From positions 1 through 41,157 of the forward strand of contig DYFK01000006.1 in NCBI GenBank assembly GCA_020725265.1: 41,157 nucleotides of DNA, read 5' to 3'. Shown piece by piece: positions 1 through 41,157 of the stretch; the stretch's first letter is position 1, and each line of letters starts with the position of its first letter. The translations under genes and the position numbers were made by a program. The notes beneath the pieces were generated by a model. It was not told the DNA's origin. It ran no database searches and worked only from the letters and a program-made list of their open reading frames with translations. The stretch comes from Hydrogenophilus sp. GTDB taxonomy: Bacteria; Pseudomonadota; Gammaproteobacteria; Burkholderiales; Thiobacillaceae.

Positions 1-66
1 CAAGCCTTGTTGATCGGCTGACGGAAATTTCTGGGGTTCCGGCTTACAACCCCAAGGAGCCTGACC

Positions 67-315
67 ATGAGCGCAATAACGATCCGCGAGCGCATGACGG
101 ACTATGCCGTCATGCTGAATGAAGTGGTGACTGTCCTCGAAACCCCTCGGCGTCAAGTCACGCCGGCGGATCGGCGGGCAATCACGAAACTCCTGTATGC
201 CATGACGGATGTGAACGCCATGATGGTCTACCACCTCAATTGCCAACGACTCCCTGCCGAAAACCTGGCGGAATTGCGCGCGAAAGTGGCTTGCCTGGCC
301 TCTCGTGGCATGTAG
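67..315 (+). CDS. Hypothetical protein, 82 aa
   Basis: This small soluble protein belongs to no family I recognise. A strong ribosome-binding site (AAGGAG, about 53-58) precedes the ATG at a good distance, which supports both the gene and the start. The sequence is predicted largely helical with no signal peptide or membrane segment. It has a polar N-terminus and a methionine-rich middle (residues about 45-55). It is the first of a series of plus-strand genes in the mobile element, and a perfect palindrome begins just after its stop. A role in regulation or maintenance of the element is possible, but nothing in the sequence shows it. Confidence 0.55.
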   Translation: MSAITIRERMTDYAVMLNEVVTVLETPRRQVTPADRRAITKLLYAMTDVNAMMVYHLNCQRLPAENLAELRAKVACLASRGM

Positions 316-318
316 CGT

Positions 319-347
319 GTTGTATGTTGTAGCGTACAACATACAAC
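319..347. repeat. Perfect palindrome, 13-bp arms, GCG centre
   Basis: Arm GTTGTATGTTGTA (319-331) is followed by GCG and the exact reverse complement TACAACATACAAC (335-347). Each arm is itself a near-tandem repeat of a TGTTGTA heptamer, so the site is four related heptamers in inverted pairs. It starts four bases after the stop codon of the 82-aa gene. It lies in a 185-bp gene-free stretch (316-500) that should hold the promoter of the next operon. As RNA it would form a strong hairpin, but no T-run follows, so a simple terminator is unlikely. The heptamer architecture fits an operator or partition-type site for a dimeric DNA-binding protein. The binding protein is unknown. Confidence 0.7.
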
Positions 348-500
348 TACAATCCATGGGGCGGCCTGTGCGCCGCGCAAGATTTTAGCGGCTAAAGTTT
401 GCCAGCCGTGACAGAATGGACATTATTCCATCATGATCCTGCAATCGCCTTTTTCATCCTGCCGTTCCACCTGCCGCGCGTCTGGTCGTGAGGTGGCGGC

Positions 501-824
501 ATGACCGCCCACCCGGATGAACCAGCGTTCCTGGACGACGAAGGCCCGAGCGCCGATCTCCCCCCGGTTCCCACAACGACCAACATCCGAGAGTTGTATG
601 GCTGGCAGCCTGGCGAATCGCTGAATGAGGCCATCGCCCGGCACCAGGCCGAGCAGGCCGCGAAGGTGCACTCACTGACCGTCGGCGAGCGGGCCGCATT
701 GCGCCAGGACATGGCCGAATCCTCCGAATGGATGCGGGCCGAGCTGGCTCGCCGACAAGCTGCAAGGGATCAAGCCGGCAGCGAAACCGCCTCTCATGTC
801 TCGCCTCCTTCGGAGGGAACCTGA
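501..824 (+). CDS. Hypothetical protein, 107 aa
   Basis: This soluble protein belongs to no family I recognise. The N-terminal 25 residues are acidic and proline-rich and probably disordered. Residues about 30-90 are predicted helical and rich in Ala, Glu, Gln and Arg, with a possible short coiled coil. The ATG is preceded by a GAGGTGG ribosome-binding site. The stop at 822-824 is only two bases from the GTG start of the next gene, so the two are almost certainly one transcript. It has no signal peptide or cysteine motif. It may be a small accessory subunit for the 244-aa protein that follows, but this is inferred from spacing alone. Confidence 0.55.
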   Translation: MTAHPDEPAFLDDEGPSADLPPVPTTTNIRELYGWQPGESLNEAIARHQAEQAAKVHSLTVGERAALRQDMAESSEWMRAELARRQAARDQAGSETASHVSPPSEGT

Positions 825-826
825 CG

Positions 827-1561
827 GTGAAACGCCGGGATTCGAAAAAGCGGCTGCCCTTCGTCGCCCTGCCGCGCCACAGGCGCAGCGACGAGGTTAT
901 CAAGCTTAGAGGTCGTATTCACCGCGACGCGGGCGACTACGGCGGACGATTCACCAGCCATCTCGTCCTGGACGAACCGGATCGGCCGGACATCTACAAG
1001 CAGTGGTTCGATTTCTACTTTGTGGGGAAGGATCGCTTCACGATCTGGAACGCGGAGATCGTGACCGCCCGACGGGCGTTCTGGGATGCGGCAAACGGCC
1101 TCGCCTACGACCGCGCGGACGCTTTGAGAACGCCGGAAGAATGCGAGGCCGAAGCCCAGCTGGAATTCGAGCCCGCATCGTATTCCCGCACGGGAAAGGT
1201 GCTGACTTACCAGATGGTCAAGCGTGAGCCAGTTCGATACGCGCAATTCGGCGGCATGACCTTCTTCGAGAAGTTGGAGGCGCTGGAAGCCGAGATCGTT
1301 CGCAACGAACCGCCAATCGTGTTCGAGTCGTTCAGCCTCGACCGCAGCTACGTTTATGGCATCGGGCTGCGCATTGTTCTGGATGTGGAGATCATCGACC
1401 GGGCCGCCATCGATCTGGCCATCGACCGTTTCCAGGCCGTGGGAGAAACTGACTGGCGGGCGGCCGAGCCGGTGCCGCGAGAGCGCCTGCCAGGCGTCAG
1501 CGAGCACGAGGCATTCGCGACGCTCAAGCAATCTTCCGCACCCAACGAAATATGCACTTGA
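827..1561 (+). CDS. Hypothetical protein, 244 aa
   Basis: I do not recognise the family. The start is taken as GTG at 827 rather than ATG codons further upstream. A GGAGGG ribosome-binding site sits at 812-817, the upstream 33 codons overlap the preceding gene, and they read as low-complexity nonsense. The N-terminus is strongly basic (KRRDSKKR). The body mixes beta and helical stretches with conserved-looking aromatic positions (WFDFYFVGKDRFTIWN, about residues 58-73). The C-terminal third is acidic. There is no signal peptide or membrane segment. It lies between the 107-aa gene (2-bp gap) and a HigBA-type pair (23-bp gap). Confidence 0.6.
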   Translation: MKRRDSKKRLPFVALPRHRRSDEVIKLRGRIHRDAGDYGGRFTSHLVLDEPDRPDIYKQWFDFYFVGKDRFTIWNAEIVTARRAFWDAANGLAYDRADALRTPEECEAEAQLEFEPASYSRTGKVLTYQMVKREPVRYAQFGGMTFFEKLEALEAEIVRNEPPIVFESFSLDRSYVYGIGLRIVLDVEIIDRAAIDLAIDRFQAVGETDWRAAEPVPRERLPGVSEHEAFATLKQSSAPNEICT

Positions 1562-1584
1562 CGGAATAGTCTTTAGAGGGAATA

Positions 1585-1956
1585 ATGTCCAGTAAGTGGG
1601 AGGTGGAGTACACCGACGAACTTGGCGAGTGGTGGGGGTTGCTGACCGAGGCCGAACAAGAGTCGATAGATGCCTCGGTGCGCCTCCTCGAAGAAAAGGG
1701 GCCGAATCTCGGCTTCCCCCACACCTCGGGAATCGAAGGCTCAAGGCATACGCATATGCGCGAGCTGAGGGTGCAGCACGAAGGGCGGCCGTACCGCGTC
1801 CTCTATGCGTTCGATCCGCGCCGCTGCGCCATCCTACTGGTCGGCGGCGACAAGACGGGCGACGACCGCTGGTATGACGTTCATGTGCCGATAGCCGACA
1901 AGCTGTACGACACGCACCTTGCAACGCTGAGAAAGGAAGGGCTGATCGATGGCTAA
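1585..1956 (+). CDS. higB: HigB/RelE-superfamily toxin (Gp49-like)
   Basis: This is a probable type II toxin of the HigB-like, phage Gp49 branch of the RelE/ParE superfamily. Characterised members cleave mRNA at the ribosome. Family features include its size (123 aa), the central block MRELRVQHEGRPYRVLYAF (about residues 58-76), and the following strand ILLVGGDKTGDDRWY with a late lysine and aspartates. A good ribosome-binding site (AGAGGG, about 1574-1579) fixes the ATG. The toxin gene comes first and overlaps the antitoxin gene by 8 bp, the reversed order typical of higBA. No frameshift is seen, so the toxin is likely active if expressed. Autoregulation by the downstream HTH protein is expected from the family, not shown here. 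Confidence 0.85.
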   Translation: MSSKWEVEYTDELGEWWGLLTEAEQESIDASVRLLEEKGPNLGFPHTSGIEGSRHTHMRELRVQHEGRPYRVLYAFDPRRCAILLVGGDKTGDDRWYDVHVPIADKLYDTHLATLRKEGLIDG

Positions 1957-2260
1957 GAAATTCACCGAACTACGCTCCAGGATGTCGCCAGAGGCGCAAG
2001 CCCGCGCGGCCGCCCGCGCGGAAGCCATGCTGCTTGAAATGCAGCTCCAGGAGCTACGCCGCGCCCGCCACGTAACCCAGGTCGAGGTCGCCCGCGCCAT
2101 GAACGTCGAGCAGGCCGCGGTTTCCAAACTCGAACGCCGCGAAGACATGTACGTGAGCACGCTGCGCGAGTACGTCAAGGCGCTCGGCGGCGAATTGAAG
2201 CTCGTGGCGTCCTTTCCGGATGCCGAGATTCAAGTCCATCCGTTCGAACTGGCGCATTGA
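1949..2260 (+). CDS. higA: HigA-type XRE antitoxin
   Basis: This 103-aa protein carries a helix-turn-helix of the XRE/Cro class at about residues 35-85. The scanning and recognition helices read VTQVEVARAMNVEQAAVSKLER. It pairs with the HigB-like toxin encoded immediately upstream, with an 8-bp overlap. In this family the antitoxin binds and neutralises the toxin and represses the operon promoter. The N-terminal 30 residues are alanine- and arginine-rich and probably helical. The C-terminal strand (GGELKLVASFPD) is common in antitoxins of HigB/Gp49 toxins. The next gene begins 19 bp downstream with its own ribosome-binding site. Confidence 0.87.
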   Translation: MAKKFTELRSRMSPEAQARAAARAEAMLLEMQLQELRRARHVTQVEVARAMNVEQAAVSKLERREDMYVSTLREYVKALGGELKLVASFPDAEIQVHPFELAH

Positions 2261-2279
2261 CGCTTTTAGGAGACGGCCC

Positions 2280-2492
2280 ATGAGTGCGATCTCGAAGCCG
2301 GTTTCAATGGGTATCAGTGCCCAAGAGCGGGCGACGCGGCAGAAAGCAATCGACTTCGCGCGGGCCAGTGTCGAGCTGGAAGGCTTCACCCTCTCGCCCG
2401 AGGTCGAGGCCATCAATCAGCGTTACATCGACGGCGAACTGTCCGGTGATGAGCACATCACCGCGATCCGTGCCTTGCATGATCCAACCTGA
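2280..2492 (+). CDS. VbhA-like Fic-inhibiting antitoxin
   Basis: This 70-aa helical protein resembles the VbhA antitoxin family. Residues 30-35 read SVELEG, matching the Fic inhibition motif (S/T)xxxE(G/N), in which the Glu blocks ATP positioning in a Fic AMP-transferase. The second half (VEAINQRYIDGELSGDEHI) is the usual VbhA C-terminal helix pair with a D-G-E/S turn. The ATG at 2280 has an AGGAGA ribosome-binding site seven bases upstream, and upstream in-frame codons overlap higA. VbhA genes normally sit beside a fic toxin gene. Here no Fic protein (HPFxxGNGR motif) is visible. The next gene, 5 bp away, encodes a GIY-YIG-like protein instead. Confidence 0.75.
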   Translation: MSAISKPVSMGISAQERATRQKAIDFARASVELEGFTLSPEVEAINQRYIDGELSGDEHITAIRALHDPT

Positions 2493-2497
2493 GCGCT

Positions 2498-3160
2498 TTG
2501 AACTCCCCGAGCCCCTTTCTCCCCGAGCTGCCGGCGCACCACTACGGCGTCCACGTTGAAAACGAGATGGACGCTCGTCGGCTGCGCTACCTGGTTGAGC
2601 AAGTCGGGGCCGCCAAGGTGGAAGGCAGCGCCGCACGGTATAGCGAGAAATACCCGGGTTCGCGGATTTTCGTTTCCGTGCTTCTGAAGAGGTACGGGGT
2701 TAGGGTGCCGGCGCGGCTTTTCGCACCGGTGAACGTGCCAATTTATCGCGTCTATGTTCTGGTGCACGCGCCAAGCCGGAAACTCAAGATTGGGGTTTCG
2801 GGCGACTGGACGCGCCGGGCCTTCCGGTTTACGAGCGACGACAGCCTGGACGGCTTTGATCTGGACCGAAGCATTGGTATCCACTTCGGCAGCGACAAGA
2901 AGACCGCCTTGGCCGCCGAGACGATGGCTAAAGATTTCTTCCACAAGGCCAATGCCAACACCACGCCCCCGGATTGCGTGCCATTCGGGGCCTATGGGCA
3001 TACCGAGTGGTTCAACGCCGAGATTTACGCGGATGCGGTGGCGGCAATCGCGGCCTTCAATACGCCCGGCAAGCGCGACTCGATGCGCTTGCGCGAGGCT
3101 TTGGCCGCCGATCTTCGCGGCGAGGACATGGCTTTCGATAGCGAGCGGCCTCATCAATGA
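2498..3160 (+). CDS. GIY-YIG-like (MUG113/T5orf172-type) protein
   Basis: This 220-aa protein contains a region resembling the GIY-YIG nuclease fold as in MUG113/T5orf172 domains. A strand VYVLV (about residues 86-90) is followed by LKIGVSGDWTRR, giving the KIG-S-D-RR pattern. Next comes a helix with a candidate catalytic Glu (ALAAETMAKDFF), then EWF near the end of the domain, where this family often has EWF. The canonical first GIY is only loosely kept (YRVYV), so activity is uncertain. The start is TTG at 2498, five bases after the VbhA-like stop; an in-frame ATG at 2567 is an alternative that would still keep the domain. It overlaps the next gene by an ATGA junction. Roles could include self-mobility, DNA processing or a toxin partner for the VbhA-like protein. 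Confidence 0.6.
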   Translation: MNSPSPFLPELPAHHYGVHVENEMDARRLRYLVEQVGAAKVEGSAARYSEKYPGSRIFVSVLLKRYGVRVPARLFAPVNVPIYRVYVLVHAPSRKLKIGVSGDWTRRAFRFTSDDSLDGFDLDRSIGIHFGSDKKTALAAETMAKDFFHKANANTTPPDCVPFGAYGHTEWFNAEIYADAVAAIAAFNTPGKRDSMRLREALAADLRGEDMAFDSERPHQ

Positions 3161-3506
3161 CGCAGGCAGCAGCGCAGACCGTGGACAACTACAAACGCCA
3201 GGCATTGCTTCAATCGCTGACCGCCGAGTATCTGGACATGTTCGCCAGCATGGACGATGCATCGCGCGCGGCGTGGTTCTTCACTTCACCACGGATGAAA
3301 GCGCCATCCTCGGCTTCGACGTGGGCAGGGGTGAAAGCCTGATGAGGGCCGAGGCGCGTCATGCCATCAAGCTACAGGCCATCGCCACGGCCTTGAGCAG
3401 CCTCCTCTGTGCCGGGAAGGAAGCGCGCACCATCGAGGACTTGCGCGCCATGGCCAACGCGATCCAGCAACGTCACGAGACACCGCGTCAGGCCGTCGGC
3501 GGCTGA
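3157..3506 (+). pseudogene. Hypothetical gene, probable frameshift near 3263-3273
   Basis: An ATG overlapping the previous stop (ATGA, 3157-3160) opens a helical protein of about 36 sensible residues. That frame then turns into serine- and proline-rich low-quality sequence and stops at 3342. From about 3270 another frame continues well with VVLHFTTDESAILGFDVGRGESL and a long helical tail to 3506. The switch coincides with a slippery CGCGCGCGGCG tract (3263-3273). The simplest reading is one protein of about 115 aa broken by a small indel, natural or a sequencing error. The alternative is two coupled small genes: 3157-3342 (61 aa) and 3342-3506 (54 aa), joined by a TGATG overlap with AGGGG upstream. 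I do not recognise the family. Confidence 0.55.
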
Positions 3507-3545
3507 ACTGCCCAAAAGGATTTTCTGCAAACTCTGGAGTAACAA

Positions 3546-4238
3546 GTGAAACGACTCGTCATATTCCTTCTTTCCACCGGCCTTTCTGCCACTGCAATTG
3601 CCGAAGACAACGTACGCGACGGACGGCCATGCTTGAACGGCATCTGCGTCGGGGACGATATTTCAGCGCTGTCGAAAATCAAATGGGACAACGTAAAAAG
3701 CATGATCGGCAACAAGCCGGTCAAGTCGTTCAAGATTCGTGACGCCAGCTTGAAAGACCTTATGCAGAATTTTTCGCCTGATACGGCCTCTGCCGTCAAG
3801 GAGGCAGCTCCGTACTTGCTTGAGAAAGGGTTTGACAGCGAAGCCATCCCCAAACTATCCAGGATCAAAGGCTTTTGCCAGCCAATCGATCTTGACCTGA
3901 CGGGGCACTTCAAATCCGATAGCGGTTTTCCCACTCGCGTAAACGTCAATGTAGAGCCTGGAAGCACGGCGGCCGAACAGACCTTGAGGGTGAAGTTCAT
4001 CATCCGCCGCTATCCCCGGGAATTCACCACCGCGCAGGTGCGTGAACTGGCCGAACAACTGAAGGCGCGTTACGCCGGCGTCAAGGCATCGACCTTTGCC
4101 GACCCAAACGTCCCCACCTGGAAATTCGACGAGTTCAACCGCGAGCTGTGGCTGATGGCGCCTGTCGGCAGCCGGGTACAGAAGCGCGACCTCCTCAAGC
4201 AGTACCCAGGTTGCGGCAAGTCATTGAAGATCGATTGA
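3546..4238 (+). CDS. Secreted hypothetical protein, 230 aa
   Basis: This is an exported protein of unknown function. It starts with GTG at 3546, preceded by a GGAG ribosome-binding site about seven bases upstream. Residues 1-19 form a clear Sec signal peptide (KR, then a hydrophobic core, then AIA-E) with cleavage expected after the alanine at about residue 19. The mature part has a possible disulphide pair in PCLNGICVGDDI (about residues 28-39) and further cysteines near residues 111 and 224. It is mixed alpha/beta with no membrane segment. It is the only visibly exported product of the element, so a periplasmic or envelope role is likely. The 3' neighbour starts 10 bp after the stop. Confidence 0.6.
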   Translation: MKRLVIFLLSTGLSATAIAEDNVRDGRPCLNGICVGDDISALSKIKWDNVKSMIGNKPVKSFKIRDASLKDLMQNFSPDTASAVKEAAPYLLEKGFDSEAIPKLSRIKGFCQPIDLDLTGHFKSDSGFPTRVNVNVEPGSTAAEQTLRVKFIIRRYPREFTTAQVRELAEQLKARYAGVKASTFADPNVPTWKFDEFNRELWLMAPVGSRVQKRDLLKQYPGCGKSLKID

Positions 4239-4248
4239 GGAGACCGGC

Positions 4249-4767
4249 ATGCTGAACATCGACATCGCCCCGCCCATCGCCTTTGCTGCAGCCAATTGCC
4301 AGTTTCTTGCCCAGGTGCCGAACGGCATCGAGGGGTACTGGTCGGCCGACATCAAGGCGGTGCGCCGAGGCGTCCTGCACGAGATTTTCACGGGTGTGCT
4401 GTTCGTCGAGAAGCCGGGCGAGCTGGTTTTCCTTGCCGGCATCGAATCCCCGGACGGAATCGACCGCCATATCCGGTCCGATGCGGCCGCGAAGCAAGCC
4501 GAATTCATCCGTTTCTTGCGCGACGAAAACGACCGCGACAACGCCGCGCTCGGTATTCTAGCCGGGGTTTTCCAGGGACGCGAGTATGCCGCCGTCGGAA
4601 AAGCCACGGCGGCCTATCTGGCGGCCCGGTCGCTGTCGCACCCTTTTGGTGTCGGTTTCATGGATCACGAAGGCGCGTACCAGACGATACAAATCGTTCC
4701 GGGCGACGACTCGGGCTTTGACGGCAACGCCTACCTTCCTTTCGATCAGCTTGGAGAAGCGCCATGA
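4249..4767 (+). CDS. Hypothetical protein, 172 aa
   Basis: This cytoplasmic-looking protein belongs to no family I can name. The ATG at 4249 follows a GAGGAGA ribosome-binding site that overlaps the end of the preceding gene. The first half is beta-rich. The middle (residues about 80-105) is a charged helix (AAAKQAEFIRFLRDENDRDN), and the last third holds strands around FGVGFMDHEGAYQTIQIV. There is no signal peptide. The stop overlaps the start of the 81-aa gene by four bases (ATGA), so the two are translationally coupled and may act together. Confidence 0.55.
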   Translation: MLNIDIAPPIAFAAANCQFLAQVPNGIEGYWSADIKAVRRGVLHEIFTGVLFVEKPGELVFLAGIESPDGIDRHIRSDAAAKQAEFIRFLRDENDRDNAALGILAGVFQGREYAAVGKATAAYLAARSLSHPFGVGFMDHEGAYQTIQIVPGDDSGFDGNAYLPFDQLGEAP

Positions 4768-5009
4768 CGACGCCACCCGCCTCCGCGCTTGCCATGCGCG
4801 ACAAAGCCACCGAGCTGCGAAACCAGATGATCAACGTGATGGAGCGTTTCGGAAACGAGAATCCCGGCATCCCCGCACAAGTGCTGATGGCGGCGCTTGG
4901 GGAGTTGCTCATCCAGTTTTCGGTGGACCATGTTGGCCCAGGCATGACCAGCAAGTTTCTTGACGATCTGAAGGAAGCCGTTCGAAAGTTCGGTCCAGCG
5001 CGGCAATGA
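4764..5009 (+). CDS. Hypothetical protein, 81 aa
   Basis: This small helical protein overlaps the 172-aa gene by the four bases ATGA, so it is probably its translational partner. It is the last gene of the mobile element. Residues 8-30 form an amphipathic helix (MRDKATELRNQMINVMERF) and residues 35-75 a second helical pair. It has no DNA-binding motif, cysteines or signal peptide. The family is unknown to me. Its place next to the attachment site is where excision or regulatory proteins sometimes sit, but nothing in its sequence resembles an excisionase. Confidence 0.5.
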   Translation: MTTPPASALAMRDKATELRNQMINVMERFGNENPGIPAQVLMAALGELLIQFSVDHVGPGMTSKFLDDLKEAVRKFGPARQ

Positions 5010-5174
5010 TCATCGACCATACGGGCCGTCAGTCTCGGTACAACTGCGGTACAGACACCATGTTTGCCCGACTTCGACAAACTACGCTAAGTTACTGTCG
5101 TATAATTACTTTTCGTTTTTCTAGATTACGCGTGCCTATGTCCGGTTTTCCTAGGCATGCGGTGTTCCCAGCAA
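5010..5174. other. Element terminus between last gene and att site
   Basis: This gene-free 165 bp joins the last element gene to the tRNA fragment. It contains a TATAAT box at 5101-5106 with no convincing -35. It also has two CGGTACA copies 11 bp apart (5036-5042, 5047-5053). An inverted repeat has arms GCGTGCCTA (5130-5138) and TAGGCATGC (5152-5160), one mismatch, with a 13-bp spacer. Short direct and inverted repeats beside an attachment core are where integrase arm-type and excisionase sites normally lie, so these are candidates. That role is inferred. Confidence 0.5.
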
Positions 5175-5220
5175 ACTCATAATCCGTTGGTGCTGGGTTC
5201 GACTCCCAGGGGGCCCACCA
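5175..5220 (+). other. attR: 3' half of a CAU-anticodon tRNA gene
   Basis: From the anticodon loop onward this is a good tRNA. The loop CTCATAA is at 5176-5182 and the anticodon-stem 3' side TCCGT at 5183-5187. The T arm is CTGGG-TTCGACT-CCCAG (5193-5209). The 3' acceptor strand GGGGCCC (5210-5216), discriminator A and CCA complete it. Upstream there is no D arm and no GGGCCCC 5' acceptor strand, and the bases before the loop (GCAAA) do not pair with TCCGT. It is therefore a 3' half, as left at one end of an element integrated into a tRNA gene. The anticodon CAU fits tRNA-Ile2 (lysidine) or elongator Met; TCATAATCCG resembles betaproteobacterial tRNA-Ile2. It cannot be functional alone. Confidence 0.85.
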
Positions 5221-5232
5221 AACGCTAACGTC

Positions 5233-5481
5233 ATGTCCAAGACCGCAAAACCGACCGAACCCAAGGATTTCGAGAGCGCCATCCGTGAGCTGGAGACGCT
5301 GGTCGCGGACATGGAGTCGGGCAAGCTTTCGTTGGAGGAATCCCTGGCGGCCTACAAGCGTGGCATGGAAGTGACGGCTTATTGCCGGAAAACCCTGGAT
5401 GCGGCCGAACAGCAGATCAAGGTGCTGGAGCATGGCGAGCTCAAGGACTTCGATGGCGGCCGTCGTGGTGATCATGGCTGA
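5233..5481 (+). CDS. xseB: Exodeoxyribonuclease VII small subunit
   Basis: XseB pairs with the catalytic XseA subunit to form exonuclease VII, which degrades single-stranded DNA to oligonucleotides. The 82-aa length is normal. The family signature is present: FESAIRELETLVADMESGKLSLEESLAAYKRGM in substance, spanning residues about 13-45. It is a two-helix coiled coil with the G-LSLEESL turn. It is followed by ispA with an 8-bp overlap, the standard xseB-ispA-dxs order. It is the first core gene right of the tRNA scar, only 12 bp from the CCA end. Its original promoter may therefore have been the tRNA's, now replaced by sequence from the element. Confidence 0.95.
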   Translation: MSKTAKPTEPKDFESAIRELETLVADMESGKLSLEESLAAYKRGMEVTAYCRKTLDAAEQQIKVLEHGELKDFDGGRRGDHG

Positions 5482-6358
5482 CTTCGCCGCCTGGTCGCGC
5501 GCTCTGAGGACGCGCATCGAAACCGCCCTGGATCGTGTTCTGCCTGCCGGCACGCTGGCGCCCGAACGGCTGCACGCGGCCATGCGCTATGCCGCGCTCG
5601 GCGGTGGCAAGCGTATCCGGCCTCTGCTCGCGTTCGCCGCCGGCGAAGCCGTCGGCGTGCCAGCTGAACGGGTCGAACCGGCCGCCTGCGCGGTCGAGCT
5701 GATCCACGTCTACTCGTTGACCCATGACGATCTGCCGTGCATGGACGACGACGATCTGCGTCGAGGCAAACCGACTTGTCACGTCCAGTTCGACGAAGCC
5801 ACCGCCATGCTGGTCGGCGACGCCCTGCAAAGTCTGGCGTTCGAGGTGTTGGCGATGGCCGATGGCGAACCCGAGACCCGCGTCGAGATGTTGCGCCTGC
5901 TCGCGCGCGCGGCCGGTTCGCGCGGCATGGCTGGTGGCCAGGCCGTGGATCTGGCGGCGACCGGACGCAACCTCGACCTGGCCGAGCTGGAGTTCATGCA
6001 CATCCACAAGACCGGCGCCCTGATCGAAGCGGCCGTATTGCTCGGCGCCCTTTCCGGTGGCCCGCTGGCGGCGTCGGCACGCGCCGGCCTGGAGCATTAC
6101 GCGCGCTGTGTCGGCCTGGCCTTCCAGGTCATGGATGACGTGCTCGACGCCGAGACCGATACCGCCACCCTGGGCAAGACCGCCGGCAAGGACGCGGCCC
6201 AGGGCAAGGCCACCTATCTGACCCTGATGAGCGCGCGCGATGCCCGCGCCTACGCCGGCGAGCTGGTCGAGGACGCGCTCGCGGCCGTGGCGCCATTCGC
6301 GGCCGCTGGTGGGCATCTGGCCGACATCGCCCGGTTCATCGTCGAACGCCGTTATTGA
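5474..6358 (+). CDS. ispA: Farnesyl diphosphate synthase (geranyltranstransferase)
   Basis: IspA condenses DMAPP or GPP with IPP to give farnesyl diphosphate for quinones and cell-wall lipid carriers. The start is the ATG at 5474, overlapping xseB by 8 bp; upstream codons in frame are an antisense-like shadow of xseB. The protein has 294 aa. Visible motifs are GGGKRIRP for IPP binding (about residues 43-50) and the first aspartate-rich motif [14 protein letters not shown] (about 86-99). Next are GQAVDL, the KTG helix, and the second aspartate motif DDVLD (about 221-225). Both aspartate motifs are intact. The dxs gene follows 10 bp downstream, so both ends of the pathway are made from one transcript. 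Confidence 0.95.
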
Positions 6359-6368
6359 TGGATCGCCG

Positions 6369-8225
6369 ATGAACCTGCTGGACACCATCGACAGCCCCGC
6401 CGATCTCAGAAGCCTCGATCGTGTCGCGCTCAAGAATCTGAGCGCCGAGCTTCGCCAGTTCATTCTCGACAGCGTTTCCCGCACCGGTGGCCACCTCGCC
6501 TCCAATCTCGGCGTGGTCGAACTCACCGTCGCCCTGCACGCGGTGTTCGACACGCCGGACGACCGCATCGTCTGGGATGTCGGCCATCAGACCTACGCCC
6601 ACAAGATCCTCACCGGTCGGCGCGCGCGCATGGATACACTGCGCCAGACCGACGGCCTGTCTGGTTTCCCGAAACGAGAGGAAAGCGGATACGACGCCTT
6701 CATCGCCGGTCATTCCAGCACCTCGATCTCGGCCGCCTTGGGCATGGCCGTGGCGGCCAAGCTGAAGGGAGAGACGCGGCGCGTGGTGGCGGTGATCGGC
6801 GATGGCGCGATGACCGCCGGCATGGCCTTCGAGGCGCTCAACAATGCCGGCGCCATGGATGCCAACCTGCTGGTGATCCTCAACGACAACGAGATGTCGA
6901 TCTCGCCCAACGTCGGCGCCCTCAACAGCTACCTGACCCGGCTGTTGTCCGGCCGCTTCTACAACAACCTGCGCAGCCGCGGTGAACGCCTGCTCGCCAG
7001 CCTGCCACCGATCCACGAACTTGCGCGCCGGGCCGAGGAACACCTCAAGGGCATGGTCACCCCGGGTACGTTGTTCGAGGAGTTCGGCTTCAATTATCTG
7101 GGGCCGATCGATGGCCACGACCTCGACGCCCTGATCCCCACCCTGGAAAACATCCGCCGCCTGGAAGGCCCGCAGTTCCTGCACGTGGTCACGCGCAAGG
7201 GCAAGGGCTACGAGCAGGCCGAGGCCAATCCCTGTCTCTATCACGGTGTCGGCAAGTTCGAGGTGGCCGACGGCATCACGCCGAAGTCCCCGAGCCGGCC
7301 GAGCTACACCGAAATCTTCGGCCAATGGCTGGTCGACATGGCCACCGCCGACGAGCGCCTGGTGGCGATCACGCCGGCGATGTGCGAAGGCTCCGGCCTG
7401 ACCGCCTACGCCGAACGCTTCCCGGACCGCTATTTCGACGTCGGCATCGCCGAGCAGCACGCGCTCACCTTCGCCGCCGGGCTGGCCTGCGAGGGGCGCA
7501 AGCCGGTGGTGGCGATCTATTCGACTTTCCTGCAACGCGCTTATGACCAACTCATCCATGATGTCGCGTTGCAGAACCTGCCGGTGATGCTGGCGATCGA
7601 CCGCGCCGGCCTGGTCGGCGCCGACGGTCCCACCCATGCCGGCGCCTTCGACCTGTCCTACCTGCGCTGCATTCCCAATCTGATGATCGCGGCGCCGTCC
7701 GATGAGGATGAATGCCGGCGTCTGCTCAGCACCGCCTACCGGCATGACGGCCCCAGCGCCGTGCGTTACCCGCGCGGCGTCGGCCCCGGGGCCGCGCCGG
7801 CCGCCGATCTGGAACCGGTGCCGGTCGGCAAGGCCAGGGTGTCGCGGCGTGGCCACGGCGTCGCCATCCTCGCCTTCGGCAGCGTGATGGCGGCGGCCCG
7901 GAACGTGGCCGACCGACTCGACCTGACCCTGGCCGACATGCGCTTCGTCAAGCCGCTCGACCTCGATCTGCTGCGCGAACTGGCCACCCGCCACGAACAC
8001 CTGGTCACCATCGAGGAAAACGTGGTCATGGGTGGCGCCGGCTCGGCGGTCGCCGAGGCGTTGGCCGGGCTGGGCGTCGACCTGCCCATCCTTCATCTGG
8101 GGTTGCCCGACCGCTTCGTCGAACATGGCGACCACGGCGTGCTGCTGGACCGGTGCGGGTTGAGCGAACGCCATATCGAGGCGGCGATCCGACCGCTCTG
8201 TTCCAAAACCGACTATCCCGAGTAA
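6369..8225 (+). CDS. dxs: 1-deoxy-D-xylulose-5-phosphate synthase
   Basis: DXS joins pyruvate and glyceraldehyde 3-phosphate using thiamine diphosphate, the entry step of the MEP isoprenoid pathway. It has 618 aa, normal length, starting at the ATG at 6369, which begins the conserved [12 protein letters not shown]. The N-terminal domain has [13 protein letters not shown] and the thiamine-diphosphate motif [18 protein letters not shown] with [13 protein letters not shown]. The transketolase-like central domain carries the catalytic Glu in [15 protein letters not shown], followed by [13 protein letters not shown]-terminal transketolase domain completes it. The stop codon TAA lies inside a perfect palindrome that overlaps the folE2 promoter downstream. 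Confidence 0.97.
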
Positions 8226-8254
8226 TTTACTCGGGTATGGCCGGGGCGTATAAT
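8217..8254 (+). promoter_or_regulatory. folE2 promoter with 9-1-9 palindromic operator candidate
   Basis: A consensus -10 TATAAT is at 8249-8254. A 4/6 match to the -35 (TTTACT, 8226-8231) is placed 17 bp upstream. The -35 lies inside a perfect inverted repeat, CCCGAGTAA (8217-8225), T, TTACTCGGG (8227-8235), which also contains the dxs stop codon. A one-base centre is the dyad geometry of Fur-family operators. Zur represses folE2 in several bacteria, so a Zur-type operator is a reasonable guess, though the sequence is not the enterobacterial Zur box. No T-run follows, so a terminator is less likely. The start codon lies 30 bp downstream of the -10. Confidence 0.65.
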
Positions 8255-8284
8255 TTGGAACATGTCTAAACAAAGGATTCCATC

Positions 8285-9124
8285 ATGACCGGCAACGTAT
8301 GCGAGACAGTCTGCGATACCCCCGCCGCCTGCCCCACCCGGGAGGCCATTCCCGATGTCCAGAATTTCGCCGACTCCCGCCAGATCGCCATCGACAAGGT
8401 TGGCATCAAGGCCATCCGTCATCCGGTCAAGGTGATGGACAAGAATGGTGGCGTCCAGCACACCATCGCCACCTTCGCCATGTACGTTTACTTGCCGCAC
8501 CACTTCAAGGGGACGCACATGTCGCGTTTCATCGAGATCCTGAACGGCTACGAGCGGGAAATCTCCGTGGAGTCGTTCGAGGACATGTTGCGCCAGATGG
8601 TGGTCAAGCTGGAGGCGGTGTCCGGCCATGTCGAGATGAGCTTTCCCTACTTCATCAACAAGAAGGCACCGGTATCCGGCGTGGAAAGCCTGCTCGACTA
8701 CGACGTCACCTTCATTGGCGAGATCCGCGATGGCGCCTACCTGCAAACCATGAAGGTGCTGGTGCCATGCACCAGCCTGTGCCCCTGTTCCAAGAAGATT
8801 TCCGAGTATGGCGCCCATAACCAGCGCTCGCACGTGACCCTGACCGTGCGTACCAACAGTTTCGTCTGGATCGAGGATTTGGTGCGTGTCGCCGAGGAGA
8901 ACGCTTCCAGCCAGCTCTATGGCCTGCTCAAGCGGCCGGACGAGAAATTCGTCACCGAGCGCGCCTACGAGAATCCCAAGTTCGTCGAGGATCTGGTGCG
9001 CGACGTCGCCGCCGCGCTCAACCAGGACGAACGCATCGATGCCTACGTGGTCGAGGCGGAGAATTTCGAGTCGATCCACAACCACTCGGCGTACGCGCTG
9101 ATCGAACGGGACAAGACCCGGTAG
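8285..9124 (+). CDS. folE2: GTP cyclohydrolase IB (type I, FolE2 family)
   Basis: FolE2 converts GTP to dihydroneopterin triphosphate, the first step of folate synthesis, using a metal other than strictly zinc. The 279-aa length fits the family. The hallmark active-site block is [23 protein letters not shown] in substance (residues about 159-181), with its cysteine and the H-N-Q-R-S-H segment. Earlier blocks [13 protein letters not shown] and [10 protein letters not shown] also match. It follows dxs behind its own promoter. The last 20 codons are duplicated 145 bp downstream. The downstream copy carries synonymous changes and would end RQA instead of stopping after R, suggesting the 3' end was rebuilt by recombination. 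Confidence 0.96.
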
Positions 9125-9295
9125 GCCTGATCCACGACTCGAAATTTCGCCGCCTACGCGGTCGCATCCCCATTGCGTGGGGCCCCTGCTCCGCGCTCCG
9201 ATGGCGTACTTCGAGTCGATCCACAATCATTCGGCGTACGCGCTGATCGAACGGGACAAGACCCGGCAGGCCTGATCCACGACTCGAAATTTCGC
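9065..9295. repeat. 86-bp direct repeat of the folE2 3' end
   Basis: Copy 1 (9065-9150) is the end of folE2 plus its downstream flank; copy 2 (9210-9295) is 83/86 identical, with 59 unrelated bases between. Two of the three differences are silent in the FolE2 reading (AAC/AAT, CAC/CAT). The third turns TAG into CAG, so copy 2 reads on to RQA and stops. This pattern means copy 2 is itself a coding 3' end, not a random copy. Each copy also ends in CGACTCGAA, the reverse complement of TTCGAGTCG at its beginning, so the spacer is flanked by inverted repeats. Allele replacement leaving the old 3' end, or insertion of a small repeat element, would both explain it. Confidence 0.85.
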
Positions 9296-9322
9296 GGTCT
9301 ATGCCACGCGCGCTACGCGGCT

Positions 9323-10075
9323 TCAGAACCGTTCGTCTTCCCTCAGGTAGCGCCACTGGCCGAGCGGCAGATCGCCCAGGCGGACCTGGCCGATGCGCAC
9401 GCGCTTGAGGCCGATCACCTTCAGGCCGACCAGCTCGCACATCCGGCGGATCTGGCGTTTGCGGCCTTCCTTGAGGATGAAGCGGAGTTGATCCTCGTTC
9501 TGCCAGGCGACCCGGGCGGGCCGCAGTTCGCGGCCGTCGAGCCGGAGGCCGTGGTTGAGCAGCCTGAGCCCGGATTCGCTCAGCGTGCCCTGCACGCGCA
9601 CTAGGTATTCCTTCTCGATATCCGAGTCCTCGCCGATGAGTTGCCGGGCGACGCGGCCATCCTGGGTCAGCACCAGCAGGCCGGTGGAATCGATGTCGAG
9701 CCGGCCGGCCGGGGCGAGACCCTTGAGATGGCCGGGATGGAAGGCGGGACCGCCGGCATCCTTCCAGAGCGCCTCTGGCCGGATCAGGACCACCGCCGGC
9801 TTGTAACCTGGCTCCGGCTGGCCGGAGACATACCCGATCGGCTTGTGCAGCAGGATGGTGACGCGCTGTTGCTGGTCCTTGCGCGCTTGCTGGGCGAGGT
9901 GGATTTCGCAGTCCGGGTCGACCCGGGTGCCCAGTTCCGCGATGCGCACGCCGTTGACGAAAACCAGACCGCGCTCGATGTAGGCATCGGCTTCGCGGCG
10001 CGAACACAGGCCGCGTTCCGACATCAGCTTGGACAGGCGGATGCCTTCCGGGCGCGCGTTCGCGGTCGTGCTCAT
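9323..10075 (-). CDS. rluF: RsuA/RluB/RluF-family pseudouridine synthase
   Basis: This enzyme isomerises a uridine to pseudouridine in rRNA, probably 23S. It has 250 aa from the ATG at 10075. An N-terminal S4 RNA-binding domain ([18 protein letters not shown], about residues 12-29) precedes the catalytic domain. That domain has the motif [17 protein letters not shown], whose first Asp is the nucleophile, and the C-terminal [15 protein letters not shown]. The linker [12 protein letters not shown] resembles the RluF-like group, so U2604 is the likely target, but RluB/RluE-type specificity cannot be excluded. The start overlaps the stop of the large upstream gene by an ATGA junction, so it is translated from that transcript. 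Confidence 0.88.
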
Positions 10076-13000
10076 GCGTTCGCGGACTGGCGATGCACCC
10101 AGTCGGCGCCAAGGCTGCCCCACAGCCTGTCGAGATAGGCCGGCGAGGTGACTTCCGCCAGGCGCGCGCGCGCTTCCTCCAACGCCGCTTCGCAGCCGGC
10201 GATGCCATCTGGCTCGCAACGCGTCTCGGCTTCGGCGAGGAAGCGCGACAGATAGTCGACGTGACGTTGATAGAGGGCGATGTCGCGGCGCTGCTTGATC
10301 GCCAGGCGTTCCCGGTACCAGTCGCTCGCCAGCAGCGATTCGCGCGTGAACAGGGCGCGCAGATCCGGATGCGACAGGTCCATGCCCTGGTAATGACCCT
10401 CGGCCATGACGTGGAGCAGTGCCTTCAGTGGCGGACAGGCGTCATCGATGGAACCGTCGGCCAGGTAGCCGCGCGCGACCTTTTCGTGGGCTTCGACGAT
10501 GTGCTCGACACCGTCGACGAAGGCGTCCAGATCCTGGGTTTCAGGACGCAGCATGGCTTCGTCGAATACCTGCATGGGGTCGTCGAAAATCTTGCCGAGG
10601 AAAGCGTGCATGAAGCGCGTGGTGATCCGGTAGCCCAGGCGGCTGGCGCGGACACGACGGCCCTTGTGGTCGAAATCCTCGACCTTTTCCAGATAACCGC
10701 GTCCGATCAGCCACTTGGCGTCGCGCTGCTTCGGCGAAAGTCGGCACCAGATTTCCGGCATCAGGAAGCTGATGTCGTGATCGACCCGGCGGTTCGGGCC
10801 GATGTGGCCCGCGGCCGTGGTATAGCCGTCGTGACCGCACAGGATGAAGGACACCAGCGCGTTGTTGAGGTCGGCGGTGGCGGTGAGCGCGTTGAACGGC
10901 CCCTTGGTCAGCGCGCCTTCGGAACCGGCGCCGGTGGTCGATGGTGATTTGCCCGACAGGCTGGCGATGAAATCCATGAACAGTTCGGGCAGCTCCTGGT
11001 AATGGATCGGGCCGTACACGGCGAGCGGACGGATGCCGGGCTTGGGCGGGTTGTTCCGGCGTCCCGGCAGCATGACGTCGACCGGCAGATGCAGCGGCGT
11101 GTTGGCGGGCATGCGGCGATACAGACGGGTGCCCATTTCGGCGATGTAGCTGTCGAGCGGATTGGCGAGATCAGGCCGGGCTTGCAGATAGCGCACGTTC
11201 GGGCTGGGTTTGCCGTTGACGATGCGCGGGTGCGCCGACGACACGAAATAGCCCTCCTCGGCCGCGGCTGCTTCGATGAAGCGCTGCATGGGTGGGCTGT
11301 AATGGTGGAAGGTCAGCACGTCGTCGACCAGTTCGCGGGCATCGGCCCGGGTCAGCGGCTCGAAATTGGAGATGAAGTTGTCGTCCAGTGTCAGATCCAG
11401 TTCGGTCTGCGGGTCGAGGCCGCGGTGCTTGGCGTCGTCCGGGCGCTGGAACAGGCGATTTTCGCAGTTGGCGACGATCTTGCACGCGACTTCCCCGGCC
11501 ACGCCGGGCGGCGTGTCGCGCAGGCCGCGCGTGGGCACCGTGGCGGATACCGCGATATCGTCGGCGAGCTGGACCTTTTGCGCGCCCACGAAATCCTGAC
11601 GCACCTTGTAGACGCGCCAGGAGCCGTCGTCCAGACGGCCGACACGCAGGAAGCTGGCCTCCAGCCGGCGCCGGTGGTACTTGAGTTCATGCGCCGGGCG
11701 GCCGTCGACCATGTCGACGTGGAAATGCTCGCGCCAGTCGTTGCCCCATTCCGGCCGATGGAAGCGTTTGATGATGATGGCCAGCGCGCGGATGTGCGGC
11801 GGGATGGTCGCCAGCCAGGCATTGTAGGCGTCGGTATATTCCTCGGATGGCGTCAGCAGGCGGATCACCGAACCCAGCGTGCGGTTGGGGGAGAGCAGGG
11901 TGCGGGTATCCATGCCGCCGGCCGGCTGGACCTTGAAGCGGTCGGAATAGCCACGCTTGAACAGCGCCTCGACCTGGTCGAGGTCCTGTTTCAGGTTCTG
12001 AACGTAGAACGGCCCGGACAGCAGCGCGCTGACCAGCGACTTGGAGATTTCCGACTTGCCGCCGCCGGAGACCGTGCACGGCTTGTAGCAGAAGGTGCCT
12101 TCGGCCTCGCTGCCGACCAGGCGCCAGGATGGCGCGTGCGGGTGCTTCTCCAGATGTACCTTGAAACCGCATGGATAGATGTAGGTATGGCCGGCCAGCA
12201 GCTTGAGCTGGCGCAATTCGTTGCTCCATGTCCAGGTGGCGAGCTGCTCCTGCAGGTCCATGTGGGTGTCTTCCGGCACGTAGACGATGCATGGCTGGCG
12301 GCGGTCGTATCCGTGGCCCTCCGGCTGGAAGTCGATGATGTCGCCATAGAGCTGGCGTACGTCGCGGATCGAATGGCCCTCGGCCAGATAGCGCGAATCC
12401 AGACTGTAGCTGTCGCCCAGGTTGAAGCTGGGGAAGGCCAGGGCGCCACCGGAGTGTTCCTCCTCGCTGCCACCGAACAGGTTGGCGGCGTAGCTGATCT
12501 GCGACTTGATCTCCTTCTTGCTGTAGCCGAAGTAGTTGTCGGCGATGATGGTGACGATGACCCCGTTCAGGTCGCGGCAGACGATCTTGAAGGCGCCACC
12601 GTCGTTGTAGCGCTCGTGCTCGTCGCGCCAGCACATGCCATCCCGGCGTTGCCGCTCGCTGGCCTCGTCCCAGCGCGGCAGGCCGACTTCCTTCTTGGTC
12701 AGTTCGATCAGGTGCGGCGCCAGGATCACGCAGCCGGTATGGCCCGACCAATGCGTCACATCGAGGCCAGCGTCGTTGCCCGGCAGGTAGGGATCGCCAG
12801 CGTTGCCGAAGATGCGCTCGACGAAATCCAGGTTGGCGACCAGGCCGCCGGGCACGAAGAAACGGGTTTCCATGCGCTTCTCCGGCATCACGCCGGTGAC
12901 CGCCGGTGACACCAGCGGCCGCAGCAGCAGCGAGACCCACAGGTGCGCGCCCGGCTCCTGATTGGCGGTGAACGGCAGCCTCATCAGGGCATCCGGAGGA

Positions 13001-13545
13001 TTCATCGCCGCCTTGAACAACGCCGCGAAAGTGGCGGTGGGCACCGCCTTCTTGTCCCAGGGAATCGGCAGGCCGCCTTCGACCACGTGGAACACGCCCT
13101 CGGTGGTGCGACGATCCTTGCCCGGGTTGTGCAGCACGCCCTGGCGCACCCGGTAGGAAGTCAGCCATTGCGACTGGAACAGGTCGCCATCGGCGGGCAG
13201 GGACAGCTCAGCGGCCAGGCCGGCGCGATCGAGTACGAAGCTGTCGGCGGGCAGGCGGAGCTCGCTCTCGACGCCGTCGCGGCGCAGATAGCCGTCGAGG
13301 AAGTCCTGGATGCGCCGGTCGGCCGGGCAGCGATAGCCCTGCAACAGGCGCCGGTGCTGGCGGTAGTTGCGCAGCAGATCGTCGGCGGTATCGAGCAGGT
13401 CGTCCGCGTCACCCAGCCAGCCGGGCTGGCCGAGAGCGGCGAGTTGCAGGTTGATCTGGCGCACCCGCTTCAGGCGGGCGGCGGGGATGGGCTTGCGCGC
13501 GGCTTCGATGGCGCGGGGGAGATCGTTGTTCATGAGTTTCATCAC
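10072..13545 (-). CDS. Probable PPi-dependent phosphoenolpyruvate carboxykinase
   Basis: A 1157-aa cytoplasmic protein usually deposited as hypothetical. Its size and overall look match the PPi-type PEP carboxykinases known from Entamoeba and Propionibacterium. Those enzymes interconvert oxaloacetate plus PPi with PEP, CO2 and phosphate, and have little overall similarity to ATP or GTP PEPCKs. Supporting motifs are a phosphate-binding loop SGGGKSEIS (residues 493-501), the block [20 protein letters not shown] (about 367-386), and [21 protein letters not shown] (about 265-285). There are no signal peptide or membrane segments. It lies 66 bp downstream of the c-di-GMP operon and is coupled to the rluF-like gene. 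The identification rests on recalled family resemblance, not on an alignment. Confidence 0.6.
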
Positions 13546-13611
13546 CGTATGGATCCGGGCTATTTTCTCACGGACCGCGTCCGGACCGAAAATCGGACCG
13601 GTTCGCGGCGG

Positions 13612-15702
13612 TCAGGCCAGATTCAGCGCCTTGCGCGTGAACGTCTCGTAGGCATCGGCGTCGAGCGGCCGGCTGTACCAGTAGCCCTGCATGTAGGAAC
13701 AGCCCTGCTCGCGCAGGAAATCGCGCTGCGCCTCGGTTTCCACGCCTTCCGCCACCACCTTCATGCCCAGGCCGCGCGCCATCTGGATGATGGCCGAGGC
13801 GATGGCGGTGTCGTTGGCGTCGTCGGGGATGTCCATGACGAAGGAACGGTCGATCTTGAGCTTGTCGATCGGAAACCGCTTGAGGTAGCCGAGCGAGGAA
13901 TAGCCGGTGCCGAAGTCGTCGATGGCGATCGACAGGCCGGCGCCGTGCAGCGCGCGCAGTACGTCGGCGCTGGTGTCGGCCTTGGTCATGGCCGTGCTTT
14001 CGGTGATTTCCAGTTCGATCGCGCGCATCGGCAGGCCGGCGGCGCCAAGCAGGGCGCGGACGCGGCCGGCGAGGCCTTCCTGACGGAACTGGCGCGCCGA
14101 CAGGTTGACCGCCACCGGCAACAGCGGCAGACCGCGTTCGCGCCAGGCCGCGAGTTGCCGGCAGACCTCGCGCAGCACCCAGTCGCCGATCGGCAGGATC
14201 ATGCCGTTCTCCTCGGCCAGTGGAATGAACTCGTCGGGCGGCACCATGCCGCGCTCCGGGTGGCGCCAGCGCAGCAAGGCCTCGGCGCCGACCGGGCGGC
14301 CGTCGGTGAGGTCGGCCTGGGGCTGGTAATGAATCACGAATTCGCCGCGCTCCAGCGCCTCGTGGAGGCTGTTTTCCAGCGCCAGATGCTCGCGCGTGCG
14401 CCGGTTCATGCTCTCGGTGTAGAAATGGTACTGGCCGCGTCCGGCTTCCTTGGCGTGATACATCGCGGTGTCGGCGCACTTCATCAGGGTTTCGATGGTG
14501 TCGCCGTCCTGCGGATACAGGCTGATGCCGATGCTGGGCGTGCTGTGCAGGGCGTGGTCGCCGATCAGATAGGGGCGCGACAGGCTGAGCTGGATTTTCT
14601 CGGCGGCGTGGGCGGCGTTGTTGATGGCGCCCAGACCGGTCAGCACCACCGCGAACTCGTCGCCGCCCAGGCGGGCGATCAGGTCGCTCTCGCGCAGACT
14701 GTCGCGCAGCCGGCGGGAGACCTCGACCAGCAGGCTGTCGCCGACGTTGTGGCCGAGGGTGTCGTTGATCACCTTGAAGCGGTCGAGGTCGATGAACATC
14801 ATCGCCAGTTCGCTGCCCTCCCGGCGCGCGCTGGCGATCGCCTGTTCCAGCGAGATGTGCAGGTGCAGGCGGTTGGGCAGGCCGGTCAGGGCGTCGTGGT
14901 GGGCGATGTGGCGGATGCGTTCCTCGGCTGCTTTCTGCTCGCTGATGTCGGCGAAACTGGCGATGTGATAGTCGACGCGGCCCTCGGTGTTGCGCACCAC
15001 CGAGATGGTCAGCAACTTGGGGTAGATGCCGCCGTCCTTGTCGCGATCCCACATCTCGCCCTGCCAGAAACCCTTGTCGCGGATGTCGCGCCACATCGCC
15101 TCGTATTCCTCGCGCGTGGTCCGGCCGGACGACAGCATGCTCGGATTTTGGCCGCGCACTTCCTCTTGGGTGTAGCCGGTCAGCCGGGTGAAGGCGGGGT
15201 TGACCTCGACGATGCGGTTGTCGCGATCGGTGATCATGATCGCCTCGCCGCTGTGCTCGAACACATGCGCGGCCAACCGCAGTTGCCGTTCCGTGCGTTT
15301 GCGCGCCAGCAGGTTGCGCACGCGCGCGCGCAGCACGGCGGCGACCACGGGCTTGGTCAGGTAATCGTCGGCGCCCAGGTCCAGGCCGCTCAACTGACTT
15401 TGTTCCGAACTGTCGGCGCTGACGAAGATCACCGGGATGTCGCGCGCGCGCGCGTCCGCCTTCATCCTGCGCAGCACCTCGATGCCGCTCATGCCGGGCA
15501 TCATCACGTCGAGCAGGATCAGGTCCGGTGTATCCGCGCGTTCCAGCAGCGCGAGCGCGTCGACGCCGCTGGTGGCGGTGCGGATCCGGTATTCGCCGCG
15601 CAGCGCCGCCGCCAGCACGTGCAGATTCGCGGGCAGATCGTCGACCAGCAGGATCAACGGGCGGTCCGTGTCGACCTTTTGGGGTGTGTCGTCGCTGAGC
15701 AT
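13612..15702 (-). CDS. Response regulator with PAS, GGDEF and EAL domains
   Basis: A 696-aa cyclic-di-GMP enzyme under phosphorelay control. Domains in order: receiver (about 16-130; phospho-acceptor Asp65 in LILLDVMMPG, Lys117), PAS (about 140-255), GGDEF (about 265-430) and EAL (about 445-690). The GGDEF motif (346-350) is intact, with an RESD inhibitory site five residues before it. The EAL motif (474-476, EALLRW) and the DDFGTGYSS loop are also intact, so both synthesis and breakdown are possible. The start at 15702 begins just before the receiver domain; the upstream in-frame stretch overlaps the kinase gene. It starts 13 bp after the kinase stop, so the kinase is the obvious phosphodonor. 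Confidence 0.93.
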   Translation of the reverse strand: MLSDDTPQKVDTDRPLILLVDDLPANLHVLAAALRGEYRIRTATSGVDALALLERADTPDLILLDVMMPGMSGIEVLRRMKADARARDIPVIFVSADSSEQSQLSGLDLGADDYLTKPVVAAVLRARVRNLLARKRTERQLRLAAHVFEHSGEAIMITDRDNRIVEVNPAFTRLTGYTQEEVRGQNPSMLSSGRTTREEYEAMWRDIRDKGFWQGEMWDRDKDGGIYPKLLTISVVRNTEGRVDYHIASFADISEQKAAEERIRHIAHHDALTGLPNRLHLHISLEQAIASARREGSELAMMFIDLDRFKVINDTLGHNVGDSLLVEVSRRLRDSLRESDLIARLGGDEFAVVLTGLGAINNAAHAAEKIQLSLSRPYLIGDHALHSTPSIGISLYPQDGDTIETLMKCADTAMYHAKEAGRGQYHFYTESMNRRTREHLALENSLHEALERGEFVIHYQPQADLTDGRPVGAEALLRWRHPERGMVPPDEFIPLAEENGMILPIGDWVLREVCRQLAAWRERGLPLLPVAVNLSARQFRQEGLAGRVRALLGAAGLPMRAIELEITESTAMTKADTSADVLRALHGAGLSIAIDDFGTGYSSLGYLKRFPIDKLKIDRSFVMDIPDDANDTAIASAIIQMARGLGMKVVAEGVETEAQRDFLREQGCSYMQGYWYSRPLDADAYETFTRKALNLA

Positions 15703-15715
15703 GCGCGCTACTTTA

Positions 15716-18328
15716 TTACATGGGCGTGGCCCGGAGCGCATCGACGCAGGCGCGGGCGCCGTCATGGTCGAACTGGTCGATCCGGTACAACAGGTGGGCG
15801 AGCAGGGTCTGATCCGGCCAGGCTTCGGCGAGTTCGCGCAGCAGGCGCAGTTCGGTCTCGGGCAGCAATTCGTGGTCGCGCAGGAAGGGGTCGACGCGGT
15901 CGAGCAGCGGCGCCAGCACGCGCGTGAAGGCGGCATCCGGCGCCGGCGCCGGTGGCCGTCGCGTCGCCAGGGCCACGCCGGTTTCGCTGGCGAGCGCTGC
16001 GATATGCCGTTCCGAGCCGCTGACCGGCGCGTCGGTGTCGTCCGGCAGGCCGACGACCAGGGTGAAGGTGAAGGTGGCGCCGCCGCCGGCGCGGCCTTCG
16101 GCGACGATCTCGCCGCCCATCAGGTTGACCAGCTTGCGGCAGATGGCCAGACCCAGGCCGGTGCCACCGAAACGTCGGGTGATCGAGGCGTCGGCTTGAC
16201 TGAACGGCTGGAACAGCGCGGCCGCCTGGTCGGCGTCGAAGCCGATGCCGCTGTCGCGCACGCGGAAACGCAGCACCGGATCACCGTTCGCGTCGATGGC
16301 CATGGCCGTGACTTCGATGTCGATGCCACCGCGTTCGGTGAACTTGATGGCGTTGCCGATCAGGTTGTTGAGTACCTGGCCCAGGCGCAGCGGATCGCCC
16401 AGCACCCGTTCGGGGAGATCGTCGCTCAGATGGATGCTCAGGCTCAGGGCCTTTTCCTCGATCCGTGCCTGGTGCAGACCGACGCAGTCGGCGAGCACGT
16501 CGGCGATGCGCATCGGCACGCGTTCCACCCGCATCCGTTCGAACTCGATGCGGGCGTAGTCGAGGATGTCGTTGAGGATGCCGAGCAGGCTTTGCCCGGA
16601 GGCCAGGGCCTTGCGCAGGAAATCGGCCTGGCGGGGAGGCAGGTCGCCGGCGTCGAGCACGGCCCGGGTCAGGCCGAGGATGGCGTTCATCGGCGTGCGA
16701 ATTTCATGACTCATGTTGGCCAGGAAGACCGACTTGGCCTGGTTGGCGGTTTCCGCCGCCCGTTTGGCTTCGAGCAGCGCCGCCTCGGCCTGTTTGCGCG
16801 CGCTGATGTCGATGACCATGCCGACGAAATGGCTTGGGCGCCCCTGGGCATCGCGGATTACGCTGACCGCCAGGTCGACCCAGGTCAGCTCGCCACTTTC
16901 CCGGAGATAGCGCTTTTCCATGCGGTAGTCGTTGCGCGCGCCGGCCAGGATTTCCCGGTAGTAGTCGAGTTCCGCGCCGAGGTCATCCGGATGCGTGAAG
17001 CGCGCGAAATTCATGCCGGCGAGTTCCTCGTGGCGATAACCGACCAGATCCGCGAAACGGTCGTTGCATTGCAGCAGCATGCCGGTATCGTCGGCGAAGG
17101 CGATGCCGGCGTTGGCGTATTCGAAGATGCCCCGGAAACGCGCCTCGCTGGCTTGCAGCGCGGTGGTTCGCTCGCGCACGCGCTGTTCGAGGCGTGCCTG
17201 CTCCTCGGCCACTCGGTCGGCCATGCGGTTGAAGCTGGTCGCCAGTTGCCGGAACTCGTCGCAGCCCTGCGCGGGCGCGCGCTGGCGGAGGTCGCCGTCG
17301 GCGATGCGTTGCGTGGTCCGCGTCAGCTGGCGCACCGGCGCGATCAGCGAACGGCCATACAGCAGCGCGGTGGCGGCGGCCAGCAGCAGGAGCAGCAGCA
17401 ACGCCCCGAGCGCGTGGGCGCGCAGTTCGCGCGCCGGCGCCAGCGCCTCGGCGGTATCCATCTTGACCACCATGCCCCAGCGCAGCGCGGGCAGATAACG
17501 CCAGGCGGCGACGATGTCGATGCCGGCATAATCGATGGTCCGCCCCAGGCCGGAGTCGCCGGCGAGCGCGGCGCGCATCGGCGCCGCCGCCTGCTCGTAC
17601 GGCACCCGGTGGTTGAAGGCGGCATCGGTGACGCGCAGCAGGGGGCCCACATAAAAAACGTGCCCGGATTCGCGTTGGGCCAGCACGGTTTCGCCGCTGT
17701 CGCCGAGGCCGGTGACGTCGGCGGTGACCACGGTCAGGCGGTCCAGATCCAGTTGCAGGGCGATGCCGCCGACCGGCCGGCCGGCCTCGATCACCGGCGA
17801 AACCACGAAAATCGCCGGCCGGTCGCCGGATGGCGCGTAACGCCCGACCGGTGTGATCTGGGTGTCGAGCAGGGCCAGGGCCTCGCGGTAGCCGCGGGCG
17901 AGCGGCGTATCGCGATAGGGACCGGTGTTCAGGTTGGTGCCCAGGTCGGATTCGGCCAGGATGGAGAAAACCACGTTGCCATCGAGGTCCATCAACAGCA
18001 GGTCGTAATAGCCGACACGGTCGAGCAAAGCCTGGAAATGCCGACGATGGCCTTGCATGGCGGGGCTGTCCGGCCCGGTCCCCGCGAGCGCGCGCAGGAT
18101 GTCCCGCGTCGTCTGGGCTTGCGCCAGCATCTGGCTGTCGGTCAGGCGTTCGGCCAGATAGGCGTCGATCTGGTCGGCCTTCTTGTCGGCGATGGCGGCC
18201 AGATGCGTCTGGACCGTCAGCGCCAGCCTGCGCTCGAACTCGGTCGTGTACAGCCAGGCCAGGACGCCCAGCGGCAGCGGCGACAGCAGCAGAAACCCGA
18301 GCAGCAGGCGGACGACGATGCGGTTCAT
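15716..18328 (-). CDS. Membrane histidine kinase (Cache-HAMP-PAS)
   Basis: An 870-aa sensor kinase. A first membrane helix (about 7-27) and a second (about 305-324) bracket a periplasmic Cache-like sensor domain. HAMP (about 325-380), PAS (about 393-510), HisKA with His541 in MSHEIRTPMN, and a HATPase domain follow. The ATPase domain has NNLIGNAIKF (about 654-663), DSGIGF and GGTGLGLAI. The last 100 residues form a helical tail with no receiver domain. The start ATG overlaps the stop of the binding-protein gene (ATGA). The partner is the REC-PAS-GGDEF-EAL gene 13 bp downstream. A periplasmic binding protein made from the same transcript probably delivers or modulates the signal. Confidence 0.92.
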   Translation of the reverse strand: MNRIVVRLLLGFLLLSPLPLGVLAWLYTTEFERRLALTVQTHLAAIADKKADQIDAYLAERLTDSQMLAQAQTTRDILRALAGTGPDSPAMQGHRRHFQALLDRVGYYDLLLMDLDGNVVFSILAESDLGTNLNTGPYRDTPLARGYREALALLDTQITPVGRYAPSGDRPAIFVVSPVIEAGRPVGGIALQLDLDRLTVVTADVTGLGDSGETVLAQRESGHVFYVGPLLRVTDAAFNHRVPYEQAAAPMRAALAGDSGLGRTIDYAGIDIVAAWRYLPALRWGMVVKMDTAEALAPARELRAHALGALLLLLLLAAATALLYGRSLIAPVRQLTRTTQRIADGDLRQRAPAQGCDEFRQLATSFNRMADRVAEEQARLEQRVRERTTALQASEARFRGIFEYANAGIAFADDTGMLLQCNDRFADLVGYRHEELAGMNFARFTHPDDLGAELDYYREILAGARNDYRMEKRYLRESGELTWVDLAVSVIRDAQGRPSHFVGMVIDISARKQAEAALLEAKRAAETANQAKSVFLANMSHEIRTPMNAILGLTRAVLDAGDLPPRQADFLRKALASGQSLLGILNDILDYARIEFERMRVERVPMRIADVLADCVGLHQARIEEKALSLSIHLSDDLPERVLGDPLRLGQVLNNLIGNAIKFTERGGIDIEVTAMAIDANGDPVLRFRVRDSGIGFDADQAAALFQPFSQADASITRRFGGTGLGLAICRKLVNLMGGEIVAEGRAGGGATFTFTLVVGLPDDTDAPVSGSERHIAALASETGVALATRRPPAPAPDAAFTRVLAPLLDRVDPFLRDHELLPETELRLLRELAEAWPDQTLLAHLLYRIDQFDHDGARACVDALRATPM

Positions 18329-19554
18329 GGCCTGTCGGCGGTGGCGAGGTCGCGGGTCAGCGCGCGCCATTCCTGGCGCGAGCGGTGGAAAGGCCAGGGC
18401 GCCGGCCGCGCCGGCGCCCGCGAGGCCAGGATTTCGGCGAACTGTCCATCCGGTCGGAACTGGCCGACACGCACCATTTTCCAGGCGTGCCGGGTGCCCG
18501 GATCGATCGAGACGATCGCGGACGGTCCCGGCAGGCTGAGCCCGAGCGCCGCCCGATTGACCCGGCGTGGCTCCACCGAGCCGGCGATGGTGGCGGCGCG
18601 CGCCCACAGATGCACGCCGACATAGCTGGCCTCGATCGGATCGCTGGTCACCCGGTCGGGACCGAATCGGGCCTGGAAGGCGGCGACGAACCGGCGGTTC
18701 TCCGGATTCGGCAGCGACTGGAAATAGCTCCACACCCCGAAATGCCGGCGCAGTTCGCCGCCACCCCAGGCCTTCGCCTCGGTTTCGGCGACGCTGAACG
18801 AGACCAGGGGCAGATCGGCCAGCCCGGCCCGCGCGAGCGCGCGGAACAAGGCCGCGTTGCTGTCGCCGTTGAGGGTGTTGAGCACCACGTCCGGACGCGC
18901 GCGGCCCAGCTCCGCGACCACGTCGTCGACCTCGGGCGAACCCAACGGCAGGTAGCGCTCACCGACCACCACGCCGCCGGAGGCTTCGATCAGGTCACGC
19001 GCGATCAGGTTGGCGGCGCGCGGGAAAATGTAGTCGGAGCCGATCAGGAACACCCGTTCGCCGAAACGTTCCAGCGCCCAGCGCGCGCCCGGCACGATCT
19101 GCTGATTGGGCGCCGAGCCGGTGTAGAGGATGTGCTCCGATTGCTCCATGCCTTCGTACTGGACCGGATAGAACATCAGATGGCGATGGCGTTCGACCAC
19201 CGGCCTGACCGCCTTGCGACAGGTGGAAGTCCAGCACGCGAACAGGGCGGCCACGCCGTCGTCGCGGATCAAGCGCTCGGCCTCGGCGGCGGCGTGGCCG
19301 GGATCGGAACGACCGTCGGCGGCGACGATCTCGACGCGCCGGCCGAGCAGGCCGCCGGCGGCGTTGATTTCTTCCACCGCCAGGCGGGCGGCGTCGAGCA
19401 GCGGTGCTTCGCTGACCGCCATGGTGCCGGTCAGCGAATGCAGCACACCGATCCGGATCGGCGGCGCCGCGTCCTCGCCGTTGACGGCGACGAGCAGCCA
19501 GGCCAGTCCCGCCGCCAGGGTCAGCGCGTACAGCCAGCGGGCCGGATCGGGCAT
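18325..19554 (-). CDS. UrtA/FmdD-like periplasmic substrate-binding protein
   Basis: A 409-aa type I periplasmic binding protein of the Peripla_BP_5 group. It resembles urea/short-amide binding proteins: IRIGVLHSLTGTMAVSE near the N-terminus, then AVEEINAAGGLLGRRVE and the FYPVQYEGME segment seen in UrtA-like proteins. An N-terminal hydrophobic stretch (about residues 6-24) should direct export. No ABC permease or ATPase gene lies nearby. It is instead sandwiched between an HDOD gene (13-bp gap) and a histidine kinase (4-bp overlap), so it probably acts as a sensor subunit rather than in uptake. The exact ligand cannot be read from the sequence. Confidence 0.85.
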   Translation of the reverse strand: MPDPARWLYALTLAAGLAWLLVAVNGEDAAPPIRIGVLHSLTGTMAVSEAPLLDAARLAVEEINAAGGLLGRRVEIVAADGRSDPGHAAAEAERLIRDDGVAALFACWTSTCRKAVRPVVERHRHLMFYPVQYEGMEQSEHILYTGSAPNQQIVPGARWALERFGERVFLIGSDYIFPRAANLIARDLIEASGGVVVGERYLPLGSPEVDDVVAELGRARPDVVLNTLNGDSNAALFRALARAGLADLPLVSFSVAETEAKAWGGGELRRHFGVWSYFQSLPNPENRRFVAAFQARFGPDRVTSDPIEASYVGVHLWARAATIAGSVEPRRVNRAALGLSLPGPSAIVSIDPGTRHAWKMVRVGQFRPDGQFAEILASRAPARPAPWPFHRSRQEWRALTRDLATADRP

Positions 19555-19567
19555 GGAAGCGAGCGTT

Positions 19568-20425
19568 TCAGGCGTGCCGGTTGACGATTTCGACCAGCTC
19601 GAAGGTCTGCAACAGCGAGGACTGCATGATTTCGACCAGCACCGCGCGCTCCAGCCCGAGGCTGTTCCAGGCCGCCTCGTCGAAGGTGAGGTCGTAGTCG
19701 GACAACTGGTAGCCGGTCTTGATGTCGGGGGCCATGTGGAAGGCGATGTCGGCCGCCACGTGCAGGATCGCCGCTTCCCTGGGATGGCCCTGGCACTGCT
19801 CCGGGAACAACTGGAAGGCGACGATCTCGTCGAGCACTTCCGGCACCCGCCAGGCGCGTAGCAGGGCGGCACCCAGCTCGGCGTAGGTGAAGCCGAACAC
19901 GAAGCGCTCGGCCTCGACGATCGCCGCCTCGCCGCGATCCTTGTCCTGCAGGACCTGCCGGTACTGGACCGGTCGTGCCGCGTAGAACACCAGCCGGCCG
20001 ACCTTGTGCAGCAGGCCGGCCAGGAACATGCGTTCGGCGTTCTTGACGCCGCACCTCTTGGCGAGATTGCGGCAGACCACGCCGCAATTGACGCTGTTGT
20101 CCCAGAAATCGAGCATGTTCACGAATTCTTCCGGAATGCCCTTGAAGCTGGTGATCACCGCCGTCGACAACACCAGATCGCGCAGGGCCTGATGGCCGAT
20201 CAGCGTGATCGCGCGCGAGATGGTGTCGACCTTGCTGGGCAGCCCGTACCAGGCGCTGTTGGCCAGCCGCAGCACGGTCGCGGCCAGGCCGGCATCGAGC
20301 TGGACGACATCGACCAGTTGCTGGTTGCTGGTGTCGGGTTGGTCCATCAGCTCGTTCAACCGGATCGCCACGTCGGGCAGGCTGAACAGGTGGTGGACTT
20401 CCTGGACCAGGAGTTGGGGCGTCAT
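19568..20425 (-). CDS. HDOD-domain signalling protein
   Basis: A 285-aa cytoplasmic protein made almost entirely of one HDOD domain (about residues 10-210). HDOD domains are non-catalytic relatives of HD phosphohydrolases often found in two-component and c-di-GMP circuits. Typical blocks are LVDVVQLDAGLAATVLRLANSAWYG and the FLAGLLHKVGRL helix. There the HD pair is replaced by HK, consistent with lost metal chemistry. It has an AAGG ribosome-binding site. It is the first gene of a four-gene operon with the binding protein, kinase and GGDEF-EAL regulator, and probably modulates their output. The target is unknown. Confidence 0.9.
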   Translation of the reverse strand: MTPQLLVQEVHHLFSLPDVAIRLNELMDQPDTSNQQLVDVVQLDAGLAATVLRLANSAWYGLPSKVDTISRAITLIGHQALRDLVLSTAVITSFKGIPEEFVNMLDFWDNSVNCGVVCRNLAKRCGVKNAERMFLAGLLHKVGRLVFYAARPVQYRQVLQDKDRGEAAIVEAERFVFGFTYAELGAALLRAWRVPEVLDEIVAFQLFPEQCQGHPREAAILHVAADIAFHMAPDIKTGYQLSDYDLTFDEAAWNSLGLERAVLVEIMQSSLLQTFELVEIVNRHA

Positions 20426-20522
20426 GATGAATACCTTGCCGGATCGGAAGCGGGAGTATCGGTCATCTTACGTCGCCTGGGCATGAGCTGGGCAGGGCGC
20501 GCGAACCCGCGTGCCCGGATAC

Positions 20523-20568
20523 CGCGATCCGGTCGCCGCCTTTGGGGCCGAGGTCGATGACCCAGTCG
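20523..20568 (-). pseudogene. Scrap of a uvrA 3' end
   Basis: Read on the minus strand, these bases encode [16 protein letters not shown], the near-C-terminal signature of UvrA. The full gene has [18 protein letters not shown]. Eighteen bases (20551-20568) are identical to 27678-27695 in uvrA, and the surrounding 36 bases match at 31. The frame continues as unrelated sequence to a stop at 20463. It begins 6 bp beyond the JetD stop. It is too diverged to be a fresh copy of the uvrA in this window, so it is more likely the leftover end of an earlier resident allele. Confidence 0.65.
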
Positions 20569-20574
20569 CGTCAT

Positions 20575-21789
20575 TCAGAGCAGTGCCTCCTGTTCGCCTT
20601 TCTCGCCATGATCGAGCATCCACCTCAGAAGCCGGCGCAGGCTCTCGGGAAGTTGCGCCGCGAATAGTGCGTCGATTCGTTGTCGGTCGTCATCCGTCAA
20701 CGGCAGCCGCCGAGGCAGCGCGGCCAGATCTTCCGCGCCCATGCGCCAGGGTTTCCATGACACGCCCGCCGTGCTGAAAAGCCGGGCCGCGTCGAGCGCG
20801 ATCGCGATGCCGGCCGGGTCGGGATCGCAGGCGATGAGGCCCTGTGCCGGCCGCAGATCGATGAGTCGGGTTAGACAGGTTTTCCACCAGGAAGGCGCGA
20901 ATCCCGGCAACCAGATCACGCCGTCCTGATGTCCATGCCGAGCGGCGACCCGTTCGAAGCTGGTGCGGTTTTCCACCAGCCGCCATGCGCCAATCTCGCC
21001 TTCCAGACTGTCGAGGGCGTCGATCGTGGCGGGGGTGAGGCCGATGAAGTCGGGCAGGCCGGCCAGATCCAGATGCCAGTCCGCAGAGTGGAGGGACAGG
21101 GGCGCGGCCAGGAACAACAGCGGGGTATGCGCCGATACCCCCCAGGCTTCCAGGTCCAGACCTTCGGCCAGCCAGTTCTTTTCCGCTTCGGTGATGGCCT
21201 TGGTGCCGCCACGGGCGAGTTGGGCGAAATCGCGCCAGGTGCCGGTACGGCCTTCCGACCGCCAGCGGTTCAGCGCGGCGAGCAGTTCCAGGCGGGCCAG
21301 CGCCCGTTGTGCCGGCAGTCCGTCCAGTCGCGCCGCCAGTTCGGCCAACTCGTCCGGCAGGCGCGTGGCCGCGCGGGCGGCGGCCCATTGCGCGCGCCTT
21401 GCCTCGGGGTCGGGCAGCCCCAGGGCGGCGCGCGCCGCGCCGGGATCGAGGAACGTCAGCGCCACCGTTCGCCATTGGCCGCCCGTGAAACGCTCCTCCG
21501 TCTCGATCCAGCCGCCGGCCAGCAAGGCGTCGCGCAGGGTCTCGGCCTGGCTGTAGCGCGCGTTGCCGGCCTGCTTGAGCAGGCTGTCCCAGCGCCGTTG
21601 CGCCACGCCCCGGCAAAGCCATTCGCCAAGCAGAGCACGCCAATCGGCGGGCCAGGCGTCCAGCCCGGCCGGAGCCGGTGGGAATGCGCGGCGCAGCCTG
21701 CGGCCACGCAAGGTGGAGACGGCGCCGACGTCCAGCGGGCGGATCGAGATGCCGGCGGCGTCCGCCGCGGACCAACCGTCCGGGATCAT
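20575..21789 (-). CDS. jetD: Wadjet JetD-like Toprim nuclease subunit
   Basis: A 404-aa protein resembling the JetD subunit of Wadjet systems, the topoisomerase VI A-like nuclease that cuts circular plasmid DNA held by the SMC complex. The Toprim residues are visible: Glu273 in LVENRTSFER, and the DxD pair Asp322/Asp324 in CDPDPAG. The N-terminal 250 residues form the winged-helix and arm region usual for JetD but are only weakly similar to those I know. It overlaps the JetC gene by ATGA and is the last gene of the operon. The catalytic triad is intact. The subtype is uncertain; the divergence argues against a standard type I assignment. Confidence 0.8.
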   Translation of the reverse strand: MIPDGWSAADAAGISIRPLDVGAVSTLRGRRLRRAFPPAPAGLDAWPADWRALLGEWLCRGVAQRRWDSLLKQAGNARYSQAETLRDALLAGGWIETEERFTGGQWRTVALTFLDPGAARAALGLPDPEARRAQWAAARAATRLPDELAELAARLDGLPAQRALARLELLAALNRWRSEGRTGTWRDFAQLARGGTKAITEAEKNWLAEGLDLEAWGVSAHTPLLFLAAPLSLHSADWHLDLAGLPDFIGLTPATIDALDSLEGEIGAWRLVENRTSFERVAARHGHQDGVIWLPGFAPSWWKTCLTRLIDLRPAQGLIACDPDPAGIAIALDAARLFSTAGVSWKPWRMGAEDLAALPRRLPLTDDDRQRIDALFAAQLPESLRRLLRWMLDHGEKGEQEALL

Positions 21790-24614
21790 GGGTTCCGGCT
21801 CTGACGCTGGAGCACGGCGATGGGCGGCGCCCAGCGTTCTCCAGGAGGCTTTTTCCGGGTCATCAATACCAGCTCCGCCGGGTCATGCACGTTCAGGTTG
21901 TGGGTGACCGGACTGGTGATCAGGTACTGGGCGCGGGTGGCCTGGAGAAAGCCGCCGACCCGGTCGATGTTGAAGATGTCCAGATGGGCGAAGGGTTCGT
22001 CGATGAATACGAAGCCGCCGGGCCGTTCCTCGTCCATCATCATGCCGACCAACAGGATCAGCGATTTCATGACCTGCTGGCCGCCCGAGGCTTCGCCGTC
22101 GCTCAAGTGCTGGAAGCCCTTGCGGTCGAAATCGAAACGCACCACCAGGCCCGCCTGCGCCAGGGTCAGGTCGTCGTTTTCAAGATGCGGCGGCGCGCAT
22201 TCGACGCCGATGCCGGCCAGCTCGCCTAGCTGCCTGATGTTCTTCTGATACCTCCGCACGGTCGCCCGCAGCTTGGCGATGTAGGCCGCGCGGGCATCGG
22301 AGGTGATGTTCCTGGCGCGGTCAAGATCGCGCCGGCGCTGTTCCACATTGCTCTGGTCGGCGGCCAGATCGGCGATCAGCTTGTCGCGCACCGCCAGGCA
22401 GACCGGGTCGGTTTCCCAGTCGTCACGGTTGAGTTGGGTTTCGATGTCCTTGAGCCTTTGGCCGGCGACCCGCTGGGCGATCACGGCCTGACCCGTTTCA
22501 GGATCGAATTCCTGGGCCAGGGCGGAGAGCGCCTCGGGCTTGCGCCAGGCGGGCGGCATGCCGCGCCGGCTCTGGCGCAGCACCTGGTATCGCTTGCATT
22601 GCTCCTCGCGCTGGGAGCGGCTTTGTGTTTCCAGTTCGATCCGTTCCCGCTCGGCCTCTTGCCGGTTTCTCCGCGCATCCCTAAGCCCGGTGTCGGCGAC
22701 GTGCCAGGCTTCGCGGGCCCGCTCCAACGCGGACAACGCCTCCGCGAGTCGGATGCCGAGTTCATCCGCGCGCGCCTGTTCGAGTGGCAGCCGCGTCGCC
22801 GCCTCGTCGAACTCGGCTTCGCGCGCCATCAGTTGCCGGGCCGCGTCGTAGCCTTCCAGTTGCGCCTGCATGGGGGCGATGCGCTGGGTCAATTCCACGA
22901 GCAGCCGGCCGATGTTCCGCATTCTCGTTTCCAGCGCCTGGTTTTCCTCGCGCAGCGCATCCAGGCGTGCCTTGCGCGCCGCCTCGCCGAACTGCCAATC
23001 ACCCCGTTCCAGCCCCAGGTGGCGGGCGCCGCGGCGCTCCTTGTGATAGCCGGCGGGCGTTACCCATTCCGTCGCCTCGGACAGGCGCGCGCCTTCCGCC
23101 ACATCGGCCACGCGCAGCACCCGGTTGAGGTGTTGCGCCATCCAGGCGGGGGCGGGCCGGGTGAAGCGCAGCACCGCCAGCAGGGAGGCCGGATCGGCGG
23201 TGGCTGCTTCGGCCAGGTCCGCCACCACGAAATGGCGGTACCCCAGACGTTCGCCAAGGCGCCAGGCCTGCTCCCGCTGGCCTGGGCGGTCGATGAGGAT
23301 GATGTGGCGGTAGGCGGCCAGCAGCGCCTCCACGGCGCCCTGCCAGGCCGGATCGGTCACCTCGACGATGTCGGCCAGCAGCCGGTGGACGATGCCCGCC
23401 TCGTCCAGGGCGGCACGAAAGCGCCGCACGAATTCCGGCGTCGGACGCTGGCCGGCATGCAGCAGGTTCCGCTCCTCTTCCAGGTTCTGGAGACGTTCCC
23501 GCAGACGCGCCCTTTCATCCTCCAGTTCACGTTTCTCTCTGCGCAGGCGGGTGAGCGTCTCGCCGACGTCGGCGCCCTCCTGGCGTGCCAGATGCAGGAG
23601 TTGCTGCTGTTGCCGAAGCACGGTTTCGCTCGCCACGACGGCATCGCGCGCCGTCTGGAACTCCGCTTGCAGCGCGTTGGCGCTTTCCTGAGCGTCGCTT
23701 CGTTCTCTGGCCACCTGGGCCAATCGCGTTCGCCTGGATTCCAGTATCTCGGTCGCTTGTTGGGATTGGGTCCGCGTCGCCAGCAGTTGGCGTTTGAGGC
23801 CCGCGAGCTGGCTGCGCCCACCCTGGATGGATTCGCGTACCTCCGCGAATCTGAGCCGAGGCAGGATCTCGCCGACCAGGGCTTGGCGCTGCCGCGTCAA
23901 TGCGCGCCATTCCTCGTGATTACGGGCGCGCGTCCTGGCGGTTTCGACGCGGTTCTCCAGGGCCGCCAGTTTGCGCTCGGCTTCCTCCAGTTCCCGCTCG
24001 CTGAGCGATTGATCATTCTTCGCCGCCTGGTAGTCATCCAGCACCGCCTGGTCGCCGAACACGGTGAACACCAGCTTGAGCAACTGGGTCGGCGAGTATT
24101 CGCACAGCTTGTCGGTATCGCCCTGTTCCAGGGCCAGCACCTCGGTGATGGCGTGGGTGAGTCCCGCCGATTCCAGGCGGCGCTTGTAGTCGTTGACGCC
24201 GAGTTCGCCGCCGCCTTTCCCGGCGCGGGCTTCCAGGTCCTCAATGGACAGGGCACCGCCCTCGATCAGGTATTGCCGCACCCAGTCACCGCCTTGCTTG
24301 CGGATGCGGCAGGCGAGGGTGACCTCGGCATCGGTGAGGGGCCAGAACGGGTAGGCGTATTGCCGGCCACCGCCCTTGTCGTTACCGACCACGGCGCGTA
24401 TCCAGGCGAACGGCGCGTCGGCGTGGCGCGCGTAGTGTTTCCAGTCGCGCCTGCCGGAACACTTGATGGCGAACAGCGTGCGCAGCGCGTCGAGCAGGGT
24501 GGTCTTGCCGGAGCCGTTGGGGCCGACGATGCCGACGATGTTGGCGTCCAGCGGCAGGGCCAGACGTTGCCAAAAATCCCAATGCACCAGTTCGAGGGAT
24601 TTGAGGTGGAACAT
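21786..24614 (-). CDS. jetC: Wadjet JetC-like SMC ATPase
   Basis: A 942-aa SMC-family protein, the DNA-extruding motor of the predicted Wadjet complex. Walker A GPNGSGKTT is at 31-39. Two long coiled coils (about 200-390 and 545-800) flank a hinge-like globular domain at about 405-540. The ABC signature SGGQQ is at 843-847, Walker B FVFIDEP at 868-874, and the D-loop AHLD follows. All ATPase motifs are intact. The hinge resembles true SMC proteins more than the type I JetC group. The protein is also rather short, which together suggests a type II-like system. It overlaps JetB by one base (TGATG) and JetD by ATGA, so stoichiometric production is likely. Confidence 0.85.
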   Translation of the reverse strand: MFHLKSLELVHWDFWQRLALPLDANIVGIVGPNGSGKTTLLDALRTLFAIKCSGRRDWKHYARHADAPFAWIRAVVGNDKGGGRQYAYPFWPLTDAEVTLACRIRKQGGDWVRQYLIEGGALSIEDLEARAGKGGGELGVNDYKRRLESAGLTHAITEVLALEQGDTDKLCEYSPTQLLKLVFTVFGDQAVLDDYQAAKNDQSLSERELEEAERKLAALENRVETARTRARNHEEWRALTRQRQALVGEILPRLRFAEVRESIQGGRSQLAGLKRQLLATRTQSQQATEILESRRTRLAQVARERSDAQESANALQAEFQTARDAVVASETVLRQQQQLLHLARQEGADVGETLTRLRREKRELEDERARLRERLQNLEEERNLLHAGQRPTPEFVRRFRAALDEAGIVHRLLADIVEVTDPAWQGAVEALLAAYRHIILIDRPGQREQAWRLGERLGYRHFVVADLAEAATADPASLLAVLRFTRPAPAWMAQHLNRVLRVADVAEGARLSEATEWVTPAGYHKERRGARHLGLERGDWQFGEAARKARLDALREENQALETRMRNIGRLLVELTQRIAPMQAQLEGYDAARQLMAREAEFDEAATRLPLEQARADELGIRLAEALSALERAREAWHVADTGLRDARRNRQEAERERIELETQSRSQREEQCKRYQVLRQSRRGMPPAWRKPEALSALAQEFDPETGQAVIAQRVAGQRLKDIETQLNRDDWETDPVCLAVRDKLIADLAADQSNVEQRRRDLDRARNITSDARAAYIAKLRATVRRYQKNIRQLGELAGIGVECAPPHLENDDLTLAQAGLVVRFDFDRKGFQHLSDGEASGGQQVMKSLILLVGMMMDEERPGGFVFIDEPFAHLDIFNIDRVGGFLQATRAQYLITSPVTHNLNVHDPAELVLMTRKKPPGERWAPPIAVLQRQSRNP

Positions 24615-25315
24615 CAGAAAGGATCCCCCGATCTTTCGTCGTCGTCCGTGACGTCATCCGCGCTTCCAACATCGGTTCGCGCCGCATCGGGGGCCAGCAG
24701 CTCCGCCAGGGCGCCCTCGATGATGCGCGGCGCCATGGTCTGGTAGTCGAAGGCCAGATCGAGCAAAGGGCCTTCGTGCACCAGCTTGTTGCGCCGATCG
24801 ATGAAGCCGGCGCGCGCCAGCATGCCCAGATTGAAATTGATGCGCGTCTTGCCCCCCAGACGCGCGCCGAACTCGGCCACCAGGGTCACTTCGGGTAGAC
24901 CGGCGGCCACCTCCTCGCCGCGTGGCAAGGGTTTCTCCGCGCCGAACATGTCGCCCTGGGGCGGGTCGGCAAGCGATTGGCGCGCGATCTGCCGTTCCCG
25001 TTTGGGCAGGATCAGGAGCGCCCAGAGCACCACCAGCAGGGCGATGCCGTCGCGCGGCAGGCCCAGGTTGTTGGACAGCCAGTGGGCCATGCCGCCGAAC
25101 ACAGCGTCCTCGACCTCCCGGCGCAGGCCGACCGCCAGGTGGTCGGCGTAGGGGTTCTCCAGCAAGGTCAGGCCGACGGCGGCCAACCGCGCGTCCAGGT
25201 CGGCGCGGAAGACGTCATCGGACAAGGCGCGCCGGGCCAGGGCATCGTCGCGCGGAACGGCGCGGTGGGTGAGCAGGCGGGCGACCAGGGTGGCGGCGGG
25301 ATCGGACATGGGCAT
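24614..25315 (-). CDS. jetB: Wadjet JetB-like (MukE/DUF4194-type) subunit
   Basis: A 233-aa winged-helix protein in the position and size of JetB, the MukE-like kite subunit that binds the kleisin. A hydrophobic helix (GIALLVVLWALLILP, about 89-103) resembles the core helix of this family and is probably not a membrane span. Residues 128-200 look like a winged-helix pair, including EFGARLGGKTRINFNLGMLARAGFI. The C-terminus is acidic and flexible. The ATG follows directly after the JetA stop (TGA-ATG), and the stop shares one base with the JetC start. Identification depends on context as much as on sequence. Confidence 0.75.
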   Translation of the reverse strand: MPMSDPAATLVARLLTHRAVPRDDALARRALSDDVFRADLDARLAAVGLTLLENPYADHLAVGLRREVEDAVFGGMAHWLSNNLGLPRDGIALLVVLWALLILPKRERQIARQSLADPPQGDMFGAEKPLPRGEEVAAGLPEVTLVAEFGARLGGKTRINFNLGMLARAGFIDRRNKLVHEGPLLDLAFDYQTMAPRIIEGALAELLAPDAARTDVGSADDVTDDDERSGDPF

Positions 25316-26590
25316 TCAGGAGTCGGTGCGTGGCAGAAGCCGTCCGCGGCTGATGCGGGCAATGCCGTGACGGTGGACTTCCTCCAGACTGTCGTCGACC
25401 ACCAGTTCCAGCGGCAGCGCGGCGAAGGCGCCGACCGGGTCGGACAGGCCCTGGGTCTCCCGGTCTCCCAGGAAGGCCAGCAGCGACAGTCGGTAGGCGG
25501 CATCGCGCCAGTCGCCGCCGGCGACCGCGTCCGCCAGCGGCAAGGGGGCGTCCACCTGGCTCAGCAGGGACATGAAGCGTTCCAGATGCACCAGTCGTTC
25601 CTCGGCCGGGGCATCCATGCGCGGCGCATCCTGGGGGGCCGGCAAAGCGGTTTCGGCGGCCTTGATACGTTCCCGGTCGATGAGCTCGAATTCGGCCACG
25701 TCCGCCATTTCCATGGGCGTGACGAAGGCGGGCTCGGGCACGGCCGCGAGCGCCCCGTCCATGAGCGCGATGAGCGCCGCCTGATCGCGACCGCGCAACC
25801 AGGCCAGCACATCCGAGGAATTCAGCCCGGATGCCCCCAGATGCACGCGCTGGGCCTCGATGCGGGCGATGGCCCGCTGAAAACTCGCTTCCATGCGCAG
25901 CAGCTCGCCCTGGGCGCGGCCGATGGCGCCGACGATGTCGTAGTCGGCGCCATCGAGGTCGCCATCCTTGGCCAGTTCGCGGATGACTTCCGAGCCTTTC
26001 TCCACCCAGCGGTACGCCGAGTCGAGCCGCTCGCGCGCGGCCCGGATGCGCGTCTCGGCGCCGGACACGATGGCCGCCTGGAAATCCTGTTTCAGCTCGG
26101 TCAGACGGCCCAGCAGGTGGCGCAGGGTATCCGGCGACACCCGCCCCATGGCCTGGCCGGCGGCCACCTGGGCGGTCAGATAGCCGAGGTCGGAATCACG
26201 CGTTTCGGCGAAATCGAGCAACACCGCCAAGGCGGACAGGGCGGTGCGGCCAACCGGGGAAAGCTGATACCAGCCTTCCTCGCCATCCCAGACCAGCAGG
26301 CCCTCGCGCCGGAAACGCAGCAGGACGGTATCCAGCTTGGTGGCGTCGAGATAGGCGAACAGGGCGCGAATTTCCTGCGGACTCCAGCGCGGCGCCTCGG
26401 CGCGCAGCCCCAGTTCGCGCAGCACGTGCAGGCGCAGCACCACCATGTCGCTGCCGCCGGAAAACAGCGTGGCGAAGGCGTCCAGCACTTCGCGCGCCCG
26501 GATCAGCCCATACAGCCCGGGAACGTCGGCCGCTTCGTAACGCGGCGCCAGATACCCCGCCAGATTGTCGGAGTCTTGCGGTAGCGCCAT
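25316..26590 (-). CDS. jetA: Wadjet JetA-like (MukF-type kleisin) subunit
   Basis: A 424-aa protein in the first position of the Wadjet-like operon, as expected for the kleisin that bridges the SMC heads. An N-terminal winged helix (about 25-110; LLRFRREGLLVWDGEEGWYQLS gives the wing) is followed by a helical bundle (about 115-260) with heptad-like leucines. A C-terminal winged-helix-like part (about 340-424) ends in LEEVHRHGIARISRGRLLPRT. It has no catalytic motif, which fits a structural role. It is encoded 36 bp downstream of DUF2442 and directly adjoins JetB. DUF3375 similarity typical of type I JetA is not obvious. Confidence 0.75.
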   Translation of the reverse strand: MALPQDSDNLAGYLAPRYEAADVPGLYGLIRAREVLDAFATLFSGGSDMVVLRLHVLRELGLRAEAPRWSPQEIRALFAYLDATKLDTVLLRFRREGLLVWDGEEGWYQLSPVGRTALSALAVLLDFAETRDSDLGYLTAQVAAGQAMGRVSPDTLRHLLGRLTELKQDFQAAIVSGAETRIRAARERLDSAYRWVEKGSEVIRELAKDGDLDGADYDIVGAIGRAQGELLRMEASFQRAIARIEAQRVHLGASGLNSSDVLAWLRGRDQAALIALMDGALAAVPEPAFVTPMEMADVAEFELIDRERIKAAETALPAPQDAPRMDAPAEERLVHLERFMSLLSQVDAPLPLADAVAGGDWRDAAYRLSLLAFLGDRETQGLSDPVGAFAALPLELVVDDSLEEVHRHGIARISRGRLLPRTDS

Positions 26591-26626
26591 TCAGGGTGAG
26601 CGGAGACTGAAGCAATGCAAGATATG

Positions 26627-26881
26627 TCAGGCGGCGATCCGATTGCCGCGCGTACGATCTGCGATGCCCATCAACAGGCCCTCGACATGGATGTCCTCAT
26701 CCAGTTCATCCCGGTGGATGCCAGCGCCGCCGCCGGACAGCTCGTGGTTCTTCAACTGCTCGATCGTGGCGGCCAGCAGTTGGGGGAAACAGGCGAGGGG
26801 CGCGCCCAGCTTGCGGCCGTCGGCGAGGCTGATCCACATCATGCCGCCATCGAAGCTCGGTTCAGTCGCCGCAGTGTTCAT
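26627..26881 (-). CDS. DUF2442 protein
   Basis: An 84-aa protein with the DUF2442 signature: W-SLADGRKLGAPLACFPQLLAA and later GIHRDELDEDIHVEGLL. DUF2442 genes usually sit beside a DUF4160 gene in pairs thought to be toxin-antitoxin systems. No DUF4160 gene is visible here; the neighbours are a zeta-toxin remnant and the Wadjet-like operon. It lies 23 bp downstream of the small basic ORF, so it may have been re-used in this toxin module. The start is ATG at 26881; in the family, DUF2442 binds or regulates rather than catalyses, but this is poorly established. Confidence 0.85.
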   Translation of the reverse strand: MNTAATEPSFDGGMMWISLADGRKLGAPLACFPQLLAATIEQLKNHELSGGGAGIHRDELDEDIHVEGLLMGIADRTRGNRIAA

Positions 26882-26904
26882 GCCACGCCCTTACGGCGGC
26901 AGGA

Positions 26905-27063
26905 CTATGCTGTTTTCTTTGTAGGGGCGTGCTTGCTGGCTTGTTGTTCCTCAGCCGCCGTCTTTCTGGCCAATTCACGGGCATGCTTGGCCGCGCGGCG
27001 CAATGCCGGGAGGGATTTCGCCAGGTCGGAGGTCTTGGCTTGTTCAATCGGCTTTGGGTTCAT
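26905..27063 (-). CDS. Small basic protein, possible zeta-toxin antitoxin
   Basis: A 52-aa lysine- and alanine-rich helical protein. It opens with NPKPIEQAKTSDLAKSLPALRRAAKHARELARK, which recalls small proteins found beside chromosomal zeta-like kinases. Its ATG (27061-27063) overlaps, in another frame, the last codons of the zeta-like pseudogene, as expected for a toxin-antitoxin pair. A GGGGAG ribosome-binding site lies upstream. The C-terminal 18 residues are low-complexity and may be altered. If it is the antitoxin, it now has no active toxin to neutralise. Confidence 0.55.
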   Translation of the reverse strand: MNPKPIEQAKTSDLAKSLPALRRAAKHARELARKTAAEEQQASKHAPTKKTA

Positions 27064-27554
27064 CGCGTTCTCCCCAATCAAGGAGCTTTGGTTTGTTGCC
27101 TGAATTGTCGTACATCGCCCAGGCATCGACCAAGTGTCGGTAGATTCGCTTGAAGTTACCCAATCCCGAGGCAAAGCGTCACCTTATGACCGCCTTGCCG
27201 TACACGCAGGGCGACTCGGGAGATGGCGTCTTCGGGTTCAGGCAGACTCAGGAAAAAGAGTTCAACGCGATAACCAAGCGCTTGCCATTCGGGAATGCGC
27301 CGGGCATACCCCACACCCGACAAGGTGGTTTCAAAGGCGAAACTTTCCTTTCGCCGAACATGTTCCACGATTTGTTCGAGCATGATGCGCGCAGCGCGGA
27401 CCGTTGCCGTGTCTGGCGAGAAAGGTGACAAACCCGCCGCAATCAAGTCGGCGTTGACGAAGATCGGGCAAGCGGCTTCGTTGGGCAGGAATTCCCGGGC
27501 GAAGGTTGTTTTCCCCGCCCCGTTCGGCCCTGCGATGATGATGATTTTCGGCAC
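27044..27554 (-). pseudogene. Zeta-toxin-like kinase, inactivated by a small deletion
   Basis: The GTG start (27554) lies two bases after the uvrA stop. The first frame encodes a clear P-loop kinase of the zeta-toxin group: Walker A AGPNGAGKTTFAREF (residues 8-22), FVNADLIAAGLSP, FETTLSGVGYARRI. It runs on to RVRQGGHKV, where family members continue PEAVIRRRF. Here that frame instead ends in TLCLGIG. A second frame resumes at once with RFASGLGNFKRIYRHLVDAWAMYDNSG and KPKLLDWGERDEP, the proper C-terminus, stopping at 27044. About 20 bp appear lost near 27179. The 132-aa remnant lacks the C-terminal part and is probably inactive. Confidence 0.85.
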
Positions 27555-27556
27555 TT

Positions 27557-30397
<2,841 letters not shown>

Positions 30398-30424
30398 GGT
30401 CGGAACCGGCTTGGAAAACGGCCA

Positions 30425-30454
30425 AATATACGCGTACGGCGCGGTCCGGCTCAA
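30425..30454 (-). promoter_or_regulatory. Candidate uvrA promoter
   Basis: On the minus strand TTGAGC (30454-30449) and TATATT (30430-30425) are separated by 18 bp, a fair sigma-70 match placed 28 bp before the uvrA start codon. I see no LexA-type CTG-N10-CAG box in the 209-bp divergent region (30398-30606), so SOS control is not evident. On the plus strand of the same region a TAAAAT (30518-30523) may serve the MFS gene, without a clear -35. Confidence 0.5.
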
Positions 30455-30606
30455 ACCATGGGCATGGTGGCAGGCGGGGGGCGCGAGACTTCTCCCCCGG
30501 TTCCCGGTTCCTGGCGATAAAATGCGCCCGCTTGCCGTTTCCTGCGAATTCTTGCCACCGGGGCAGTCCGGTCGCGCCGAACATGTCCCGAGACCGATCC
30601 AATCCC

Positions 30607-31974
30607 ATGACTTCCTCCGAGCGCCGCGCGGCGGTGTCGCTGGCCGGCATCTTCGGCCTGCGCATGCTCGGCATGTTCCTGATCCTGCCGGTGTTCGCGC
30701 TGTACGCGCAAACCCTGCCCGGCGGTGATGACCACACCCTGATCGGCCTGGCGCTCGGCATCTACGGGCTGACCCAGGCGGCGTTGATGATTCCGTTCGG
30801 CATGGCCTCGGACCGTTATGGCCGCAAGCCGGTGATCATCGTCGGCCTGGTCATCTTCGCGCTTGGCAGTTTCCTGGCCGCCATGGCCGACGATCTCTGG
30901 GGCGTGCTGATCGGCCGCGCGCTGCAAGGCGCGGGCGCCATTTCCGCGGCGGTGACCGCGCTGCTCGCCGACCTCACGCGCGAGGAGAAACGCACCCAGG
31001 CGATGGCCATGATCGGCAGCACCATCGGCCTGGCTTTCGCCTTTTCGCTGGCGGCCGGGCCGGCGTTCTATCGCTGGATCGGCGTGCCCGGCATGTTCGC
31101 GATGACCGGCGTGCTGGCGTTGCTGGCGATCCTGGTGATCCGCTACGTGACGCCCAATCCCGGCCGGATCGCCTTCCATTCCGACGCCGAGGCCAATCCG
31201 GCCCGGCTCAAGGACGTGCTGCGCCAAGTCGAGCTGCTGCGCCTGAACTGGGGCATTTTCGCGCTGCACGCGGCACAGATGGCGATGTTCGTGGTGGTGC
31301 CGTTCGCGCTGATCGAATCAGGCGGCCTGGCCGCCGAGGATCACTGGCGGGTCTACCTGCCGGTCGTGATCGGTTCCCTGATCCTGATGGTGCCGGCCAT
31401 CATTTTTGGAGAAAAACGCGGCGCGCTGAAACCGGTGTTCGTCGCCGCCATCGCCCTGATGCTGGCGGCCCAGATCGGCCTGGCCCTGACCATGGATCTG
31501 TTCTGGGCGGTGGTCGCGGCGTTGTTCGCCTTCTTCGTCGCCTTCAACGTCCTGGAGGCCAGTCTGCCGTCGCTGGTGTCGAAAATCGCGCCGCCGGAGG
31601 CCAAGGGGACGGCCATGGGGGTCTACAATACCGCCCAGGCTTTCGGCCTGTTTTTCGGTGGTCTGGCCGGCGGCTGGCTGGCCCAGCACCACGGCTTCAC
31701 GGCGGTGTTCGTGTTCTGCGCCGCGCTGGTCGCGTCCTGGTTGCTGCTGGCCGCCGGCATGGCGCCACCGCCCAGGGTTTCGACCCGGATGTTCCATATC
31801 GGCCCGCTGACCCCCGAGCAGACCCAGGCCCTGCTCGCCCGGCTGCCGGTGTTCGTCGGCGTCGAGGCGGTGACCGTGTTGCCGGACGAGGGCGCCGTGC
31901 TGCTCAAGGTGAGCCAGACCGGCTGGGACGAGGAAGGCGTGACGCATTTGTTGAATCTCAAAGGGGGAATTTGA
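30607..31974 (+). CDS. MFS transporter, YajR-like with C-terminal YAM-type domain
   Basis: A 455-aa inner-membrane transporter of the major facilitator superfamily with about 12 membrane helices. Motif [18 protein letters not shown] lies between helices 2 and 3. After the last helix a soluble ferredoxin-like domain of about 70 residues follows (from [11 protein letters not shown] to the end), as in YajR. The substrate is not evident; relatives are drug or small-molecule exporters. I place the start at ATG 30607; ATG 30583 is possible. It ends directly before ssb, an arrangement (uvrA divergent, MFS, ssb) conserved in many betaproteobacteria. Confidence 0.92.
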
Positions 31975-32448
31975 ATGGCATCGGTGAACAAGGTCATCCT
32001 CGTCGGTAATCTCGGACGCGATCCGGAGATGCGTTACATGCCCAGCGGCGACGCCATCGCCAATCTGCGCGTCGCCACCACCGACACCTGGAAGGACAAG
32101 GAAGGCAACAAGCAGGAAGCCACCGAGTGGCATTCCGTGGTGTTTTTCGGCAAGCAGGCGGAGGTCTGCGGCCAGTACCTGAAGAAAGGCAGCCAGATTT
32201 ACGTCGAGGGCAGCCTGCGCACGCGCAAGTGGCAGGACAAGGAAGGCAACGATCGCTACACCACGGAAATTCGCGGTGACCGCATGCAGATGCTGGGCGG
32301 CCGTGGCGGTGGTGGCGGTGGCGGTGGCTCGACGGATTCCGGCGGCTGGGACGCGCCGCCGCAGGACAGCGCGCCGCGCGGCAAGCCGGCGGGCGGCGGC
32401 GGTGGCGGTGGCGGTTTCTCCGACATCGACGACGACATCCCGTTCTGA
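31975..32448 (+). CDS. ssb: Single-stranded DNA-binding protein
   Basis: SSB coats single-stranded DNA and recruits repair and replication proteins through its tail. It has 157 aa. The OB-fold covers residues 1-110 ([44 protein letters not shown]). A glycine-rich linker with two poly-Gly runs comes next, and the acidic tip DDDIPF is intact. The ATG immediately follows the MFS stop with GGGGG upstream as ribosome-binding site. The poly-Gly tract is encoded by GGTGGCGGT-type repeats and may vary in length between strains. Confidence 0.98.
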
Positions 32449-32484
32449 ACGCGTGCCGATGCCGGTACCGAAGACGCGACAGCC

Positions 32485-33645
32485 ATGAAACAGGTAGCCA
32501 TTTGCGTAGCGTTGACCGCGTCGTTGTCGGCGGGCATGACCCATGCCGCCGCCTACGCCTTGATGGGGCAGGGCGCCGCCGGTCTCGGCAACGCGTATGC
32601 CGGTCAGGCGGCGCTGGCCGCGGATGCCGGTACCGGTTTTTCCAACCCCGCCGGCCTGCCCTACGTCGAAGGCCGGCGAATCGCGTTCGCCGGCCATCTG
32701 GTTGCGCCCTCCCTGAAATTCTCGGCCGATCCCGACAGCACCGCCGCCGCGCTTGGCGATGGTGGCAATGCCGGCGTCGTCATGGCCGTGCCGGCCGCCT
32801 GGCTGGCGCTGGACCTGACCCGCGACGTCAAGTTCGGGATGAGCGTGAGCGCGCCGCTCGGCATGACTTCCGAGTACGACGCGCCCTGGGCTGGTCAACA
32901 CCTGGCGCTGCGTTCCCGTTTGCGGACGGTCAACCTCAATCCCGCGCTCGGCTGGCGGGTCAACCGGCATCTGGCGGTCGGCCTTGGCGCCAGCTGGCAG
33001 CGCGCCGACATGACGCTGACGCGGAAAGCCGATGGCGCCGGCTCGCCGACGCGGATCGCCAGCACCGATTCGGATTGGGGCTGGAATGCTGGCGCGATCT
33101 GGGATTTCGACGGCCATACCCGGCTCGGTCTGGCCTATCGCTCCGAACTGTCGCACCGGCTGGAAGGCTGGCCCGATCCGCTCCAGCCGGAAAGTCTGTC
33201 CCTGAGCCTGTTTCAGCGCATCAATCCCTACTGGGATTTCCTGGCCGACGTCACCTGGACCGGCTGGGGGCGCGGCGACCCGACGGACATGGCGGGCGCC
33301 TCGATGCCCGTGATCGCGGATGGCTGGGAGAATACGCGCCGGTACGCGCTCGGCCTGACCCATCACATGAGCCGGACGTGGAGCTGGCGGGTGGGTCTGG
33401 CTTACGAGGAATCGCCGGTGCCGGACCCGGCCCGGCGCTCGCCGCGCCTGCCCGACGCCGACCGGATCTGGCTGGCGTTCGGTGGGCAGTACCGTCTGGG
33501 GCCGGCGCAGGCGGTTGATTTCGGCTACGCGCATCTGTTCATGCGCGATGCCGAGATTGACCGGGTCGACCAGGGCGTCCGGCTGAGCGGTGACTACCGC
33601 GGCCATGTCGACATCGTCAGCGTGCAGTACACCCGCGCCTTCTGA
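32485..33645 (+). CDS. FadL/OmpP1-family outer-membrane transporter
   Basis: A 386-aa outer-membrane beta-barrel of the FadL family, which moves long-chain fatty acids or hydrophobic compounds across the outer membrane. A signal peptide (residues 1-21, cut after THA) leads into the FadL hatch block YALMGQGAAGLGNAYAGQAALAADAGTGFSNPAGL. Alternating beta strands follow to a C-terminal Phe, needed for Bam assembly. It is shorter than E. coli FadL (about 420 mature residues) but complete. It sits 23 bp before an acyl-activating enzyme, so a take-up-and-activate module is likely. Confidence 0.9.
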   Translation: MKQVAICVALTASLSAGMTHAAAYALMGQGAAGLGNAYAGQAALAADAGTGFSNPAGLPYVEGRRIAFAGHLVAPSLKFSADPDSTAAALGDGGNAGVVMAVPAAWLALDLTRDVKFGMSVSAPLGMTSEYDAPWAGQHLALRSRLRTVNLNPALGWRVNRHLAVGLGASWQRADMTLTRKADGAGSPTRIASTDSDWGWNAGAIWDFDGHTRLGLAYRSELSHRLEGWPDPLQPESLSLSLFQRINPYWDFLADVTWTGWGRGDPTDMAGASMPVIADGWENTRRYALGLTHHMSRTWSWRVGLAYEESPVPDPARRSPRLPDADRIWLAFGGQYRLGPAQAVDFGYAHLFMRDAEIDRVDQGVRLSGDYRGHVDIVSVQYTRAF

Positions 33646-33668
33646 CGCACTCCGACGGGAGAAGCCCG

Positions 33669-35276
33669 ATGCGAGACTTTTTCCTGAAGACCGGGGTGGT
33701 CGGCCAGCATGGCGGGCCGGCGCCCTCGGCTTATGTTCCGTCCCCGGACGACACCCTGTTTTCCGCGCTGGTCGGCGCCGCCCGGCGTTTCGGCCGCGGC
33801 CGCCCGGGCCAGTGGTTGGACATGAAGCCGGGCAGCTACAGCTATGGCGACGTCATCAAGATGGCGCTGGCGCTCGGCCGGCTGTCCGCCAAGGTCACCG
33901 CGCCGGGTGAGCATGTCGGCGTGCTGATGCCGAACATGGTCGCCACCATCGGCTTGCTGATCGGCCTGTCGGCGTTCCGCCGGGTGCCATGCATGCTCAA
34001 CTACACCGCTGGCGTCGACGGCATGCGCGCCGCCTGTGGAGCCGCGCGGGTACGCGTGGTCATCACCTCCCGGCTGTTCCTGGCCAAGGCCGGCCTGACC
34101 GAGCAGGCCGCCGCGCTGCGGGACGTCGAGTTGCTGTACCTGGAGGATCTGCGCGGCCGCTTCGGCTTGCTCGACAAGCTCTGGCTGATCGGCTGGGCGC
34201 TCCACCGGCCGCTGAGCGCGGTGCCGGAAGGCGATGCCGCCGCGCCGGCGGTGGTGCTGTTCACCTCCGGCTCCGAGGGCAAGCCGAAGGGCGTGGTGCT
34301 GTCGCACCGCGCGCTGCTCGCCAACGTCGCCCAGGTGTTGTCGGTGTTGCGCTTCGATCCGGACGACACGGTGCTCAACGTGCTGCCGGTGTTCCATTCC
34401 TTCGCGCTGACCGCCGGTACCTTCATTCCCATGCTGTCGGGCGCGCGCCTGGTGCTGTACACCAGCCCGCTGCATTTCAAGGCGATCCCCGATCTGGTCC
34501 GCGAACACCGGGCCACGGTGCTGTTCGCCACCAGCACCTTCCTCAATCACTACGCGCGCAATGCCGAACCGGAGGATTTCCGGTCGCTGCGCCTGGTCGT
34601 GGCCGGCGCCGAGAAACTGGCGCCGCCGGTGCGCCAGCTCTGGCGGGACAAGTTCGGCATCGACATCCTGGAGGGCTATGGCGCCACCGAGGCGGCGCCG
34701 GTGATCGCGGTCAACCGGATTGAGGACAACCGCGCCGGCAGCGTCGGCCGCCTGCTGCCCGGGGTCGAGGCCAGAATCCTGCCGGTGCCGGGCATCGTCG
34801 AGGGTGGCGAACTGCACGTGCGCGGCCCCAACCTGATGTCCGGCTACTATCGGCACGACGCGCCCGGCGTTCTGGAACCGCCGCGTTCGGAAGCGGGCGA
34901 GGGCTGGCACAATACCGGCGACGTGGTCAGCCTGGACGGCGACGGTTTTCTCGCCATTCAGGGCCGGCTCAAGCGCTTCGCCAAGGTTGCCGGCGAGATG
35001 GTTTCGCTGGAGGTGGTGGAGGCGATCGCGCGCGCCGCGTCGGGCGAGGCGATGCACGCCGCCACCTGTGTCAGCGATGCCGGTCGCGGCGAACTGATCG
35101 TGCTGTTCACCACCGATTCCGACCTGACCCGGGATCAGCTCGCCGCCGCCGCCAAGGGCCTCGGTTACCCGGAAATCGCGGTGCCGCGCCGGATTCGCGT
35201 GGTCGCCGATCTGCCCATGCTGGGCACCGGGAAGATCGATTATCTGAAGCTGAAACTGATGGGAACCGACGCATGA
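33669..35276 (+). CDS. Aas-type acyl-ACP/acyl-CoA synthetase
   Basis: A 535-aa adenylate-forming enzyme that probably activates fatty acids. It aligns with the synthetase half of E. coli Aas, with blocks like AMLNYSAG represented here by CMLNYTAGVDGMRAACGAARVR. The N-terminal acyltransferase domain of Aas is absent. The AMP-binding P-loop FTSGSEGKPKGVVLSH is at about residues 198-213. The adenylation motif EGYGATEAAP, the hinge GRLKRFAKVAGEMVSL and the catalytic lysine in LGTGKIDYLKL are intact. It lies between the FadL gene and a TonB receptor (4-bp ATGA overlap). Acyl-ACP versus acyl-CoA specificity cannot be told. Confidence 0.88.
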   Translation: MRDFFLKTGVVGQHGGPAPSAYVPSPDDTLFSALVGAARRFGRGRPGQWLDMKPGSYSYGDVIKMALALGRLSAKVTAPGEHVGVLMPNMVATIGLLIGLSAFRRVPCMLNYTAGVDGMRAACGAARVRVVITSRLFLAKAGLTEQAAALRDVELLYLEDLRGRFGLLDKLWLIGWALHRPLSAVPEGDAAAPAVVLFTSGSEGKPKGVVLSHRALLANVAQVLSVLRFDPDDTVLNVLPVFHSFALTAGTFIPMLSGARLVLYTSPLHFKAIPDLVREHRATVLFATSTFLNHYARNAEPEDFRSLRLVVAGAEKLAPPVRQLWRDKFGIDILEGYGATEAAPVIAVNRIEDNRAGSVGRLLPGVEARILPVPGIVEGGELHVRGPNLMSGYYRHDAPGVLEPPRSEAGEGWHNTGDVVSLDGDGFLAIQGRLKRFAKVAGEMVSLEVVEAIARAASGEAMHAATCVSDAGRGELIVLFTTDSDLTRDQLAAAAKGLGYPEIAVPRRIRVVADLPMLGTGKIDYLKLKLMGTDA

Positions 35277-37351
35277 AACGCTATCCATTCCTGTTGGGCT
35301 GCCTGCTTGCCAGTCACGCGGCCGCCGCCGCCCAGGACGATGGCGAGGCCCTGTTCCTGTCCGACCTGCCGGTGGTGTTGAGCGCATCGCGTCTGGTGCA
35401 GTCGCCGTTCGACGCGCCGGCGCCGGTCACCATCATCGACCGCGAGACCATCCGCGCTTCCGGGTTCACCGAGGTCCACGACCTGCTCCGTCTGGTGCCC
35501 GGTTTCCAGGTCGCCGACTGGCCCAAGGGCGCGCCGCACGTGCTCAACCATGGCATGGGCGACGCCAGCTTCGGCCGTCTGCAGATCCTGGTCGACGGCC
35601 GTTCGGTGTACAACCCGTTCAACGGCCGCATCGACTGGCAGGAACTGCCGCTGCGCCTGACCGACATCGAACGCGTGGAAGTGGTGCGCGGTCCGGCGCC
35701 GGCGACCTACGGCGCCAACGCCTTCCAGGGCGTGGTCAACATCATCACCCGCGATCCGCGCACCGAGGATGGTTTCGCCGCCATCGTCCGGCGAGGCAAT
35801 CAGGATGTCGCCGAATATGCCGCCATCCTCAACAGCGGTGGCGGCGGTGACATCGACTGGCGGCTGAGCGTATCGCGGCGCGAGGCGACCAATTTCGAGG
35901 ACAAGGGCACGACCGGAACCAGTCTGGAAGGCATCCGCCGCGACGTCGTCAACGGCAAGCTGGAATACCGGCTCGGCACCGAGGACACCCTGCATTTCCA
36001 GCTCGGTCATACCGCCGCCCGCGACCGGGTCGCGCAAAGCGCGATCTCGGCCTATTACCCGGCGCACGACCGCGACAGCGACAACCTGTTCCTCCAGGCC
36101 ATGTGGAAGCATGCCTACGCGCCCGGCTCGGAATGGACGCTCCAGTTCTACCGCCATCAGCGCGACGAAACCGAGCGCTTCCCGAGCAAGGGCAATCTGA
36201 TCAACTCGAATGGCGAGCCGGTCGAATTCATCGTCGACGAAAGCGTCGACACCGTGCGCGACGATCTGGAGTTCCAGCACACCCATCGGTTCTCCGACTC
36301 GCTCGATACCCTCTGGGGCGTCGGTCTGCGCCGAGACCGCGTGCGCTCCGACCTGTACCTGACCGGCCTGGACAACGAGGGCGGCACCCAATGGCAGGCG
36401 TTCGGCAACGTCGCCTGGCGGTTCGCGCCGGGTTGGCTGCTCAACGCCGGCGGCATGCTGGAAAAGCACTATTACACCGACAAGCTGTTCTCGCCCCGGC
36501 TGGCGCTGAACCACGAGCTGACGACCAACCAGGCGCTGCGCCTGAGCGCCGGCCGCGGCTGGCGGGCGCCGACGGTGATGAACGCGCGTTCGCGCGAGTT
36601 GCTGATGGCCGGCGACAAGGTCATCGACATCGGCTACTGGAGTTTCGAGACGCCGGAGCCCGAACGCATGGACTTCATCGAACTCGGCTACGTCGCCCGC
36701 TTCCCGTCGCTCGGCCTGAGCCTGGATACCCGGCTGTTCCGCAACGAGTACGACAATTACATCGACCATCGTTCCGGACGCATGAACCCCGAGCGCACCG
36801 AGATCACCTGGCGCTACACCGGACTGGTCGAGCCGATCCCGCCGACCGTGCCGGAAATCGCGCAGTTGCGGAACAACCCGATGTCGCGTCGCAACCACCC
36901 CATCTACGCCTTCTACAACATCCACGGCGCCCGCGTCGACGGCGGTGACCTGACCCTGGACTGGCGCCATCCGACGTTCGGCCGTTTCCTGCTCGGTTAC
37001 GCCAACATCCGCATCCGGCCGACCGAGGATGGCAACCGCGACGAACAGGATCTGGCCGAGAGCGCGCCCCGGCACAGCGGTTCACTGCTCTGGAGCAAGC
37101 GCCTGAGCGACCGGTTGACCCTGAACGTCGGGCACTACCGGGTCGGCACCATGAAATGGCTGAACGATGGCGATATCCAGCCCGCCTACCACCGCACCGA
37201 CGTCAAGCTTGGCTGGCGCCTGGGCAAGTCCGGCTCCGAGAACGAAGTGGCGCTGACCGCGCAGAACCTGGGCGGTGATTATTCCGAATTCCGCGATACC
37301 TACCTGATCGAGCGACGCGTCTTCGCGACCCTGCGGCTGGGATGGTGGTGA
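35273..37351 (+). CDS. TonB-dependent outer-membrane receptor
   Basis: A 692-aa gated beta-barrel that imports a ligand using TonB energy. Signal peptide at 1-20. The plug domain (about 30-165) has VVLSASRLVQSPFDAPAPVTIIDRETI and the typical GRLQILVDGRSVYNPFNG and IERVEVVRGPAPATYGANAFQGVVNIIT blocks. A 22-strand-type barrel follows, ending in an aromatic residue (LGWW). The ligand is unknown; it is not obviously a siderophore or B12 receptor. Its ATG overlaps the acyl-synthetase stop, so a lipid-like or hydrophobic ligand is possible. No Fur-type box is needed upstream as it is inside an operon. Confidence 0.92.
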   Translation: MKRYPFLLGCLLASHAAAAAQDDGEALFLSDLPVVLSASRLVQSPFDAPAPVTIIDRETIRASGFTEVHDLLRLVPGFQVADWPKGAPHVLNHGMGDASFGRLQILVDGRSVYNPFNGRIDWQELPLRLTDIERVEVVRGPAPATYGANAFQGVVNIITRDPRTEDGFAAIVRRGNQDVAEYAAILNSGGGGDIDWRLSVSRREATNFEDKGTTGTSLEGIRRDVVNGKLEYRLGTEDTLHFQLGHTAARDRVAQSAISAYYPAHDRDSDNLFLQAMWKHAYAPGSEWTLQFYRHQRDETERFPSKGNLINSNGEPVEFIVDESVDTVRDDLEFQHTHRFSDSLDTLWGVGLRRDRVRSDLYLTGLDNEGGTQWQAFGNVAWRFAPGWLLNAGGMLEKHYYTDKLFSPRLALNHELTTNQALRLSAGRGWRAPTVMNARSRELLMAGDKVIDIGYWSFETPEPERMDFIELGYVARFPSLGLSLDTRLFRNEYDNYIDHRSGRMNPERTEITWRYTGLVEPIPPTVPEIAQLRNNPMSRRNHPIYAFYNIHGARVDGGDLTLDWRHPTFGRFLLGYANIRIRPTEDGNRDEQDLAESAPRHSGSLLWSKRLSDRLTLNVGHYRVGTMKWLNDGDIQPAYHRTDVKLGWRLGKSGSENEVALTAQNLGGDYSEFRDTYLIERRVFATLRLGWW

Positions 37352-37436
37352 GCCGGGGCCGGGCTTGAAACCCCGGGTCCGCGCCCTAACCATAAGAATC
37401 CGTTAATATATCCGCCGTTTCGCGAAGGAGTCCGCC

Positions 37437-37688
37437 ATGCCCATCTATGCCTACAAGTGCGCCGAATGCGGTTTCGAACAGGACGTCATGCAGAAGATGA
37501 GCGACGCCCCGTTGACCGATTGCCCGACCTGCGGCAAACCCGCTTTCGGCAAGCAACTGACCGCCGCCGGTTTCCAGCTCAAGGGTTCCGGCTACTACGC
37601 CACCGATTTCAAGAATCCTCCGGCCAAGCCGGCGGAGGCGCCGTCTCCGGCCTGCGGTACTGGCGCCTGCCCGGCCTGCGCGGGCTGA
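37437..37688 (+). CDS. FmdB-family zinc-ribbon protein
   Basis: An 83-aa protein of the FmdB/CxxC-zinc-ribbon family, with PIYAYKCAECGFEQDVMQ and CPTCGKPAF giving the two zinc-binding CxxC pairs (residues about 9-12 and 29-32). The tail has a second cysteine-rich end (ACGTGACPACAG). Its function is unsettled; family members were first linked to regulation of formamidase genes. A strong GAAGGAG ribosome-binding site precedes the ATG and a TAATAT (37404-37409) may be its -10. The order fmdB-DUF502-aspS is widely conserved in betaproteobacteria. Confidence 0.92.
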   Translation: MPIYAYKCAECGFEQDVMQKMSDAPLTDCPTCGKPAFGKQLTAAGFQLKGSGYYATDFKNPPAKPAEAPSPACGTGACPACAG

Positions 37689-37713
37689 GTCCCACCTTTC
37701 CGACCGTGCCCGG

Positions 37714-37744
37714 ATCGGGCAAAACGCCTGGCGTTTTGCCCGAT
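37714..37744. terminator. 15-bp perfect inverted repeat between fmdB and DUF502
   Basis: ATCGGGCAAAACGCC (37714-37728), T, and the exact reverse complement (37730-37744) form a long hairpin with an AAAA/TTTT step inside each arm. It lies 25 bp after the fmdB stop and 35 bp before the DUF502 start. The shape is that of a rho-independent, possibly bidirectional terminator, though the trailing T-run is short. It would partly separate fmdB from the downstream genes. Confidence 0.65.
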
Positions 37745-37779
37745 TTGCTTGTTCGCGCGCCGCTCCCACGAAAGTCGAC

Positions 37780-38409
37780 GTGAGCCACCTCAAACGATAT
37801 TTCATCACCGGCCTGCTGATCCTGGTGCCGCTCGGCATCACCTTCTGGGTGGTCACCGCGCTGCTCGGCGCGATGGATCAGACCCTGCTGCTGCTGCCCG
37901 AGTCCTGGCGGCCCGATACCTGGCTGGGCGTGCACATCCCCGGTCTCGGCGTCATCCTGACCGGCGCCGTCATCCTCGGTACCGGCGTGTTCGCCGCCAA
38001 CCTGATCGGCCAGCGTCTGGTCGCTTTCTGGGAAGGCCTGATGCAGCGCATCCCGGTGATCAAGTCGATCTATGGCGGCGTCAAGCAGGTTTCCGACAGT
38101 CTGTTGTCCGGTTCCGGCATGGCCTTCAAGAAGGTGTTGCTGGTGCATTACCCGCATCCCCACGCCTGGTCGCTGGCGTTCCAGACCAACGTACCCGCCG
38201 AGGTCGCCCGCCAGCTCGACGACGAGCTGGTCGCGGTGTTCATCCCGACCACGCCCAGCCCGGTCAACGGTTTCTATTTCTACGTCCGTCGCGACGAGGT
38301 CATCGAACTCGACATGAGCGTCGACGCCGCCCTCAAGGCCATCGTCTCGATGGGCATGGTGGCGCCGGTCCCGCGCGCCACCAACGCCGCGCTGTACCCC
38401 GGGGATTGA
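37780..38409 (+). CDS. DUF502 inner-membrane protein
   Basis: A 209-aa protein of the DUF502 family with two membrane helices (about residues 6-30 and 50-72) and a cytoplasmic or periplasmic domain. Family blocks are present: YFITGLLILVPLGITFWVV, IPVIKSIYGGVKQVSDSL and VFIPTTPSPVNGFYFYV. The start is GTG at 37780, which gives the usual SHLKRYF N-terminus. Function is unknown. It lies between fmdB and aspS in the conserved order. Confidence 0.92.
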   Translation: MSHLKRYFITGLLILVPLGITFWVVTALLGAMDQTLLLLPESWRPDTWLGVHIPGLGVILTGAVILGTGVFAANLIGQRLVAFWEGLMQRIPVIKSIYGGVKQVSDSLLSGSGMAFKKVLLVHYPHPHAWSLAFQTNVPAEVARQLDDELVAVFIPTTPSPVNGFYFYVRRDEVIELDMSVDAALKAIVSMGMVAPVPRATNAALYPGD

Positions 38410-38436
38410 CCGGGTATTGACCAGAGATTGGCCGGG
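38404..38436 (+). repeat. Three 11-bp direct repeats upstream of aspS
   Basis: GATTGACCGGG, TATTGACCAGA and GATTGGCCGGG follow one another without gap (38404-38436). The core ATTGRCC recurs with a period of 11 bp, close to one helical turn. The first copy overlaps the DUF502 stop codon; the last ends 75 bp before the aspS ATG and 28 bp before a TAAAAT (38465-38470). The period suggests a site for an oligomeric activator or repressor, but a chance tandem duplication is equally possible. Confidence 0.55.
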
Positions 38437-38511
38437 CCATCTCGATCCGGAACCGATCCACCGCTAAAATCACCGGCTTCGCCAAGCACAACCCATCGTC
38501 AGGACTCCCCC

Positions 38512-40287
<1,776 letters not shown>

Positions 40288-40337
40288 TCTCGCCACGCGC
40301 GCGATCCCGGGAAGACGCAGCGCGCGTTTTCCGCCGA

Positions 40338-40378
40338 TATAATCCCCACCGTCTCTAACTAAAGTTATAGAGCGGTGG
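40338..40378 (+). promoter_or_regulatory. TATAAT box followed by a long hairpin
   Basis: TATAAT (40338-40343), with no good -35, is followed at once by a near-perfect inverted repeat. Left arm CCACCGTCTCTAACT (40346-40360), two bases, right arm AGTTATAGAGCGGTGG (40363-40378), pairing with one bulge on each side. If transcription starts near 40350 the hairpin would straddle the start or head the 5' leader of the substrate-binding gene at 40423. It could alternatively be the aspS terminator, but no T-run follows. Confidence 0.5.
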
Positions 40379-40422
40379 CGGCGCCATCCCGGTATCGGGC
40401 AGGGCGCGCCACGGCCTCGTCC

Positions 40423-41157
40423 ATGCTCGCGCCTCCGCCAGTCATCCGCCAAGACCTTTCCCGATCCGACCGATCCGCCGTCACCCACCGGCGCCCGGGC
40501 CGTCGTCGCGTTCTCGCCGACCTGGGCGCCGCCGCGCTGTCGGCGTGCCTGCCCTGGAGCCTGTCGGCCTGCGCCCGGCCGGCGCGGTCGCTGAATCTGG
40601 CCAGCCATGTCTGGCCGGGCTACGAGTTGCTGTTTTTCGCTCGCGACCAGGGCTGGCTGGATGGCGGCGGCGTGCGTCTGGTCGAGATGCCCGGCGCGTC
40701 GGCGTCACTGCACGCGCTGGCCGCCGGTCTGGTCGACGGCGCCGCGCTGACCCTGGATGAAATGTTGCGCGCGCGCGCCGATGGCATCCCGCTGGTGGTG
40801 GTTCTGGTATTCGATATTTCCGCCGGCGCCGACATGGTGCTGGGCCGCCCGGATATGACCGGCCCGGTCGATCTGGCCGGCCGGCGGGTCGGCGTCGAGC
40901 CGGGTGGGAGCGGCGCGCTGTTGCTGGCGCTGGCGCTGGAGCAGGCCGGCCTCGACCGGGACTCCATCGAGACGGTGGCGTTGACACCACCCGAGCAGCT
41001 TGCCGCCTGGCGGGCCGGACGCGTCGACGCCCTGGTCTGCCACGCGCCGGTCGCCAATCACGTTCTGGCGGCGGGCGCGCGGCCGCTGTTCGACAGCCGG
41101 GCGTTGCCGGAAACCGTCGTCGACGTGCTGGCGGTGACGCCGGAAGCGGCGCGACGC
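40423..41157 (+). CDS. Substrate-binding lipoprotein, NMT1/SsuA-like (partial)
   Basis: The reading frame is open from ATG 40423 to the window edge (245 codons). The N-terminus is arginine-rich (HRRPGRRRVLADLG), then a hydrophobic stretch and a lipobox LSAC at about residues 56-59, so it is likely exported as a lipoprotein, possibly by Tat. The mature part begins SLNLASHVWPGYELLFFARDQGWL. It has the NMT1/THI5-like pattern with ALAAGLVDGAALTLDEML and LAGRRVGVEPGGSGALLLALALEQAGL. Relatives bind sulfonates, nitrate, amines or pyrimidines. The ligand and following genes are outside the window. Confidence 0.8.
   Translation, partial: MLAPPPVIRQDLSRSDRSAVTHRRPGRRRVLADLGAAALSACLPWSLSACARPARSLNLASHVWPGYELLFFARDQGWLDGGGVRLVEMPGASASLHALAAGLVDGAALTLDEMLRARADGIPLVVVLVFDISAGADMVLGRPDMTGPVDLAGRRVGVEPGGSGALLLALALEQAGLDRDSIETVALTPPEQLAAWRAGRVDALVCHAPVANHVLAAGARPLFDSRALPETVVDVLAVTPEAARR

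Follow-up and report, generated by a model that had tools for sequence, protein, structure and literature searches.

The window, a 41,157-nucleotide stretch of a Hydrogenophilus sp. genome, contains a Wadjet-type four-gene architecture in which JetA-, JetB-, JetC-, and JetD-like genes are adjacent to one another. Judging from their sequences, these genes quite probably encode an SMC complex of the Wadjet/MksBEFG kind that is armed with a nuclease and belongs to a branch largely missed by current defense models. On the best reading, the operon would be functional and horizontally acquired, and would encode a Wadjet-like plasmid cutter whose family straddles the MksBEF condensins and Wadjet.

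The jetABCD-like operon extends from 20575 to 26590 and consists of four open reading frames on the minus strand, in the order A-B-C-D. The first gene (25316..26590) encodes a protein of 424 aa that occupies the MksF/JetA position and is a putative kleisin. The second (24614..25315; 233 aa) occupies the MksE/JetB position and encodes a putative KITE protein. These are followed by the gene for a JetC/MksB-like SMC ATPase (21786..24614; 942 aa), which is matched by PADLOC JetC1 and Pfam SMC_N, and by the gene for a predicted JetD/MksG-like Toprim nuclease (20575..21789; 404 aa), which possesses E273, D322, and D324 and a C-terminal KGEQE. JetA and JetB abut, with TGA directly followed by ATG. 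JetB and JetC overlap by 1 nt (TGATG), and JetC and JetD overlap by 4 nt (ATGA). This arrangement is not due to chance, since the same order recurs in other genomes at identities of 42-59%. A promoter and terminator scan of the window gave no promoter-like sites and seven terminator-like sites, against 4.7 expected. A preliminary description of this DNA had placed the operon at these coordinates and had called it a complete Wadjet-like SMC system of a divergent subtype. Both points are upheld by the four reading frames with intact motifs, the JetC and JetD homology, and the tight operon whose gene order is found elsewhere.

Profile comparison identifies JetC as a full-length homologue of type I JetC. 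Against type I reference sets taken from other genomes, which were used for all profile-profile comparisons, JetC was aligned over 853 columns at an E-value of 2.2e-40 and a probability of 100%. The PADLOC JetC1 model matched it at 2e-27 with partial coverage. Matches to single proteins were found with E. coli MukB (8e-6) and with the window genome’s own Smc (9e-6). Among solved structures, the top match of the JetC profile was JetC 8dk2; PA14 is one source of such structures (PMC10586767). The Walker A (GPNGSGKT, residues 31-38), signature (SGGQQ, 843-847), and Walker B (VFIDEP, 869-874) motifs are all present, and their residues are invariant across 30 aligned rows, window included. Positions 345-595 of the JetC profile match a solved Smc hinge construct (4rsj, E 6.5e-6). 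Such a hinge is no argument against type I, because E. coli GF4-3 is described as having a type I JetC with a ring-shaped SMC hinge; the hinge of the type II N. vireti system (nvJET) is described in the same source as being without the ring/channel feature (PMC12647877).

JetD can likewise be identified as a homologue of type I JetD. The profile-profile match covered 281 columns (E 2e-14, probability 98%), and none of 60 column shuffles scored as high. PADLOC JetD1 matched residues 213-404 at an E-value of 2.1e-15, and the N-terminal half had no PADLOC match. There was also a weak match to the Toprim domain of topoisomerase VI subunit A (E 0.0043). Glu273, Asp322, and Asp324 are all kept in 21 of the 24 aligned JetDs, the window among them. 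The ATPase motifs, the SMC-like hinge, and the three Toprim residues that had been noted earlier are each found again here. Catalytic residues have been lost from three linked JetDs, two from Crenobacter and one from Pseudogulbenkiania.

A kleisin role for JetA and a KITE role for JetB are suggested by gene position and by weak profile matches. Neither window protein had a match in Pfam, in NCBIfam, or in PADLOC (none at E<=0.001 and none at E<=1), and no Wadjet model of PADLOC matched any of ten JetA and JetB rows (6 and 4, window included). One JetA row (L020) had a weak PADLOC match to JukB (7.7e-5). In the profile-profile comparison, JetA was matched to type I JetA over 43 collinear columns (E 0.0065, probability 5.8%), and none of 60 column shuffles scored as high. 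This match is not specific, because the off-target pair of JetD and type I JetA gave an E-value of 0.0044 over 22 columns, which is no weaker. JetB was matched to type I JetB over 141 collinear columns (E 9.5e-4, probability 22%; 0 of 60 shuffles as high). The same method missed type I JetA and JetB against single MukF and MukE, so the two roles stay putative. Both proteins are conserved, JetA over 57 aligned rows and JetB over 50. The two small partner genes of the preliminary description, which had named them a kleisin and a kite, are present, and these two labels are less secure than those of JetC and JetD. Since PADLOC-DB 2.0.0 has no model for this JetA and JetB, such systems may escape defense surveys. 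With near-copies excluded, the alignments used 56 of 56 (A5), 49 of 63 (A6), and 29 of 51 (A8) relatives, and 20 of 20 plus L032 (A7); L027, L032, L033, and L114 were left out of the JetA, JetB, and JetC alignments.

The nearest known type appears to be Wadjet type I (JetABCD/EptABCD/C. glutamicum MksBEFG), to which the window system would be related as a separate short-JetC branch. The two share the A-B-C-D order, homology along most of JetC, the Toprim Glu and DxD of JetD, and an SMC-like hinge. They differ in three respects. The JetA1 and JetB1 models do not recognize the window JetA and JetB, the aligned part of 24 type I JetCs exceeds the window JetC by about 140-240 aa, and JetD is missing from the vicinity of JetC in 56 of the 80 best relatives. 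A type I control locus from the same bacterial family (L031) gave PADLOC scores of 587 (JetA1), 237 (JetB1), 1178 (JetC1), and 477 bits (JetD1), whereas the window matched, of these four models, only JetC1 and JetD1. Because the JetA1/JetB1 test failed, the window system is not filed as type I.

Since the closest models of JetC and JetD are those of type I, the operon could instead be an ordinary type I Wadjet, divergent enough to lie below library thresholds, with no separate branch needed. This is unlikely. The ten JetA and JetB rows had no Wadjet model, while L031 scored 587 bits for JetA1 and 1178 bits for JetC1. JetC is 923-946 aa long in the aligned family rows (942 in the window), against 1085-1180 aligned residues in the 24 type I JetCs. 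Furthermore, genome G072 holds both a short-JetC locus and the full type I Wadjet of L031. The divergent type I reading competes only with the claim of a separate branch and is compatible with the mechanism proposed below. A second, weaker JetD match was seen in two family-bearing genomes, G072 (L031) and G067 (L013); that of G072 belongs to the full type I Wadjet, and thus the two kinds coexist. The JetC of the short-JetC locus L022 in G072 is split over two frames, either as a pseudogene or by sequencing error. A type I JetC1 match was present in 24 of 274 genomes of the class.

Wadjet types II and III have the same general four-part plan. The window had no JetD2 or JetD3 match, all four of its JetD matches being to JetD1, and neither JetC2 nor JetC3 was among the best 25 of 43 JetC matches. 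Identity as type II or III is thus not supported by the models, which favor type I with JetC1 and JetD1 as best matches, and the earlier suggestion of a type II system is not borne out. Classification with JetA-D profiles, which had been proposed as a check, gave JetC1 and JetD1 as best matches and no type I-III model for JetA and JetB. A few relatives had weak JetC2, JetC3, or JetD2 matches that ranked under their own type I matches. A type II JetD search of 299 genomes of the phylum gave no match, and its controls gave none either, so that its outcome carries no weight. The window JetC also has weak ATPase and coiled-coil likeness to Lamassu (LmuB) and other SMC-like defense ATPases. The window differs from Lamassu, as its make-up is described in PMC10586767, in having two small partners and a JetD-type Toprim nuclease rather than Lamassu effectors. 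A full-text literature search, with subscription papers and preprints mostly outside its coverage, turned up no paper that names a new Wadjet, a type IV, or a Wadjet subtype, and the terms Wadjet-like and Wadjet variant were each seen in a single paper.

The family was surveyed by a JetC pattern scan of 84,980 species genomes. It matched 550 stretches, 503 of which encode a relative, and the loci of the best 80 of these 503 were explored. The named relatives are mostly Chromobacteriaceae, Chitinibacteraceae, Zoogloeaceae, Rhodocyclaceae, Sterolibacteriaceae, and Rhodanobacteraceae. Of the 80 loci, 79 have a JetB and 72 a JetA; the order is A-B-C in every case, and about 1 kb sometimes separates the genes. 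Seven of the eight loci that are missing JetA begin too near a contig end; the eighth, L086, has room, and no JetA was detected there. JetA is in several pieces in L027 (G176), which may be a pseudogene or a sequencing error. JetD was present together with JetC in 21 loci, including L083 where it is 5.4 kb away, not found in 56, and unjudgeable in three. Here, JetD-less means that no JetD was matched in a locus with at least 1.3 kb of sequence after JetC, a stretch that is short in several loci.

The 56 JetD-less loci held no JetD remnants by tblastn (E 0.01). Whole genomes were searched for 44 of them, with all six positive controls found, and 39 had no JetD match at E<=1e-5. Among the remaining five, three possess a full-length JetD on another contig, one a C-terminal fragment (L177, Methyloversatilis discipulorum), and one a weak match. 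These three full-length orphan JetDs, from Chromobacterium (L174-L176), had no JetA, JetB, or JetC within the 11 kb examined, and two of the three have lost the second catalytic Asp. A replacement effector was rejected, since no conserved gene was seen after JetC in the 56 JetD-less loci and the commonest first-downstream clusters reach only 6 of 56. The JetC motifs are intact in the JetD-less relatives as well.

Closer to home, 14 of 149 relatives of the window genome carry JetC, seven with a close JetD (E below 1e-80) and seven without it, and all seven genomes with a close JetD also carry JetC. Among 274 genomes of the class, only the window’s own genome was matched for JetC (E<=1e-100) and JetD (E<=1e-20); these counts are lower bounds, since at most three or six candidates were scored per genome. 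A JetA search of 369 genomes of the class gave matches in three, one of them with JetA in pieces.

JetD appears to have been gained or lost many times. On a tree of 83 JetC rows (JetD present in 25, not found in 55, and unknown in 3), the JetD label must change 12 times, and well-supported branches force at least 11 of these changes. Shuffled labels average 21.7 changes, so the label is clustered but repeatedly changed. This is a quick, unrooted tree in which the window row has a long branch (0.91) and an unsure placement. It omits L022 and L065, with split or partial JetC, and L037, L089, and L111, which are copies of L020, L026, and L021. Since the tree is unrooted, the direction of change can only be suggested. 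The JetC and JetD identity matrices are correlated (r 0.84 over 24 loci; none of 5000 permutations as high) when the rows dropped from the tree and L112, with its partial JetD, are left out. The correlation is more consistent with a long-standing pairing from which JetD was repeatedly lost than with unrelated nucleases having been captured again and again.

The nuclease seems to come or go next to one chromosomal neighbor, since armed and unarmed loci are both found beside prfB or obg. With prfB just upstream, JetD is present in four loci, absent in nine, and unknown in one. With obg just upstream, it is present in two and absent in 11. These counts are from a strict list, as a grouping that extended to 6.5 kb was considered too permissive, and prfB and obg were each identified by Pfam from one representative. 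Armed copies can be chromosomally settled too. L034, L035, and L111 are armed; on one side they have an aldehyde-dehydrogenase-family gene, which is probably proA, and on the other a gene whose product has lipoyl and pyridine-nucleotide-disulphide oxidoreductase domains. In L034, L035, L111, and L078 (Nitrosospira and other records), a JetABCD set with nuclease adjoins the probable proA.

Because the motor without JetD is common in the relatives, JetD appears to be an effector that can be detached, and the motor appears to have a second, nuclease-free use. By analogy with what is reported for MksBEF, the unarmed relatives probably serve in chromosome organization. It can be proposed, tentatively and at slightly less than an even chance, that the family forms a series from Wadjet to condensin. 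In this series JetD would have been repeatedly carried, unlinked, disabled, or lost as defense complexes became chromosome organizers, or the reverse, and the window would be an armed and recently moved member. A repeatedly detachable nuclease is the wider interest of the family. Armed and unarmed sets beside the same neighbor offer a test of whether Wadjet came from condensins or the reverse, and of the requirements for an SMC motor to distinguish a plasmid from a chromosome.

For the window system, a mechanism can be outlined from type I work on extrusion, stalling, and cutting (PMC10586767, PMC12287153, PMC12647877, PMC10123090). JetC would dimerize, be bridged by the JetA kleisin together with JetB KITE dimers, and load on DNA. 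JetABC would then reel in DNA with ATP by loop extrusion. On a small circle, the motors would run out of DNA and stall, and the stalled motors would allow a dimer of the JetD Toprim nuclease to cleave the segment that is trapped. On a long chromosome, stalling and cutting would rarely happen. Loop extrusion, circle sensing, and JetD activation would all be shared with type I by analogy. C. glutamicum MksG is described as cutting DNA in vitro without MksBEF (PMC10123090), which differs in this detail.

The operon could also encode mainly an MksBEF-type chromosome-organizing condensin, with JetD as a passenger or a regulator, for example of chromosome topology, rather than a plasmid cutter. P. 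aeruginosa MksB has a length similar to that of the family JetC. Many relatives are three-gene, nuclease-free sets like MksBEF, and the window genome has Smc too. The abundance of JetD-less loci with intact JetC motifs, the 39 of 44 searched genomes with no JetD, and the presence of obg or prfB just upstream in 20 of the 56 JetD-less loci all agree with this reading, as does the description of P. aeruginosa MksBEF as a chromosome-organizing condensin (PMC7485682). It is nevertheless quite improbable for the window, where JetD is intact and overlaps JetC, where JetD divergence follows that of JetC, and where a single copy in the genus at a variable site, with Smc present, is unlike a housekeeping condensin. 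The window differs from P. aeruginosa MksBEF, which may or may not belong to this family, in having a nuclease. The preliminary description would have given way to an MksBEF condensin with a non-nuclease fourth gene. The fourth gene of the window is an intact predicted nuclease, yet JetD was not found near JetC in 56 of the 80 best-scoring loci. A housekeeping condensin that replaces Smc was ruled out, since the window genome carries a standard Smc (1019 bits) and the operon is thus not its only condensin.

The plasmid-cutter reading also agrees with the location of the window copy, which is apparently single and horizontally acquired. Among 23 genomes of the genus, several of them incomplete, the operon was found only in the window genome. 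It lies in a variable site between uvrA (27557..30454, minus strand), with UvrA domains at the near flank, and an HDOD-domain gene (19568..20425, minus strand; Pfam HDOD 5e-58) at the far flank. A 36-nt remnant of the uvrA 3' end (20533..20568, minus strand), 86% identical to uvrA 27660-27695, sits between JetD and the HDOD gene at the far boundary of the insert; 11 protein letters of it were compared with 12 of uvrA. In the sister genome G001, uvrA directly adjoins the HDOD gene (the uvrA match ends at 3258 and HDOD begins at 3264, L139). The gap is about 3.7 kb in G014 and about 1.8 kb in G015. The empty gap in G001 and the uvrA 3' pieces point to acquisition of the operon into a variable site. 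Larger partial uvrA 3' duplicates in G015 (L140 4347-5222, inside the uvrA-HDOD gap) and G002 (L141) suggest that this site is enlarged by exchanges in which the end of uvrA takes part.

The same insert contains a truncated zeta-toxin-like ORF (27156..27554, minus strand; 132 aa; Pfam Zeta_toxin). Its residues 1-125 are 98.4% identical to a 222-aa gene in a sister genome (L143). G020 has zeta-toxin-like and DUF2442 genes downstream of uvrA, on a contig without the HDOD gene. Although this neighboring ORF is truncated and catalytic residues of JetD are lost in some relatives, a decaying, non-functional remnant is very improbable, since none of the four window genes is shortened and the checked catalytic residues are in place. 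After the zeta-toxin-like ORF, a DUF2442-like stretch was recognized by eye at 26591-27156, and GC falls to about 0.60 around these two features.

A phage- or plasmid-borne family was considered and rejected. The phage search gave no JetD match and one weak viral contig for JetC. The plasmid search gave no JetA match and only incomplete sets of JetC and JetD, on Variovorax and Diaphorobacter plasmids. Plasmid 2 of Variovorax sp. RA8 (L032) carries an IS1071 transposase gene next to the C-terminal half of a family JetC, after which comes a JetD of 393 aa. The WDL1 plasmid has a match similar to L032, and the Diaphorobacter plasmid (L033) carries a piece of JetD.
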